A DNA stretch of 64,000 nucleotides from the NCBI GenBank assembly GCA_900110595.1, contig FOEZ01000017.1, forward strand, positions 19,987-83,986, read 5' to 3'. The DNA is from Arthrobacter sp. OV608. Its GTDB lineage: Bacteria; Actinomycetota; Actinomycetes; Actinomycetales; Micrococcaceae. Shown one piece after another: positions 1 to 64,000 of this stretch. The notes below the pieces were generated by a model. That model made no database searches. It saw only the letters and a program-made list of their open reading frames with translations, and was not told the origin of the DNA. The stretch's first letter is position 1; each line of letters opens with the position of its first letter. Position numbers and translations under genes: made by a program.

Positions 1-1012
1 CGGCCACCACGATGTTGTCCCCCGAGAGGATGCTTGCGGCATCACCGTCGGACTTGGACTTCGTCTCGCCCGGCGCGATGGTCGGCATCAGGGCGTACTC
101 GTATTTTCCGGCGATCTCCGATTTATCCAGCGTTGGTATCGAGCTGGAAGTGGTCATCATGAGGTAGCCCGCCTTGCCGCTGGCAAAGGCTGCCACGGCA
201 TTGCTGTTGCTCCAGCCTACTGATGCGGGGTCAACCACTTTGTCTTCTGTGAGCCAGCCAAAGTACGTCTGGTAGGCCTTCTTGACTGTGGGATCGTCCA
301 ACTTGAACTTGTTGCCGTCCACTAAGGGGTTGCCGGCCTGGACGGACATCGCCCAGATGAACTTCCAGGGGTCGAAGTTGTCCTTGTAGCCGGTGGCGAT
401 GCCGAAGGTGCCGTCTTTGGTCATCTTCTTTGCCTGCTCCGCGAGCTCATCCCAGCTGGTGGCGGGCTTGTCGATTCCGGCGGCTGCCAGAAGGTCCTTG
501 TTGTAGGCCATGACGAACGGGCGGCTGACGAAGGGAATGCCGGCCTGGTGGTCCGCATCGGGGCCGGAGATACCCAGCGTGGCGGGATTGAAGCGGTCCT
601 TGCCACCCACCTTCTTCCAGTCATCGTCCGAAAGGGTGACGAAAGCTTTCGTGGCATAGGCGGTAGGAGTGAAGGTGGTACCGAGGCTGTAGACGTCCGG
701 GCCCTGCCCCGAGACAACCGAGGTCTGGATACGGGTGAGCTCATCGTTGGCGGAGGCGAAAGTTTCAAACTTTACGTCGGCTCCGGTTTCAGCCTTGAAT
801 TTTGCCGCGATGTCGGCCTGCCACTGCTTCTGCTGTTCCGGATACTGGCTCAGAACGTTCACCAGGACGTTCAGGGTTTTGCCCGTTCCGTCCACTTTTC
901 CGTCGGCGCTGGTGGAGCTGTCAGTGGACCCTGAGCCGCCGCCGCAACCGGTCAAAGCCAATGCCGCAGCCGTAACGATTGCCGCGAGCCCGGAAGATGA
1001 TCTAAACCTCAT
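1..1012 (-). CDS. ABC sugar-transporter substrate-binding lipoprotein (3' part cut by window)
   Basis: Family 1 extracellular solute-binding protein, expected to capture a sugar outside the membrane and pass it to an ABC permease. Translating back from the ATG at 1012 gives 337 uninterrupted codons to the window edge. A signal peptide ends in a lipobox (LALTGC, Cys23), followed by a Gly/Ser linker. The body has features common in this family, such as residues SGQGPDVYSLG and YNKDLLAAAGIDKP-type segments. The permease genes would lie to the left of the window. It is divergent from a LacI regulator, with operator-like inverted repeats between them, so sugar-responsive repression is inferred. 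The substrate cannot be read from sequence. Confidence 0.87.
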   Translation of the reverse strand, partial: MRFRSSSGLAAIVTAAALALTGCGGGSGSTDSSTSADGKVDGTGKTLNVLVNVLSQYPEQQKQWQADIAAKFKAETGADVKFETFASANDELTRIQTSVVSGQGPDVYSLGTTFTPTAYATKAFVTLSDDDWKKVGGKDRFNPATLGISGPDADHQAGIPFVSRPFVMAYNKDLLAAAGIDKPATSWDELAEQAKKMTKDGTFGIATGYKDNFDPWKFIWAMSVQAGNPLVDGNKFKLDDPTVKKAYQTYFGWLTEDKVVDPASVGWSNSNAVAAFASGKAGYLMMTTSSSIPTLDKSEIAGKYEYALMPTIAPGETKSKSDGDAASILSGDNIVVA

Positions 1013-1100
1013 TGTTTTCTCCTCTTTGGAAACCCGCATGGCCACAACGTCTAGTGGCGGACATCCCTGCAGGCGATTCGAAATTCAGTCTAGGAAGAGG

Positions 1101-1140
1101 GCAACAGTTGCGGCAAGCGGTTGCCAAAAGTTGCCAAAAG
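1101..1140. promoter_or_regulatory. Candidate LacI-family operator cluster
   Basis: The divergent spacer between the binding-protein gene and the LacI gene holds GCAAC-A-GTTGC (1101-1111), then GGCAA-N4-TTGCC (1112-1125), then a tandem TTGCCAAAAG repeat (1121-1140). Short inverted repeats with a GCAA/TTGC core suit a LacI/GalR dimer. Assignment to the adjacent regulator is inference. Confidence 0.5.
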
Positions 1141-1222
1141 ATGTTTTGATGAAGTCACGTCCTCCCTATGGACGTCGATCTCTAGTTTCATCGGCCGGCT
1201 GCCCGGCGCGAAAGGAATGGCC

Positions 1223-2266
1223 ATGGTGACACCCGGATCAGGGGGCGAGCCGAGAGAAGGGAGCGCGGTTCCGGAACGCATGCCAACCATCCGCGACGTC
1301 GCCCTGCTGGCAGGAGTAGCCACATCAACGGTTTCCCGCGCGCTCTCCAAGCCGGAACGGGTGAACCGCCATACCCGGGAACGGATTGAAGCAGCAGCAG
1401 CACAGCTGAACTACGTGCCCAGCTCACAGGCGCAGGGCCTCAGCTCGGGCCGCACCAACGCCGTCGCCGTCCTCGTGCCGGACATTACCAACCCGTTCTA
1501 CTTCGACATCATTCGCGGCACCCAGCACCAACTCAAGGCCGCGGGATACACACAGCTCCTTGTGGACACAGAAGAGTCCAGCGAGATGGAACTTGAGGCA
1601 CTGCACAAGATGCGACGGTCCGCAGACGGCTTCATCCTCGCGGCCTCCCGTTTGACGGACACGCAACTGGCCGAGGTTTCCGGGATCCAGCCGGTGGTAA
1701 CCATCAACCGGGCATCAGCCAGCACTCCCACAGTTGTTATTGACACCCCGTCCGCCGTTGTACAGGCCCTGGAGCACTTGGCTTCGTTGGGTCATCACCG
1801 CGTTTGCTACGTCAGCGGTCCGCCCACCTCCTGGTCCAACCGGGCACGCTGGAATGTCTTCGAGGAGGAGTCATCCAAACGCGGCCTGGAAGTCCATCAC
1901 ATCGGCCCATTTACTCCCAAGACAACATCGGGCGCGGCGGCGGCGGATGCGGCGGCACGAACCGGCGCCACGGCATGCATCGTATTCAACGACCTCCTGG
2001 CGATTGGAATGCTCCAAAGGCTTCGCGAGCGCGGAATCCGCGTGCCTGAGGACATGAGCATCGTTGGGTCGGATGACATTTTCGGCGCTGATTTCTGCAA
2101 CCCGCCGCTAACCACCATCGCCAGCCCCATCGAACAGGCAGGGCGGGTGGCTGTCTCCATGCTTCTTTCCCAGCTGAATCCTGTTCCCGGCCGCTCCAGC
2201 CGCCAGCTGGCGGTTATGCCTACGCACCTGACCATCCGCGCCTCCACGGGTCCTGCGCCGGCGTAG
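1223..2266 (+). CDS. LacI-family transcriptional regulator
   Basis: DNA-binding repressor with an N-terminal LacI helix-turn-helix (MPTIRDVALLAGVATSTVSR, from about residue 20) and a periplasmic-binding-protein-like effector domain. The effector domain ends with the family's characteristic C-terminal segment GSDDIFGADFCNPPLTTI. Start choice: ATG 1223 has AAAGGA six bases upstream. ATG 1280 would begin directly at the helix-turn-helix but lacks a well-placed ribosome site. The gene is divergent from the sugar-binding lipoprotein gene, which it probably controls along with itself. The effector is unknown. Confidence 0.9.
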   Translation: MVTPGSGGEPREGSAVPERMPTIRDVALLAGVATSTVSRALSKPERVNRHTRERIEAAAAQLNYVPSSQAQGLSSGRTNAVAVLVPDITNPFYFDIIRGTQHQLKAAGYTQLLVDTEESSEMELEALHKMRRSADGFILAASRLTDTQLAEVSGIQPVVTINRASASTPTVVIDTPSAVVQALEHLASLGHHRVCYVSGPPTSWSNRARWNVFEEESSKRGLEVHHIGPFTPKTTSGAAAADAAARTGATACIVFNDLLAIGMLQRLRERGIRVPEDMSIVGSDDIFGADFCNPPLTTIASPIEQAGRVAVSMLLSQLNPVPGRSSRQLAVMPTHLTIRASTGPAPA

Positions 2267-2305
2267 GCCTGACGGGACAATCAAGATCAGAGGCACTAAG
2301 CAGAA

Positions 2306-2332
2306 AGCCCCGGCGGCGCTGCCGCCGGGGCT
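2306..2332. terminator. Strong hairpin between convergent genes
   Basis: Perfect 12-bp GC-rich stem (2306-2317 with 2321-2332) and a 3-nt loop, between the ends of the LacI gene (+) and the next gene (-). No clear T tract follows. It probably serves both directions. Confidence 0.7.
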
Positions 2333-2351
2333 CCCCCGGGAATGACTGCTG

Positions 2352-2696
2352 CTAGAGCCGGTCCGTCTTGTCGTCGCCCTTGTGGGTTGCCCCGCGCAGG
2401 TTCTCCTGGACCTTGCCGAACAGGTCCTTGATGGTGGACTCGGCGTTGGAGATAACGTCCACCGGCACATACACGTCATGGTTGAGCGGCAGGTCGTATT
2501 CGTCCTTCAGGTGCGTGCCGTTTCCCACCCCAGTCAGGGACAGGTAAACCATGGCCTCGGTGCGGGCGATTCCGGCAAGCTTGCCAAAAACCACCGTGAA
2601 TTCGTTGGGCTGGAAGCTGATGGTCTGGCCGATATGGCTGCGGCCAAGTTCACCAGCGGGAACAACCTTTTCCGACTGGCTTCCGGTGTATTCCAT
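2352..2696 (-). CDS. Conserved-looking hypothetical protein, 114 aa
   Basis: Not recognised. It is a soluble acidic protein with no signal peptide or membrane segment. It has an alternating hydrophobic/polar pattern (residues such as FTVVFGKLAGIARTEAMVYL) and a charged tail, GDDKTDRL. GAGGAG sits five bases before the ATG, so the start is well supported. It ends just past a terminator hairpin, convergent with the LacI gene, and stands alone. Codon use matches its neighbours. No function is proposed. Confidence 0.75.
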   Translation of the reverse strand: MEYTGSQSEKVVPAGELGRSHIGQTISFQPNEFTVVFGKLAGIARTEAMVYLSLTGVGNGTHLKDEYDLPLNHDVYVPVDVISNAESTIKDLFGKVQENLRGATHKGDDKTDRL

Positions 2697-2856
2697 AACT
2701 ACTCCTCAGGTCGGGCGGGCATCTACGCCTGCAGTCTAGCCTCGCCCCGATCGCCCGGTACACCTCCCTGCCCCGGCACATCCCGCCGACAACGTGTTGG
2801 TGCGGTGCACAAACCTGCGCCGTCCTGCGTGGCCAGTCCTCCATTGAATACCGCCC

Positions 2857-2888
2857 TGCCGGCCCGTTTTGATGGAGGAGGGCCGGCA
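2857..2888. repeat. Inverted repeat upstream of small gene
   Basis: TGCCGGCCC (2857-2865) pairs perfectly with GGGCCGGCA (2880-2888) across a 14-nt spacer. It lies in the 238-bp gene-free stretch between the 2696 start and the small gene at 2935. The purine-rich ATGGAGGAGGG sequence lies in the loop and right arm. It could be a terminator, operator or leader structure. The rest of this spacer shows nothing distinct. Confidence 0.4.
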
Positions 2889-2934
2889 TCATCCGTTCCC
2901 CAAATCCTCAACCAAAGAAAGCAGCGTGGCTTCG

Positions 2935-3144
2935 ATGACGAATCGCGTCAAAGGTCCCGGCCTCTGGGAAGACGTACGAGTGGGCGACCCCGTGGAACTG
3001 AGCAGGAACGGCCGGGCAGCCTACGCAGGCCTGGTGGATGACCGCACTGCCGACGGAGACGTGGTGTGGGTCAGAACCCCCGTGGGAGGCCGCCGCCTTT
3101 TCCACATCTCCGACGGCTACGAGCTGGCAGTCACCGCCTCCTGA
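2935..3144 (+). CDS. Small hypothetical protein, 69 aa
   Basis: Not recognised. It is predicted to be a compact beta-rich protein (WEDVRVGDPVELSRNG, then GDVVWVRTPVGGRRLF), which resembles an SH3/KOW-like barrel, though that is only an impression. I chose ATG 2935. A GTG at 2926 is also in frame, and neither has a strong ribosome site. It lies 70 bp before the nitronate monooxygenase on the same strand. Confidence 0.6.
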   Translation: MTNRVKGPGLWEDVRVGDPVELSRNGRAAYAGLVDDRTADGDVVWVRTPVGGRRLFHISDGYELAVTAS

Positions 3145-3214
3145 CGGGCTTGGGCGCAATGCCGCAAGCTGCAAGACTGGGTCCAACGCCTCAGTAGAAC
3201 CACCAGGAGCTGCC

Positions 3215-4276
3215 ATGACCGCGCATCACCCAGCCGAGAGTTCCAACCGCTTCACCAGCCTCCTGGGCATCGACGTTCCGGTGGTGCTTGGCCCCTTCGG
3301 CGGTGTCTCCTCAGTGGCGCTCACCGCCGCAGTGAGCGAGGGCGGCGGGCTGGGTTCGTTCGGGCTCTACGGGTACGACGCCGCTGCCATCCATAAGACC
3401 GCAGCCCAACTTCGCGAGGCGACAGCCAAGCCGTTCGCCTTGAATCTTTGGGTGCCCACCGGGAGCGAAATCGACGCCCTCCCGACCGAGGATTTCGAAC
3501 GCTACACCGCCACGCTGAAACCCTACTTTGACGAGCTCGGCCTTCCCTACCCTGAGATGCCGGACCGGTACATGCCGGATCACGGCGAGCAGGTGGAGGC
3601 CGCACTCGAGGCGCGTCCCGCCGTCGTCAGTTTTGTCTTTGGTGTTCCTGGCGCCGACGTCGTGGAGGAGGCGCACCGCCGCGGCATCAAGGTGGTGGGC
3701 ACCGCTACCACCGTCGCCGAGGCGGTGGCGCTGGAGGCAGGAGGCGTTGATGCGGTGGTGGCCACCGGGATGGAGGCCGGCGGCCACCGGGTGTCCTTCC
3801 TGAAGCCCGCCGAAGAATCGCTGGTGGGTACGTTTGCCCTGGTCCCGCAGGTGGCCGACGCCGTGTCCGTTCCGGTCATCGCGGCGGGCGGCATTGCGGA
3901 CCGCCGCGGTTTCGCTGCCGCCATGGCACTGGGCGCTGATGCCGTGCAGGTGGGAACGGCTTTCCTGGCCACCCGTGAATCCGCCGCCGTGCCCGCCTAC
4001 CGGGAGGTCCTGCACGGCCCCGCCGCTGCCCACACTGTGTTGACCCGCGCCCTCAGCGGCCGGCTGGCCCGTGGCATTCCCAACCGGATCATTGCTGAGC
4101 TTGAAGAATCCGGCGAAGTGGCCCCTTTCCCGGTGCAGAACTGGCTGACGGGGCGGTTCCGTCCGCAGGCCGCCGCCCGGGGAAACACGGACCTGATGTC
4201 CCTGTGGGCCGGCCAGTCGGCGCCGCTGCTCCGGCACCACACCGCAGCAGAGGTCCTCGCCGAACTGCTGGCCTGA
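3215..4276 (+). CDS. Nitronate monooxygenase family FMN protein
   Basis: FMN-dependent TIM-barrel enzyme of the 2-nitropropane dioxygenase/nitronate monooxygenase family, which oxidises toxic alkyl nitronates such as propionate-3-nitronate. Visible motifs are an N-terminal PVVLGPFGGVSS, the class I signature EAGGH at residues 187-191 (His191 is the expected catalytic base), and the phosphate-binding GGIADRRGFAAAMALGADAV. At 353 aa its length is typical. AGGAG lies five bases before the ATG. A longer upstream reading is unlikely because it would overlap the small gene at 2935. The real substrate in this subfamily is often unknown. Confidence 0.88.
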   Translation: MTAHHPAESSNRFTSLLGIDVPVVLGPFGGVSSVALTAAVSEGGGLGSFGLYGYDAAAIHKTAAQLREATAKPFALNLWVPTGSEIDALPTEDFERYTATLKPYFDELGLPYPEMPDRYMPDHGEQVEAALEARPAVVSFVFGVPGADVVEEAHRRGIKVVGTATTVAEAVALEAGGVDAVVATGMEAGGHRVSFLKPAEESLVGTFALVPQVADAVSVPVIAAGGIADRRGFAAAMALGADAVQVGTAFLATRESAAVPAYREVLHGPAAAHTVLTRALSGRLARGIPNRIIAELEESGEVAPFPVQNWLTGRFRPQAAARGNTDLMSLWAGQSAPLLRHHTAAEVLAELLA

Positions 4277-4436
4277 GCCTGAGCGGGCCGGCCGCCTTAG
4301 GTTGCAGCCAGATGCTGTTCCCGGACCGCGTGCCCCATCCACCATCAGCCGGACACCGAATCACCGGTAGAATCTGAACGATATCTGACCGGCGCCGCCT
4401 GCCCGCGCCTGGTTCCGGCACCGGAAGGGATGATCC

Positions 4437-5060
4437 GTGCGAACACAGCGCCCGCGCGCGCCCTTCCACTTCCTCCGTACGTCCGCGATGGCCACTGTCA
4501 TCCTGGCGCTTGCCTCAGGCGCCCACCTTGCCGGCGGCGGGGAACTGCCGGCCCCGGCCATCCTGCTGGCGGTGCTGGCACTGACCACGCTCGGCAGCAC
4601 CGCTGCCACGCGCCTGAGGTTGGGGTTTCCAGCCATGGCCGGACTGCTGGGCGGCGGACAGCTGGGCCTGCACGAAGTGTTTACTGCCTTTGGTACTCCG
4701 GGCGCCGCGGCGGCGGGAGCACCCGCCCTTCACGCCGGACACCTCGCCGGCGCGGATGTACTTCCCGCGGCGTTGGGCCACGCCCATGCCGCGGAACCTG
4801 CGTCCGGGCCCCTGATGCTTGCCGCACACGCCGTGGCAACGCTCGTTTGCGCGCTCCTGCTGGCAAAGGGCGAGGAGGCCCTGTGGGCACTCGCGGCCTG
4901 GCTGCGGCCCCTGGCGGCCCTCCCCCGTGCGATAGCGCCCGACGCCGTTCCACCGGCTTTCGCTTCCTTTCCCACCGCTGCTGCGCCACGGCCACCCTGG
5001 CGGAACCTGCGGCAAGACAGCCGGCGCGGTCCGCCGCCCGGCGTCGTACTTTCCCGCTAG
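4437..5060 (+). CDS. Putative polytopic membrane protein with His-containing loop, upstream of YcnI
   Basis: This 207-aa protein begins at GTG 4437 with GGAAGGGA six bases before it. I see three or four hydrophobic segments (about 18-38, 40-55, 60-75 and 125-145) and a proline/arginine-rich cytoplasmic tail. Residues 97-117 form a loop carrying several His (HAGHLAGADVLPAALGHAH). Its position 98 bp before the ycnI-like copper gene suggests a role in metal handling, but that is inference from context. I cannot assign a family. Confidence 0.65.
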   Translation: MRTQRPRAPFHFLRTSAMATVILALASGAHLAGGGELPAPAILLAVLALTTLGSTAATRLRLGFPAMAGLLGGGQLGLHEVFTAFGTPGAAAAGAPALHAGHLAGADVLPAALGHAHAAEPASGPLMLAAHAVATLVCALLLAKGEEALWALAAWLRPLAALPRAIAPDAVPPAFASFPTAAAPRPPWRNLRQDSRRGPPPGVVLSR

Positions 5061-5158
5061 AACCGCCCCGCACTCCCGGCGGCGGCACCCCATACTTTTG
5101 CGCGCCATGCTCCTATTCCTGTTCCTGACGGGACGGCGCGCGCCGGAAAGGCAACACC

Positions 5159-5914
5159 ATGAACACCTCAGCACTTCGCCGCACCTTGCAGACAGCCGCC
5201 GCCACCGGAGGCGCTGCAGCCCTGCTGCTCGCCGTAGCTGGCGGTGCCTCGGCCCACGTCGGCGTGACGCCGGACAAGACCGATGCCAACTCGTACGCCC
5301 TGCTCACCTTCGGAATCCCGCACGGCTGCGACACCTCAAGCACCACCAAGGTGGCCATCACGCTGCCGCAGGAACTCAACGATGCCCAGCCCACGGTCAA
5401 TCCCAACTGGACCGTGGAAAAGGTCACCGAACAACTCGCCGAGCCGAAGAAGCTGCCCGACGGCACCTCCATTACCAAGCGGACCAGCCAGATTGTCTAC
5501 ACCGCCAAAGCGCCCCTGGCCCACGAGCTCCGGGATGCCCTGGTGCTCTCCGTGAAGCTCCCTGACGCTGCCGGCAGCACGCTGTACTTCCCCACCCTCC
5601 AAAGCTGCGAAACCGGGCAGACGGACTGGTCGGAGATCGCGAAAGACGGCCAGGACCCGCACGCCCTGAAGGCGCCGGCGCCCTCGATTACGGTCACCCC
5701 GGCAGCGGGCGCAGGACACAGCGAAGCCGCCACTGCCTCGGATTCGCACTCCAGCGCCGCCTCCACCGCGGAAGCCCTGGTGACGGACAGCGGGGCCGAT
5801 GCCCGGAGCTGGGCGGGCCTGGCCGCGGGCATCGGCGGCCTGGTTCTCGGCGGCGTTGCATTCTTCCGCAGCGGCGCCAGGAGCAAGACCTCCGCCGACC
5901 CGGCCGCCAAGTAA
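5159..5914 (+). CDS. YcnI family (DUF1775) copper-associated membrane protein
   Basis: DUF1775/YcnI proteins bind copper outside the cell through a histidine at the mature N terminus and are often encoded with CopC/CopD. Here a signal peptide ends ...GASA and the mature protein would start at His33 (HVGVTPDKTD), which fits that mode. The conserved Trp is in NPNWTVEKV. The domain fills residues 33-180. A Ser/Ala linker and one C-terminal membrane anchor (about 217-237, AGLAAGIGGLVLGGVAFF) follow. GGAAAGG precedes the ATG by seven bases. It probably forms a unit with the preceding membrane protein. Confidence 0.88.
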   Translation: MNTSALRRTLQTAAATGGAAALLLAVAGGASAHVGVTPDKTDANSYALLTFGIPHGCDTSSTTKVAITLPQELNDAQPTVNPNWTVEKVTEQLAEPKKLPDGTSITKRTSQIVYTAKAPLAHELRDALVLSVKLPDAAGSTLYFPTLQSCETGQTDWSEIAKDGQDPHALKAPAPSITVTPAAGAGHSEAATASDSHSSAASTAEALVTDSGADARSWAGLAAGIGGLVLGGVAFFRSGARSKTSADPAAK

Positions 5915-5928
5915 GGCAAGGGCGTTGG

Positions 5929-5953
5929 TGCCCGGATCATCACGATCCGGGCA
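5929..5953 (+). terminator. Hairpin after ycnI
   Basis: TGCCCGGATC pairs perfectly with GATCCGGGCA over a 5-nt loop, starting 15 bp past the YcnI stop codon. An AT-rich TCAAATT follows. Confidence 0.65.
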
Positions 5954-6017
5954 TCAAATTGCCGCGCCACCTCGCCGCATCGTTGACGCGGCCCACCACT
6001 GCCGCGAAGGTGGTGCC

Positions 6018-6662
6018 ATGAGGTCTCAGCGAATTTCACACGGGCTTGCCATCACGACGGCGGCAGCGGCCGCCGCACTGCTGCTCAGCGGGTGCGGCCC
6101 CAGCCAGCCGCAATCATCAACGACCCCCACTCCGGGCACCAGCTCTGCCAGCCCCGGCGCGACATCCGCGTCGCCCACCCCGTCCGGGACGCCGTCGGAC
6201 CCGCCGTCCACAACCGCTCCGGCTACCGCTCCCCCCGCAGGACCGGCGCTCTGCAAGGCCGCCGGGCTCTCTGCAGCCACGGACGCGTCCGGCGGCGGGG
6301 CTGCGGGCAGCGTCTACATGAAGCTCAACCTCACCAACACCGGTTCCGAACCCTGCCTGCTCCGGGGTTTTGCCGGCGTATCCCTGACCGCCGACGCAGC
6401 AGGCGCCCCCATCGGTGCGCCGGCCATCCGCGACGAAGCCACCGCACCCACCGACGTCCTGGTGGCACCCGGCCAGACAGGCTCGGCCGTCCTGCGCTAC
6501 ACCCAGGCCGGCAACTATCCCGATTGCGCCATGGTGGACGCCGCCGGCTACCGGATCTATCCGCCGGAAGATACGGCGTCGCTCTTCCTGCCCCAGCCCA
6601 CCAGGGCCTGCAGCAACGCGGAGATTACGCTGCTCACCATCGGAGCGTTCCAGCCGGCTTAG
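6018..6662 (+). CDS. DUF4232-type secreted lipoprotein
   Basis: A 214-aa exported lipoprotein. The signal peptide ends in a lipobox (LLSGC, Cys26), followed by a long Ser/Thr/Pro-rich linker to about residue 75. The C-terminal domain matches the pattern of actinobacterial DUF4232 proteins: an N-terminal Cys, LNLTNTGSEPCLLRGFAGV, and a late PTRACSNAEI, so two disulfides are plausible. ATG 6018 places the charged MRSQR start directly before the hydrophobic core. It is monocistronic between two hairpins. Its function is unknown. Confidence 0.82.
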   Translation: MRSQRISHGLAITTAAAAAALLLSGCGPSQPQSSTTPTPGTSSASPGATSASPTPSGTPSDPPSTTAPATAPPAGPALCKAAGLSAATDASGGGAAGSVYMKLNLTNTGSEPCLLRGFAGVSLTADAAGAPIGAPAIRDEATAPTDVLVAPGQTGSAVLRYTQAGNYPDCAMVDAAGYRIYPPEDTASLFLPQPTRACSNAEITLLTIGAFQPA

Positions 6663-6701
6663 GTCCCCGAAACAAAAGGCAAGAGCCCTCAGCACAGAGA
6701 A

Positions 6702-6737
6702 CTGAAGGCGGTCCGGCATGTGCCGGACCGCCTTCAG
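6702..6737. terminator. Bidirectional terminator hairpin
   Basis: Perfect 17-bp stem (6702-6718 with 6721-6737) and a 2-nt loop, between the convergent ends of the DUF4232 lipoprotein gene and the DUF4383 gene. Confidence 0.8.
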
Positions 6738-6754
6738 CCTGGTTTGGTTCGCGG

Positions 6755-6799
6755 GTCTTCCTAGTGGAGGTCTTCCTAGTGGAGGTCTGCCTAGTGGGC
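6755..6799. repeat. Triple 15-bp tandem repeat at a stop codon
   Basis: The unit GTCTTCCTAGTGGAG occurs at 6755-6769 and 6770-6784. A variant with two or three changes follows at 6785-6799. Each unit contains CTA, which reads as TAG on the minus strand, and the third copy supplies the real stop of the DUF4383 gene. Confidence 0.85.
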
Positions 6800-7261
6800 C
6801 GTGGTGGTTCGGCCGGCACGCGCGGTGCCGCGGGACAGCGCCACGCCCAGCCCGATCATGCCGACGCCCAGGACAAAGTGCAGCCAGTTGTCGGCGGTGT
6901 TCAGCGGGACGAAGTTCGCCGGCGTGTCATGTCCGATCAGCAGGCCGTAAAGCCAGAGAACCAGGTAGATGGCGCCACCAACGATCAGGTAGTTCCTCGA
7001 CTGTGCAGCATTCCGGGCCAAGGCGATCCCGGCGACCCCAAACAGCAGGTGGACGATGTTATGAAGAATCGACACCTGGAAAATGCCCAGCAGCAGGGCT
7101 TCAGAGTCATGGCCGGCGAAACCCAGGGATTCGTAGTTGCTGGTGATGCCCGGGATGAACCCCAGGATGCCCACCAGGAGGAACACTGCGCCCACCGCAA
7201 GGGTCGCTTTCTGGATATTAGTACGGCCCACGGTGCGACCGTTCGAACTCATACTTGTCAT
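6791..7261 (-). CDS. DUF4383 family membrane protein
   Basis: A 156-aa four-helix membrane protein of the DUF4383 type, common in actinobacteria and of unknown function. Helices lie near 20-42, 60-82, 92-110 and 122-142. Family-like segments are LVGILGFIPGIT, SILHNIVHLLFGVAGI and NWLHFVLGVGMIGLG. ATG 7261 has AGGAG five bases upstream. A GTG two codons earlier would overlap that site. The gene ends inside the 15-bp tandem repeat. It is divergent from the FAD/Rieske gene. Confidence 0.83.
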   Translation of the reverse strand: MTSMSSNGRTVGRTNIQKATLAVGAVFLLVGILGFIPGITSNYESLGFAGHDSEALLLGIFQVSILHNIVHLLFGVAGIALARNAAQSRNYLIVGGAIYLVLWLYGLLIGHDTPANFVPLNTADNWLHFVLGVGMIGLGVALSRGTARAGRTTTAH

Positions 7262-7342
7262 GATCACTCCTGCTGTTTTGTCGTTTCCGTTTACATCATG
7301 GCTGCCGGGTTGCGCCTGACCATAGACTTAAACACCGACATC

Positions 7343-7356
7343 ATAAGTATACTTAT
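7343..7356. promoter_or_regulatory. 14-bp perfect palindrome in divergent spacer
   Basis: ATAAGTATACTTAT is a perfect AT-rich palindrome in an otherwise GC-rich 182-bp spacer between the DUF4383 gene and the FAD/Rieske gene. Its centre also resembles a -10 element. It is probably an operator or shared promoter core, and the cognate regulator is unknown. Confidence 0.45.
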
Positions 7357-7443
7357 CACCTACGCCACGGATAGATCAGGGCCGGTAACAGACCCATCAC
7401 AAAAGGCCCGCCAGGGCCCGGACCAAAGGCAGGCTGAACAGGG

Positions 7444-8993
7444 ATGACGTCGATTTGGTTGGACGGCCGGGATGCATTCGCATCGGATCCGTTCGAGCCG
7501 GGAAGCAGTTACGACACCGTGGTGGCAGGGGCCGGACTGACCGGCCTTGTGACCGCCCTCCTGCTGGCTCGTTCCGGGCAGAACGTCCTGGTGTTGGAAG
7601 CACGGTTTCCCGGTGCCGTGACTACCGGGAACACCACGGCCAAGGTCACCCTGCTGCAGGGCACTTTCCTGTCCCAACTGTCCCGCCAGTACTCGCAAAA
7701 GCAGGTGCAGGCGTACGTGGACGGCAACCGGGAGGGCCAGGCCTGGCTCCTGCGGTACCTCGATGAGCAGAACGTCCCCTACCAGATCCGGGATGCCTAC
7801 ACTTACGCGGCGTCCGCGCAGGGGACGGAAAAACTCCGCGAGGAAGTCAGCGCCGCCACGACAGCGGGCCTGGACATGGAATACGTGCGCGACGCCGGCC
7901 TGCCGTTCCCGGTGCACGGCGCCATCCGCCTCGCGGACCAGGCGCAGATCCACCCCGTCGACGTGCTGGACGCGCTGGTGGCGGACATCCGCGGCCGCGG
8001 CGGGTCAGTGGTGGGCGGCGTCCGGCTGCAGGACGTCACTGGCGGCCGCCCGGCCACCGTCCACACCGACCATGGGACCGTCACGGCCAACGAAGTGGTG
8101 CTGGCCACGGGATTCCCGTGCTGGACCGCGGGCTGTACTTCGCCAAGCTCAAGCCCAGCCGCTCCTACGCGGCAGCAGTGCAGCTGCAGGAGGACCAGGC
8201 GCCGCCCCCGGGAATGTACATCTCGGTGGAACAGCCAACCCACTCGTTGCGGGACTACGAGAGGGACGGCCGCAGGCTGCTGCTGGTGGGCGGGCACGGG
8301 CACCACGTAGGGCGGGCGAGATCGGAAAAACACCACCTCGGGAGCCTCCTGGACTGGGCCGCGCAGCAGCATCCCGGCTCGCAGGTGACGCACACGTGGT
8401 CGGCGCAGGACTACATGGCCGTGAACCTGATGCCTTTCTTTGGCAAACTGCCGCGGGGCAAAGGCCACGTGTACTTCGGCACCGGCTACAACAAGTGGGG
8501 CATGACCAACGCCGTGGCGGCATCTTTGGGGATTGCTGCCGACATCCTCGGCGGGCATGTGCCGTGGGCCAACACCATCCACCACCGGATCACGTCACCG
8601 TCCGGAGCACTCTCGGCGGTTTCCCTCAACGCCGGGGTGGCAGCCAAGCTGGCCTCCGGCTGGGGGCAGCTTGCCGCCGAAGGACTGAAAACGGAAGGTG
8701 GGAAGGTCCTCAAAAAGGACAAGGACCAGCTGCCCCCGGCTCCCGCCCCGGTGGTCCCGGACGAGGGCCAAGGGCAGGTGTACCGTGAGGGCACCCGCCC
8801 GGTTGCCGTCTCCACCGTGGACGGAACCACCTGCAAGCTGTCCGCTGTCTGCACCCACCTGGGCGGCATTGTGCACTGGAACGACAGCGAACGGACGTGG
8901 GACTGCCCGCTCCACGGCTCCCGCTTCAGCAATGAGGGAGAGCTCCTGGAGGGCCCGGCCACCCGGAACCTTCCCCCTGCAGGGAAGGCTTGA
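7444..8993 (+). pseudogene. FAD-dependent oxidoreductase with C-terminal Rieske domain, frameshifted
   Basis: DadA-like flavoprotein fused to a Rieske [2Fe-2S] domain. The N-terminal half (from ATG 7444) has the FAD-binding VVAGAGLTGLVTALLLARSG motif and reads through LATGFP at 8101-8118. The rest continues in another frame from GTG at 8118 (VLDRGLYFAKLKPSRSY) to 8993. It ends with Rieske ligands CTHLGG and CPLHGS. One missing base in the C run at 8115-8117 joins the halves into about 515 residues, the usual length. Both halves keep intact motifs, so this is either a very recent mutation or a sequencing error. It is divergent from DUF4383 and ends about 90 bp before lhr. Confidence 0.8.
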
Positions 8994-9079
8994 GCAGCCG
9001 CGCACCTCAGGGACAGCCGCATGATCCGGGCAGGGCAGAAGCCGGGTGGGCTGTCAGTGGGTTAGGGCATGATGGGAGC

Positions 9080-12000
9080 ATGCAGCAGGAACAGGGCTCC
9101 AGGCCGGGCGGCGCCTCAGCCTCCGGTACGCCCATGGCGCAGTTCAGCAGGCCCACCCGGGAGTGGTTCCTTGGCGCCTTTTCGGAGCCAACCCCTGCCC
9201 AGGACGGTGCGTGGCAGGCCATCTCCTCCGGCTCGCATGCGCTGGTAGTCGCGCCCACTGGCTCCGGCAAAACCCTGGCCGCGTTCCTCTGGGCTCTGGA
9301 CCGGCTCCTGGTGTCTGGTTCCGCTGTGCCGGAAAGCCCCGTACCGGCACCCGAGGCACCGGCAAAGGGACGGCGTCCCCGGGCGCCAAAACGCAAGACC
9401 CGTGTCCTGTACATCTCACCCTTGAAAGCACTCGGCGTGGACGTTGAGCGGAACCTTCGTTCGCCGCTCATCGGCATCACCCAGACCGCCAAGCGGCTCG
9501 GACTGCCCGCCCCGCTGATCACCGTGGGCGTCCGTTCCGGCGACACCACCACGGCGGACCGGCGCGCGTTGCTGAGTAACCCGCCGGACATCCTGATCAC
9601 CACGCCGGAATCGCTGTTCCTGATGCTCACGTCGCGGGCCCGCGAAACCCTCACCGAAGTGGACACCATCATCATCGATGAGGTCCACGCCGTGGCCGGA
9701 ACCAAGCGCGGCGCGCACCTGGCCGTCTCACTGGAACGGCTGGATGCCCTGTTGCCCAAACCGGCACAGCGGATCGGGCTCTCCGCCACTGTTGAGCCGC
9801 GGGAACTGGTGGCCCAGTTCCTGGCCGGGACCGCACCGGTGGAAATCGTTGCCCCGCCGGCGAAGAAGAACTGGGACCTCACCGTTTCCGTCCCTGTCGA
9901 GGACATGTCCGACCTCCAGGGTGCCGCCGGCGCCTTCGATTCCGGCCCCGCGTCCGGACTGCAGCCGCAGGCGTCCATCTGGCCGCATGTGGAGGAAAAA
10001 ATTGTCGACCTGGTGCTGGCCAACCAGTCCACCATCGTTTTTGCCAACTCCCGCCGCCTGTCGGAACGGCTCACGGCACGGCTCAACGAGATCTACGCAG
10101 AACGGCAACTGGTATCGGCCGGGGGCGGCTGGGACGATCCCGAGCCACAGCAGGCCGGCGTTCCCGCGTCCACGGCCGCACCGGCGCTCATGATGGCGCA
10201 GGCAGGAAGCTCGGCCGGGGCGGACCCCGTACTGGCGCGCGCCCACCATGGTTCCGTCTCCAAGGACCAGCGGGCGCTGATCGAGGACGACCTCAAGTCC
10301 GGCCGGCTGCGCTGCGTGGTGGCCACGTCATCCCTGGAACTGGGCATCGACATGGGTGCCGTGGACCTGGTGGTGCAGGTGGAATCGCCGCCTTCCGTGG
10401 CCAGCGGACTGCAGCGGGTGGGCCGGGCCGGCCACCAGGTGGGCGAGGTTTCCCAAGGCGTCCTCTTCCCGAAACACCGGGCAGACTTGGTGCATACGGC
10501 CATCACCGTGGAACGGATGCTGAGCGGAAAGATCGAGCGCCTCAGCATCCCCGCCAACCCCCTGGACATCCTTGCCCAACAAACCGTGGCCGCCACGGCG
10601 CTGGGCAGCATCGACGTTGAAGAATGGTTTGCCACCGTCCGCCGGTCAGCCCCCTTTGCGTCCCTTCCGAGGTCCGCGTTCGAAGCAACACTGGACCTGC
10701 TGGCCGGCCGCTACCCGTCCGATGAGTTTGCCGAGCTGCGCCCGAGGATCATCTGGGACCGCAACGCCGGCACCATCGAAGGCAGGCCAGGGGCCCAGCG
10801 CCTGGCGGTCACGTCCGGCGGCACCATCCCGGACCGCGGCCTCTTCGGCGTCTACATCATCGGCACCGAGGTGGAGGGAACAGCCTCCCCCTCAACGGAC
10901 GGCAAACCCGCCCCTGCGCCCAAAGGCGGCCGGCGGGTAGGGGAACTGGATGAGGAGATGGTGTACGAATCCCGCGTTGGCGACATCTTCGCGCTCGGTG
11001 CCACCAGCTGGAAAATCGAGGACATCACGCACGACCGCGTCCTGGTCTCCCCCGCGTTCGGCCAGCCCGGAAAGCTGCCCTTCTGGAAGGGCGACTCCCT
11101 CGGCCGCCCCGTGGACCTCGGCCGCGCCCTGGGCGCCTTCGTCCGCGAACTGTCAGCGTCCGACGTCGGGCCCGCCACCGAACGCTGCAAGGCCAGCGGC
11201 CTGGACGACTTCGCCGCCAACAACCTCATCCAGTACTTGGGCGAACAGAAACAGGCCACGGACGTGGTCCCCAACGACACCACCCTGGTGGTGGAGCGGT
11301 TCCACGACGAACTGGGCGACTGGCGGGTGATCCTGCACAGTCCCTTCGGCATGCCCGTCCATGCGCCGTGGGCGCTGGCGGTGGGCCAGCGGCTGCACCA
11401 GCGATATGGCCTGGACGGCTCGGCCATGGCAGCCGACGACGGGATCGTGCTGCGGGTGCCCATGATGGAGGACGAGCCGCCCGGCGCCGAGCTGTTCCTG
11501 TTCGATCCCGAGGAACTGGAACAGATCGTCACCGCGGAAGTTGGCGGCAGCGCACTTTTCGCTTCGCGCTTCCGTGAATGTGCTGCGCGGGCCCTGTTAC
11601 TGCCGCGGCAGACTCCCGGCAAGCGGCAACCGCTGTGGCAGCAGCGGCAGCGGTCCGCCCAGCTGCTGGATGTGGCCCGGAAGTACCCTACCTTCCCCAT
11701 CGTCCTGGAAACGGTGCGGGAATGCCTGCAGGATGTCTACGATCTTCCCGCGCTCAAAGACATCGCGGCGTCCGTGGAGCGGCGCGAGCTGCGGATCGTG
11801 CAGACCACCACCACCCAGCCGTCACCGTTCGCAAAGTCACTCCTGTTCGGATACGTTGCCCAGTTCCTGTACGAGGGCGATTCGCCGCTCGCGGAGCGGC
11901 GGGCTGCGGCACTGGCCCTGGACTCCACACTCCTGAACGAACTGCTGGGCCGCGTCGAACTGCGGGAGTTGTTGGACGCGAAGGTTATCGACGCCACCGA

Positions 12001-14065
12001 GCGGGAGTTGCAGCGCCTGGCGCCGGACCGCCGGGCCCGCGGGCTCGAAGGTGTGGCGGACCTGCTGCGGCTCCTCGGACCGCTGGCGCCGGAGGAAGCT
12101 GCCGCCCGGCTGGAACCGGCCGCGGTGGTTGAGCCTGCCGAAACCGAGCCTGCCCCAACCGACACAGCCCACGCCAGCACGGAAACAGCCACCACCCACC
12201 TGGTCGCCCTGCAGCGCGCCAACCGCGCCATCAAGGTGAACATCGGCGGCGTGGAACGGTTCGCCGCGGTGGAGGACGCCGCCCGCCTCCGGGATGCCAT
12301 CGGCGTGCCCCTGCCCATGGGGGTTCCGCTCGCGTTCATTGAACCCGTGGCGGATCCTTTGGGCGACCTCGTCTCCCGGTACGCCCGGACGCACGGACCT
12401 TTTACGGCGGACGAAGCGGCAGCCCGATTGGGCCTGGGTGTGGCCGTGGTCAGCACTGCCCTGAAACGCCTTGCCGCCGACGGCCGGGTGGTGGAAGGCG
12501 AATTCCGGCCCCACGGCGGTGGATCTGCGGCACCCGACGTACCGGCCGCCCTGGATGCACCAGCCGCTGATGGGCAGCACCCCGAGACGCAACACCCCGA
12601 GGCACAAAATCGCACCCCCGTCAGCGAGTGGTGTGATGCTGAGGTGCTCCGCAAGCTGCGGCGGCGGTCCCTGGCAGCATTGCGCGCCGAGGTGGAACCG
12701 GTGGACGCGTCCGCCTACGGCCGGTTCCTTCCGGCCTGGCAGCACGTCCGGACCCCGGGCGGAGGCCGCGGTCAGCCGTCGTTGCGGGGACTGGACGGCA
12801 TCGTCACGGCCATCGACCAGCTCTCCGGGGTTCCGGTTCCGGCCTCGGCCTGGGAGCCGCTGGTCCTGGCCAGCCGGGTATCCAACTACCAGCCCGCCAT
12901 GCTCGACGAGCTCATGGCCGCCGGCGAGGTGCTCTGGTCCGGGGCAGGAGCCTTGCCGGGCAACGACGGCTGGATCAGCCTGCACCTGGCCGACTCGGCG
13001 GAACTGACCCTGAACCCGGCCATCGACTACGAACCCGGGGACGCCCAGCTGCGGCTCCTGGAGCACCTGCGCAATAACGGCGGCGGCTACTTCTTCCGGC
13101 AGCTGACAGACGTGGCCGGCGGCATGGACTCCGTCCTGACCGACCAGGAAGTGGTCACCGCCCTGTGGGATCTGGCATGGGCGGGCCGCATCACCGGCGA
13201 CACCTTCGCACCGGTGCGGGCACTGATCGCCGGGGGCCACACCGCCCATCGGCAGGTGGCCCGCGCACCCCGCGCCCGGGCCCCCCGTCTCAGCCGGCTG
13301 GGGCGTTCACACGGCACCGGGCTAATGGGTTCCGCCGGCCTGGGCAGCGGCCGCTATGCCGCGTCCTCAACGGCAACAGCCACCCCTCCCATGGCGGCGG
13401 GCCGCTGGTCAGCCCTTCCGCAGCCCGAACTGGACGCCACCATCCACGCCCGCGCCACCGCAGAGCTCCTGCTGGACCGCTACGGCGTGGTGACCCGCGG
13501 TTCAGTGATGGCGGAACAGATCCTGGGCGGATTCGGCCTGATGTACAAGGTCCTTGCCCGGCTGGAGGAGGCCGGCCGGTGCCGCCGCGGCTACTTCATC
13601 GAACACCTCGGCGCGGCGCAGTTCGCTGTTCCCGCAACCGTGGACCGGCTGCGTTCGTATTCGGAGGACACCCAGCTCGCCAAGCCGGAACCTGTTGCCC
13701 TCGCCCTGGCCGCCACCGATCCTGCCAACCCCTACGGTGCTGCACTCCCATGGCCCGCCCAGCATGACGAAGCCGGAACCGGCCACCGTCCCGGACGCAA
13801 GGCCGGCGCCCTGGTGGTGCTGGTGGACGGGGCGCTGGTCCTCTACGTGGAACGGGGCGGCAAAACCCTGCTCGCCTTCAGCGACGACGAGAACATCCTG
13901 GCCGCGGCCGGCGCGGCACTGGTGGGGGTGGTGACCCGCGGCGCAGTCGACAAGCTGATAATGGAGAAAGTCAACGGACACGACATCCTGGATACTCCGG
14001 TTGCAGCCGCGCTCAGCGCGGCCGGGGCCTACTCCACACCCAAAGGGCTGAGGATCCGTGCCTGA
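9080..14065 (+). CDS. lhr: Lhr-type large ATP-dependent helicase
   Basis: Superfamily 2 3'-to-5' helicase of about 1661 aa, linked to DNA repair in actinobacteria. Motifs in order: Walker A APTGSGKT (58-65), the long KTRVLYISPLKAL, DEVH box (200-203), SAT (about 235), helicase C-terminal motifs with RVGRAGHQVG (about 446), then the Lhr-core winged helix and a long C-terminal domain. Start: ATG 9080 is preceded by GGGAG, very close (about 1-2 nt), and ATG 9134 is an alternative. Residues about 1010-1035 form a low-complexity Pro/Glu/Thr linker that contains a copy of a repeat also found at 26.46 kb. The last 8 bp overlap the DNA glycosylase gene, implying coupled expression. Confidence 0.95.
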   Translation: MQQEQGSRPGGASASGTPMAQFSRPTREWFLGAFSEPTPAQDGAWQAISSGSHALVVAPTGSGKTLAAFLWALDRLLVSGSAVPESPVPAPEAPAKGRRPRAPKRKTRVLYISPLKALGVDVERNLRSPLIGITQTAKRLGLPAPLITVGVRSGDTTTADRRALLSNPPDILITTPESLFLMLTSRARETLTEVDTIIIDEVHAVAGTKRGAHLAVSLERLDALLPKPAQRIGLSATVEPRELVAQFLAGTAPVEIVAPPAKKNWDLTVSVPVEDMSDLQGAAGAFDSGPASGLQPQASIWPHVEEKIVDLVLANQSTIVFANSRRLSERLTARLNEIYAERQLVSAGGGWDDPEPQQAGVPASTAAPALMMAQAGSSAGADPVLARAHHGSVSKDQRALIEDDLKSGRLRCVVATSSLELGIDMGAVDLVVQVESPPSVASGLQRVGRAGHQVGEVSQGVLFPKHRADLVHTAITVERMLSGKIERLSIPANPLDILAQQTVAATALGSIDVEEWFATVRRSAPFASLPRSAFEATLDLLAGRYPSDEFAELRPRIIWDRNAGTIEGRPGAQRLAVTSGGTIPDRGLFGVYIIGTEVEGTASPSTDGKPAPAPKGGRRVGELDEEMVYESRVGDIFALGATSWKIEDITHDRVLVSPAFGQPGKLPFWKGDSLGRPVDLGRALGAFVRELSASDVGPATERCKASGLDDFAANNLIQYLGEQKQATDVVPNDTTLVVERFHDELGDWRVILHSPFGMPVHAPWALAVGQRLHQRYGLDGSAMAADDGIVLRVPMMEDEPPGAELFLFDPEELEQIVTAEVGGSALFASRFRECAARALLLPRQTPGKRQPLWQQRQRSAQLLDVARKYPTFPIVLETVRECLQDVYDLPALKDIAASVERRELRIVQTTTTQPSPFAKSLLFGYVAQFLYEGDSPLAERRAAALALDSTLLNELLGRVELRELLDAKVIDATERELQRLAPDRRARGLEGVADLLRLLGPLAPEEAAARLEPAAVVEPAETEPAPTDTAHASTETATTHLVALQRANRAIKVNIGGVERFAAVEDAARLRDAIGVPLPMGVPLAFIEPVADPLGDLVSRYARTHGPFTADEAAARLGLGVAVVSTALKRLAADGRVVEGEFRPHGGGSAAPDVPAALDAPAADGQHPETQHPEAQNRTPVSEWCDAEVLRKLRRRSLAALRAEVEPVDASAYGRFLPAWQHVRTPGGGRGQPSLRGLDGIVTAIDQLSGVPVPASAWEPLVLASRVSNYQPAMLDELMAAGEVLWSGAGALPGNDGWISLHLADSAELTLNPAIDYEPGDAQLRLLEHLRNNGGGYFFRQLTDVAGGMDSVLTDQEVVTALWDLAWAGRITGDTFAPVRALIAGGHTAHRQVARAPRARAPRLSRLGRSHGTGLMGSAGLGSGRYAASSTATATPPMAAGRWSALPQPELDATIHARATAELLLDRYGVVTRGSVMAEQILGGFGLMYKVLARLEEAGRCRRGYFIEHLGAAQFAVPATVDRLRSYSEDTQLAKPEPVALALAATDPANPYGAALPWPAQHDEAGTGHRPGRKAGALVVLVDGALVLYVERGGKTLLAFSDDENILAAAGAALVGVVTRGAVDKLIMEKVNGHDILDTPVAAALSAAGAYSTPKGLRIRA
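12124..12145 (+). repeat. TTGAGCCTG repeat copy inside lhr
   Basis: The coding sequence here contains GGTGGTTGAGCCTGCCGAAA (encoding VVEPAE). It differs at only two positions from the repeat at 26461-26480. It falls in the interdomain linker of Lhr, where an insertion would be tolerated. Confidence 0.55.
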
Positions 14066-14888
14066 GGGGGATTCTGTCTGGCGTGCCGCCAACCAGCTGC
14101 ATCAGGCCCTGGCAGGGCAAAAGCTCATCAGTTCTGACTTCCGGGTACCCCGCTTCGCCACCCTGAACCTCGCCGGCTGGACTGTGGCCGAGGTAGTCCC
14201 CCGCGGCAAGCATCTGCTGATGCGGGTGGTAAGCCCGGAGGACAAAAAGCTCACTATCCATTCACACCTGAAGATGGAGGGCGCCTGGCAGGTCTACCCG
14301 CCCGGCGGCAAGTGGCGGAAACCGGGCTACACCGCCAGGTGCGTGCTGCGCACCCCGGTGGCGGACGCCGTCGGATTCTCGCTGGGGATCGTCGAAGTGG
14401 TGGCCACCGCAGACGAAGACTCCATTGTCGGTTTTCTCGGCCCGGACCTGCTGGGCCCGGACTGGGACCTCGACGAAGCAGAGCGCCGGGTCCGGGCAGC
14501 TCCGGACGTCCCCATCGGAGTGGCGCTGCTGGACCAGCGCAACCTCGCCGGCATAGGCAACATCTACCGCTGCGAAACGTGTTTCCTGTCCGGAGTGCAT
14601 CCGGCGTCACCTGTATCCGCCGTCGAGGACGTCCGGACCCTGATGACCGATGCGAAGCAACTGCTCGAGGTCAACCTCGGTCCCGGCCGGCGCGTCACCA
14701 TCCTCAATCCCAAAGGGATGCCGGTGGGCAGGATGGCGGGGCGGCCGGGCTACTGGGTCTACGGCCGGGAGCACCGGCCCTGCCTCAAATGCGGGACCCC
14801 CGTGCGGCGCGGCACCCTCGGCAAACCCAACGGCGAGGAAGAACGGGATATCTATTTCTGCCCGCGCTGCCAGCCGCTGTCAGGCTAA
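14058..14888 (+). CDS. Fpg/Nei family DNA glycosylase (Nei2-like)
   Basis: Base-excision repair glycosylase/AP lyase acting on oxidised bases. After processing of Met, Pro2 and Glu3 (MPEGDSVWR) are the catalytic pair. The helix-two-turn-helix lies near residues 150-230 (RNLAGIGNIYRCE). A C-terminal zinc finger has Cys pairs CLKCG and CPRCQ (about 243-275). At 276 aa its length is normal. GTG 14058 lies inside the end of lhr (8-bp overlap), a helicase-glycosylase repair pair. The PEGDSVWR start and gene order resemble actinobacterial Nei2. Confidence 0.92.
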   Translation: MPEGDSVWRAANQLHQALAGQKLISSDFRVPRFATLNLAGWTVAEVVPRGKHLLMRVVSPEDKKLTIHSHLKMEGAWQVYPPGGKWRKPGYTARCVLRTPVADAVGFSLGIVEVVATADEDSIVGFLGPDLLGPDWDLDEAERRVRAAPDVPIGVALLDQRNLAGIGNIYRCETCFLSGVHPASPVSAVEDVRTLMTDAKQLLEVNLGPGRRVTILNPKGMPVGRMAGRPGYWVYGREHRPCLKCGTPVRRGTLGKPNGEEERDIYFCPRCQPLSG

Positions 14889-15541
14889 GCCCCGCTCTGC
14901 GCAGTCGAAGCAGCGCCGGCGGCAGCGGGCTTGCGCTCCTGTGTGTCGGCGTCCGCGGGCAAAGCCGCGGGAACCATAAACACCGGCAGGAGGAACTGGA
15001 CCAGCGGACCGATGGCAAGGGCGTACACAACAGTGCCCACCCCCACCGAGCCACCGAGGAACCAGCCGGCGGCGAGAACCACAACTTCGATCAAGGTGCG
15101 GGACACCCTCACCGACCAGCCCGTCCGCCGGGCCAGCCCGGTCATCAGGCCGTCACGGGCACCGGGACCGAACCGCGCGCCGATGTAGCAGGCGGAGGCG
15201 ATTGCATTGAGCAGGACGGCGCCTGCGAGCATACCGATCTGGCCGCCCAGGTGGGAGAAGGCGGGAATCACCGCGAGCCCGATGTCTGCAAAGACACCCA
15301 CCAGAATCGCGTTGCACAGCGTGCCGAACCCCGGCCACTGGCGCAGTGGAATCCACAGCAGCAGCACCAGGAAGCTCACGATGATGACCACCGCCCCGAT
15401 GCTAAGACCCGTCCTGCCCGCCACGCCCTGGTGGAAGACGTCCCACGGGTCGAGGCCAAGGCCGGCGCGGATGAACATGGCAAGGGAAATGCCGTACATG
15501 GCGAGGCCGATAAAGAGCTGGAGGAGTCTGCGGGTCAACAT
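14885..15541 (-). CDS. YczE/YitT-like integral membrane protein
   Basis: A 218-aa protein with about five hydrophobic helices and an internal repeat-like arrangement typical of the YczE/YyaS/YitT family (AGLGLDPWDVFHQGVAGRTG, IGARFGPGARDGLMTGL). Function is unproven, and transport is inferred. ATG 15541 begins MLTRRLLQLFIG, with GAGGG just upstream. A longer reading from 15562 would run into the operator region. The last 4 bp overlap the glycosylase gene in convergent orientation. It is divergent from a MocR regulator, the arrangement described for yczE-yczR in bacilli. Confidence 0.83.
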   Translation of the reverse strand: MLTRRLLQLFIGLAMYGISLAMFIRAGLGLDPWDVFHQGVAGRTGLSIGAVVIIVSFLVLLLWIPLRQWPGFGTLCNAILVGVFADIGLAVIPAFSHLGGQIGMLAGAVLLNAIASACYIGARFGPGARDGLMTGLARRTGWSVRVSRTLIEVVVLAAGWFLGGSVGVGTVVYALAIGPLVQFLLPVFMVPAALPADADTQERKPAAAGAASTAQSGA

Positions 15542-15561
15542 GCCCTCAACTCTGCCAAGCA

Positions 15562-15599
15562 ACTGGCCTTGAAATACATAGCCAGTTTGAGATACTGGC
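15562..15599. promoter_or_regulatory. Candidate MocR operator (three ACTGGC half-sites)
   Basis: ACTGGC (15562-15567), GCCAGT (15581-15586) and ACTGGC (15594-15599) alternate in orientation in the 61-bp divergent spacer. The first and third copies are a direct repeat 32 bp apart. MocR regulators are known to bind spaced repeats in such divergent promoters. Assignment is inferred from position. Confidence 0.6.
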
Positions 15600-15602
15600 C
15601 TG

Positions 15603-17150
15603 ATGTCTTCCCTGACCGCCTCCGCTCTTGCCCGCCTCTTGGGCGCGTGGAACCTCGGCGCCGCGCCCGCCTACCGCGAGCTGGCCGACGTCGTACGCCT
15701 TCTGGTGCTGGATGGACGAGTGGCGCTGGATACGGCGCTGCCCAGCGAGCGCGCCCTCGCCGAAGCCCTGGCCGTCAGCCGGACCACCGTCACGGCGGCC
15801 TACGGCCTGCTCCGCGACCAGGGATTCCTCAGCAGTGGGCAGGGCAGCAGGAGCCGGACCAGGATTCCGCGCGCGGCGACGGCCGGCACCACAATGTCCA
15901 GGGGGCCCCTGCCGAATACTCCCGATTCAGGCGGACTTGCTGCCGCCGGACTGGCGCCGGGACTCGCCGCACCCGGCCTGGCAGCACCGCCGGGACTGAT
16001 CGACCTGGCATATTCATCCTTGCCGGCCAGCGGCGAGCTGGTCCACCGGGCGTTCGCGGCAGCGCTGACAGAGCTGCCCGCCCTGCTCCCGGGCTTCGGC
16101 TATGACGCGATGGGCCTACTGCCCCTGCGGGAAGCGGTGGCAGCACGTTACACGGCCGCCGGTGTCCCTACTGCCGCGGACCAGGTCCTGGTGACCTCCG
16201 GAGCGCAGCACGCCCTGAACATAGTGCTTCGCGCGCTGGCAGGCCGGCATGACCGGGTGCTGGTGGAACACCCGAGCTATCCGAACGCGCTGGATGCCAT
16301 CCGCGCGGCGGGGTGCCGCGCCGTTCCGGTAGCCTTCGCAGCGCCCGTCGCCGGCAAACGCGAGGGAAGGGCCACGGTTGCCTGGGACATGCCCGGACTC
16401 CAGGCGGCGCTGGCGCAGCAGCGGCCCAGGCTGGCGTATGTGGTGCCCGATTTCCACAACCCCACCGGCCAGCTGATGCCGGACCTCCAGCGCCGCCAGC
16501 TGGTGAAAGCTGCCGCGGCCGCCGGGACCACCCTGGTAGTGGATGAGACCCTGCGGGAGCTGAATCTCGACGGCGCAGCCACCACGCCCGTTGCGGCTTT
16601 CAGTCCGGCGGTGGTCACCATCGGAACACTCAGCAAGTCGCACTGGGGCGGCCTGCGCACGGGATGGATCAGGGCCTCGCGGGACATGATCCAGAGGTTC
16701 GCGGCGGCGCGGACTTCCCTGGACCTCGGCGGGCCGGTGATGGAACAACTGGCGGCGGCCCACCTGGTCCGGGCCATGGACGAACCATTGCCGGCACGGC
16801 TCGCCGCCCTCCGGGAGAACCGGGCAGCCCTGCTGGAGCTCCTTGCCGGACACCTGCCCGAGTGGGAAACGCTCTACCCCTCGGGCGGACTGTCTGCCTG
16901 GTGCAGGCTTCCCGCCCCCATCAGCACCGCCCTGACGGTGATCGCCCCCGACTTTGGCATCCGGCTGGCCGCCGGGCCGCGGTTCGGGATCGGGGGCGCC
17001 TTCGAGCGCTACCTGCGGGTACCGTTCACGCTTCCGCCTGGGAAGCTGGAAACGGCGGTCCTGGCCCTGCGGTCAGCCCAGGACCGGCTGGACGCCGCTC
17101 CCCAGCTCCGGCGCAGCCTCAAGAGCGCCCCCACCGTGGCTATTGCTTGA
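15603..17150 (+). CDS. MocR/PdxR-type regulator (GntR helix-turn-helix fused to aminotransferase fold)
   Basis: A 515-aa transcription factor with an N-terminal GntR winged helix (residues about 20-85, LPSERALAEALAVSRTTVTAAY) and a fold-type I aminotransferase domain that binds pyridoxal phosphate. The Schiff-base lysine is Lys345 in TIGTLSKSHWGG, and the NPTG motif is in PDFHNPTGQ. It probably senses PLP or an amino compound. The start ATG lies 3 bp after the last operator half-site, so the message may have little or no leader. Its divergent neighbour, the YczE-like protein, is the likely target. Confidence 0.92.
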   Translation: MSSLTASALARLLGAWNLGAAPAYRELADVVRLLVLDGRVALDTALPSERALAEALAVSRTTVTAAYGLLRDQGFLSSGQGSRSRTRIPRAATAGTTMSRGPLPNTPDSGGLAAAGLAPGLAAPGLAAPPGLIDLAYSSLPASGELVHRAFAAALTELPALLPGFGYDAMGLLPLREAVAARYTAAGVPTAADQVLVTSGAQHALNIVLRALAGRHDRVLVEHPSYPNALDAIRAAGCRAVPVAFAAPVAGKREGRATVAWDMPGLQAALAQQRPRLAYVVPDFHNPTGQLMPDLQRRQLVKAAAAAGTTLVVDETLRELNLDGAATTPVAAFSPAVVTIGTLSKSHWGGLRTGWIRASRDMIQRFAAARTSLDLGGPVMEQLAAAHLVRAMDEPLPARLAALRENRAALLELLAGHLPEWETLYPSGGLSAWCRLPAPISTALTVIAPDFGIRLAAGPRFGIGGAFERYLRVPFTLPPGKLETAVLALRSAQDRLDAAPQLRRSLKSAPTVAIA

Positions 17151-17646
17151 CGGGTGCCGGCTGCCGACCGAACCGGCCCATCCGCTGCTTGGCGGTATTG
17201 GTCCCGGCCCCGACAGGAACATGGGCGGTGGCCTTGGCCAGCCCAAAAAGGGGCATTCCGTTGTAGATGACCTCGATCCCTGCAGCAGGCACCTGGTAGG
17301 TCTCATGCCAGACGCCCACGTCGCCGCTGCCGGCCGTCTCCTTCATAAACCGGCGCCACGGCTCCAGATGCGGGGACTCCCGGTCCGCGGCGAACTTCCG
17401 CAGATGTTCCGGGCTTTCCCAGTAGCTGAGCAGCATGGTGGTCCGGCCAAACCATTGCTGGTAACCCAGCATCCCGGACGCCGGATCCGCGGCCAGATGC
17501 TGGAGCATGCGGGGCATGGCGCCCGCCACCTTGCCGATTGTTCCCAGCTTCCACCACCGGTTGGCCCGCATACCGATCAGGAAGACCGTCACTGAGTCCC
17601 GGCCTGGATCGGCGGTGTACCGACCTGGAAAAACACTCTGCGCCAT
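17140..17646 (-). CDS. DUF4188 family protein
   Basis: A 168-aa soluble protein of the DUF4188 family, probably a dimeric alpha/beta-barrel fold like small haem-handling monooxygenases. The function is not established. Typical segments are PGRYTADPGRDSVTVFLIGM, GYQQWFGRTTMLLSYWESPE and VWHETYQV. ATG 17646 has AAGGAG six bases upstream. An upstream ATG at 17670 lies within the operator palindrome and is unlikely. It overlaps the end of the MocR gene by 11 bp and is divergent from a TetR gene. Confidence 0.82.
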   Translation of the reverse strand: MAQSVFPGRYTADPGRDSVTVFLIGMRANRWWKLGTIGKVAGAMPRMLQHLAADPASGMLGYQQWFGRTTMLLSYWESPEHLRKFAADRESPHLEPWRRFMKETAGSGDVGVWHETYQVPAAGIEVIYNGMPLFGLAKATAHVPVGAGTNTAKQRMGRFGRQPAPVKQ

Positions 17647-17665
17647 GGCAGGCTCCTTGGGCTTG

Positions 17666-17710
17666 TTCATAACCTTGTTTTGTAACGACGTTACGAAACA
17701 AGGTTATGAA
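17666..17710. promoter_or_regulatory. 45-bp near-perfect palindrome, TetR operator
   Basis: The whole spacer between the DUF4188 gene and the TetR gene is a palindrome: two 22-bp arms matching at 21 positions around a central A at 17688. The core GTAACGACGTTAC suits a TetR dimer, and the extra arm length could seat two dimers. It covers both promoters, so it should repress both genes. Confidence 0.85.
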
Positions 17711-17713
17711 ACA

Positions 17714-18298
17714 ATGGAACCTATGGCAAGACCTGTGATTCATAACGATTCCCTGCGGCAGGAACTGCTCGCTGTCACCGCTGAACTGGTGGACCGTGAC
17801 GGGCCCGCCAAGGTGACGCTGCGCGATGTGGCCGCAGCCGCACGGACGTCCACCACCGCCGTCTACTCGCTGTTCGGCGGGAAATCCCAGCTCCTCACCG
17901 CCGTGGTGGACCACGGATTCCAGTCCTTCCGGGACTCCCAAGTGGCTGCGGCCCCGGCGGGGCTGCAGGGCCTCGGCGTTGCCTACCGGGCGTGGGCCCT
18001 GGAGCACCGGGCGCTCTACCGGCTGATGTTCGGCGGGGCACTGGCCGCGTACGTGGATTGCCAGCCCAGCCCGGAAGTTTCCGCCGGTGCCATGGACCCG
18101 CTGATCGAAGCGGTGGCTTCCGCCCAGGCGTCGGGCGCCCTGCGGGCTGAACCTGTGGAAGAAGTGGCCTTCGCCATCTGGGGCCAGGTGCACGGCCTCG
18201 TGAGCCTGGAACTCGCGCAGGTTGGCCCACCCGGCGCCGACTGGGCCGCCGCCTACACGGCGGCCCTGGACGCAGTGGCCCGCGGCTGGGCCGCCTGA
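17714..18298 (+). CDS. TetR/AcrR family regulator
   Basis: A 194-aa repressor. The N-terminal helix-turn-helix is VTLRDVAAAARTSTTAVYSLFGGK (residues about 30-55, quoted here only as landmarks VTLRDV and TAVYSLF). The C-terminal ligand domain resembles the TetR_C_33/WHG type (AYRAWALEHRALYRLMFG). ATG 17714 and ATG 17723 are both possible. Neither has a ribosome site and both are within 13 bp of the operator, so leaderless translation is plausible. It is divergent from DUF4188, its probable target. The ligand is unknown. Confidence 0.9.
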   Translation: MEPMARPVIHNDSLRQELLAVTAELVDRDGPAKVTLRDVAAAARTSTTAVYSLFGGKSQLLTAVVDHGFQSFRDSQVAAAPAGLQGLGVAYRAWALEHRALYRLMFGGALAAYVDCQPSPEVSAGAMDPLIEAVASAQASGALRAEPVEEVAFAIWGQVHGLVSLELAQVGPPGADWAAAYTAALDAVARGWAA

Positions 18299-18338
18299 CG
18301 CCGCCGCTTTTGACGCGCGCCACCACTTGCCGCACTAA

Positions 18339-18380
18339 AAATGCCTGACGCGGGGAATCTATCCACCGCACCAGGCATTT
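18339..18380. terminator. Inverted repeat between convergent genes
   Basis: AAATGCCTG (18339-18347) pairs with CAGGCATTT (18372-18380), and pairing partly continues inward (GCGG/CCGC). It lies in the 150-bp gap between the TetR gene end and the SRPBCC gene end. Nothing else is visible there. Confidence 0.55.
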
Positions 18381-18448
18381 CACCCTACCGATTTGTAGTT
18401 CGCGGATCGCCGCCCTACAGGGCCCGCCGCTGCCCCTTCAGAACCCCT

Positions 18449-19141
18449 TTAGGCGTACACCTTCTCCAGGAAGTTGCCCCAGGCCTTAGCGGTGGTTTCG
18501 GTGTCACCGGCCCCGCTGAAATCGTGGACGGTCATTCCCACCGGCGCACCAAAGGTGTTGCGGCCGAAGAACCGGTAGAGCGCGTCCGAGGTGCGGATCC
18601 CCAGGAAATGCTCGTTGGAGAAGTCCACTTCGCCGCTCAGCCGGCCCACGCCGTCGAGCTCCAGCTCCACCTGCGACCCCGCGGCGGAGGATTCCACGCC
18701 CAGGGCCCGGCGCAGCTGCGCAAAGCCGTCCGGGTTCTGCGACGCGGCGGGCGCCTGGATATCGGTGAAGATCACGGGACGGCCGTCAAAATACTGCAGG
18801 TACTGGCCCAACGTGTGGAGGTAGAACTCGGTGTGCCGGGAGGCGCCGTCGTACTGCCCGTCCCAGTTGTCCGCGAAGATCCCGCTGTGGACGTAGTGCA
18901 GGCTTGCCCGGCCGCCCTCGAGCGGCTCCAGGACGTGCTCGAGCTGGTTGAACCAGCCGTCCGGGCCATCCATCCTGGACACGAGATGGCTCGGGTACTC
19001 CTCGACGGTTTTGACGTCCGGCCACTGGTCCGTGGGGAACATCCAGGCCGGAGTCCCTGCAGTCACGGCCTCCCATACCCGCTCCGGCGTGCCCGGCAGT
19101 TCGGTGTCATAGACGATCTCGAATTCGCGCTTGTCAGTCAT
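18449..19141 (-). CDS. SRPBCC/AHSA1-like protein
   Basis: A 230-aa START-fold (SRPBCC) protein with a hydrophobic ligand pocket. It has the opening EFEIVYDTELPGTPERVWEA and a second half GRLSGEVDFSNEHFLGIRT. Length suggests one to two related domains. Its start overlaps the ArsR stop by 8 bp, and GGAG lies about nine bases upstream, so translation is coupled to the regulator. ArsR-SRPBCC pairs are common in actinobacteria. The ligand or reaction is not known. Confidence 0.85.
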   Translation of the reverse strand: MTDKREFEIVYDTELPGTPERVWEAVTAGTPAWMFPTDQWPDVKTVEEYPSHLVSRMDGPDGWFNQLEHVLEPLEGGRASLHYVHSGIFADNWDGQYDGASRHTEFYLHTLGQYLQYFDGRPVIFTDIQAPAASQNPDGFAQLRRALGVESSAAGSQVELELDGVGRLSGEVDFSNEHFLGIRTSDALYRFFGRNTFGAPVGMTVHDFSGAGDTETTAKAWGNFLEKVYA

Positions 19142-19793
19142 TGTCCTGCTCCTTTGCTGTAGGGATTTCCGGGCTTTCCGGCGTTTCCTTGGTTGTTTTG
19201 AGAGTTGTTGCCTTGAGGACCGGGTGCAGCGCCACCACCAGCCGGTGCCGCCTGCCGCCGGACGCCCCGGCACCGCCGTCGTGATACTTGTCCACCAGGC
19301 GCGTGACCGCCACGCCCAGCTCCTCGGCGAAGGCGGCACGGTCAGCGGCGGTCCGGAAGGTAATCTCGCCGTCGATGGCGAAGGTGGCCAGCTTTTGCCG
19401 GGCAGCGGCGGCGCCGGCGATCAGCCTGCCCACCTCCTGGACCATCCGGCCGGCAAGTGCCAGCAGCCAGAAGGCTGAGAAGCGGTCCGAAAACCGGTGC
19501 GGATCCGGCGATACCGAGGACAGGGCTTGCGGTGATATCAGGTAGGAGGCCGCGCTGGCCTGGAGCACCCGCTCGGTCACATTGCCTTTGCGCCGTTCCT
19601 CCACCAGCTCCACCAGGCCGTGCCGCTCAAGCGCCTTGAGGTGGTAGTTGACCTTCTGCCGGGGCAGCCCCACCTTCACCGCGATCTGCGTGGCCGAGCC
19701 CGGATGCGACAGCTCGTGCAGGATCCGCGTCCGGACGGGATCCAGGGAAGCTTCCGCCGCTGCGGGGTCCTCGATGACTGCTATGTCCAACAT
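19134..19793 (-). CDS. ArsR-type winged-helix regulator
   Basis: A 219-aa regulator. Residues about 15-85 form an ArsR winged helix (DPVRTRILHELSHPGSATQI, KVNYHLKALERHGLVE). The extra C-terminal 130 residues are helical and unlike metal-sensing ArsR proteins, and no Cys metal site is visible, so it probably senses a small molecule or protein state. It is first in an operon with the SRPBCC gene, and the end of one overlaps the start of the other. Confidence 0.87.
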   Translation of the reverse strand: MLDIAVIEDPAAAEASLDPVRTRILHELSHPGSATQIAVKVGLPRQKVNYHLKALERHGLVELVEERRKGNVTERVLQASAASYLISPQALSSVSPDPHRFSDRFSAFWLLALAGRMVQEVGRLIAGAAAARQKLATFAIDGEITFRTAADRAAFAEELGVAVTRLVDKYHDGGAGASGGRRHRLVVALHPVLKATTLKTTKETPESPEIPTAKEQDND

Positions 19794-19810
19794 GCTTCAA
19801 GTCTGCCAAC

Positions 19811-19846
19811 CGACAACTTTTTTTGTCAAGAACTTTTTTATCATCG
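19811..19846. promoter_or_regulatory. AT-rich promoter/operator of the ArsR operon
   Basis: The spacer holds two direct copies of AACTTTTTT 16 bp apart (from 19815 and 19831), a GACAA/TTGTC inverted pair, and a minus-strand TTGACA suitable as a -35 box. A flanking AACCGA/TCGGTT pair encloses it. It is likely the ArsR autoregulatory site, and it also faces the pseudouridine synthase gene. Confidence 0.45.
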
Positions 19847-19892
19847 GTTGCTGAATCGATGATTCGGCCGCGCCACGTAGAATTGTCCGGTG

Positions 19893-20870
19893 ATGCAATC
19901 CCCCCTCCCCGTACGCGAAGGCGTGAACGCAACCCGCCTGCGCCTGCCCGGTGAGGGGCCCTGGGACACCGCGATGGACTACATGATGCACCGCTGGGGC
20001 CACATCGATCCGCAGGGCATCGAAGACAGGTTCGACGCCGGCGAGATCGTTGGCGAGGGCGGCGTTCCCCTGGACCGGGGTACTCCCCTGACGGACCACA
20101 CCTTCATCTGGTACTACCGGACCCTGCCGCCGGAGACCCGCATCCCCGTGGAGCTGTCCATCCTGCACCAGGACGAACACCTCCTGGTGGTGGACAAGCC
20201 GCACTTCCTGCCCACCACTCCCGGCGGGACCTACATCCAGGAATCCGCCCTGGTGCGGCTGCGCAACCAGCTGACTCTTCCGGACCTGATTCCCATGCAC
20301 CGGCTGGACCGTATGACCGCAGGCGTGCTGCTGTTCTCCACCAACCCGGACACCCGGGGCAAGTACCAGGTGCTTTTTGAGAAGCGCCAGGTCCAGAAGG
20401 AATACGAGTGCGTGTCCGCAGCCGAGCCTGCGGAGGGGTACCCGGGGATCGAATTTCCCGTGGTGGTGCGCAACCGGATGACCAAGTCGCGCAGCTACCT
20501 GCTCGCCGAAGTGATCGAGGGCGAGCCCAACGCGGAGACGCGGATTGAGCAGCTGGCAACGTTCGACGGCGGCCCTGCAGCGCCCGGCACCGGCACCGCC
20601 GCTGCCGGGCCGGTTGATAACCCCCGCCGTGCGCTGTACCGGCTGGAGCCGCACACCGGCAAGACCCACCAGCTGCGGGTGCACATGGCTTCGCTCGGGC
20701 TGGGCATCATCAACGATGCCTTCTACCCGGACCTGCTGGACAAAGCTCCGGACGACTACACCAAACCCCTGCAGCTCCTGGCCCGGGGCATCCGGTTTGT
20801 GGACCCGATGTCCGGGAAACCGGTGGAGTACCGCAGCGGCCTGCAGCTCAGCGAGGCCGCGGGCGCCTGA
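19893..20870 (+). CDS. RluA-family pseudouridine synthase
   Basis: RNA-modifying enzyme converting uridine to pseudouridine in rRNA or tRNA. The catalytic Asp is in the family signature PMHRLDRMTAGVLLF (about residue 137). The C-terminal RTHQLR-type motif appears as GKTHQLRVHMASLGLGI. An N-terminal region (residues 20-75) replaces the usual S4 domain in this subfamily (DHTFIWYYR). ATG 19893 was chosen over an adjacent GTG at 19890. Neither has a clear ribosome site. The target uridine is unknown. Confidence 0.9.
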   Translation: MQSPLPVREGVNATRLRLPGEGPWDTAMDYMMHRWGHIDPQGIEDRFDAGEIVGEGGVPLDRGTPLTDHTFIWYYRTLPPETRIPVELSILHQDEHLLVVDKPHFLPTTPGGTYIQESALVRLRNQLTLPDLIPMHRLDRMTAGVLLFSTNPDTRGKYQVLFEKRQVQKEYECVSAAEPAEGYPGIEFPVVVRNRMTKSRSYLLAEVIEGEPNAETRIEQLATFDGGPAAPGTGTAAAGPVDNPRRALYRLEPHTGKTHQLRVHMASLGLGIINDAFYPDLLDKAPDDYTKPLQLLARGIRFVDPMSGKPVEYRSGLQLSEAAGA

Positions 20871-20949
20871 CCTGCGGAAAGGCCCAGTGGACGCACGGCT
20901 GCGGTAAACCTGTGGTCCCGGCAGGACCAATCTGCGATACCTTGTGGCC

Positions 20950-21573
20950 ATGGACTTTGGCAGCGCTGACAGCTGGGGGGCGGCCATCTATTTCTGGATC
21001 ATCCCCGTCGTGCTGGGCGATGCCATCTTCCCGCCCATCCCGTCCGAGATGGTGGTGATCACCGGCGGAGCGCTGTCCGCGGACGGCCGGGCCAACGTGT
21101 TCCTGGTGGTCGCACTGTCCGCCCTGGCGTCCTGGCTGGGCGACATGGTGGTGTTCCAGCTGTTCCGGCGCCGGCTGAGCCACGTCCTTGACCGCTGGAG
21201 ATGGGGCCGCCGCGTCCATTCCGGGATCCACGAAGCCCTGGCCAAGGCCGGGCGATCTTCCACCTACGGCGCCATTATCGGAGCCAGGTTCATTCCCGGC
21301 GGACGGCTGGCCACCTCGGCTGCCGCGGGGATCGCCAACGTTTCCGTCCGCGGCTTCAGCCTGTGCGCCGGACTCGGCGCCGTGTTCTGGGCATGCTGGC
21401 TGGTGGGCCTGGGCTACTTCACCGGATCGGCCACCGGCCTGCCGTTCTGGGCCAGCTCCCTGATCGGGGTGGGGCTGGGGCTGGTGATCGGCGTCGTCGT
21501 CGGAATTATTGTTACGCGGCGCCGCGGCAACCGGTCCCCCGTCGTCGAAGAACCCGAGCCGCCCCTGCCGTAA
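20950..21573 (+). CDS. DedA/SNARE-associated family membrane protein
   Basis: A 207-aa polytopic membrane protein of the DedA family, implicated in lipid scrambling and proton-motive-force homeostasis. Typical features are PPIPSEMVVITGG near the N terminus, the GARFIPGGR re-entrant motif (about residues 114-122) and glycine-rich C-terminal helices. ATG 20950 is used, and GTG 20944 in frame is equally possible. It ends 6 bp before the convergent hypothetical gene. Confidence 0.88.
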   Translation: MDFGSADSWGAAIYFWIIPVVLGDAIFPPIPSEMVVITGGALSADGRANVFLVVALSALASWLGDMVVFQLFRRRLSHVLDRWRWGRRVHSGIHEALAKAGRSSTYGAIIGARFIPGGRLATSAAAGIANVSVRGFSLCAGLGAVFWACWLVGLGYFTGSATGLPFWASSLIGVGLGLVIGVVVGIIVTRRRGNRSPVVEEPEPPLP

Positions 21574-21579
21574 CGGAGT

Positions 21580-21885
21580 CTAGAGCGGCATCCAGCGGCC
21601 GCGGCTGCGCCGCAGGACCGTGAGGGAACCTGTCAGCGCAACGCGTTCGACGGCGTCGCGCATCATGGCTGCCGATTCGACCGCCTGGCGGTTCTCGCCG
21701 CTGTATTCGGTCGCCTCCACGAGGAAGCGCAGGTTCAGCTGCGGGACGCCGCCGGCAATCTGCAGCTGGTTGGACTCCACGTGGTGCCGTGTTCCCAGCG
21801 CCTCCACCGCTGCGTCCATCACGGCTTCGGGCGGGTTGCCGGGGCGCAGCCCGGTGATCTTCAGGCGGGTTTGGAACGAAGGCAT
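21580..21885 (-). CDS. Hypothetical protein, 101 aa
   Basis: Not recognised. It is a small basic protein with a ferredoxin-like pattern: SFQTRLKITGLRPGNPPEAV, then LNLRFLVEATEYSGENRQAVESAA and a terminal TVLRRSRGRWMPL. ATG 21885 has GAAGG just upstream. A longer frame runs into the repeat element and is unlikely. It is convergent with dedA, and a double-hairpin repeat lies upstream. Confidence 0.72.
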   Translation of the reverse strand: MPSFQTRLKITGLRPGNPPEAVMDAAVEALGTRHHVESNQLQIAGGVPQLNLRFLVEATEYSGENRQAVESAAMMRDAVERVALTGSLTVLRRSRGRWMPL

Positions 21886-21905
21886 GCCTTCAACCCTACC
21901 CAGAC

Positions 21906-21993
21906 CCTCTCTCACTTAATGTCGGGAAATTCTTAACGCTCTCTTCAGAGTGAGAGGGCGTTAAGGAAAAAGCCGCATCAAGTGAGAGAGCGT
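21906..21993. repeat. Nested inverted-repeat element A
   Basis: An outer pair, CTCTCTCACTT (21906-21916) with AAGTGAGAGAG (21980-21990), encloses an inner pair, TTAACGC-T-CTCT with AGAG-G-GCGTTAA (about 21933-21964). It lies between a hypothetical gene and ppc. It has the same plan and core as elements at 46.2 and 56.8 kb. Confidence 0.8.
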
Positions 21994-21999
21994 TGCTGG

Positions 22000-24810
<2,811 letters not shown>

Positions 24811-24933
24811 GGAAGCTATCTTTCGAGGGTTTCGGACCGGGCTCGTACACTGCGCTGGATACTGTGAGCCACGTTACTAGCTAAAGATGCTACCCGCAGC
24901 GCGGCGTCACCGGGGAATCCGTCTCAGATAATG

Positions 24934-25506
24934 TCATTCGGGAAGGTAACCTACGTGCCGCTTCACGCGCTCAAGTTCCGCCCGCAGACCCGCCACTTCG
25001 CTGCCATAGGCGGCAAGTTCGGCATTACGCCGCCTGACCGCCCGCATGCTGGCTGCCAGGACCAGCAGGCCCACCGGCACGCACGCTGCAAAGGCCCAGC
25101 CGGCCGCGGCGAAAAAGTCGAGAGCCACCGGAAGCGCGGACTGGAAGTCCATAAAGCCGTTGACGCCGTCCGCCATGTCCCCGAGGGCCCCTTGCAGCGG
25201 CTTCAGGAAGTCCCCCACCACCGGGGCCTCCGTCAGGTTGGGCGGGCGGACTTCCTGCCCGGTGCTGCCCCACCGCTGGTCACCCACGTGGTTCAGGACG
25301 TAAATTCCGGCGCCCACGCTCGCGGCGATAAACACCAGCAAGGCTGCCAGCAGCGCCTGGTCCGGCCGGCGCCGCCGCCAGGCAAGCATCGCCGCCCCGC
25401 ACACCAGGGCAGCGATCCAGGTCAGGGCTTTGAGCCAGTCAGTGCTTATTGTTCCCAGGATATCCACGCCACTATTCAACAGTGCGGACGGCCTCGGGGT
25501 TGGCAT
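24934..25506 (-). CDS. Putative membrane protein with C-terminal coiled segment
   Basis: Not recognised. It has 190 aa with three hydrophobic segments (about 25-41, 50-70 and 115-140) and a C-terminal basic, heptad-like helix (RRRNAELAAYGSEVAGLRAELERV shape). The middle loop contains GDMADGVNGFMDF. ATG 25506 is chosen, but the ribosome site is poor and a GTG at the first helix is also possible. It is divergent from the DUF1684 gene. Confidence 0.65.
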   Translation of the reverse strand: MPTPRPSALLNSGVDILGTISTDWLKALTWIAALVCGAAMLAWRRRRPDQALLAALLVFIAASVGAGIYVLNHVGDQRWGSTGQEVRPPNLTEAPVVGDFLKPLQGALGDMADGVNGFMDFQSALPVALDFFAAAGWAFAACVPVGLLVLAASMRAVRRRNAELAAYGSEVAGLRAELERVKRHVGYLPE

Positions 25507-25584
25507 CCAGGAGCCGCGTTCTACGGAACGAAAGCCGGTACAGTGCCGTTGTAGCCGGGGCATAACGAACCTCCGAAGGGAACC

Positions 25585-26421
25585 ATGAACACCATTCCAG
25601 CCGCCAAGGCCGAGCGCTGGCAGCGCTTCCGCGACAACCGGGACAAGGCCCTGGCCGCCCGCCACGGCTGGCTGACCCTCACGTCCTTCCAGTGGCTTGA
25701 AGACTCTCCGGCCGCCGTCGACCTGGTGCCCGGCCTCTGGTCCACGGACGGTACGACGGCGTCACTCACCGCAGTGCCCGCGGACGGTTTGACGCTGGTG
25801 GAGTCAGGGCAATCGGTGGCTGGGACCATAACGGCGTCCCTCGCCGACGAAGAATCACTGATGTGGGTCCAGTTCGGTGGTAAGGACGGCGCCCGGGTGG
25901 TGGTTGAGCTGGCCATGCGGGGCGGCCGCTACGCCATCCGGACCAGGGACTCGGAATCCCCTGTTTTCACCGAATTCCAGGGCGTTCCCACCTACCCGTA
26001 CAACCCGGACTGGGAAATTACTGGCCGGTTCGAGCCCTATCCGGAGCCGGTAAACATTCCGATCGCCACTGCCAACCCGCTGGTGGACGGCATCCACCGG
26101 ACAGTGGGCGAGGTGGTGTTCCGTGTGCCGGGAAGTCCGCACGAAATGCGGCTGCAGGCGGAGGAGGAAAAGCTCGGGGCCCTGACTGTCACGTTCCACG
26201 ACGAAACCAACGGCGAAACCACCGACGACTGGCGCAAGCTCACCATGCCCCGGCCACGGCACGATGCGGCCGGAAACCCATCCGTGGTCCTCGATTTCAA
26301 CCGGGCCATCAACTACCCCAGCGCTTTTACGCCCTATGGAACCTGCCCCATGCCGGTGAAGAACAACTCGCTGGACGTGCGCGTGGAGGCCGGCGAGATG
26401 CAGCCGTACCCCAGTGAGTGA
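25585..26421 (+). CDS. DUF1684 family protein
   Basis: A 278-aa protein with the DUF1684 hallmarks: RWQRFRDNRDKALAARHGWL at the N terminus, and the C-terminal LDFNRAINYPSAFTPYGTCP followed by an AGE motif. The family is widespread and uncharacterised. AGGGAACC precedes the ATG. The stop codon lies inside the first unit of a 24-bp tandem repeat. Confidence 0.87.
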   Translation: MNTIPAAKAERWQRFRDNRDKALAARHGWLTLTSFQWLEDSPAAVDLVPGLWSTDGTTASLTAVPADGLTLVESGQSVAGTITASLADEESLMWVQFGGKDGARVVVELAMRGGRYAIRTRDSESPVFTEFQGVPTYPYNPDWEITGRFEPYPEPVNIPIATANPLVDGIHRTVGEVVFRVPGSPHEMRLQAEEEKLGALTVTFHDETNGETTDDWRKLTMPRPRHDAAGNPSVVLDFNRAINYPSAFTPYGTCPMPVKNNSLDVRVEAGEMQPYPSE

Positions 26422-26498
26422 ACCTGCCGGAATCCCGGTGAGTGAACCCGCCGGAATCCCGGTGATTGAGCCTGTCGAAATCCGACTTGCTCAACCAC
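26414..26498. repeat. Three 24-bp tandem repeats plus inverted arm
   Basis: Units at 26414, 26438 and 26462 share the pattern GTGAnTGAnCCnGnCGnAAT. The third, GTGATTGAGC (26462-26471), also pairs with GCTCAACCAC (26489-26498) at 9 of 10 positions, making a hairpin between convergent genes. The third unit resembles a TTGAGCCTGTCGAAA repeat that I recall as common in Micrococcales genomes. Confidence 0.75.
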
Positions 26499-26505
26499 TG
26501 GAACG

Positions 26506-27711
26506 TCAGACGATCGCCGAAAGTCCGGTAATGGCCCGCCCCACGATCAAGGTGTTGATCTCGAACGATCCTTCGTACGTGTAGATGGCCTCCGCGTCCG
26601 AGAAGATCTTCGCCATCCGGTAATCGGTGACAATCCCGTTTCCGCCCAGGATTGACCTCCCCAGGGCCACGGTCTCACGCATCCGCGCGCTCAGGTAGGA
26701 CTTGGCGAGCGCCACCTGCGGCATGTCCGCGGCGCCGGCCTCCTGCAGCCTTGCAAGCCCGGCCATCATGCCCATGCTGGCCACGGCGTTGCCCAGCATG
26801 GTCACCAATTGCTGCTGGACCAGCTGGAACTGTGCCAGCGGGCGGCCGAATTGTTGGCGCTCCACGGCGTACTGCCGGGCGACGTCGAAGGCCGCCAGCT
26901 GCTGGCCCACCGTCTGCCAGGCCACCATGATTCGCGAGCCGCGCAGCAGTTCGTTGGTGTCATCGAAACTGCTGATGGCGGCGAAGCGGTCCGCCTCAGC
27001 TACCCGCACGTCGTCGAAGACGATGTCCGCATTCTGCACGGTCCGCAGCGCGATCTTGTTTTCGATCCGCGTCCGGGTAACCCCCGGCAGGGTGGCATCA
27101 ACAATGAAGCCCCGCACCGAACCGTCCGCCTCGTCGCGCGCCCACACCAGCATGTAGTCGCAGAACGTCCCGTTGCCGATCCACCGCTTGGCACCGTTCA
27201 GCACCCAGGTGTCTCCGCCGTCGTCGGCCCTGCCTGTTGCGGAAGAAATCCGCCGGGCGCGCGTCTCCATGCCGCCTGCCACATCAGAACCATGGTTCGG
27301 TTCGGTGAGGGCGAACGCGCCGGTGATCCGCAGGTTTGCGGCGTCGTCCAGCAGCCGCCGCTTCTGGCCTGGGCTGCCGAAGGCGTACAGCGACTCAACG
27401 AAGAGATCGTGATGGACCAGGAAAAACGTGGCAATGGACGTGTCCACCCGCGTCATCTCGGCGATCACCAGGCCGGCGAACAGGTGGCTGTATCCCCGCT
27501 GCGCAGGGGTGCTCAGCTGCAGGGCCGCGAGTTTGGGCAGGATGTGCGCCGGAAATTCAGCCTTGTTCCACCAGTCGCCGGCATAGGGAGCGATCTCCGC
27601 GGCCAGGAACTCCCGCAATTCAGCCAGCTTGTCCCGCTCCGCCTGGTTCAGCAGGGATTCGACGGCGAAAAAATCCGCCGACGGCAACGCGTCAGTTTTA
27701 GGAAGGGTCAT
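26506..27711 (-). CDS. Acyl-CoA dehydrogenase
   Basis: A 401-aa FAD enzyme that introduces a double bond into acyl-CoA. Sequence features: [17 protein letters not shown] (FAD/substrate contact, about 132-148), [28 protein letters not shown], and the C-terminal [18 protein letters not shown], where Glu380 is the likely catalytic base (glutaryl-CoA dehydrogenase-like placement). It overlaps the SDR gene by 4 bp, so the two form an operon and probably act in one acyl-CoA degradation pathway. The substrate is not clear. Confidence 0.92.
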
Positions 27712-28514
27712 TTCGGTCCCATCCGGATGGCGCCGTCCAGCCGGATGGTCTCGCCGTTCAGCATCGCGTTGTCCACGATATGCGCCACGAGGTTCGCGTA
27801 CTCGGCAGGCTTGCCCAGCCGCGAGGGGTGCGGCACCTGGGCGCCCAACGAATCCTGGGCTTCCTGCGGCAGGCCCGCCATCATGGGTGTTTCGAAAATC
27901 CCCGGCGCGATGGTGACCACCCGCACCAGCGAGCGCGCCAGCTCCCGTGCAACAGGCAAGGTCATCGCCGCCACGGCACCTTTGGAGGCCGCGTAGGCGG
28001 GTTGCCCGATCTGCCCTTCAAAAGCTGCTACCGAGGCGGTATTGATGATGACGCCGCGTTCGGGTCCACCCAGCTCCGAGGTGACGGGCTCGGTGGACAC
28101 CATGGCTGCCGCTGCCAGCCGCAGCACGTTGAACGTACCCAGGAGGTTGACCTGGATCACCCGGTTGAACGCCTCCAGCGGAAGCACGCCATCCCGGCCC
28201 AACACCTTGCCCGGGGTGGCAATGCCGGCGCAGTTCACCACGATGCGGAGCGGGCCCAGCTCCTGGGCGGCGTCGACGGCGGCCTGCACCTGCGTTTCGT
28301 TGGTGACGTCCGCGGGGACAAAGACGGCGGACTGATCCGTTTCGCCGCTGTCTGCTGTTCCGCCGTTCAGCTCCGCGGCAAACGCTTCACCGGCAGAGGA
28401 TGGAAGGTCAACAAGAACCACCGAGGCTCCGGCGCCGAACAGCCTGCGGGCAGTAGCTGCGCCCAGACCCGAGGCACCTCCCGTGATCAGCGCAACGCTG
28501 CCTGTGACGTCCAT
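27708..28514 (-). CDS. Short-chain dehydrogenase, 3-hydroxyacyl-CoA dehydrogenase type II-like
   Basis: A 268-aa Rossmann-fold oxidoreductase. NAD-binding TGGASGLG (11-18), NCAG (94-97), catalytic Ser161, Tyr174 and Lys178 (YAASK). Segments [20 protein letters not shown] and [11 protein letters not shown] match the type II 3-hydroxyacyl-CoA dehydrogenase group. The ATG has a strong AAGGAGGA ribosome site. It is first in the operon with the acyl-CoA dehydrogenase, whose ATG overlaps its stop. Confidence 0.9.
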
Positions 28515-28562
28515 ACATCCTCCTTGATGTGCGCGCGCTCCGGCCGAAGTCCACGAAGCGTT

Positions 28563-28580
28563 AGTTAGTGAATGTTAACT
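28563..28580. promoter_or_regulatory. Candidate operator upstream of SDR operon
   Basis: AGTTA (28563-28567) and TAACT (28576-28580) form an inverted pair with 8-bp spacing inside an AT-rich patch (GTTAGTTAGTGAATGTTAAC). The layout suits a TetR-type fatty-acid-catabolism repressor. No such regulator lies next to it. Confidence 0.4.
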
Positions 28581-28649
28581 GAAATCACCCCGCCCACGCA
28601 CCATCCGGCGTTGCCCGGCCCTGCCGTGGGCGCGGCTAGGGTGGATGCC

Positions 28650-29855
28650 ATGACTTCCGCGGATGCTTCCACTCCCGTTGACTGGCACGAAAGGGCCAAC
28701 GAGGCCGCACTGTCAGTCACCGCACTCTTTGGCAGGAGGCTGTTCTTCTTGCCGGGCACACATCTTGGCGCCGTCCAGTGGCCCGTTCCCGGCTGGCGCG
28801 ACGACATCAAGGGCAAACTGCTCCAGCCCTGGCACTACTGGTGGCAGGCCCACTACGTTGACTGCCTGGTGGATGCGGGCCGCCGGGAACTGGACAACGC
28901 CGCCACCCCTGCCGCAAGGTTCAACGGCCCGGAGCATCCCAGCGCCGGAAGGCTCGCCTCCCGGCTGATGACCGGGATCCGGCTGCGCAACGCCCTGACG
29001 TTCGTCAACAACTACTACGACGACATGGCCTGGCTTGCCCTGGCCACCCTTCGGCTGGACACACTCGCGGAGGAGACGCGCCGGCCGGGGCGGCGGCGCA
29101 ACGAGGCCGTCCGCAGGACCCTCACCCTCCAGTTCGATGCGGCGTGCACTGATGACCTGGGCGGCGGTTCCTATTGGAGCAAGAAACGCGATTTCAAGAA
29201 CACGCCGGCCACCGCACCAGTTGCCCTCTTCTATGCCCGCACGGGGCAGCCGGCGAAGGCGCAACGGCTGTTGGACTGGCTAAATGCGACCCTCTTGGAC
29301 GAGGAGCAGGGCCTGTACCTTGACGGCGCCCGGCTGGGCCCGGACGGGAATGTGGTGATCGAGCGGGCCGTCTACACCTACAACCAAGGCCCTGTCCTGG
29401 GCGCACTCCTTGAGCTGGGCGGTGAGGCGAACCTTGCCAGGGCGGCTGCACTGGTGGCGGCGGTGGAGCGCCGCCTGACTGTTCCGGCAGGTGAATCAGG
29501 CGGGGCCGGGCCGGTCCTTCGCTGTGAAGGAACGGGCGACGGCGGGCTCTTCACCGGGATCCTGTGCCGGTACCTGGCGCTGGCTGCTGCGGACAGCCGG
29601 CTCCCTGCGGGTACGCGGGAAGCAGCGTCCGGGCTGGTCAGGAATACGGCAGCTGCTTTTTGGACCGGACGGCGCCCTGTGGAGAGCATCGAGGCCGGCA
29701 GCCCCGGACATGCTGCAAGCATTTTTTCGATGCAGGCGGACCAGCCGGCGGACCAGTTGTACCCGCCCGGAAACGCCGTGGAACTTTCCACCCAGCTCCA
29801 GGCATGGATGACGTTGGAAGCGGCCGCGTCCCTGGAGTCAAGGATCAGGAATTAA
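28650..29855 (+). CDS. Glycoside hydrolase family 76-like protein (alpha-1,6-mannanase type)
   Basis: A 401-aa (alpha/alpha)6-barrel protein. The paired Asp124-Asp125 in NNYYDDMAWLALA matches the GH76 catalytic motif, and GGSYWSKKRDFKNTPATAP resembles the family's next conserved block. No signal peptide is seen, so it is probably cytoplasmic, unlike secreted GH76 enzymes. ATG 28650 is preferred. An ATG at 28572 would place the start inside the operator-like region. It stands alone before the iron transporter operon. Confidence 0.8.
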   Translation: MTSADASTPVDWHERANEAALSVTALFGRRLFFLPGTHLGAVQWPVPGWRDDIKGKLLQPWHYWWQAHYVDCLVDAGRRELDNAATPAARFNGPEHPSAGRLASRLMTGIRLRNALTFVNNYYDDMAWLALATLRLDTLAEETRRPGRRRNEAVRRTLTLQFDAACTDDLGGGSYWSKKRDFKNTPATAPVALFYARTGQPAKAQRLLDWLNATLLDEEQGLYLDGARLGPDGNVVIERAVYTYNQGPVLGALLELGGEANLARAAALVAAVERRLTVPAGESGGAGPVLRCEGTGDGGLFTGILCRYLALAAADSRLPAGTREAASGLVRNTAAAFWTGRRPVESIEAGSPGHAASIFSMQADQPADQLYPPGNAVELSTQLQAWMTLEAAASLESRIRN

Positions 29856-29918
29856 GTCACGCCATAGTCACGTAATTTTTGAGAGCCTCGTCACAAATAG
29901 CCGCTTCCGGCTATATTC

Positions 29919-29937
29919 TTAGGTTTGCCTACCCTAC
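29919..29937 (+). promoter_or_regulatory. DtxR/IdeR-type iron box
   Basis: The 19-bp TTAGGTTTGCCTACCCTAC matches the actinobacterial DtxR/IdeR consensus (TTAGGTTAGGCTAACCTAA) at 15 of 19 positions. It lies 2 bp after a TATATT -10-like element and 80 bp before the ferric ABC transporter, so iron-dependent repression is expected. No divergent gene shares it. Confidence 0.8.
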
Positions 29938-30017
29938 AGTTCCTTGCGTGGGCATCTTCTCCGAAAGCCCATGGGGGCTTCGTTCCCCGAGACTTTTCCC
30001 CAGAAAGCAGCTCCTTA

Positions 30018-31067
30018 ATGAAGATCCGCAACCGCGCCCTGGCTGGCATCGCAATCGCCGCCAGCGCCGCCCTCGGCCTGTCCGCCTGTGGCGGCAGTGG
30101 TACCCCCGCAGCCAATGGAACATCCGAAGCAGCAGAGTCGGGCGGCATCACCGTATACAACGCCCAGCATGAGAGCCTGACCAAGGAATGGATCGACGCC
30201 TTCACGGCCGAGACCGGCATCAAGGTCACCATGCGCCAGGGTTCGGACACTGAGCTGTCCAACCAGATCATCCAGGAAGGCGCCGCGTCGCCGGCGGATG
30301 TGTTCCTCACTGAGAACTCCCCCGCCATGACGCAGGTCGAAAACGCTGGCCTCTTTGCCGACGTTGACAAAGAAACCCTCAAGCAGGTCCCCGCAGAGTT
30401 CGTTCCCTCCACCGGCAAGTGGACCGGCATCGCCGCCCGCTCCACCGTCCTGGTGTACGACAAGAACAAGCTCACCGAGGACAAGCTCCCCAAGTCCATG
30501 CTTGACCTGGCCAACCCGGAGTGGAAGGGCAAGTGGGCTGCTTCGCCCACCGGCGCCGACTTCCAGGCCATCGTTTCGGCACTGCTCGAACTCAAGGGCG
30601 AGGCCGCCACTGAGGAATGGCTCAAGGGCATGAAGGAGAACTTCAAGGCCTACAAGGGCAACAGCACGGCCATGAAGGCAGTCAACGCCGGTGAAGTGGA
30701 TGCAGCCCTCATCTACCACTACTACTACTACGGTGACCAGGCCAAGACCGGCGAGAACTCGCAGAACGTCGCTCCGTACTACTTCAAGAACCAGGACCCG
30801 GGCGCCTTCCTGTCCGTCTCCGGCGGCGGCGTGCTGAAGTCCTCCAAGAACGCTGAAGCTGCGCAGCAGTTCCTGAAGTTCATCACCGGCAAGAAGGGCC
30901 AGGAAGTCCTGAAGAACGGCACCTCCTTCGAATACGCCATCGCGTCGGAGGTTGCCGCCAACGACAAACTGGTTCCCATCAAGGACCTGCAGGCCCCCGC
31001 GGTTGATGCAGCCAAGCTGAACTCCACGAAGGTCACCGATCTGATGACCAAGGCCGGACTCCTCTAA
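30018..31067 (+). CDS. Ferric iron ABC transporter, substrate-binding lipoprotein
   Basis: A 349-aa FbpA/SfuA-like protein capturing Fe3+ outside the membrane. The signal peptide ends at a lipobox (LSACGG, Cys24). The iron-binding tyrosine cluster is [10 protein letters not shown] (about 232-241), the equivalent of the paired Tyr ligands in ferric-binding proteins. The opening [15 protein letters not shown] is typical. AGAAAG precedes the ATG. It heads a three-gene operon under an iron box. Confidence 0.93.
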
Positions 31068-31071
31068 TACC

Positions 31072-32664
31072 GTGAGCACCGATCTATCGGCTCCCCCGTC
31101 AGGGAAGGGCACGACGACGGCGGGCCGGGGCAAGCAGCCCCGCCCGCCTTTCGGCGTTTCAGCGGTGTCCGTCCTGGCCGTACTGATCGCCTTCTTCTCC
31201 CTGGTGCCCCTGGGGTACGTGGCGTACATGACCGCGGCAACCGGGTGGGACACCGGCGTCGGCCTGATTTTCCGGCCCAGGGTGCTCGAACTGCTGCTCA
31301 ACACGCTGCTGCTCACCGTCATTACGGTGCCGCTGTGCCTCCTCCTGGGGGTGGCCGGCGCGTGGCTGGTGGAACGCACAACGCTGCGCGGGCACCGGAT
31401 CTGGGCTGTGCTCCTGGCCGCCCCGCTGGCAATCCCGGCCTTCGTCAACAGCTACGGCTGGGTCTCGGCGGTGCCGTCCCTGGGCGGCTTGGGCTCCGGC
31501 GTACTCATTGCGACGCTCTCCTACTTTCCCCTGGTGTACATTCCCGCTGCCGCGTCCCTGAGCCGGCTGGACCCCGCCATCGAGCAGTCGGCGGCGGCGC
31601 TGGGCCTGGGCAACTGGGCCACGTTCTTCCGGGTGGTACTCCCCCAGCTCCGCATCGCCATGACCGGCGGCGCCCTGCTGGTGGGGCTGCACCTGCTGGC
31701 TGAGTACGGGGCATTCGCCATGATCCGCTTCGATACCTTTACCACCGCGATCATGGTGCAGTACCAGTCCACGTTCAACGGCGCCGCGGGCAACATGCTG
31801 GCCAGCGTCCTGGTGTTCTTTTGCCTGCTCCTGCTGCTGGCCGAAGTCCGCAGCCGCGGCTCGGCCAGGTACGCCCGGGTGGGACCCGGTGCGCAGGCCA
31901 AGGCACTGCGGTTACCGCTGCGCGGATACCAGCTTCCCGCCCAGGCCTTCCTGCTGGCGCTGACCCTGCTCGCCGTGGGGCTTCCCCTGTTCTTCGTCCT
32001 GCGCTGGACTGCCCTGGGAGGCGCGCCCGTATGGGCGGCTGCGGAGTTCCTGCCCGCCCTCACCACAACCCTGGCCTACGGGCTTGCCGGCGCGGCCGCC
32101 ACCACGGTTGTGGGGTTTCCGATGGCTTACCTCGCAGTCCGCCACCCCAGCTGGTTCAGCAAGTCCCTGGAGCTCTCCAACTACGTCACCAGCTCAATGC
32201 CTGGCATTGTGGTGGGCCTGGCCTTTGTCACCGTCAGCATCCGCGTGGTTCCGGGCATCTACCAGACCGCCGGCGTACTGGTGGCGGCCTACGTGCTGTT
32301 GTTCCTCCCGCGCGCCCTGGTCAGCCTGCGGGCAGGGCTCGCCCAGGCACCCAAGGAGCTGGACGAGGCTGCGCAGTCCCTGGGCAAGCCGCCGCTGGCC
32401 GCGTTCCTTCGGGTCACCCTGCGGTTGACCGCACCTGCCGCTGCCGGCGGCGCCGCCCTGGTTTTCCTTGCCATCACCAACGAGCTCACCGCCACGCTGC
32501 TGCTGTCCCCCAACGGGACGCGCACCCTGGCCACCGAGTTCTGGAGCAAGAGCAGCGAGATCGACTACGCGGGAGCAGCGCCCTATGCGCTGCTGATGAT
32601 CCTGCTCTCGGCACCCATGACGTACCTCCTTTTCCAACAGTCCAAGAAAGTGGCCGGACAGTGA
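31072..32664 (+). CDS. Ferric iron ABC transporter, fused permease
   Basis: A 530-aa membrane protein with about twelve helices: two tandem six-helix permease halves, as in FbpB/SfuB. Each half carries an EAA-type loop (residues near [20 protein letters not shown] and [20 protein letters not shown]) that docks with the ATPase. GTG 31072 starts 4 bp after the binding-protein stop. Its own stop overlaps the ATPase start (GTGA). Confidence 0.94.
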
Positions 32665-33818
32665 CAGCACAATCCACCTCACGGCTGCCGGAGCCAAGGA
32701 TCGCCCCGTCCGTGGCAGCCAGCACCAACACACACCTGGAGATCGCCGGTGTCACCAAGAACTTCGGCTCGCAGGACGTCCTGCGGGGGGTGAACCTTTT
32801 AGTGGCCAAGGGGGGAACCACGGCAATCGTTGGTCCCTCCGGATCGGGCAAAACCACGCTCCTGCGGCTGATAGCGGGCTTCGAGCAACCGTTGGCTGGC
32901 AGCATCGCGCTGAACGGCAGCACGGTGGCCGGCGATGGTGTCTGGGTGCCGGCGCATAAGCGGAAGATCGGCTATGTGGCGCAGGACGGAGCGCTCTTCC
33001 CGCACCTGACAGTGGCCCAGAACGTGGCGTTCGGACTGGATCCGGCAAAGCGCCCCGGAGGCCGCCGCGGCGTCGCCGGCAGGGTGGGTGAACTGCTGGA
33101 GATGGTGTCCCTGGATCCTGACATGGCGAAGCGCCGCCCGCACCAGCTTTCCGGCGGGCAGCAGCAGCGGGTGGCCCTTGCCCGCGCGCTGGCACGCGAA
33201 CCCGAACTGATGCTCCTCGATGAGCCGTTTTCCGCCCTTGATGCAGGCCTCCGGGTAGCCACCCGCAGGGCTGTGGCCCAGGTCCTGGCCGAAACGGGCG
33301 TCACCACCATCCTGGTAACCCACGACCAGGCGGAGGCCCTGTCCTTCGCCGATCAGGTGGCGGTGATGCGCGGCGGGAAACTTGCCCAGACCGGCAACCC
33401 CTTTGTGGTGTACACCCGCCCGGCCGACCGCGCCACCGCAGAGTTCCTGGGAGACGCCGTCATCCTCGATGCCTGGATGGAAGGTTCGCTGGCCACGTGT
33501 TCCCTGGGCGGCATCCCTGTCCGCCGGCCGCCTGCCCAGGGCCGGGTGCAGCTGATGCTCCGGCCCGAACAGATCCGGATTGCCGAGGACAGCCCCATCC
33601 GCGGCGTTGTGGTGGACACGGACTACTTCGGCCCGGAAACCACGGTGCGGCTGAAGCTGGCGCTTCCGCCCGAGCTTGCCGGCGGTGCAGACCACCGGTA
33701 CCCGGGCGGGGGCGAGATCATCACCATCCGGCACTGGAACGCCTCCATCGCACGGCCCGGGATGGAGCTGTGCCTTCGGGTGGTGGGCGAAGGCGTGGCG
33801 TTTCCCATCGAACCCTGA
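32661..33818 (+). CDS. Ferric iron ABC transporter, ATP-binding protein
   Basis: A 385-aa ATPase of the FbpC/PotA type. Walker A is GPSGSGKTT (58-66), the signature LSGGQQQR (163-170), Walker B LMLLDEP, and the switch His in [14 protein letters not shown]-like C-terminal domain follows ([12 protein letters not shown]). GTG 32661 overlaps the permease stop by 4 bp. It completes the iron uptake operon. Confidence 0.95.
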
Positions 33819-33830
33819 CCGGGCTGCGCC

Positions 33831-35816
33831 TCAGCGGATTCCCGCGAGCGGCGTAACTGTGCCGCTGTTGACGCTCACGGGACCGCCCGCCGCCGTGACG
33901 CGCACCTCTTTGGTGCCCGACGGCGGGAAGACGAGCGAGGTAAGGCTCTGCCTGCCGCCATCCACAAACACTTCCACCGAGGACCTGTCCACGTAGGCCG
34001 TCAGGCGGACGGTTCCACTTCCCGGGCCGCCATCTGACGCCTGGATCTGGCTGTACGTGTTGCGCCCCGCGGCCTTATCGCTGCCTGCGTCAGGGCGCGG
34101 GGCGCCGGCAACGTCGTCGCCGTCCCTGGCAACAAAAGCTTTGCCGGTCGCAAAGTCGTAGCCAACGGTGGCATAGGTCCTGCCGCCGCTTTGCAGGAGC
34201 ACACGGGCTTCGCCTTTCGCCGATTCCGGCTTCGCCAGTTCAACATCCACCTTGAACGCTCCGCCGGCCGGAACGGACAGGGCCTCGCCAGGCTCGTCCC
34301 GGAGCATTCCCGCCGGAATCGGTGTCGGGGCACCCTCCAAGGATTTGAGGGCGGGGGTGGGCGTGGACACCAAAGCCGGCCGCCCGCCGTCGGACTCCAG
34401 ACGGATGTCCCGCACCACTGACGCCGCGCCGAACCAGTCCTTGGTAGGCAGCTCGCGGGCGTAGGCCCAGTTGTTCATCCACCCGATCGCGTGCCGGGAG
34501 AACTTGCGCTGCCCGTCGGTCAGCCGCGGGTCGTCCCAGGTGACGGCGGCGTAGAAGTCCGATCCGGCGTCGAGCCATTGGTGGTCACCGTCGGCCGTGA
34601 ATCCCTTGCCGTCCCAGCTGCCCGTCCAGTACGCCAGCCCGGTGGTCCGACCTTCCGCGGCGCCGTTGGCACTGGCAGCCAGCACCCAAGTGCGCCGGGA
34701 TGGATCACCGTCGATGTCCATTTGGAAGAAGTCCGGGCACTCGAGGATGCCCAGGTTTTCCCGGTCGAAGTCCGAAACGTAGTTCCACTGCTTCAGGTCC
34801 TGCGATGTGTAGAAGCCGATCTTCTGGCCCTCGGCGAGCAGCATGAGCCACTGGTTGTTGGCTTCGTCGCGCACAACCCGGGGATCGCGCCAGTGCTGCG
34901 CACCGGGATTCTCCATCACGGGATTCCCGTCGTAGCTGGTGAAGCTGGACCCGTTGTCCGTGGAGTAGAACAGGGACTGGCGCTGGACGCCGTCGTGCTG
35001 CTGGGTAAGAATCGCCACCACCGCACCCTTGCCGAAGCCGGCGGTACCCTCGGTGTCCACGACGGCTGACCCGGTTTCAATGTCCCCCAAGCCGTTACGG
35101 AACTTGGGGATGGCCACGCCTTCGTTCTTCCAGTGCACCAGGTCCGCGCTGGTGGCATGGAACCACTCGGTGCCGTTCCCTTCCGGGTAGTCGGCGTTGT
35201 AGAGGTAGTAGTAATGCCACTGGCCGTCCAGGAAGAACGGGCGTTGCGGATCGTTCATCCACCGCTGCTTGGGGGTGAGGTGGTAGGCCGGGCGGTACCC
35301 GGGGTTCCCGGCAGGAGCCTGCAGTTGCGCCGCATCGGCCGCAGGCCACGTCCGCTCCTCACCCAGGTCCGCGAGCAGGGCGTCCCGCGCCTCGGAACTG
35401 ATGCACGCTGGAAGCTGCACGGCTTCCGGATCCTGCCGCACGGCGTCGGCTGCGCTGCTGCGCAGGAAAACCTGGCCGTCCATCCGTACCCCGGCCAGCC
35501 AGCCGCTGCCGCACTCGATGCTGCGCACATCCTCCGCGCCCTCCGCAGGTATGTCCTTCCCGCGCTCCGCCAGCGTCCGGTCGTTACCGTTCAGCCACAG
35601 CGAGGCGTAGGCACCCGTCTGCTCCCGGGCAGCGGCCTGGGCAGCTGCGACACTGCCAAGGACATGGCCGGCCTTGGCGCCTGCCCCGGAACCGGCGTTG
35701 CCGGACAGGAACAGGGAGAGGACCACCACCAGGGCGGCAGCGGCCGCCGCGGTTGCCCACCACAAGGGGCGGCCCGGGAAAATGCGGGTGAAAATTTTGA
35801 AGGGTTTGCGGATCAT
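33831..35816 (-). CDS. Membrane-anchored GH32 beta-fructosidase (levanase/inulinase type)
   Basis: A 661-aa glycoside hydrolase. A short cytoplasmic start and one transmembrane helix (18-38) suggest an anchored, outward-facing enzyme. Residues about 55-165 form an extra N-terminal region. The GH32 catalytic residues are all present: nucleophile Asp189 in WMNDP, transition-state Asp311 in RDP, and acid/base Glu359 in EC. A C-terminal beta-sandwich (VRLTAYVDRSSVEVFVDGG) is typical. It should hydrolyse fructans or sucrose. It ends 12 bp from the convergent iron ABC gene. Levanase, inulinase or fructotransferase cannot be told apart from sequence alone. Confidence 0.92.
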   Translation of the reverse strand: MIRKPFKIFTRIFPGRPLWWATAAAAAALVVVLSLFLSGNAGSGAGAKAGHVLGSVAAAQAAAREQTGAYASLWLNGNDRTLAERGKDIPAEGAEDVRSIECGSGWLAGVRMDGQVFLRSSAADAVRQDPEAVQLPACISSEARDALLADLGEERTWPAADAAQLQAPAGNPGYRPAYHLTPKQRWMNDPQRPFFLDGQWHYYYLYNADYPEGNGTEWFHATSADLVHWKNEGVAIPKFRNGLGDIETGSAVVDTEGTAGFGKGAVVAILTQQHDGVQRQSLFYSTDNGSSFTSYDGNPVMENPGAQHWRDPRVVRDEANNQWLMLLAEGQKIGFYTSQDLKQWNYVSDFDRENLGILECPDFFQMDIDGDPSRRTWVLAASANGAAEGRTTGLAYWTGSWDGKGFTADGDHQWLDAGSDFYAAVTWDDPRLTDGQRKFSRHAIGWMNNWAYARELPTKDWFGAASVVRDIRLESDGGRPALVSTPTPALKSLEGAPTPIPAGMLRDEPGEALSVPAGGAFKVDVELAKPESAKGEARVLLQSGGRTYATVGYDFATGKAFVARDGDDVAGAPRPDAGSDKAAGRNTYSQIQASDGGPGSGTVRLTAYVDRSSVEVFVDGGRQSLTSLVFPPSGTKEVRVTAAGGPVSVNSGTVTPLAGIR

Positions 35817-35844
35817 GGGTATCGTTCCGTCGCCGAACACACAA

Positions 35845-35872
35845 ATGCCGCCCCCGGATGAGGAGGCGGCAT
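35845..35872 (-). terminator. Hairpin after YdeI-like gene
   Basis: ATGCCGCC (35845-35852) pairs perfectly with GGCGGCAT (35865-35872). It lies downstream of the YdeI-like gene and upstream of the GH32 gene, both on the minus strand. Confidence 0.55.
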
Positions 35873-35926
35873 CAGCGCAAGTGAACCATCAACCCTACGC
35901 GTTCACACGCCAGGACCCAATTACTG

Positions 35927-36526
35927 TTACATCTCGGCCGGCCGCTTCTTCTGCGGGTATGGCGTCTCGCCGCGGGCCAGCATCTCCACGAATCCGGCAA
36001 TTTTCCGTTCGCGGGTGGCGGCCTGCTTGACAGAGTTGGTCCGGTAGATCAAGGCGAAACGGTTGGTTTTGGTGAGGACATCGAACATCGCCTGGGCGGC
36101 CGGAACGGCAGCGATGGCGGCGGCCAGATCCGCCGGAACCTCGGCCGTGGCCTGCCCGTCATACGCCTTGTCCCAGCGGCCGTCCGCCTTGGCGGCATTC
36201 ACGGCTGCCCAGCCGGCGTCTGTCATCCGGCCCTCGGCGTCCAGCCGGGCCACATGGCCGACATTCCGGGCAGACCACGGGCTTTTGGGACCACGCGGCG
36301 TCATCCGCTGCAGTGATGTTTCGCTGTCCCGGCTCTTGCCCTGGCCGTCGATCCAGCCGAAGCACAGCGCCTCATCCAGCGCCGCCGCATAGTCCAGCGC
36401 CGTGACCTGCCCGCCCTTTTTATGCAGGACCAGCCACACACCACGGCTGGTCTTGTGGTTTTCCTCCAGCCAGCCGCGCCACGCGGCGGCGTCCGGCACC
36501 AGCAGTTCCTCGAGTTCAACAGCCAT
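35927..36526 (-). CDS. YdeI/OmpD-associated family protein
   Basis: A 199-aa soluble protein with the YdeI hallmarks: WLEENHKTSRGVWLVLHKKG, DEALCFGWIDGQGKS, RMTPRGPKSPWSARN and the C-terminal EMLARGETPYP. Family members are widespread and poorly characterised. ATG 36526 begins directly at the conserved N terminus. It is divergent from the VOC gene. Confidence 0.87.
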   Translation of the reverse strand: MAVELEELLVPDAAAWRGWLEENHKTSRGVWLVLHKKGGQVTALDYAAALDEALCFGWIDGQGKSRDSETSLQRMTPRGPKSPWSARNVGHVARLDAEGRMTDAGWAAVNAAKADGRWDKAYDGQATAEVPADLAAAIAAVPAAQAMFDVLTKTNRFALIYRTNSVKQAATRERKIAGFVEMLARGETPYPQKKRPAEM

Positions 36527-36630
36527 GGCCCTATTCTGCCTGTGACCCGCGACGGCACAACCCCTCCCCGGCAGACACCGGCCGTGGCACCATGGCCTTA
36601 CGCCCGCTTCACCGAACAAAAGGAAAGACC

Positions 36631-37365
36631 ATGCTGCGTGTCCGACCGCTCCATTTCACGTCCAGGACCGATGTCTGGGAGCTGCTGCTCACCGAGTTGG
36701 GCATGGTCCGCACCGAAAATGAGCCCGGGTGGCAGGTGTTCGACGCCGGTTCGGGCCGCCTTGCCCTCCACGCCGTTCCGGACGGAGCAGCCGAGGACGG
36801 AACCACCGCATTCGCAGTGGAGGTGGGTGACCTTGCGGAGTTCGCCCGTCGCACCAACCTCTCGGCCCGGGATGCTGGAACCACCCCCGCGGAAATCATC
36901 ACGGCGGGCCACGGCGAAACCTGCCGGATCACAGCACCGGACGGATTCACTTTCCTGGCCGACAAAGCCGTCCACACGGCCCAGTGCGCCGACGCTGACC
37001 CGGCCCTGGCCGTCGTCGGGGTCTGGTTTACGGAGGACACAGCCTCGGCAACACGGACCCTGCAGCATATTGGCGCCCGTCCCCGCCCGGTGCCTGACGC
37101 TGACGAAACCGCCGACTTCACGGCCAAAAACGGAGGGGTGCTTCTGGTGCGTCCGGCCGCGGGCACGCCCCGGTCCGGCCTGGGTTTTGAGTACGACGGC
37201 GGCCTGGAACCATTGCGGGCACGCCTCGCCTCCGCGGGGTTTGAGGCAACCGTGACGGAGGAGGCCTTTGGCAGCACCCTCCACGTGGCCAACCCGGACG
37301 CCGGGTTCGGCGCGGACCACGTGCCGGGGGCGGTGTGGGTCTCCGGGCGCCGTCCCATGGGGTAG
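36631..37365 (+). CDS. VOC (glyoxalase-fold) family protein, two modules
   Basis: A 244-aa protein with tandem vicinal-oxygen-chelate modules (about 1-115 and 120-240). Each carries paired beta-alpha-beta-beta-beta units (LLTELGMVRTENEPGWQVF, then FEATVTEEAFGSTLHVANPD). The metal ligands are not obvious, so it may be a non-enzymatic binding protein. AAAGGAAAG precedes the ATG. It is followed by the DUF4916 gene after 9 bp, a probable two-gene unit. Confidence 0.78.
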   Translation: MLRVRPLHFTSRTDVWELLLTELGMVRTENEPGWQVFDAGSGRLALHAVPDGAAEDGTTAFAVEVGDLAEFARRTNLSARDAGTTPAEIITAGHGETCRITAPDGFTFLADKAVHTAQCADADPALAVVGVWFTEDTASATRTLQHIGARPRPVPDADETADFTAKNGGVLLVRPAAGTPRSGLGFEYDGGLEPLRARLASAGFEATVTEEAFGSTLHVANPDAGFGADHVPGAVWVSGRRPMG

Positions 37366-37374
37366 AACTTAAGC

Positions 37375-37914
37375 ATGAACGTGCGCACACCTGACCCGAA
37401 TCCCGGCTGGCTCTCCGAAGAAGACCTTTTTGAGGCGCGCGGGCGGCTGCCCATGGTGTACGTGGAGGCTGTGCCGGTCCGGCTCGATCCGCTGGGTTTC
37501 GTCAACGAAGTGGGAACCCTGCTCCAGGCCGACGAGGACGGCACCATGGTCCGTTCGCTGGTGTCCGGGCGCGTCATCTACCGCGAAACCATCCGGGCAG
37601 CCCTTCTCCGGCACATGGAAAAGGATCTTGGCCCGCTGGCGTTTCCGCAGCTGCCCATCAGCCCCGTCCCTTTCACGGTGGCGGAGTACTTCCCTGCCCC
37701 GTCCCAGACCGGCTTCACCGATGAGCGGCAACACGCCGTGTCCCTGGCCTACGTCATCCCTGTAACGGGCGAATGCGAACCGCGCCAGGACGCCCTGGAG
37801 CTGACCTGGATGACCCCCGAGGAAGTCCTGAGCCCCGGCGTACAGATGGAGTTCAGCGGCGGGCGCGGCGGCCTGATCCGGCAGGCGCTTGCCTTCGCGG
37901 GCGTAGGGTTCTGA
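37375..37914 (+). CDS. DUF4916 / Nudix-like protein
   Basis: A 179-aa protein resembling the DUF4916 group of Nudix-fold proteins found in actinobacteria (GWLSEEDLFEARGRLPMVYV, HAVSLAYVIPVTGECEPRQD, ELTWMTPEEVL). The canonical Nudix box GX5EX7REUXEEXGU is not visible, so hydrolase activity is doubtful. It is probably transcribed with the VOC gene. Confidence 0.75.
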   Translation: MNVRTPDPNPGWLSEEDLFEARGRLPMVYVEAVPVRLDPLGFVNEVGTLLQADEDGTMVRSLVSGRVIYRETIRAALLRHMEKDLGPLAFPQLPISPVPFTVAEYFPAPSQTGFTDERQHAVSLAYVIPVTGECEPRQDALELTWMTPEEVLSPGVQMEFSGGRGGLIRQALAFAGVGF

Positions 37915-38001
37915 CACCCTCGGCAGCACCCGGCGTCCCCGACTTCCGGCGCCCTCCTTTGTAGACTGTAGGGCGGACCGCAAGAGAACTTAAGGACTCC
38001 C

Positions 38002-39054
38002 ATGACCGAAACACCAGCCGCCCGGAACTACAGCGAACAGCAGGCTGGATCTCTGACCACCGGCAGCCACATCCTGCTGCCGGACGGTGAGCGGACAGCG
38101 GAAATCCGCCAGGTTGAGCTTGAGCAGGACGATTTCGGCGCGCCCGCGCTGGTCCTCGCCAGCCTGTCCGGCGGAGGCACCTTGCGCATCGCCGTGGGCA
38201 CCTCGGTGACTGTGGTGGACGGAGCGTTCGACGGAGTCACGCAGCTTCCGCTGCAGGCCACCCCCTCCGGAATGGCGGGCACTGCCGGGGCCGTTGGCGC
38301 CGCCGGGGAAACGGGACCCGCTAAGGAGGCCGGGCTGGAGCAGCCCGGCGGAGAGGCGGCTGCGGCACCTGCTGCTCCCGCCGTCGTCGTGCCACCCTTG
38401 CCTGCTGTCCCGCCGGCGGTCACCGGCCCCGGCGAGGAGGAACTTGCCCTGATCCCGGCGCCGAAGGGTACGCCGGAGTCTGTGGTGGAAGCCGCGGCCG
38501 AAGCCCACCCGGACGCGGAAGGTGTGCTGCTGCTGGCCGACCGGCTGGCGAAGGGGGTTAACTTCAAGTCCGGCAGCTGCCTGAAAGACATTAGCGACCT
38601 CGCCCACGAACTCTTCATCACCCTCAAGGACTCGGACGGTTCCCTGGCCGTCGCGGACCTGCTCAACGTGCTGCCCTATGACGGGAACCCCGGCCGGTGG
38701 GCCTCCGTGGAAGCCTCCCTGGCGCTCTCCAGCTACATCTGCCGGCAGAACGGCCAGGAAGCGCGGGCCGAGGTCTACGAAAAGCTGCTCCGCACCCCGG
38801 AAAACCAGGAAACGGACCCCTTCAAGGCCCGGATGGCCGCCAAGGTGCGGCAGCGCTCGCTCAACGAGCCCAACCTGTACGACAAGGAAATCTTCCGGTC
38901 CATCGATAACTCCAACCACGAGGCAGAGCGCGAATGGCGGCTGCTGCGGCTCGAATCCCTCTTGTTCCTGCGGGCGCACGGGGGCTCGGAAACCATCGGG
39001 GCGGGCGAGCTTGAACGCCGCATCAGCAACGAACTTGAGGCAGTCCGGGCCTGA
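38002..39054 (+). CDS. Hypothetical two-domain protein with Ala/Pro linker, 350 aa
   Basis: Not recognised. Residues 15-90 form a beta-rich domain (GSHILLPDGERTAEIRQVEL). Residues 90-165 are a flexible Ala/Gly/Pro linker. Residues 170-350 are helical (ADRLAKGVNFKSGSCLKDIS, LRLESLLFLRAHGG). No signal peptide or membrane segment. AAGGA precedes the ATG. The helical part looks like a repeat-type scaffold. No function is proposed. Confidence 0.75.
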   Translation: MTETPAARNYSEQQAGSLTTGSHILLPDGERTAEIRQVELEQDDFGAPALVLASLSGGGTLRIAVGTSVTVVDGAFDGVTQLPLQATPSGMAGTAGAVGAAGETGPAKEAGLEQPGGEAAAAPAAPAVVVPPLPAVPPAVTGPGEEELALIPAPKGTPESVVEAAAEAHPDAEGVLLLADRLAKGVNFKSGSCLKDISDLAHELFITLKDSDGSLAVADLLNVLPYDGNPGRWASVEASLALSSYICRQNGQEARAEVYEKLLRTPENQETDPFKARMAAKVRQRSLNEPNLYDKEIFRSIDNSNHEAEREWRLLRLESLLFLRAHGGSETIGAGELERRISNELEAVRA

Positions 39055-39115
39055 AGTCCACAGCCAACAAAATAACCCCTACCCGGCGCGGGGCCGGAGT
39101 TGTACATTCGGGGCT

Positions 39116-39841
39116 ATGACTAACAATCTGAGCGTTTTGATCAATGCTGACGCGCCGCAGGTCTGGACGATGCTGCGCGAACCGTCCAAAGTGGCCCAAT
39201 GGCACGGCTGGCAGGCCGAGGACCTGGACGCCGAGATCAAACAGATCTACTTTTCGGGGGACGAAGAGGAAGCACCGGACCACACGAGCTTCACGGTCCA
39301 CGGCGGCGACGTCTTCGAGCTCCACCCCGAGCCCAACGGGACCCGGGTCAGCATCACCCGCGCGGCGCTGGACCACAACTCGGAATGGGCCGCCTGGGAC
39401 GAAGACATCACCCAGGGCTGGCTGACGTTCCTGGAGCAACTCCGCTTTGCGCTCGAACGGCACCCGCACGGGAAACGCCACACACTGTTCCTGCAGGTGC
39501 CCGGCGGTTCGGTTTCCGCCACTGAAAAACTCGGCCTCTCGGACGTTCCCGCCCCGGGCGCTGAGTACACGCTGACCTTGCCCACCGGCGAGGAGATCTC
39601 CGGGAAGGTCTGGTACCGGAGCAACCACCAGGTGGGGCTCACAGTCCACAGCTACGCGGAGCACGGCGACGGCCTGCTGATCGTGGCCGACCAGCCAAAG
39701 ATCGAGGATGTCCGGCCCGACGGCGGCTCGCTGGTCATTATCTCCACCTACGGCCTCGGCGCTGGCCGGCTTGAGGCGATCCGCGCGTCCTGGGACTCGT
39801 GGCGGGCCGAGAACTACCCCACGGCGGAACCGGTCAGCTGA
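39116..39841 (+). CDS. SRPBCC/START-like domain protein
   Basis: A 241-aa protein opening with the SRPBCC pattern (LSVLINADAPQVWTMLREPS) and continuing through WHGWQAEDLDAEIKQIYF, with a second alpha/beta half. A hydrophobic pocket protein, ligand unknown. ATG 39116 lacks a clear ribosome site. A TACATT -10-like element about 14 bp upstream suggests leaderless transcription. Confidence 0.8.
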   Translation: MTNNLSVLINADAPQVWTMLREPSKVAQWHGWQAEDLDAEIKQIYFSGDEEEAPDHTSFTVHGGDVFELHPEPNGTRVSITRAALDHNSEWAAWDEDITQGWLTFLEQLRFALERHPHGKRHTLFLQVPGGSVSATEKLGLSDVPAPGAEYTLTLPTGEEISGKVWYRSNHQVGLTVHSYAEHGDGLLIVADQPKIEDVRPDGGSLVIISTYGLGAGRLEAIRASWDSWRAENYPTAEPVS

Positions 39842-41215
<1,374 letters not shown>

Positions 41216-41250
41216 GCCAATGCCTGCGCCTGTTCCGATATCCTGACCCC

Positions 41251-42000
41251 ATGCCCATCGAAATTCCCGCCGCAGCTGGCACCGCCGAGGCCCTTGTGGC
41301 CCGTCCCTCCACCGGCACCGGTCCCTTTCCCGGCGTCATCCTCTACATGGACGCCCTCGGCCTGCGCCCCCGGATCCAGGACATGGCCCAGAGGGTGGCC
41401 GATTGGGGCTACATTGTCCTGGCGCCGAACGTCTTCTACCGTGAAGGCAAGGCAGCCGAGCTCGCTCCCACCACTGACATGACCACGCCGGAAGGCAGGG
41501 AAACCGCCGGCAAAGCCGCCTTCCCGCGGGTGGGGCGGCTGACTGCGGACAAGGCCGTGGCTGACGTGGACGCGTGGGTCAAGGCGCTCGGCGGGCTCGA
41601 CGGCGTCGCGCCGGGCCCGATCGGCGCCTTCGGCTACTGCATGGGAGCCAGGCTTGCTGTCCGCACCGCAACCGCACGGCCTGATGTGGTGGCAGCCTGC
41701 GCCGGCTTCCATGGCGGCGGACTGGCCACCGACGCTCCGGACAGCCCCCACCTCGGACTTGTCCGGGCCCGCGCCCGGTTTGTGTTCGGCCACGCCGACC
41801 ACGACCCAAGTATGGCTCCCGACGCCGTTGCCCGACTGGGCGAGGCACTCGAGTCAGCGGGCCTTGAGGCCTCGAACGAGATCTACCCCGGAGCCTCCCA
41901 CGGCTATTCCATGGCGGACACCTCGGCCTTCCACGCCGAGGCCACGGAACGTCACTTCCGGGAGCTGCGGGCGCTGCTCGACGCCACCCTCAAGGGTTAA
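41251..42000 (+). CDS. Dienelactone hydrolase family protein
   Basis: A 249-aa alpha/beta hydrolase. The catalytic Cys130 sits in GYCMGAR (nucleophile elbow), His near residue 218 in ASHGYSM, and Asp in HADHDPS. It opens MPIEIPAAAGTAEALVARPS, typical for the family. The natural substrate is unlikely to be a dienelactone here. It lies between tgt and the convergent queuosine-precursor transporter. Any link to queuosine is inference from position only. Confidence 0.88.
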   Translation: MPIEIPAAAGTAEALVARPSTGTGPFPGVILYMDALGLRPRIQDMAQRVADWGYIVLAPNVFYREGKAAELAPTTDMTTPEGRETAGKAAFPRVGRLTADKAVADVDAWVKALGGLDGVAPGPIGAFGYCMGARLAVRTATARPDVVAACAGFHGGGLATDAPDSPHLGLVRARARFVFGHADHDPSMAPDAVARLGEALESAGLEASNEIYPGASHGYSMADTSAFHAEATERHFRELRALLDATLKG

Positions 42001-42717
42001 CTACGCGCCGTAGCTCGGTTCGCGCTTCTTGACCCAGCCGATCACCAGGGACGTGACCGGCACAAAAATGAACTCCACCAGGGTCTTGTACACGAAGCCC
42101 ACCACCACGTAGTTCACAAAAGTTCCGAAGTCGGTGATGCCGATGACGGACGCGGCAATACTGCAGAAGATCAGGGTGTCCACGAACTCGCCCGCACCTG
42201 AGGAGCCCATCAGCCGTGCCCACAAGGACTTCTCCCCGGAGCGGGCCTTCATCTTCACCAGGATCCAGGAGTTGATGGTCTGCCCGGCGAGGAACGCCAG
42301 CAGCGAGGCGACCACAATCTGGGGAACGGGGCCCAGGGCGCCTTCCAGCGCGGCCTGCTTGGACATTCCGTACTCGTCGTCGAAGCCGGGCAGCGCGATG
42401 ATCACCCAGTAGCAGAGGGATGCGAACACGGACAGCGCGAAGGTGGTGAAGATGGCTTTGCGGGCCACCCTGAAGCCGTAGACCTCGCTGATGACGTCGC
42501 CCAGGATGTACGCCAGCGGGAACAGGAAGAAGCCACCGTCAGTGATGATGGGGCCGATCGCCACACCCTTTGAAGCACCGATGTTGGACAGGATCAGCAC
42601 CACGGCCATCACCGCCAGCATGATCGCGAAGTAGGGGGAACCGATGGAAGCGAACCTGGCGCCGCTGCCGGCGTGAGTGGTTTGGGGCGCGGCGTTCTGG
42701 CCTGGGGCTGAGGGCAT
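42001..42717 (-). CDS. Queuosine precursor transporter (YhhQ family)
   Basis: A 238-aa protein with six hydrophobic helices of the YhhQ (DUF165/VUT) family, which imports queuosine precursors such as preQ0/preQ1. Family segments are GAIIPFPLAYILGDVISEVYG-like (FFLFPLAYILGDVISEVYG), GQTINSWILVKMK and EFVDTLIFCSIA. ATG 42717 was chosen over a longer frame that would start inside the thiD spacer. With tgt nearby, a salvage route to queuosine is likely. Confidence 0.9.
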   Translation of the reverse strand: MPSAPGQNAAPQTTHAGSGARFASIGSPYFAIMLAVMAVVLILSNIGASKGVAIGPIITDGGFFLFPLAYILGDVISEVYGFRVARKAIFTTFALSVFASLCYWVIIALPGFDDEYGMSKQAALEGALGPVPQIVVASLLAFLAGQTINSWILVKMKARSGEKSLWARLMGSSGAGEFVDTLIFCSIAASVIGITDFGTFVNYVVVGFVYKTLVEFIFVPVTSLVIGWVKKREPSYGA

Positions 42718-42762
42718 GGGGGTTCCGTTCGTAGTGGTTCGCTCGGGGCCCGGAAAGAATGC

Positions 42763-42795
42763 GGGGCGGCCGGCTGTATTAGCACTGTCCGCCCC
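42763..42795. repeat. Inverted repeat in divergent spacer
   Basis: GGGGCGG (42763-42769) pairs with CCGCCCC (42789-42795) across 19 nt, between the transporter and kinase genes (161-bp spacer). It is possibly an operator or a leader hairpin of the transporter. It does not match a preQ1 riboswitch that I can recognise. Confidence 0.35.
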
Positions 42796-42878
42796 ATTGT
42801 CCCATTGAACCGGTGCTGCCTTGGGCACTGTTCAGGCACACAAAGCGGACGGTCGACGGCGGATGGCAGGATGGTGCC

Positions 42879-43736
42879 ATGACTTCCGTTTCCACCGATG
42901 TCCAGTCCCCCGCAGCAGCTCCCGCCGTCGTCCTGACGATCGCGGGATCCGAAGCCACCGGCGGTGCCGGCGCGCAGGCCGACCTGAAGACCTTCCAGGA
43001 GCTGGGGGTCTTTGGCATTGCCAACCTGACCTGCATCGTGTCCTTCAACCCGAACGACAGCTGGAACCACCGCTTCGTGCCGGTGGACCAGCAGGTGATC
43101 GCCGACCAGCTGGAGGCAACGACGGCAGCGTACGGCCCGTCGTCGGGCGCGCCGTCCGTCCTGGACACGGTGAAAATCGGGATGCTGGGCAGCCCGGCCA
43201 CCATCAGCACTGTGGCAGGCGCATTGGACGGGGGCGGGTTCCGCAACGTGGTGCTGGACCCGGTGCTGATCTGCAAGGGCCAGGAGCCGGGACACGCCCT
43301 GGACACCGACCAGGCGCTGAAGTCGCAGATCCTTCCGCTGGCCACCTTCGTGACGCCCAACCACTTCGAGGCGGAATCCCTCTCCGGCCTGGAGATCACG
43401 GACGTGGAGTCCCTGAAGGCAGCAGCCGTGCGTATCCACGAGCTCAGCGGTGCAGCAGTGCTCGCCAAGGGCGGGGTGCGGCTGGAAGGCCCGGACGCCG
43501 TCGACGTTTTCTACGACGGCGAGACCCTGGAGGTGCTGCGCGCCGGGAAGGTGGGCGAGGTGGCGGTGTCCGGCGCAGGGTGCTCCCTTGCTGCCGCGGT
43601 CACCGCCGAACTGGCCAAGGGCGCGGCGCCGCTGGAGGCGGCACGGACAGCGAAGGCGTTTGTTACCGCCGGGATCCGGAACCGCGTGGCCTCGGGTGCG
43701 CCGTTTGATGCCCTGTGGCAGGGCGGCCCGCGCTAG
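42879..43736 (+). CDS. Bifunctional pyridoxine/hydroxymethylpyrimidine kinase-like (PfkB-type)
   Basis: A 285-aa kinase of the ThiD/PdxK group, phosphorylating hydroxymethylpyrimidine or pyridoxal. Motifs: LTIAGSEATGGAGAQADLKTF at the N terminus, VTPNHFEAESLSG, and the anion-hole/base motif GAGCSLAAAV (usually GTGDTFSAA, here with Cys-Ser in place of Asp-Thr, a ThiD/PdxK variant that uses Cys). ATG 42879 follows a weak site. It is divergent from the transporter. Confidence 0.85.
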   Translation: MTSVSTDVQSPAAAPAVVLTIAGSEATGGAGAQADLKTFQELGVFGIANLTCIVSFNPNDSWNHRFVPVDQQVIADQLEATTAAYGPSSGAPSVLDTVKIGMLGSPATISTVAGALDGGGFRNVVLDPVLICKGQEPGHALDTDQALKSQILPLATFVTPNHFEAESLSGLEITDVESLKAAAVRIHELSGAAVLAKGGVRLEGPDAVDVFYDGETLEVLRAGKVGEVAVSGAGCSLAAAVTAELAKGAAPLEAARTAKAFVTAGIRNRVASGAPFDALWQGGPR

Positions 43737-43762
43737 CATCCCCCCTTGCCCTGCTGCTTGCC

Positions 43763-44371
43763 CTATTGCCGGGCTGCCGCCACCGGAGCCTCGTCCAGGA
43801 GGGCTTCGGCGATGTGCGTGGCAGTCCGGGCGATGAAGGCCCGACGGCGTTCCAGCCGGTCCGGTGCGGTGCCGGCGAGCAGTTCGTCGATCTGCGGCAG
43901 CACCGGCCAGCCGTCGCAAAGCGTCACGATGGTGATAACAAGGTCGGCAGCGTCGGTCCGGTCGATGCCCGGCAGGACGCGAAGCATCTGGTCCACCTTG
44001 GCGGCACAATGGTCTGCCCGGGTGGCACGGTCCACTGTGTTGCGGCCGCGCTCCAGACCTTCCCAGAACAGCAGCCGCGCAAGGGCACTGTCCTTGGTGT
44101 GACGGTCAAAGAGCTTCGCGGCGTACTCTCCCACGGCCGCAGCGCCATGCCCCTCGATGGGGACTTCGGTCATCACCCGGACCAGTTCCGCGGCCAGGAC
44201 GGCGTCAAAGAGATCGTCCTTCTTGCCGAAGTACTGGTAGATGCGTTCCTTGTTCACGCCGGCGGCGGCCGCGATGCGGTCCACCCTGGCACCGGCCAAC
44301 CCTTTTTCGCTGAATTCCTCGGTGGCAGCAGCCAGCAGCAGCGCTTTGGTGCGTTCAGTGTCCCAGGCCAT
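43763..44371 (-). CDS. TetR/AcrR family regulator
   Basis: A 202-aa repressor with an N-terminal TetR helix-turn-helix (VDRIAAAAGVNKERIYQYFG) and a C-terminal ligand domain of the TetR_C type (DLVITIVTLCDGWP). ATG 44371 starts MAWDTERTKALLLAAATEEF, a standard position. It is divergent from a small membrane protein, with two operator copies in the 98-bp spacer, so it controls that gene and itself. Confidence 0.9.
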   Translation of the reverse strand: MAWDTERTKALLLAAATEEFSEKGLAGARVDRIAAAAGVNKERIYQYFGKKDDLFDAVLAAELVRVMTEVPIEGHGAAAVGEYAAKLFDRHTKDSALARLLFWEGLERGRNTVDRATRADHCAAKVDQMLRVLPGIDRTDAADLVITIVTLCDGWPVLPQIDELLAGTAPDRLERRRAFIARTATHIAEALLDEAPVAAARQ

Positions 44372-44391
44372 AACGACATTCTACGCGACTC

Positions 44392-44460
44392 CAACTAGGT
44401 AGTTGCACTTTGCCCGGCAGGGGTCTACTGTCAATTCCAGCAAAAGCAACCGTCTAGTTG
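44392..44460. promoter_or_regulatory. Two TetR operator copies (CAAC-N6-GTTG)
   Basis: CAACTAGGTAGTTG (44392-44405) is a perfect palindrome with GG at the centre. CAACCGTCTAGTTG (44447-44460) repeats the outer arms 55 bp away, and its flank GTTGGAG mirrors CTCCAAC at the first copy. One site lies near each start, consistent with repression of both genes. Confidence 0.75.
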
Positions 44461-44469
44461 GAGATTCCC

Positions 44470-44769
44470 GTGAACAATCCCGCCGCTCCCGCCGCCGTCA
44501 CTACAGCAGCCGCTCCCGCGTCCGTCCCAGTTGCTGTCCCCTCCCCGTCCATCCACGTACGGGCAGTCATCACGTGGCTGGCCATCTTTCCCCTCGTCGC
44601 CGTGGGCATGCTGTTGAGCGCACCGCTGACGGAAAGCTGGCACCCCGTCCTCCGTGCCCTGGCCCTCACGCTGGTGGTTGTCCCGGCGGCCGTGTACGTG
44701 GTGCTGCCGCGGCTGTTCGCGGCGTACGGCGCGATCGTCCGCCGCGCAGTGGAAAAGTCCCGCCGCTAA
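44470..44769 (+). CDS. Small two-helix membrane protein, 99 aa
   Basis: Not recognised as a family. An Ala/Pro-rich N terminus precedes two hydrophobic helices (about 37-56 and 66-86) and a basic end, resembling DUF2798-type small membrane proteins (HVRAVITWLAIFPLVAVGML). GTG 44470 has GGAG six bases upstream, which decides the start. It is the only gene in the TetR divergon, so it is probably induced by the TetR ligand. Confidence 0.75.
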   Translation: MNNPAAPAAVTTAAAPASVPVAVPSPSIHVRAVITWLAIFPLVAVGMLLSAPLTESWHPVLRALALTLVVVPAAVYVVLPRLFAAYGAIVRRAVEKSRR

Positions 44770-44797
44770 GCTGCCTGGGCCGGCCGCCAAGCGCCTT

Positions 44798-46060
44798 TCA
44801 GCGCGGGTCGGTGACCTTTCCCATAAACAGCGGCAGCCCGGTGTCCGTGTGCACGATCTGGTAGTGGAACGGCCGGTCGAAGGTGATGGACCTTTCGGGC
44901 TCGGCCGGGGCACTCGTGGCCATGCCGTTGATCTGGGTGACGGCCGCGGCCACCGTTCCCTTTTCCGCGACGGTAATGTTCGCGTCCTGCGCAGCCTGGG
45001 TGAGCACCATGCCCGGCTGGATTGCATCAAAATCCGTGATGGTTTCCAAGGTTTTGCGCAGGCCCATGTGCTCGAACACTTCCCGTAAATCAAAGCTGCT
45101 CTTGTGGTCCCAAGTGGGCAGCGCAATGTCGACCATCACGGGATCTGCGGCTTCCAGGGCATCTGCCACCGCGGCCAACAGGTCCGCCTTGATGGCGGCA
45201 GCACCGCCGTCGGAACCCCTCGCGGGAAGAACCAGCCGCATCACAAACCCCTCGCCATACGGCAGGTCCACCGCCTGCCAGCCGGCACCCTCGGCGTACG
45301 CCATGTACTGCGAGCCGTGCATCATGGGCACGCTGGCGGTTCCCTGCGCCGTGGCAAACGGGGCATCGGACGTAGCCTCAGCAGCAAAGGGGGTCTCCCA
45401 GGCGCCGGCAAAATACACGGCGTTCAGGAGGCTGAAGGTGTTCCTGGTGTCGTACTTGGCGGGCGCCTTCTCGATCCGGCCGCCCGTATTCCTGTTGACC
45501 CAGGCGTCCATGGCCGGCTTGGTGGCGGCCTCGTCAGGAAAGTCCACGGGGTACACGCCGGTGCCGTAGTGCTTCGCCAAGGTCTTCAGGTAGTCCTCCC
45601 CGGTAGGAGTGCTCCGGTCCACAAACAACCCGTTCGCCGTGTGCATCAGGGGCTTGGCGGGCGGGTTTTCCTCGTCCACTGAGCCCGGGTCGCCGTCGTA
45701 CTCCTCCAACGAGGCGAGCAACGCGTTCATGGCCTCGTCCCGGCCGGCAGCGGGGAGCCCGAGCACGGCATCAATCTCCGCGGCGGCCTCCCCGGTTGCG
45801 CCCGCGCGAAGCATGGCGAGGGCAATCAGCAGGCTGCCGGGCGACGCAACCACGTTGCCCTCTCCCCCGCTGGCCAGCAGGGCATCCCCCAGCGTGAAGG
45901 CGGAATTCCGGAAACTGGCCAGCTCATCCCTGAAGGCCGCGCTGTCCACCGCGGCACGCTGCACGCCGTCTGCCGTGAGCAACTGCGGCGGCGCCGGTGC
46001 AGCACACGCCGCCATGGCCAGTACGGCGCCGAACGCCATTGCGCGCTGGAAATGCTTCAC
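44798..46060 (-). CDS. Serpin family lipoprotein
   Basis: A 420-aa serine-protease inhibitor-like protein exported as a lipoprotein (lipobox AMAAC, Cys19). Serpin hallmarks include NAVYFAGAWETPF, the hinge region NITVAEKGTVAAAVTQING, and the C-terminal ITFDRPFHYQIVHTDTGLPLF. The Ala-rich hinge suggests an inhibitory, loop-inserting serpin. The scissile bond would fall about 15 residues later, near MATSAPAEPE, and cannot be assigned. GTG 46060 has GGAGG eight bases upstream. It is alone on the minus strand. Confidence 0.92.
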   Translation of the reverse strand: MKHFQRAMAFGAVLAMAACAAPAPPQLLTADGVQRAAVDSAAFRDELASFRNSAFTLGDALLASGGEGNVVASPGSLLIALAMLRAGATGEAAAEIDAVLGLPAAGRDEAMNALLASLEEYDGDPGSVDEENPPAKPLMHTANGLFVDRSTPTGEDYLKTLAKHYGTGVYPVDFPDEAATKPAMDAWVNRNTGGRIEKAPAKYDTRNTFSLLNAVYFAGAWETPFAAEATSDAPFATAQGTASVPMMHGSQYMAYAEGAGWQAVDLPYGEGFVMRLVLPARGSDGGAAAIKADLLAAVADALEAADPVMVDIALPTWDHKSSFDLREVFEHMGLRKTLETITDFDAIQPGMVLTQAAQDANITVAEKGTVAAAVTQINGMATSAPAEPERSITFDRPFHYQIVHTDTGLPLFMGKVTDPR

Positions 46061-46196
46061 GGCTGTTGCCTCCCCCGGCATCACGCGGCAGTAATCCGCC
46101 TGATCCCAGTGAAACAGCGACGACGGCAGCGGACCATGCCGGTAGGGTCACGCTTTGCACTCATTTAGGTCTCGCGCCCCCGCGATGTCCCCCATA

Positions 46197-46301
46197 GGAC
46201 GCTCTCTCACTTAACGCGGGGAAACCCGGAACGCTCTATCACTTTCCTGAAGAGAGTGATAGAGCGTTCGGGTATTTCCTGCAGGAACTGATAGAGCGTC
46301 C
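46197..46301. repeat. Nested inverted-repeat element B
   Basis: Outer pair GGACGCTCTCTCACTT-like (46197-46212) with TGATAGAGCGTCC (46289-46301). Inner hairpin 46225-46243 with 46255-46272: 18 paired bases and one bulge, ending in CTCTATCACT. It sits in the 323-bp gap between the serpin start and the end of the transporter gene. The rest of the gap (46061-46196) shows only a probable serpin promoter region, with nothing distinct. Confidence 0.85.
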
Positions 46302-46314
46302 TGCAGTGGTGGGC

Positions 46315-46346
46315 GTACGACGGCGGGTGTCCACCCGCCGTCGTAC
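46315..46346 (-). terminator. Strong hairpin after transporter gene
   Basis: Perfect 15-bp stem (46315-46329 with 46332-46346) and a 2-nt loop, 38 bp past the transporter stop. It is very GC-rich (GTACGACGGCGGGTG). Confidence 0.75.
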
Positions 46347-46383
46347 CCTCCTTTGTTTTCCGTCTTTGTTCCTTCTCCCGGCG

Positions 46384-47775
46384 TCACACGCCGAGGGAGT
46401 CCTTGTCCTTGCCGCTGCCCGTGGGCGCCTGGTCCCAGGCGTGACCCTGTTCGCGGTCCAGGTGCGTGGCCTTTTTGTTCTTCAGGGCAAAGATGTACAC
46501 CAGCAGGGACACTGCGATGGCCACGGTGACGTAGGTGAAGAACAGGTCCTCCCGCCCGGCTTTCTGGAAGGCCGCGCCGATCAGCGGGACTGTGCCGCCG
46601 AACAGCGAGTTGGCGATGGCGTAGCCCAGGCCCACGCCGAGGGCGCGGATGGAGGCCGGGAAGAGTTCGGCTTTCACCAGGGCGTTGATGGAGGTGTAAC
46701 CGCCCACGATCAGCAGGCCGCCCATCATGAGCAGGAACGCGGTGAACGGATCCTTGGTGCCTGCAAGGGTGGAGAGCAGCGGCCAGGTGAACAGGACTCC
46801 GGTGATGCCGAACCACAGCAGCAGCGGCTTGCGGCCTACCTTGTCCGAGATGATGCCGTAGACCGGCTGCAGCAGCATAAAGATGAACAGCGCCCAGAAG
46901 TTGATCACGGAGGTGTCGGTCTTGGCGATGCCGGAGGTATCGTTCATGAACTTCAGGATGAAGTTGGTGTAGGTGTAGAACGCCACGGTGCCGCCCAGGG
47001 TAACGCCGATGCAGATCAGCAGCGGCTTCCAGTACTGGGTGAACAGCAGTTTCATGGTGCCCGGCTGAGCTCCCCCCGCTGCCGGGGCCTTGGCAGCCTG
47101 GATCTGCTCGGCCGAGACAGTTTCTTCCATGGAGCGCCGCAGCCACAGGACCACCAGCGCGGCGACGCCGCCGATGGCGAACGGGATGCGCCAGCCCCAC
47201 TCGGTGAGATCGCCCTTGGGTATGGCGTTCTGCAGGATCACCAGGACCAGCAGCGCCAGCATCTGGCCGCCCACCAGGGTGACGTACTGGAAGCTGGAGA
47301 AGAATCCGCGGCGCTTGCTGGTGGCGGCCTCTGACATGTACGTGGCGCTGGTGCCGTACTCGCCGCCTACGGAGAACCCCTGGATCACCCGGATGAGGAC
47401 CAGCAGGATCATCGCCCAGAGCCCGATTACATCCTGCGTGGGAAGGATGGCGATGGCGAATGAACCGGCAGACATCATGGTCACGCTGAGCGTCAATGCT
47501 GCCTTGCGGCCCTTGCGGTCCGCGTACCGGCCGAAGAACCAGGCGCCGATGGGGCGCATGAGGAAGGACGTTGAGAAAACGGCCATGGCTTCAAGGCCGG
47601 CCTGGAGTTCATCCTTGGAGTTGAAGAAGTGCGCCTGGAAGTAGGCGGCGAAGACTGTGTAGACGTAGAGGTCGTACCACTCCACCAGGTTGCCGGCGGA
47701 GCCCTTCAGAATGTTGCCCACGGCGCGCCGGGTCTGTGCCGATTCACTGACTGTTGCGGTTTGCTGGCTGCTCAT
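46384..47775 (-). CDS. MHS-family major facilitator (organic-acid/metabolite:H+ symporter type)
   Basis: A 463-aa, 12-helix transporter of the MHS/KgtP-ProP group. Motif A is GRYADRKGRKAAL, with NLVEWYDLYVYTVFAAYF before it and RVIQGFSVGGEYGTSATYM after. Such proteins often carry dicarboxylates, alpha-ketoglutarate, shikimate or betaine. The ATG at 47775 overlaps the stop of a 27-codon leader gene (ATGA), with its own GGAAGG seven bases upstream. It is divergent from a two-component operon ending in a binding lipoprotein, the likely controller. Confidence 0.93.
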   Translation of the reverse strand: MSSQQTATVSESAQTRRAVGNILKGSAGNLVEWYDLYVYTVFAAYFQAHFFNSKDELQAGLEAMAVFSTSFLMRPIGAWFFGRYADRKGRKAALTLSVTMMSAGSFAIAILPTQDVIGLWAMILLVLIRVIQGFSVGGEYGTSATYMSEAATSKRRGFFSSFQYVTLVGGQMLALLVLVILQNAIPKGDLTEWGWRIPFAIGGVAALVVLWLRRSMEETVSAEQIQAAKAPAAGGAQPGTMKLLFTQYWKPLLICIGVTLGGTVAFYTYTNFILKFMNDTSGIAKTDTSVINFWALFIFMLLQPVYGIISDKVGRKPLLLWFGITGVLFTWPLLSTLAGTKDPFTAFLLMMGGLLIVGGYTSINALVKAELFPASIRALGVGLGYAIANSLFGGTVPLIGAAFQKAGREDLFFTYVTVAIAVSLLVYIFALKNKKATHLDREQGHAWDQAPTGSGKDKDSLGV

Positions 47776-47855
47776 CGCTGAACCTTCCTTGGCTGCGCGG
47801 TCCCCGCTGTCCGCTCCGGCCTGATTTTTGTGCTGTCCATGGCAGCGTTGCTCAT
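47772..47855 (-). CDS. 27-aa leader gene coupled to the transporter
   Basis: A short open frame from ATG 47855 with a strong AAGGAGG site four to five bases upstream. It runs 27 codons, basic at the end (QPRKVQR), and stops in TGA that overlaps the transporter ATG by 4 bp. Not recognised. It could be a real small protein, or a translational-coupling leader that controls ribosome delivery to the transporter. No attenuator-like codon run (His/Trp etc.) is seen. Confidence 0.6.
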   Translation of the reverse strand: MSNAAMDSTKIRPERTAGTAQPRKVQR

Positions 47856-48121
47856 GGTTCCTCCTTGAGGTTGTTCGTCCCCTCGCAAAGCCTGAGGACC
47901 TCATCCAAGCTATGCGTGAGCCACGGCACAGCCCAAGCGAAAACGGAATTCCTAACACTTCCTTAGGTATTCGTTCCTTTTGCCGTGGTGCCGGATGGCT
48001 CCTGCGCGCGCGGCGGAGAACCGGTGGAAGGGGTAATCTGCCAAGGGCAGGCAGAGTGGTGCGGGACAGTCGTCCGGGGAGCCGCGACATCGTGCCGCTC
48101 GAAAGGGAACAGGAACTGGCT
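47856..48121. promoter_or_regulatory. Divergent control region of transporter and two-component operon
   Basis: This gene-free stretch has CCACGGCA (47921-47928) and TGCCGTGG (47981-47988) flanking an AT-rich patch, which contains CCTAA-N7-TTAGG (47951-47967) and GGAATTCC (47946-47953). These nested inverted repeats are the best candidate binding site for the response regulator. The rest, near 48000-48110, is featureless leader. Confidence 0.45.
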
Positions 48122-48790
48122 ATGGATGTGCTCATCGTCGAGGATGACGACGCCATGGCATCCGCCCTCGAAGCGGCGGTGGTTTCTGCCGGGCACACCT
48201 CCAGCAGGGTGTCCCGCGGCGCGGACGCGCTCCTCGGGCACCGGCGGTTCGGAGTTATCTTGCTGGACCTGGGACTCCCGGACATGGACGGGCTGGAAGT
48301 CCTGCGCAAGCTGCGGCAGGTCACCGATGTTCCCATCCTGATTCTGACCGCGCGCGACGACGAACGCAGCGTCGTTCTGGGCCTGCGCTCCGGAGCGGAC
48401 GACTACCTGGTCAAACCAGTCAAGCTGGTGGAGCTGCTCGCCCGCATTGAGGCTGTGACCCGCCGGGCGGCCAGGTCGCAGGACACCAGGCAGCGCCTCA
48501 TCACGCTGGGCGACCTGGAAGTGGACCTCGAACGCCGGGTGGCTGTCCTTGCCAAGGAAGACCTTTCCCTGACGGCCACGGAATTCGACCTGCTCGCACT
48601 CCTGGCCAGCCATGCAGGTTCAGTGGTGACGCGGGAGCAGATCCTGGACTCGCTGTGGGGTGATGCGTTCGTCGCCTCCTCCCGTGCCCTGGATGTTCAT
48701 CTGACCGGCCTCCGCGCCAAGCTTGGACTTCCGGGCTTCATCATCAACGTCCGGGGCGTAGGCTACCGCATCGAGGCGGATTCTGCGTGA
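48122..48790 (+). CDS. OmpR-family response regulator
   Basis: A 222-aa regulator with a receiver domain (acidic pocket EDDD at 7-10, phospho-acceptor Asp49 in ILLDLGLPD, Lys98 in DYLVKP) and a C-terminal winged helix (LTATEFDLLALLASHAGSVV, ending NVRGVGYRIE). ATG 48122 has AGGA seven bases upstream. Its stop overlaps the kinase start (GTGA). It probably binds the divergent spacer and controls the transporter. Confidence 0.95.
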   Translation: MDVLIVEDDDAMASALEAAVVSAGHTSSRVSRGADALLGHRRFGVILLDLGLPDMDGLEVLRKLRQVTDVPILILTARDDERSVVLGLRSGADDYLVKPVKLVELLARIEAVTRRAARSQDTRQRLITLGDLEVDLERRVAVLAKEDLSLTATEFDLLALLASHAGSVVTREQILDSLWGDAFVASSRALDVHLTGLRAKLGLPGFIINVRGVGYRIEADSA

Positions 48791-50232
48791 GGCTCCGCGT
48801 CCTCGGGATCCTGAGCGTCCTGTCCGTCCTACTGGTCCTCATCGCGTCCAACACCATCCTGGCGTCGGCCGGCAGGGAACTTACCCAGGAGCTTCAAATC
48901 AACCGGGCCGCTTCCCTGAACCGGCTCGCCCAGGTCGCTTTCGACGCCGGGGCCGACGGCGGCGAGGCCACCCAGCTGCAGGCTGAAATGGACCGGTACT
49001 CCGAGCTCTATGGGGAAGGCGTCCTGATCCGGCTGCAGCAAGGCACCCTGCGCTCCGGCGGCCTCAGCGAGGACCGGGCCGACGTACGGGACGCCCTGGC
49101 CAGGGCAAGCCTGAACCTGAGTGACACCACGCTGGCGCCGGTTCAACCCTTCGGCACCGGTTCGGCGGTGATCTCCCGTTCCTTCGGAAGTGCCAGCCAA
49201 GTGCTCGGGGCGGCGGTCCTGGAAGTCAACCAGGACGCTGCCCGCCAGAAACTGCGCGAACGCTGGCTCGCCGTCGGACTGGCCGCAGCTGCCCTCGCGG
49301 CGCTGCTCCTCATCGCCGCGGCCCGGGTGACCCGCTGGGTGCTGCGCCCGGTCCACCGGCTCAATGCCGCCGTCGCCGAGCTTGAAACAACTGGCCGGAG
49401 CGGCCGGCTGCCGGAGGAAGGCCCGCCCGAGTTGAGGGAACTGAGCCGGTCCTTCACCTCCATGGCACAGAGTGTCAGCGACAGCCTCGAAGCCCAACGC
49501 CAGCTCATAGCGGACACCTCCCATGAGCTCCGCAACCCAGTGGGAGCACTGCGGCTGCGGATCGACCTGCTGCAGTTGGAACTGAAGACAACCAAGGAGC
49601 GGGCGGCTGCTGCCGCAGTGGTCACGGAGCTTGAACGTGTGGAGGAGATCCTGGACGGCGTGTTGAAACTTGCCGCGGCGGAGCACCGGGCCTTCGCGGA
49701 CTCGGCCGGCACCCCGTCGGGAGGTCCCTCCCCCGCCGACCGGACTCCGATTGACCCCTTTCCCGTCCTGCAGGGGGAAGCCGAACGGGCAGGACCGGCC
49801 GCACGGCTGGCGGGCGCCTCCATCGTGCTCGGGAGCCCGCATCACGTGCCGGCACTCATTGCCTGCCGCCCGGACGACCTGGCCCAGATGGTTGGCGAAC
49901 TGCTAAACAACGCAATCAAGTACGCCGGCCGCGCCACTGTCACAGTTGCTGTCCACGCACGCGGCGCCAGTGTGGTGATTGAAGTGTCCGACGACGGGCC
50001 GGGGCTTTCGTCCGATGAAAGGTCAGTGGCCACACAGCGTTTTTGGCGCTCGCCAAAGCACACGGCGGTCAGCGGCAACGGCCTGGGCATGACCATCGTG
50101 GACAAACTGGCAGTGGCGAACGGCGGACGTCTCCTGCTATCCGGGGCACAACCCCACGGTCTGCGAGCCTGCCTCGAGTTCCCGCGGGCCGGCTCAGAGC
50201 TGGGAGACCAACCGGCAGGCGGCATCGAATGA
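48787..50232 (+). CDS. Sensor histidine kinase
   Basis: A 481-aa membrane kinase. TM1 about 7-27, an extracytoplasmic domain of about 125 residues, TM2 160-180, HAMP, then the H box DTSHELRNPVG (His246), N box ELLNNAIKYAG, and G boxes DDGPGL and GNGLGM. The first 4 bp overlap the regulator gene and the last 4 the binding-protein gene. The external domain is too small for a full binding protein, so the neighbouring TAXI lipoprotein may present the ligand to it. Confidence 0.94.
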   Translation: MRLRVLGILSVLSVLLVLIASNTILASAGRELTQELQINRAASLNRLAQVAFDAGADGGEATQLQAEMDRYSELYGEGVLIRLQQGTLRSGGLSEDRADVRDALARASLNLSDTTLAPVQPFGTGSAVISRSFGSASQVLGAAVLEVNQDAARQKLRERWLAVGLAAAALAALLLIAAARVTRWVLRPVHRLNAAVAELETTGRSGRLPEEGPPELRELSRSFTSMAQSVSDSLEAQRQLIADTSHELRNPVGALRLRIDLLQLELKTTKERAAAAAVVTELERVEEILDGVLKLAAAEHRAFADSAGTPSGGPSPADRTPIDPFPVLQGEAERAGPAARLAGASIVLGSPHHVPALIACRPDDLAQMVGELLNNAIKYAGRATVTVAVHARGASVVIEVSDDGPGLSSDERSVATQRFWRSPKHTAVSGNGLGMTIVDKLAVANGGRLLLSGAQPHGLRACLEFPRAGSELGDQPAGGIE

Positions 50233-51248
50233 GTGACCCTGCTGCCCTTCTGACCACCTCCATGTCGAGGCGTAGCGTGCTCAAAGCCGGTGCGGCCGCC
50301 GGACTGGCGGGGATTCTGCTGCCGGCGCTGGGTGCCTGCACTCCGGAAGACCGGGTGGATTCTTTAGTTGTGGCTGGTGGCGAGCCGGGCGGTTTCTACC
50401 TCGAGTTCGCTACCCTGCTTGCCGCCTCGCTGCAACGCAACGGGGTGGCCCGGCAGGCCACCGCCCTCCAGACAGGCGGCAGCCTGGACAACCTTGAGCA
50501 CCTCCTCGGCGGGCGGGCTACGTTTGCCGTCGCCCTTGCTGATTCGGCGGCCGAAAAGGCAGCGGGGAGGATCGCATCCGAGGCGGGAATCGCAGCCCTC
50601 GGCCGGGTCTACGAAAACTACGTCCACTGTGCGGTCCGGCAGGCCAGCGGTCTTCGCACCATCTCGGATCTGGCAGGCAGGACGGTGGCTGTGGGTGAGC
50701 CGGGGTCCGGAACATCCCTGACCACACCGCGCCTGCTGAAAGCAGCCCGCCTCACTTCCGTCTCCGCCGGTGGTGCCGCCAGCCGCGGAGAAGCGGTGAC
50801 CGTCCTGAACCTGGGACTCAATGACGGGCTGTCAGCACTCCGGGACGGTTCGGTGGATGCCTTGTTCTGGTCCGGGGGTGTGCCCACCGCCGCCATCGCC
50901 GCCGCCCACCACGACGTGGGCCTCGCTTTCCTGGATCTCTCCGTGCTGCTTCCTGTGCTGCGTGCGGAGTATGGCACCTTTTACGACCGGGTGCTCATCC
51001 CGGCCGGAGCATACGAGGGGCTTCCCGCAGTCTGGACGGTGGGGGTGACCAACCTGCTGCTGTGCCGTAGCGATCTGGCGGACACCGCCGTAAAGCGGAC
51101 TGTGGAGCTGTTGGTCAATCGCGCGGAGGAGCTCATTCCCCAGTCCAGCCTGGGTGTCCAGTTCCTCAGCCCGGAATCCCTGATCAACACCGCCGGCCTG
51201 CCGCTGCACCCTGGAGCAGCCGCCGCGTACCGGGAGCTCCACGGGTAA
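50229..51248 (+). CDS. TAXI-family solute-binding lipoprotein, Tat-type signal
   Basis: A 339-aa TAXI (TRAP-associated extracytoplasmic immunogenic) protein. A twin-arginine signal (SMSRRSVLKAG, Arg14-Arg15) leads to a lipobox (ALGAC, Cys37), so export folded as a lipoprotein is likely. Family segments are GGEPGGFYLEFATLLA, TGGSLDNLEHL and GRTVAVGEPGSGTSLTT. The ATG overlaps the kinase stop by 4 bp. TAXI proteins normally feed TRAP permeases, but none is nearby, which argues for a sensory role with the kinase. Confidence 0.88.
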   Translation: MSDPAALLTTSMSRRSVLKAGAAAGLAGILLPALGACTPEDRVDSLVVAGGEPGGFYLEFATLLAASLQRNGVARQATALQTGGSLDNLEHLLGGRATFAVALADSAAEKAAGRIASEAGIAALGRVYENYVHCAVRQASGLRTISDLAGRTVAVGEPGSGTSLTTPRLLKAARLTSVSAGGAASRGEAVTVLNLGLNDGLSALRDGSVDALFWSGGVPTAAIAAAHHDVGLAFLDLSVLLPVLRAEYGTFYDRVLIPAGAYEGLPAVWTVGVTNLLLCRSDLADTAVKRTVELLVNRAEELIPQSSLGVQFLSPESLINTAGLPLHPGAAAAYRELHG

Positions 51249-51252
51249 GCAA

Positions 51253-51297
51253 ACGCCCCATCACTTCCTGCTTCAATCGGGCAGACGCCCCATCACT
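51253..51297 (+). repeat. Direct repeat of ACGCCCCATCACT (element E)
   Basis: ACGCCCCATCACT occurs at 51253-51265 and 51285-51297, 32 bp apart. The CCCCATCACTT core is one base from the CCCTATCACTT arm of the element at 54961, so it may be a degenerate relative. It lies in the 213-bp gap after the TAXI gene. Confidence 0.6.
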
Positions 51298-51461
51298 CTC
51301 GCCTCTGACCACAAACATCCAAGATCTAAGCGGGCGCTTGAATCAGGTCCCGGATTGCGCTTCCGCCAGCTGTCCACATACGGCCTTCGGTTCGTGGCAG
51401 CCGGAGTGCGTCCTCATTAGCGTTTGATTTGACCGTCGCAACAAGCAAGGTGAGGATCAAT

Positions 51462-51938
51462 GTGACCAGGAAGCAAGGCCGGTTGGCGCCACGCACGAAC
51501 ACGGCAAAGATCAAGAAAGACGATGGAAGCCGCGTCAACATCGTGGCCCGTAGCGTGATCATGCACGAATTAGACTCCGTGCTGCCAGATTTCCATCGGT
51601 GGTATCGGGAGCACGAAGGTAAAAACGATTTTAGGCTGGTTCTGGAACAGCTGACCGGGTTTTATAAGGTCTATGCGCTTTCAAGCCGACGTCCGACCAC
51701 AGTGACAGCTATGGATCCTGAATGGTTGCTCGAAATGATGGCAGCGTTGTTTGTGGTCCACCAAAAATGTGCCGTCCTGGTGGCAACAACCCTCTATGAC
51801 TTCCTGCGATTCCTCAGGGATTCGGAACGCTGGTCGGGCAGCCAAGCTGCCTATCTGGAGGCCCGGGCAGTCCTTCGCGCTGCTATTTTCGAGGACGTAA
51901 TCTCCCCGTTTCGCCTTGCGGGGGAAAGCGTTAAGTAG
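51462..51938 (+). CDS. Hypothetical protein in a lower-GC patch, 158 aa
   Basis: Not recognised. It begins with a basic stretch (RKQGRLAPRTNTAKIKKDDG) and continues with a mainly helical region (LDSVLPDFHRWYREHEGK, TLYDFLRFLRDSERW). GTG 51462 has GAGGA five bases upstream. Base composition (roughly half A+T by eye, with many AT-ending codons such as TTT, AAA, GAA, GAT) differs from all neighbours, suggesting acquisition. It is convergent with ramB. Confidence 0.6.
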   Translation: MTRKQGRLAPRTNTAKIKKDDGSRVNIVARSVIMHELDSVLPDFHRWYREHEGKNDFRLVLEQLTGFYKVYALSSRRPTTVTAMDPEWLLEMMAALFVVHQKCAVLVATTLYDFLRFLRDSERWSGSQAAYLEARAVLRAAIFEDVISPFRLAGESVK

Positions 51939-51963
51939 CCACGCCTGCGGGACGCCGTATCGC

Positions 51964-53448
51964 TTAACTCCCGGAGTGGGCCTGCAGGAAGCTGTACACC
52001 TCAGTTTCGTCCACACCCGGGAAGGCGCCCGGCGGCATGGCGGCCAGCAGGTGCGAGTGGGCGCGGGCGGACGGCCAGGCGTTCCCCGCCCATTCGGACG
52101 TCAAGGACTCAGGCGGCCGCTTGCAGCACGTAGGATCCGGACAGTTCGACGTAGCCCGCGCCGTCGTCTCCCGCCCGCGGAACCACTTCACGTGCTGGTA
52201 AGGAACACCGATGCTCAATGAAAACTCGCCGCTCGGCGACCGTTCAGTGCGGGCAGTGCACCAGTACGTGCCGGACGGAGTGTCCGTGTACTGGCTGTAA
52301 GCGCTGAACTTATCCGGCACGTCGAACACTGCCCGGGACGTCCAGGCCTTACAGGACGGCTGCCCCTCGATGGCGCCGGTGTGATCCTGCGGAAAGTTCA
52401 CGCCGTCGTTCTCGTAGGCCTTGTAGATGATCCCGCTCTGATGCGTCTTCTGGAAATGGGTGGTGATGCCCAGGTGCCTGGTGGCGAGGTTGGTGAAGCG
52501 GTGGGCCGCGGTTTCGTAGGAGACGGCGAACGCGTCCCGGATATCCTCGACCGCGATTTCCTTCGCCGTCTTGGCTTTTTGCAAAAATTCCACCGTTGCC
52601 TGCTCGGGCAGGAGCAGGGCGGCGGCGAAATAGTTGGTGGCCACCCGCTGCGCCAGGAAGTCACCGTAGTTTCGGGGCGTCTCATGGCCGAGGACGTAGT
52701 GGCCCAGGGCCTGCAGCAGCACCGAGCGGGGATCGTGGTCCTGCCGCTGGCTCTGCGTCAGATAAATTTTGCGGTTCTTCAAATCTGTCACTGACCGGGT
52801 TGAATGAGGCAAATCGCCCACGTGATGCAGGGTAAAACCGAGATGCGCGGCGATGTCCGCGATCACGTGCTGGCTCAGCGGCCCGGTGGTGTAACCCACC
52901 TCTTTGAGGACCTTCTGCGCTTCGGCCTCATACTCCGGAAAGTAGTTGCCCCGCTCCCGCATCATCGCCCGCAGTTCACCGTTGGCCCTGCGGGCTTCTT
53001 CCGGGGTAGCCACCTGCTCGTTCATCTTGCGTTCGAGCTCCTGCAGCAACCCCACCTGGGCCTCGAGCACATCCAGCGGAAGACGCGAGCTGATGCGGAT
53101 TTTGGGCAGGTTCAGGGATTCATAAAGCCGCCCGCGCTGGTACCGTTCGAGCTCGATTTCCAGGGCCGCTCGGCGGCTGGGAGGTTCGGCCCCCAGCAGT
53201 TGGTCGATGCTGACGTTAAGTGCCCCCGCAAGGTGCTGGAGCAGGGTCAACTTGGGCTCACGCTTGCCGTTTTCAATCAGGCTGAGCTGGCTTGGAGCGG
53301 TGCCGACGGCGGCGCTCAGGTCATCGAGCGTGAGCCCGGCTTGTTTGCGCAGATGGCGGACGCGGCGGCCTAGGGCAATCACGTCCAGTTCCGCTGCGGC
53401 GGTGGACGGCGGCTGGGAAACGTCCCTGTTCCAGCTTGAAGGTGGCAT
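51964..53448 (-). CDS. ramB: RamB/ScfR-type regulator of acetate metabolism
   Basis: A 494-aa regulator with an XRE helix-turn-helix (about 25-82, [20 protein letters not shown]), an IrrE-like DUF955 middle domain ([10 protein letters not shown] in place of a clean HExxH) and a C-terminal ScfR-type domain with Cys-rich [10 protein letters not shown]. In Corynebacterium and Mycobacterium, RamB controls glyoxylate genes. Here it is divergent from aceA, directly supporting that role. ATG 53448 was chosen. A GTG at 53487 is in frame, and the ribosome site is weak for both. Confidence 0.92.
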
Positions 53449-53475
53449 TTCTGAAGAATACGGGAAGAAGTGCGT

Positions 53476-53623
53476 TTCTTTCCACACTTTCTATCTAGAA
53501 AGGAGGTTGAAAGTGCTGAAAAGTAGTGGCTACGGAAAGAAACACAGCACCGGAAAGCCGGTGGGAAACTCAATGAAGCGGTTCCCACCTACTCCATCCG
53601 GAGCTCAATCAAGGAGATCAACG
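53476..53623 (+). promoter_or_regulatory. ramB-aceA control region and structured aceA leader
   Basis: Contains TTTCTA-N2-TAGAAA and a wider CACTTTC/GAAAGTG pair (about 53484-53515). It also contains a strong AAGGAGG at 53500-53506, six bases before GTG 53513, which is in frame with aceA. After it come two hairpins: CACCGG-N4-CCGGTG (53548-53563) and GTGGGAA/TTCCCAC (53561-53588). The aceA ATG 53624 has its own AAGGAG. Confidence 0.6.
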
Positions 53624-54940
53624 ATGACTGCAGCATTTGAGCCCACCCAGCAGACGCCCGAACAGCAGGCCGCCGCCCTGGAGCTCGAGTGGGCCGCCAA
53701 CCCCCGCTGGGAAGGTGTGACCCGGGACTACTCCGCCTCCGACGTCGTCCGCCTCCGCGGCCGCGTCTCCGAAGAGCACACCCTGGCCCGCCGCGGTGCC
53801 GAGAAGCTGTGGAAGCAGCTCACCGAAGAGCACAAGACCGGCGGCTACACCAATGCCCTGGGCGCCCTGACCGGCAACCAGGCCGTCCAGCAGGTCAAAG
53901 CCGGACTCCGGGCCATCTACCTTTCCGGCTGGCAGGTCGCCGCGGACGCCAACAACTCCGGCCACACGTACCCGGATCAGTCCCTCTACCCCGCCAACTC
54001 TGTCCCCACCGTGGTACGCCGGATCAACAACGCCCTACTCCGGGCCGACCAGATCGAATTCTCCGAGGGCGTCCAGACCGTTGAGGACTGGCTGGTCCCG
54101 ATCGTCGCCGACGCCGAGGCAGGTTTCGGCGGGCCGCTGAACGCCTACGAACTCATGAAATCCATGATCCAGGCCGGCGCCTCGGGTGTTCACTGGGAAG
54201 ACCAGCTCGCCTCGGAAAAGAAGTGCGGCCACCTCGGCGGCAAGGTCCTGATCCCCACCCAGCAGCACGTCCGCACCCTGAACGCCGCCCGCCTGGCGGC
54301 CGACGTCGCGGGCACCCCCTCCGTGGTCATCGCCCGCACCGACGCCGAGGCAGCAACACTGATCACCTCGGACGTGGACCAGCGCGACCAGGAATTCATC
54401 ACCGGTGAGCGTACCGCCGAGGGCTTCTACAAGGTCCGCAACGGCATCGAACCCTGCATCGCCCGCGCCAAGGCCTACGCCCCCTACTCGGACCTGATCT
54501 GGATGGAAACCGGCACCCCGGACCTGGAACTGGCCCGCAAATTCGCCGAAGCGGTCAAGGCCGAGTTCCCGGATCAGATGCTCTCCTACAACTGCTCACC
54601 GTCCTTCAACTGGCGCAAGCACCTGGACGACGCCACCATCGCCAAGTTCCAGCGTGAACTCGGCGCCATGGGCTTCACCTTCCAGTTCATCACCCTGGCC
54701 GGCTTCCACGCCCTGAACTACTCGATGTTCGACCTCGCCCACGGCTACGCCCGCGAAGGCATGAGCGCCTACGTCGAACTCCAGGAAAGGGAATTCGCCT
54801 CCGAATCCCGCGGCTACACCGCAACCAAGCACCAGCGCGAAGTCGGTACCGGCTACTTCGACACCATCGCCACCGCGCTCAACCCGAACGCGTCCACTCT
54901 CGCCTTGGTCGGATCGACCGAAGAGGGCCAGTTCCACTAA
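53624..54940 (+). CDS. aceA: Isocitrate lyase
   Basis: Cleaves isocitrate to glyoxylate and succinate, the first glyoxylate-shunt step for growth on acetate or fatty acids. At 438 aa it is typical. The active-site loop KKCGH is at 199-203 (Cys201 nucleophile), with [16 protein letters not shown] around it and the [10 protein letters not shown] block near 325. ATG 53624 has AAGGAG seven bases upstream. An in-frame GTG at 53513 would add 37 residues. It is upstream of aceB, with a perfect hairpin between, and divergent from ramB. Confidence 0.97.
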
Positions 54941-54960
54941 GTCTTTCCCCCTTTCCCGTT

Positions 54961-55015
54961 GCCCTATCACTTATGGTCCTCAATCCCTGCTTTTGAGGAC
55001 CATAAGTGATAGGGC
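54961..55015. repeat. Perfect 23-bp inverted repeat between aceA and aceB
   Basis: Arms 54961-54983 and 54993-55015 are perfectly complementary with a 9-nt loop. The outer end CCCTATCACTT is related to the core of elements A, B and D. It could act as a terminator, mRNA stabiliser or protein-binding site separating the two glyoxylate genes. Confidence 0.85.
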
Positions 55016-55043
55016 ATCAGCGGACTTTCAAGGAGTCACTCCA

Positions 55044-56696
55044 ATGAACAGCTTTACTGACAGCTTCACTATTAACGGAATTACCCTGACTGCGCAGCCG
55101 ATTTGCCGGCAGGACGAGGTTCTTACCCCGGACGCTCTCGAGTTCGTTGCCAGGCTGCACCGGGCTACTGCTGAGCGTCGGCAGGAGCTGTTGCAGGCAC
55201 GCCGGACCCGCCGTGCTGACATTGCGGGCGGGCAGGATCCCAGGTTCCTGCGGGAGACCGAGGACATCCGCAACGACCCGTCCTGGCGGGTCGCTCCCCC
55301 GGCCCCGGGCCTGGAGGACCGGCGCGTGGAGATCACCGGGCCGGTGGACAAGAAGATGACCATCAACGCCCTGAACTCCGGCGCGAAGGTCTGGCTCGCC
55401 GACATGGAGGACTCCTCCACCCCCACCTGGCGCAATGTGATCAAGGGCCAGCTGAACCTCACCGACGCCCTGGAACGCCGGATCGACTTCACCAGCCCCG
55501 AGGGCAAGGAATACAAACTCCGCCCCGCCGGCGAACTGCCCACCATCGTGGTCCGCCCCCGCGGCTGGCACCTGCCTGAGAAGCACATGCTCATCGACGG
55601 CGCCCCGATCGCCGGCGGGATCGTGGACTTCGGACTGTTCTTCTTCCACAACGCCCGCCGCCTCCTGGCCCAGGGCAAAGGCCCGTACTTCTACCTGCCC
55701 AAGATCGAAAACCACCTCGAAGCCCGGCTTTGGAACGACATCTTCATCCTCGCCCAGGACCTGCTCGGCATCCCGCAGGGCACCATCCGCGCCACCGTGC
55801 TGATCGAAACCATCACCGCAGCCTTTGAAATGGAGGAAATCCTCTACGAACTGCGCGACCACGCCTCCGGCCTGAACGCCGGCCGCTGGGACTACATCTT
55901 CTCCCTGATCAAGAACTTCCGCACCCGCGGCCCCCGCTTCGTCCTCCCGGACCGCGGCCAGGTAACCATGACGCAGCCGTTTATGCGCGCCTACACCGAA
56001 CAACTTGTCCGGGCCTGCCACAAACGCGGCGCCATGGCCATCGGCGGCATGGCCGCAGCAGTCCCTAACCGCAAGGACCCCGAAGCGAATGCCAACGCGT
56101 TCGAGAAGGTCCGTGCGGACAAAACCCGGGAGGCCAACGACGGCTTCGACGGCTCCTGGGTGGCGCACCCCGACCTCGTCCCCGTCTGCCGCGAGGTGTT
56201 CGACTCCATCCTGGGCGAAAAGACCAACCAGCTGGACCGCACCCGCGAGGACGTCACTCCGGACGACCGGGCCCTGATCAACGTGGCCGCCACCCAGGGC
56301 ACCATCACCGAACAGGGCATCCGGAACAACATCGAAGTCGGGATCCGCTACATCGAATCCTGGCTCCGCGGCAACGGTGCAGTGGCCATCCACAACCTCA
56401 TGGAAGACGCGGCCACCGCCGAAATCTCCCGCTCCCAGCTCTGGCAATGGATCTACGCCCGGGCCATCACCGACCACGGCGAAATCATCACCCACCACTG
56501 GATCGAGGAGCTGCTCGACGAAGAATTCGCCCGGCTCGAACGCTTCGACGGCGACCGCTTCGAAGACGCCCGCGACATCTTCGAAGAAGTCACCCTCGGC
56601 CACGACTTCCCGTCCTTCCTCACCCTGCCCGCCTACGCGCGCTACCTCACCGAAACCCGCGAAAAGGCCACCGTCGAGGAGCTCGCCGCGGTCTGA
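55044..56696 (+). CDS. aceB: Malate synthase A
   Basis: Condenses glyoxylate with acetyl-CoA to malate, the second glyoxylate-shunt step. A 550-aa protein of the A isoform, with signatures [20 protein letters not shown] (about 275-294), [11 protein letters not shown] and [16 protein letters not shown] lies eight bases before the ATG. It follows aceA by 103 bp, most of that a hairpin repeat. Co-regulation by RamB is expected. Confidence 0.96.
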
Positions 56697-56746
56697 GTGG
56701 CAATAGACTTCCGTCTGCCGGGCCGGCACGCCCTTCGCAACAAGCA

Positions 56747-56763
56747 CCTCCGAAATCCGGAGG
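56747..56763 (+). terminator. Hairpin after aceB
   Basis: CCTCCG (56747-56752) pairs with CGGAGG (56758-56763) over 5 nt, about 50 bp past the aceB stop. Short stem, so a weak candidate. Confidence 0.4.
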
Positions 56764-56833
56764 GCCGGCCCGGCGACGGAGCATCTCTGAGCGAGTCCGG
56801 CGCCGGAACGGCCCCTACCCGCCACGACACCCC

Positions 56834-56940
56834 CGGACGATCTCTCACTTAATGTGCGAAATCCGCCGACGCTCTCTCACTTTCCAGAAGAAAGTGAGAG
56901 AGCGTCGGCCGTTAAGCCGCGTTAAGTGAGAGAGCGTCCG
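56834..56940. repeat. Nested inverted-repeat element D
   Basis: Inner perfect 20-bp stem (56865-56884 with 56890-56909, loop of 5). Outer pair 56834-56852 with 56922-56940 matches at 18 of 19 positions. Both stems contain GAGAGAGCGTC/GACGCTCTCTCACTT. It lies between the convergent ends of aceB and the CynX-like gene. Confidence 0.9.
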
Positions 56941-56975
56941 TGGGGGTGGGAAGGCGGACGACGGCGGTCGGCCGG

Positions 56976-58172
56976 CTATCGCCCCTTCGGCACCCGCCGT
57001 ACGGAGAGGGTGGACGCGACGAAGAACGTCAGCACCGATGCCAGGATGACCAGCAGGGCCGGTGTCCAGGAACCCGAGACGTCGTGCACATAACCCACCA
57101 GCGGAGGAGCCACGGCACCGAAGCAATAGCCCAGCCCCTGGACGGTGGCGGACATCCGGCCGGCGGCAACCTGGTCCCGGGCCAGCTTGATGATGGCGAT
57201 GAAGATCAGGGTGATTCCCCCGCCCTGGGCCACGCCGCCGAAAACGGACCACAGCCACCAGAGCTCGGGTACCAGCAGGAGGCCCGCGGGCACGGACGTC
57301 CACAACACACCCAACGTGACCGCCGTCGTCGTCGTACTGAAATACTTGGCCGCAAACGGCACGCCCAGGCCGCCCACAATGGCGAACACCTGGAACAGGG
57401 AGGAGCCTGCGCCCGCACCCGAAGCGGACATGCCGAGTTCGTCGTTAAGGTAGCTGGGCAGCCACGCCGTGACGGCGTAATAGGAGAAGGCCTGGCCGGC
57501 GAATGCTGCAGTAAGCCCGGCCGTGGTCCACGCCGAACCGGCCACAGCCGCCGGCCGCTGCCCGTCCGGCACGGGAGCTGCGGAGGGCACAAAGGCTGCA
57601 CGGAATCCGATGGCGAGCACCCAGCACACGATGGCCGCTACCGCCAGAAGCGCGGTGGACGCGAGCGCGAGCTGCCAGCCCGCGAGTTCGGCCAGCGGCG
57701 CCGTGACCATCGAGGTCAGGAAGGATCCGACGTTCAGCGCGGCGGTGTAGACCCCCATCGCAGTGCCCTGCCGCAGCGGCGGAAAGTCGCGGCGAATGAT
57801 GAGGGGAGCGGCGATGTTGCCGATAGTGATGGCCAGGCCGATCACCACAGTCCCGGCCAGCACCAGCGCAGGACCGCCGGCTGAGCGGATGATGACGCCG
57901 GCGAGCACTCCCAGGATGGTCAAGGTCACGGCAAGTTCCGCACCGTACCCGCGGGCCACCAGTGAGGCCAGGGGTGCCGCCAGCGCGAAGCAGAGGACCG
58001 GGATACTGGTGAGCAGGCCCAGCACCACCGGCGAGAACCCAAGGTCCGCCTGCATCACGTCCACCACAGGGGCAACGGCCACGAACGGGCCCCGCAGGTT
58101 CAGTGCCAGCAGCCCGATACAGGCCAGCAGGATCCAGGTCCGCGGGATCCGGGCCAGGAAAGGGGCGCTCAC
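56976..58172 (-). CDS. CynX/NimT-type major facilitator
   Basis: A 398-aa, 12-helix transporter of the cyanate/nitroimidazole (CynX) branch of the MFS. It opens with LLALNLRGPFVAVAPVVDVM, followed by AGYGAEL-like loops and RRDFPPLRQGTAMGVYTAAL. GTG 58172 is the start. It is divergent from the hydroxyacid dehydrogenase. The substrate is unknown, and the family includes cyanate and drug exporters. Confidence 0.85.
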   Translation of the reverse strand: MSAPFLARIPRTWILLACIGLLALNLRGPFVAVAPVVDVMQADLGFSPVVLGLLTSIPVLCFALAAPLASLVARGYGAELAVTLTILGVLAGVIIRSAGGPALVLAGTVVIGLAITIGNIAAPLIIRRDFPPLRQGTAMGVYTAALNVGSFLTSMVTAPLAELAGWQLALASTALLAVAAIVCWVLAIGFRAAFVPSAAPVPDGQRPAAVAGSAWTTAGLTAAFAGQAFSYYAVTAWLPSYLNDELGMSASGAGAGSSLFQVFAIVGGLGVPFAAKYFSTTTTAVTLGVLWTSVPAGLLLVPELWWLWSVFGGVAQGGGITLIFIAIIKLARDQVAAGRMSATVQGLGYCFGAVAPPLVGYVHDVSGSWTPALLVILASVLTFFVASTLSVRRVPKGR

Positions 58173-58312
58173 CAGCTGGGCGTGGGGGTTGGAACTTTTT
58201 TCATCACCCTCATTGCTATCACGGGCATAACGCGGGCCAGTCCCCTATTGCCGCGCCGTCCTGCCATACGATGAACATCACTGCCGCAGACTCCGGGACG
58301 AAGGACACAGAC

Positions 58313-59272
58313 ATGCAGCACCGGCTTGCCATCCTTGACGACTACCAGGGCGTGGCCGACGGCTTCGCCGACTGGTCCTCCCTTGCGGCCGACGGCGTTG
58401 CGGTCACCACGTACCGCGAGCCGTTCAGTTCGCCGGATGCACTGGAGTCCGCCCTCGCCGACGCGACAATCATCATTGCCATGCGGGAGCGGACAGCCTT
58501 TCCCCGTGAGGTGCTGGAGAAACTCCCCGCCCTTCGGCTCCTCGTCACCACGGGAATGGCCAACGCGTCCATCGACGTGGCCGCCGCTGCCGACCTCGGC
58601 ATCACGGTCTGCGGCACCCCCGGGTCCCCCACCGCCGCACCGGAACTCACGTGGGCCCTGCTCCTGGCCATCGCCCGCAACATCCCCGCCGAAGACAGTT
58701 CGCTGCGCGTCGGGTCGTGGCAACACACAGTGGGGTTCGAACTTGCGGGCAAAACGCTCGGCGTGGTGGGCCTGGGCAAGATCGGCCGCAGGATTGCCGG
58801 CTACGGCCAGGCCTTCGGCATGGACGTGCTCGCATGGAGCCAGAACCTCACGGATGAGGCCGCCGCCGAGGCCGGAGTGCGGAAGGTGTCCAAGGAGGAG
58901 CTCTTCCGGAATTCCGACGTCGCCACCCTCCACCTGCGCCTGTCTCCCCGTTCGGAAGGCATAGTGGGCGAGCCGGAGCTGAGGCTGCTGGGCCCTGACG
59001 GCATCCTGGTGAACACTGCCCGCGGCCCGCTCGTGGACCAGGACGCGCTCGTCCGGGCGCTGGCCGAAGGCTGGATCGCAGGGGCCGCGGTGGACGTCTT
59101 CGACCACGAACCCCTCCCGGCAGGCCACCCCCTCCTCACTGCTCCCAACACTGTGCTGTCCCCGCACCTGGGGTACGTGACGCGGGAGAGCTACCGGCAG
59201 TTCTACGGCGGGGCGCTGGAGGACGTCAAGGCCTGGCTTGCAGGGTCGCCCGTGCGCGTGATTTCAGCCTAG
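58313..59272 (+). CDS. D-2-hydroxyacid dehydrogenase family protein
   Basis: A 319-aa NAD-dependent oxidoreductase. Rossmann motif VVGLGKIGRRIAGYG (about 150-164). The catalytic triad is Arg in NTARGPLVDQ, Glu in FDHEPLP and His in SPHLGYVT. ATG 58313 has AAGGA seven bases upstream, preferred over ATG 58271. It could reduce 2-oxoacids or oxidise a hydroxyacid or phosphoglycerate-like substrate, and the specificity is not clear. Confidence 0.9.
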   Translation: MQHRLAILDDYQGVADGFADWSSLAADGVAVTTYREPFSSPDALESALADATIIIAMRERTAFPREVLEKLPALRLLVTTGMANASIDVAAAADLGITVCGTPGSPTAAPELTWALLLAIARNIPAEDSSLRVGSWQHTVGFELAGKTLGVVGLGKIGRRIAGYGQAFGMDVLAWSQNLTDEAAAEAGVRKVSKEELFRNSDVATLHLRLSPRSEGIVGEPELRLLGPDGILVNTARGPLVDQDALVRALAEGWIAGAAVDVFDHEPLPAGHPLLTAPNTVLSPHLGYVTRESYRQFYGGALEDVKAWLAGSPVRVISA

Positions 59273-59328
59273 GGCTGCCGGTCCTCAGCCCGAGGCAGCC
59301 AGACGCAGCCAGGGAATTCCGGGGGAGG

Positions 59329-60537
59329 CTAACCCGCTGCCTGAAGGGTTGCCTCCACGGCAGCCGGGGACAACACGTGCTGCGTGACCATCTGGCTGGC
59401 GCCCAAAATGGCCGCCCTGTCTCCGGCCATCGACAGGGAAATCCTCAGGTGGGCTGTGGCCAGGGGCAGCGAGCGCCGATACACCACTTCGCGCACCCCG
59501 GCCATGAGGTGCTCCCCTGCCTGGCCCAGGCTCCCGCCGATCACAATGACTGACGGGTTGAGCAGGTTGACCACTGTGGCCAGGACGTCGCCCACGTCGC
59601 GTCCGGCCTGGCGAAGGACCTGGATGGCCTGCAGATTTCCCTGCGCCACCAGCCGCAGCACGTCACTGCCCCTGGCGGCCGGCACACCCTGCCGGTCCAG
59701 TTCAGCGGCCAGGGCCGGGCCTGAAGCCAGCGCCTCCAGGCAGCCGTAATTGCCGCAACGGCACAGCACGTCGTCGCCGCGCGGGACCCGCACATGGCCA
59801 AGGTCGCCGGCGGTGCCGTTGGCGCCGCGCTGCAGCGTCCCGCTGCTGATGATTCCGGACCCCACCCCGGTGGCTACCTTGATGAACAGGAAGTTGTCGT
59901 GTTCGGGCCAGTGTGCGGTCCGCTCCCCCAGCGCCATGATGTTCACGTCGTTGTCCACCAGCACCGGAACCGGCAGCGAGCGCTGGACGTAGGCGACGAC
60001 GTCGAACCCGTCCCAGCCCGGCATGATGGGCGGCTTGACCGGCCGTCCCGTCGCGTGTTCCACGGGCCCCGGCAGGCCGATACCCACTCCGGCCACGTCA
60101 TCCGCGCTGCGTCCTGCAGCGGCCACGAGCAGCATGCCTTCCCGCATCACGCGGTCCAGCACTGCCTCCGGTCCGTCCGCCACGTCCTGCGCCAGGCGCT
60201 GCTCGGCGAGGACCTCGCCGCGAAGGTCCGTGACGGCGACGATGACGTGGGTGGCGCCGACGTCCACTGCCAGCACTACGCGGACGGCGGGGTTGAAGGC
60301 AAAGCGCGACGGCGGCCTGCCGCCGCTGGAGTTGGCCTCCCCCGCAGGACCCACCAGGCCGGACGCGATGAGGGCATCGATCCGGGACGCCACGGTGGAG
60401 CGCGCCAGCCCGGTGGTCAGGGCCAGTTCGGCGCGGGTGCGTGCCTTGCCGTCACGCAGCAGCTGGAACAGCACGCCGGCCCCGCCCTGGGCAAGGGCAG
60501 GCTCAGGCACGGCGCTGCTCCCCGCTGTCTTGGTCAT
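59329..60537 (-). CDS. ROK-family transcriptional repressor
   Basis: A 402-aa NagC/XylR-like protein: an N-terminal winged helix (about 20-75, RTRAELALTTGLARSTVAS) and a sugar-kinase-like ROK domain (VLAVDVGATHVIVAVTDL, VLVDNDVNIMALGE), with the zinc motif CRCGNYGCLE (about 258). ATG 60537 is supported by the conserved domain start. It is divergent from the epimerase/oxidoreductase operon with a clear inverted repeat between. Its ligand is probably a sugar or derivative from that pathway. Confidence 0.9.
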   Translation of the reverse strand: MTKTAGSSAVPEPALAQGGAGVLFQLLRDGKARTRAELALTTGLARSTVASRIDALIASGLVGPAGEANSSGGRPPSRFAFNPAVRVVLAVDVGATHVIVAVTDLRGEVLAEQRLAQDVADGPEAVLDRVMREGMLLVAAAGRSADDVAGVGIGLPGPVEHATGRPVKPPIMPGWDGFDVVAYVQRSLPVPVLVDNDVNIMALGERTAHWPEHDNFLFIKVATGVGSGIISSGTLQRGANGTAGDLGHVRVPRGDDVLCRCGNYGCLEALASGPALAAELDRQGVPAARGSDVLRLVAQGNLQAIQVLRQAGRDVGDVLATVVNLLNPSVIVIGGSLGQAGEHLMAGVREVVYRRSLPLATAHLRISLSMAGDRAAILGASQMVTQHVLSPAAVEATLQAAG

Positions 60538-60578
60538 AGGACATAGATAGCACGGCCACTTCTGCATGTCACGCCAGC

Positions 60579-60616
60579 GACTTTTGCTTGACGCACAGCA
60601 AAAGTCATCCTAGCGT
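60579..60616 (+). promoter_or_regulatory. ROK operator over the operon promoter
   Basis: GACTTTTGC (60579-60587) and GCAAAAGTC (60598-60606) are a perfect 9-bp inverted pair with a 10-bp spacer. The spacer starts with TTGACG, a -35 box, and TAGCGT follows 17 bp later as a -10. Repressor binding would block the promoter of the epimerase operon. Confidence 0.75.
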
Positions 60617-60702
60617 TGCAGTAGCCGAAGAATTGTGGCCGGGCCCACTCCCGTGTCCGGATCCATCGCCGCTCCGGAACCTCCCAGAACCAGGAGACTT
60701 CA

Positions 60703-61449
60703 ATGTCCTACTCGCTCCAGCTTTACACCTTGCGGAACGCCATCCAGGAAGACCTCCCCGGCACCATCCGGAAAGTCGCGGAGATCGGCTTCACCCAGGT
60801 GGAGCCGTACAACTTCGTCGCCACGGCACAGGAACTCGGGGCGGCGCTGCGGGAGAACGGCCTGAGCGCACCGTCCGGCCACGCGCCGCTGCTGAGCCAG
60901 GACCAGGACCAGATCTTCGCCGCAGCCAAGGAACTGGGCATCACCACCGTCATCGAGCCGTACATCCCGGCCGAACGCTGGCAGAGCGCCGAAGACGTGC
61001 GGGCCACGGCCGCCCTGCTGAACGAGGCGGCAAAGAAGGGCGCCAAATACGGCATCCGGGTGGGATACCACAACCACCAGTGGGAGCTGGAGTCCATCAT
61101 CGAGGGCCGCACTGCGCTGGAGTACTTTGCAGACCTGCTGGACCCCGAGCTGGTTCTTGAGGTGGACACGTACTGGGTTGCGGTGGGCGGGCAGGACCCG
61201 ATGGATATCCTGGGCAAGCTCGGAAACCGCGTGAAGTTCATTCATATCAAGGACGGTCCCCTGACCACCGACACCAAGGCCCAGCTTCCGGCCGGCCAGG
61301 GCAAAGTGGCCGTGCTGGACGTCATCGCGGCGGCCGCGTCGCTGGAAGTCGGCGTGGTGGAGTTTGACGACTACAGCGGCGACATCTTCGAAGGCATCAA
61401 CGAGAGCCTGTCGTTCCTGATGGCATCAGGCGAAGGAATCAAGGCATGA
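60703..61449 (+). CDS. Sugar phosphate isomerase/epimerase (xylose isomerase-like TIM barrel)
   Basis: A 248-aa AP-endonuclease-2-type barrel. Metal/substrate residues are seen in GYHNHQWEL, EVDTYWV, HIKDG and VVEFDDYSGD. ATG 60703 follows a purine-rich CCAGGAGACTTCA leader. It is first in an operon with two Gfo/Idh/MocA oxidoreductases and another isomerase. This set suggests catabolism of inositol, a ketosugar or a related polyol, with no exact substrate. Confidence 0.9.
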   Translation: MSYSLQLYTLRNAIQEDLPGTIRKVAEIGFTQVEPYNFVATAQELGAALRENGLSAPSGHAPLLSQDQDQIFAAAKELGITTVIEPYIPAERWQSAEDVRATAALLNEAAKKGAKYGIRVGYHNHQWELESIIEGRTALEYFADLLDPELVLEVDTYWVAVGGQDPMDILGKLGNRVKFIHIKDGPLTTDTKAQLPAGQGKVAVLDVIAAAASLEVGVVEFDDYSGDIFEGINESLSFLMASGEGIKA

Positions 61450-62570
61450 GCGCCACCGGTAGAGGCCCGGTAGGCGTTGCCGTCATCGGCGCCGGGAACA
61501 TCAGCAAACAGTACCTGGACAACCTCACCGTTTTCCCGGACCTCAAGGTGCACGTCATCGCCGACCTGTTCGAGGAAGCGGCCCAGGCGCGGGCCAAGGA
61601 GTACGGCATCCCCGAGTGGGGCGGGGTGGAGAAGGCCCTGAACCACCCCGACGTGGACATCATCGTCAACCTGACCATCCCGGCCGCCCACGTGGAAGTG
61701 GCCACCGCCGCCGTCAACGCCGGCAAGCACGTCTGGACCGAAAAGCCGTTCTCGCTGGACCGCGAATCCGGCCTGGGCCTGCTCAAGACCGCTGACGCCG
61801 CGGGGCTCCGGTTGGGCTGCGCGCCGGATACTTTCCTGGGCGCAGGTTTGCAGACGGCTCTGCGGATCATCCAGCGCGGGGACATCGGCACCCCGCTGAC
61901 GGCCATGACCACGTTCCAGACTCCCGGCCCGGAATCCTGGCACCCCAACCCGGCCTTCCTCTTCCAGCACGGCGCCGGGCCCCTGTTCGACATGGGTCCC
62001 TACTACCTCACCACCCTGGTCCAGGCCTTCGGTTCCATCCGCAAGGTGGCCGCTGTCGGCTCCAAGTCCAAGGACGTCCGCGTGATCGGTTCCGGCCCCA
62101 AAGCGGGCGAGGAATTCACGGTGGAGGTGCCCACCCACGTGTCCGCCATGGCCCAGTTCGAGTCCGGCGCGTCCTCCCACGGCGTGTTCTCCTTCGAGTC
62201 ACCGCGCGTCCGGATGGGATTCGTGGAGATCACCGGTACCGAGGCAACGATCTCGCTGCCGGACCCCAACGTCTTCGACGGCGACATCAAGCTGTGGCGG
62301 GCAGGCGACGAGGACTGGACCACCATCCCGGCCACCGGCCCGGCGAACGGCCGAGGCTTGGGCGTCCTGGACATGGCCCGTTCCATCCGTGCCGGGGTCC
62401 CCCACCGCGCCACCGGAGAACTGGCCTACCACGTACTTGACGCCATGGTGGCCATCAACGAGTCCATGGGATCCGGCACCTTCGTAGACGTTGCCAGCAA
62501 CGCGCCGGTATCCCAACCAGTCCCCGAGGACTGGGCCCCCGAAACCTTGACGCTGGGAGAAGGCGCATGA
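61446..62570 (+). CDS. Gfo/Idh/MocA family oxidoreductase
   Basis: A 374-aa NAD(P)-dependent sugar/inositol dehydrogenase-like enzyme. Rossmann motif VGVAVIGAGNISKQY (about 10-24), conserved EKP in WTEKPFSLDRESG, and a C-terminal alpha/beta domain. The ATG overlaps the epimerase stop by 4 bp (ATGA). It is probably one of a pair of sequential redox steps with the next gene. Confidence 0.92.
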   Translation: MSATGRGPVGVAVIGAGNISKQYLDNLTVFPDLKVHVIADLFEEAAQARAKEYGIPEWGGVEKALNHPDVDIIVNLTIPAAHVEVATAAVNAGKHVWTEKPFSLDRESGLGLLKTADAAGLRLGCAPDTFLGAGLQTALRIIQRGDIGTPLTAMTTFQTPGPESWHPNPAFLFQHGAGPLFDMGPYYLTTLVQAFGSIRKVAAVGSKSKDVRVIGSGPKAGEEFTVEVPTHVSAMAQFESGASSHGVFSFESPRVRMGFVEITGTEATISLPDPNVFDGDIKLWRAGDEDWTTIPATGPANGRGLGVLDMARSIRAGVPHRATGELAYHVLDAMVAINESMGSGTFVDVASNAPVSQPVPEDWAPETLTLGEGA

Positions 62571-63724
62571 CTAACGAGACAAACCAGGCCACTCTGGGAG
62601 TGGCAATGATCGGCTACGCCTTTATGGGCAAGGCACACTCGAACGCGTGGCGGAACGTTGCCAGCTACTTCGATGTCCCGGCCATCGAGCAGAAGGTCCT
62701 GGTGGGCAGGGACGCCGCCGCCGTTGCGGAAGCCGCCGCCAGGTACGGTTGGAAGGAAACGGCCACGGACTGGCGCACGGTCCTGGACCGGGACGACATC
62801 CATATCGTCGATATCTGCGCGCCGGGCTGGATGCACGCCGAAATCGCCATCGCCGCACTCGAAGCCGGCAAGCACGTCCCGTTGGAAAAGCCCCTGGCCA
62901 ACACGTTGGCCGAAGCTGAGGCCATCACCGCTGCCGCCCAGGCCGCCAGGGCACAGGGTGTGCAGTCGATGGTGGGCTTCAACTACCGCCGCGTCCCGGC
63001 CCTGGCCCTCGCGAAGGAACTGGTGAGCGAAGGCAGGCTGGGTAACGTCCGGCAGGTCCGCGCGGCCTACCTCCAGGACTGGCTGGCCGACGAGTCGGCA
63101 CCGATGACCTGGCGGCTGAGGAAGGAGACCGCCGGTTCCGGGGCCCTGGGAGACATCGCGTCCCATGCCATCGACCAGGTCCTCTTCCTGCTCGGCGACA
63201 AGGTCACGGAAGTCTCGGGCCGGCTGCAGACGTTTGTTCACCAGCGGCCCGGCGCGCAAGGGCCGGAAGACGTCACGGTGGACGACGCCGCCTGGGCAAC
63301 CCTGGCCCTCGTTTCCGGAGCCATCGCCTCAGTGGAGGCCTCCCGTGTGGCCACCGGGCGGAAAAACTCCCTGCAGATCGAAATCTACGGCGATAAAGGC
63401 GCCCTCCGCTTCGACCTGGAGAACCTCAACGAGCTTCAGTTCCTGGACGCCACGGCGCCTGCGCGTGAGCAGGGCTTCCGCCGGATCGTGGTCACCGAAC
63501 CGGAACACCCGTACCTGGACGCCTGGTGGCCCCAGGGTCACATCATCGGCTGGGAGCACACCTTCACGCACCAGATCCGCGACCTCCTGCTGGCCATCGA
63601 CGGCGGCACCCCGCCCTCGCCGTCGTTCGAGGACGGCCTGGAAGTCCAGCGCATCCTGGCCGCCGTGGAGGAATCCGCCGCCGCCAAGAGTGCCCTCGTC
63701 CAACTGCACACCGAAGGAGCCTGA
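62567..63724 (+). CDS. Gfo/Idh/MocA family oxidoreductase
   Basis: A 385-aa relative of the preceding enzyme but clearly divergent (LGVAMIGYAFMGKAHSNAWR, VPLEKPLANTLAEAEA, LGDIASHAIDQVLFLLG). The start ATG overlaps the previous stop by 4 bp. The first dehydrogenase and this one probably act on the same substrate series. The stop is one base before the next ATG. Confidence 0.92.
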   Translation: MTNETNQATLGVAMIGYAFMGKAHSNAWRNVASYFDVPAIEQKVLVGRDAAAVAEAAARYGWKETATDWRTVLDRDDIHIVDICAPGWMHAEIAIAALEAGKHVPLEKPLANTLAEAEAITAAAQAARAQGVQSMVGFNYRRVPALALAKELVSEGRLGNVRQVRAAYLQDWLADESAPMTWRLRKETAGSGALGDIASHAIDQVLFLLGDKVTEVSGRLQTFVHQRPGAQGPEDVTVDDAAWATLALVSGAIASVEASRVATGRKNSLQIEIYGDKGALRFDLENLNELQFLDATAPAREQGFRRIVVTEPEHPYLDAWWPQGHIIGWEHTFTHQIRDLLLAIDGGTPPSPSFEDGLEVQRILAAVEESAAAKSALVQLHTEGA

Positions 63725-63725
63725 C

Positions 63726-64000
63726 ATGTCCCGCCCCTATACCCTGTTCACCGGCCAGTGGGCGGACCTGCCCTTCGAGGAAGTCGCGCGCCTGGCGTCC
63801 GGCTGGGGCTACGACGGCCTGGAAATCGCCGTCTCCGGGGACCACCTGGACGCCTGGCGCTGGGACGAACCCGGCTACGTCGACTCCAAACTCGCCGTTC
63901 TGGAGAAGTACAACCTGAAGGTCTGGGCCATCTCCAACCACCTCAAGGGCCAGGCCGTCTGCGATGACCCCATCGACTTCCGCCACGAAGCCATCGTCGG
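63726..64000 (+). CDS. Sugar phosphate isomerase/epimerase (5' part, cut by window)
   Basis: Only the first 91 codons are present. MSRPYTLFTGQWADLPFEEV, then WGYDGLEIAVSGDHLDAWRW and VWAISNHLKG, match the isomerase/epimerase barrel. AAGGAG lies six bases before the ATG. It is a second isomerase in the operon, so the pathway probably has at least four enzyme steps encoded together. Confidence 0.85.
   Translation, partial: MSRPYTLFTGQWADLPFEEVARLASGWGYDGLEIAVSGDHLDAWRWDEPGYVDSKLAVLEKYNLKVWAISNHLKGQAVCDDPIDFRHEAIV

Follow-up and report, generated by a model that had tools for sequence, protein, structure and literature searches.

Intergenic DNA of Arthrobacter-group soil bacteria carries arrays of a 32-bp module, which are polar, regularly phased and placed preferentially at the 3' ends of genes, and the reading that we tentatively favour from their sequence, at somewhat less than even confidence, is that they are read by a protein and act as transcription terminators. 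The module is composed of an asymmetric 20-bp motif, R-ACGCTC-NN-TCACTT-NNN-GC, followed by an S-run, a W4 tract and another S-run, and the full unit in its sense strand is R-ACGCTC-NN-TCACTT-NNN-GC-SSS-WWWW-N-CCC-S-R, where sense means the direction of reading away from the neighbouring stop codon. The window, that is, the whole stretch of 64,000 nucleotides analysed, belongs to a genome of 4.93 Mb and contains the following elements, located by direct reading and motif scan, in which > and < are the orientations of the units.

Element A, 21904..21993, minus strand: array with two arms in the gap that separates ppc from the following ORF; units at 21904 (>), 21936 (>, degenerate), 21950 (<) and 21982 (<).
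Element B, 46199..46299, no strand assigned: two-armed array of 2 + 2 units with a centre offset of 25, located downstream of the MFS ORF 46384-48336; units at 46199 and 46231 (>), 46256 and 46288 (<).
Element C, 51253..51296, plus strand: one-armed array of two units in the CCCCATCAC dialect, starting about 4 bp past the end of the plus-strand ORF 50043-51248.
Element D, 56837..56937, no strand assigned: two-armed array of 2 + 2 units between the convergent ORFs 54993-56696 and 56976-58172; units at 56837 and 56869 (>), 56894 and 56926 (<).

Elements A, B and D had been recognized in the original prediction as a family of nested double hairpins, and all three are real and in their predicted places. 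Since each arm holds two units 32 bp apart, one good and one degenerate in the left arm of A, the plan of an outer inverted pair plus an inner hairpin was right; the 20-bp inner stem of D recurs in the predicted fold, and at least one flanking gene ends toward each element, namely ppc (22000-24810, minus) at A, the MFS ORF (minus) at B, and the plus-strand and minus-strand ORFs on the two sides of D. That account lacked element C and also the 32-bp period, the main feature of the family. Base identity, said to be limited to a core, is nearly so limited, the common part being the first 20 bp of the unit plus the W4 tract. The family also has further copies, as had been expected: in the own genome GAGAGAGCGT occurs 38 times versus 0 for a reversed-pattern control, AAGTGAGAGAGCGT with up to 2 mismatches gives 116 matches versus 5 for the control, and AAGTGANNGAGCGT is found in 88 of 101 genomes of the genus at 0-131 copies, with none in 13. 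The own genome also carries, in locus L027, arrays of a CGCGCTCACTTGTGGCC subfamily with 4 units (2367-2476) and 10 units (14881-15216), which are 12.5 kb apart with host-like genes in between. The identities of ppc, MFS and serpin are Pfam matches; the serpin gene (PF00079, E 3.9e-73) lies at 44798-46084 of the window, in an actinobacterium, and ORFs resembling it in two other genomes (G058 and G077) have an array right after the stop.

The precision of the ruler is seen in same-strand neighbour motifs 12-70 bp apart (n=788), 672 of which are spaced at 32 bp, 21 at 31 bp and 23 at 33 bp. When 115 middle units were profiled, picked by position alone and not by their own sequence, 1.5-1.9 bits were obtained at positions 1-6, 9-12 and 14, and the W tract stood at 23-26. 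Sense units come first in an array and antisense units follow, both facing a centre hairpin, and pairs facing outward are rare (1 or 2 per listed offset). The innermost inverted pairs (n=179) are found at offsets of 14-17 bp (54), 25 bp (81) and 36 bp (9), the remaining ones being at 18-24 or 26-35 bp (15) and at more than 36 bp (20), and these centre classes differ by roughly one helical turn.

Hairpin structure had been predicted to matter, and this holds for the two-armed forms. Predicted RNA folds of A (-48.0 kcal/mol, z -6.5), B (-62.5 kcal/mol, z -9.4) and D (-85.3 kcal/mol, z -14.2) were each more stable than all of 200 shuffles, and in 69 two-armed elements the centre stem reaches linker positions 28-32 of both arms, with covariation inside genomes at z 1.8 to 4.4, pairing at linker positions 22-26 being below chance (one-sided p 0.001 to 0.02 each). 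Pairing between the arms at positions 13-20, which appeared against shuffles across genomes, is explained by the motif dialect described below when shuffling is done within genomes. A hairpin within each unit is rejected, because base-pair covariation inside the linker was looked for and not found, and the unit is thus not a palindrome. Moreover, 46 of 133 arrays are one-armed, and the single one-armed array that was folded (L021) was no better than its shuffles (z -1.1). The nested double hairpin is therefore one form of the family and not its essence.

Arrays lie preferentially at the 3' ends of genes. Among 133 arrays whose two neighbours both lie no more than 400 bp away, 59 sit between convergent ORFs, 62 between tandem and 12 between divergent ones, the figures for all gaps of at least 60 bp at the same loci being 118, 243 and 113. 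Arrays with a farther neighbour were excluded from the strand and context tests, and the gene contexts, assigned with a simple ORF picker, are wrong in some cases, such as the one at 51253. When each of 50 unrelated neighbourhoods contributed a single array, the bias had a p of 0.011. The W tract, in addition, is biased to T in the mRNA strand. In tandem contexts T prevails in 45 sense arms and A in 5 (1 tied), and antisense arms read in their own sense have A in 23 and T in 11 (6 tied); in unrelated neighbourhoods the counts were T 18 and A 4 for sense arms and A 9 and T 6 for antisense arms (p 0.015). The sense arrays of ppc, which are orthologous to one another, comprise 25 with T, 2 with A and 1 tied. 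Element A, whose right arm is in sense for ppc, has TTTTT in its sense linker and fits this T rule; B has AAAT, contrary to it, and the sense linkers of D do not clearly follow it. One-armed arrays in tandem contexts are in sense in 16 cases and antisense in 7 (p 0.09), and the 5 versus 3 in unrelated neighbourhoods are not significant.

A T-tract precedes the second and later units but not the first, and the 39 bp ahead of the first unit show no T bias; close to the unit this sequence turns C-rich and G-poor, the last 12 bp having a C fraction near 0.5 and a G fraction near 0.14-0.27. Such a composition fits Rho-dependent termination, which takes C-rich, G-poor transcripts, and together with the stable folds of A, B and D and the covariation of the centre stem it speaks for terminators working at the RNA level, by Rho loading on the sense strand or by plain hairpin termination, with no dedicated DNA-binding factor. 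We nevertheless regard this explanation as unlikely, since neither process needs an exact 32-bp ruler or a 20-bp dialect motif, and the one-armed L021 folds like its shuffles. As for intrinsic terminators, which have a GC hairpin and then a U-run, the hairpin is present in A, B and D, and in the antisense arms of 23 of 34 non-tied arrays T follows the centre on the mRNA strand, but one-armed arrays are without the hairpin.

At the 3' end of ppc the distance from the stop to the first unit has a median of 9 bp. Of the 70 genus genomes examined there by script, 58 had an element, which was assigned to type I in 45, to type II in 10 and to neither with certainty in 3, and 12 had none. By eye, 2 of the 45 type I cases (L174, L180) look like type II, and 4 of the 12 without an element (L155, L189, L192, L206) hold a degenerate hairpin. 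No array was seen at 24 ppc loci of other genera. Type II, which is present in at least 41 of 101 genomes, is a hairpin with arms GCNCNATCACTTNTGGTCSC; among the matches listed with the two arms next to each other, the arm starts are spaced by 35 bp (34 once). Both types can occupy the same sites in different species; at the 3' end of pgm, type I was found in 13 of 70 genomes, type II in 4 and neither in 53, the last being an upper bound because the stop was unlocated in some genomes. (The names pgm, nitroreductase, ackA, gcvT/H and alr/tsa are those that we take these genes to have from reading the protein sequences.) A genome-wide swap between the two types was not significant when ppc was compared with pgm (8 I-I, 2 II-II, 1 discordant, Fisher 0.055; of two genomes with an uncertain ppc type, one was concordant and one discordant). 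Other observations at these sites are as follows. Downstream of ppc, in loci L151-L220, a TAGGGT-like box, placed as a leaderless promoter would be, lies a few bases upstream of the following ORF and near the array. In the ppc locus of G015 (L201) the final bases of ppc, including the stop, are repeated in tandem ahead of the array. In G007 (L257, 1275-1960, contig C25) a 170-aa ORF with a type II hairpin on either side is inserted between nitroreductase-like and pgm-like genes, and G055 has a single hairpin at the same site.

Across the family, 32-bp dimers were found in 22 genomes out of 245 and in 2 of 32 genera; in the sister genus 8 of the genomes sampled have dimers and others lack them. 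Among the matches listed by a single pattern scan, at least 117 stretches, the carriers with a name are Arthrobacter, Pseudarthrobacter, Paenarthrobacter and a Micrococcaceae MAG; with so many loci coming from one scan, the sample of loci is uneven. No viral and no phage copy was found, and a single weak one on a plasmid. Rfam 15 at gathering score, run on the window and 17 own-genome loci, left the arrays unmatched, its only matches being 5S rRNA and tRNA elsewhere. A large transposon with array ends at 127-140 kb of contig C22 was considered and rejected, as the stretch contains what were read as host genes. In two genomes (G020 and G059, contig C1 in each) dimers are clustered in one part of the chromosome, 53 of 54 among the matches listed for G020 falling at 0.30-2.84 Mb, and the crowded region surrounds the origin as judged by the position of ppc in genomes that start near 0.5-0.7 Mb. 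This clustering and the phased spacing of the units would suit units bound by a protein that organises the nucleoid or chromosome; such a role seems very unlikely to us, because the T strand tracks transcription, 13 of the 101 genomes are without copies, and core genes also sit near the origin. A relation to replication polarity is rejected, since the complete dimer list for two genomes has both strands.

Each genome tends toward its own dialect of the motif, and this dialect is limited to the first 20 bp of the unit. It was measured on 347 array arms (1972 within-genome and 57883 between-genome pairs). Because some genomes appear twice, once by G handle and once by record name (e.g. G015 and JACXBW), five such labels were merged for this count; the picture without merging is similar. 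Two units taken from separate loci of a single genome match more often than two from different genomes at position 7 (+0.19) and at positions 15-19 (+0.11 to +0.31), with no excess at 21-32 (-0.04 to +0.04), and agreement is lower at positions 5 and 8 (-0.11 and -0.06) because some genomes hold several subfamilies. Since it is confined to 20 bp of the unit, the dialect points to a trans-acting reader and suggests that the putative reader has a drifting specificity for the 20-bp motif. A guide RNA pairing with the motif was also considered and rejected, as in our reading of the own-genome matches listed, 100 of 116, those with no mismatch or one lie in arrays, and no isolated copy was seen.

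A repeat that is copied for its own sake is the principal competitor of this reading, and mobility had been suggested by the original prediction together with a RayT-like transposase. On such an account the arrays would be non-autonomous selfish repeats, REPIN- or MITE-like, spread by a putative mobiliser and kept between gene ends where they do least harm. We consider it a real possibility, although one that is more probably wrong than right. The variation of copy number from 0 to 131 per genome agrees with it, and so does the finding that a given site may be occupied by either type, depending on the species. REPINs or MITEs would leave near-identical copies at unrelated loci; of 1101 pairs of whole elements compared within genomes but across loci, 18 reach 88% identity or more over at least 60 bp (19 were counted, one being a locus paired with itself), e.g. 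L129 and L210 (94% over 93 bp) and L011 and L022 (89% over 101 bp). The whole-element comparison also gave 8 local duplications, and the ppc array of G045 resembles another array in the same genome. Some whole elements thus look copied, and the claim of mobility has partial support. Most arrays, however, share no linkers between loci (identical linkers in 0 of 1850 arm pairs of one genome before merging of labels and in 2 of 1972 after it, both from one locus pair), and copying explains neither a dialect restricted to 20 of 32 bp nor the T bias of the mRNA strand. The link with RayT was not borne out, Y1_Tnp (PF01797) being found in 1 of the 101 genus genomes and not in the own genome. We take occasional copying to run beside a putative drift of reader specificity, and the readings may overlap, that is, a repeat copied now and then may yet be read by a host factor.

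The arrays resemble known bacterial repeats in several respects. Mycobacterial MIRUs are, like the arrays, tandem direct repeats that stand between actinobacterial genes and are oriented with them, but their units are longer and they are not known to have a 32-bp ruler or mirrored arms. REP, REPIN and BIME sequences are likewise short intergenic repeats with inverted dimers, clusters, many copies and species-specific families, but the REP unit is described as a palindrome with a 5-13 bp stem and a GTAG or CGTC tag (PMC3733652), whereas the array unit is a non-palindromic 20-bp motif on a 32-bp ruler, without covariation inside the linker. In its account of the GTAG and CGTC super-families the same source names no Arthrobacter or other actinobacterial family, and the RepRanger results give a bulk palindrome count for one Arthrobacter (PMC12306157). 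CRISPRs have constant repeats and unrelated spacers, but linkers within one array agree at 0.68-0.88 over positions 15-32, with 0.90 at position 18. Among the papers listed on Arthrobacter and Pseudarthrobacter repeats, MIRUs, hairpins and terminators, on tandem repeats of Micrococcales, on roadblocks, on MIRU orientation and on Rho in Micrococcus, none was recognised as a description of these arrays.

Returning to termination by a protein that reads the arrays, each 32-bp unit would be one site made of the asymmetric motif and the T-tract, and the period of about three helical turns, together with the offsets of 14-17, 25 and 36 bp, would place the sites on similar faces of the DNA. A putative sequence-specific factor on the array would halt RNA polymerase leaving the gene, the T-tract within the array would weaken the RNA-DNA hybrid, and the centre hairpin of two-armed forms may aid release; between convergent genes a two-armed array would be a two-way terminator. 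RNA polymerase I terminators, whose factors are Reb1/Nsi1 in yeast and TTF-I, which has the Sal boxes as its sites, use the same principle of roadblock, T-rich element and RNA hairpin, and Evers and Grummt (1995) are said to have described a co-evolution of terminator sites and factor between species. Like these terminators, the arrays have polar candidate protein sites at the gene 3' end, a T-rich element and a hairpin, as far as the account in PMC12366685 goes; they differ in that they are found at many unrelated bacterial genes and that their terminator role is a putative one. In bacteria, DNA-bound LacI, CcpA and Fis can stop RNA polymerase, but these are regulators with other main roles, and no dedicated array-based terminator is named in that discussion of roadblocks (PMC10310618).

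The roadblock model, a proposal and not a proof, would cover the ruler, the asymmetric dialect motif, the 3'-end position and the T-tract. In its fullest form the model would have a sequence-specific DNA-binding protein, dedicated to termination and different from Rho, that reads the polar arrays with their 32-bp phase at the 3' ends of dozens of genes; as the specificity of this protein drifted, the motif would have been rewritten at all its sites within a lineage, in a bacterial counterpart of TTF-I and the Sal boxes. In this form we think the model rather unlikely to be right. Against termination stand the sense linkers of B and D without T, the first unit without a preceding T-tract, the 12 of 133 arrays between divergent genes, the 13 of 101 genomes with no copies, the apparent copying of some whole elements and the several subfamilies in some genomes.

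If a protein reads the arrays, textbooks would miss part of how transcripts are ended in a large G + C-rich group of soil bacteria, and the dialects would be a natural experiment in which one factor co-evolves with many scattered sites. If, on the other hand, the arrays are selfish, a new mechanism of spread would still be needed for a repeat in which the linkers drift but the 20-bp motif and the exact 32-bp ruler are kept.
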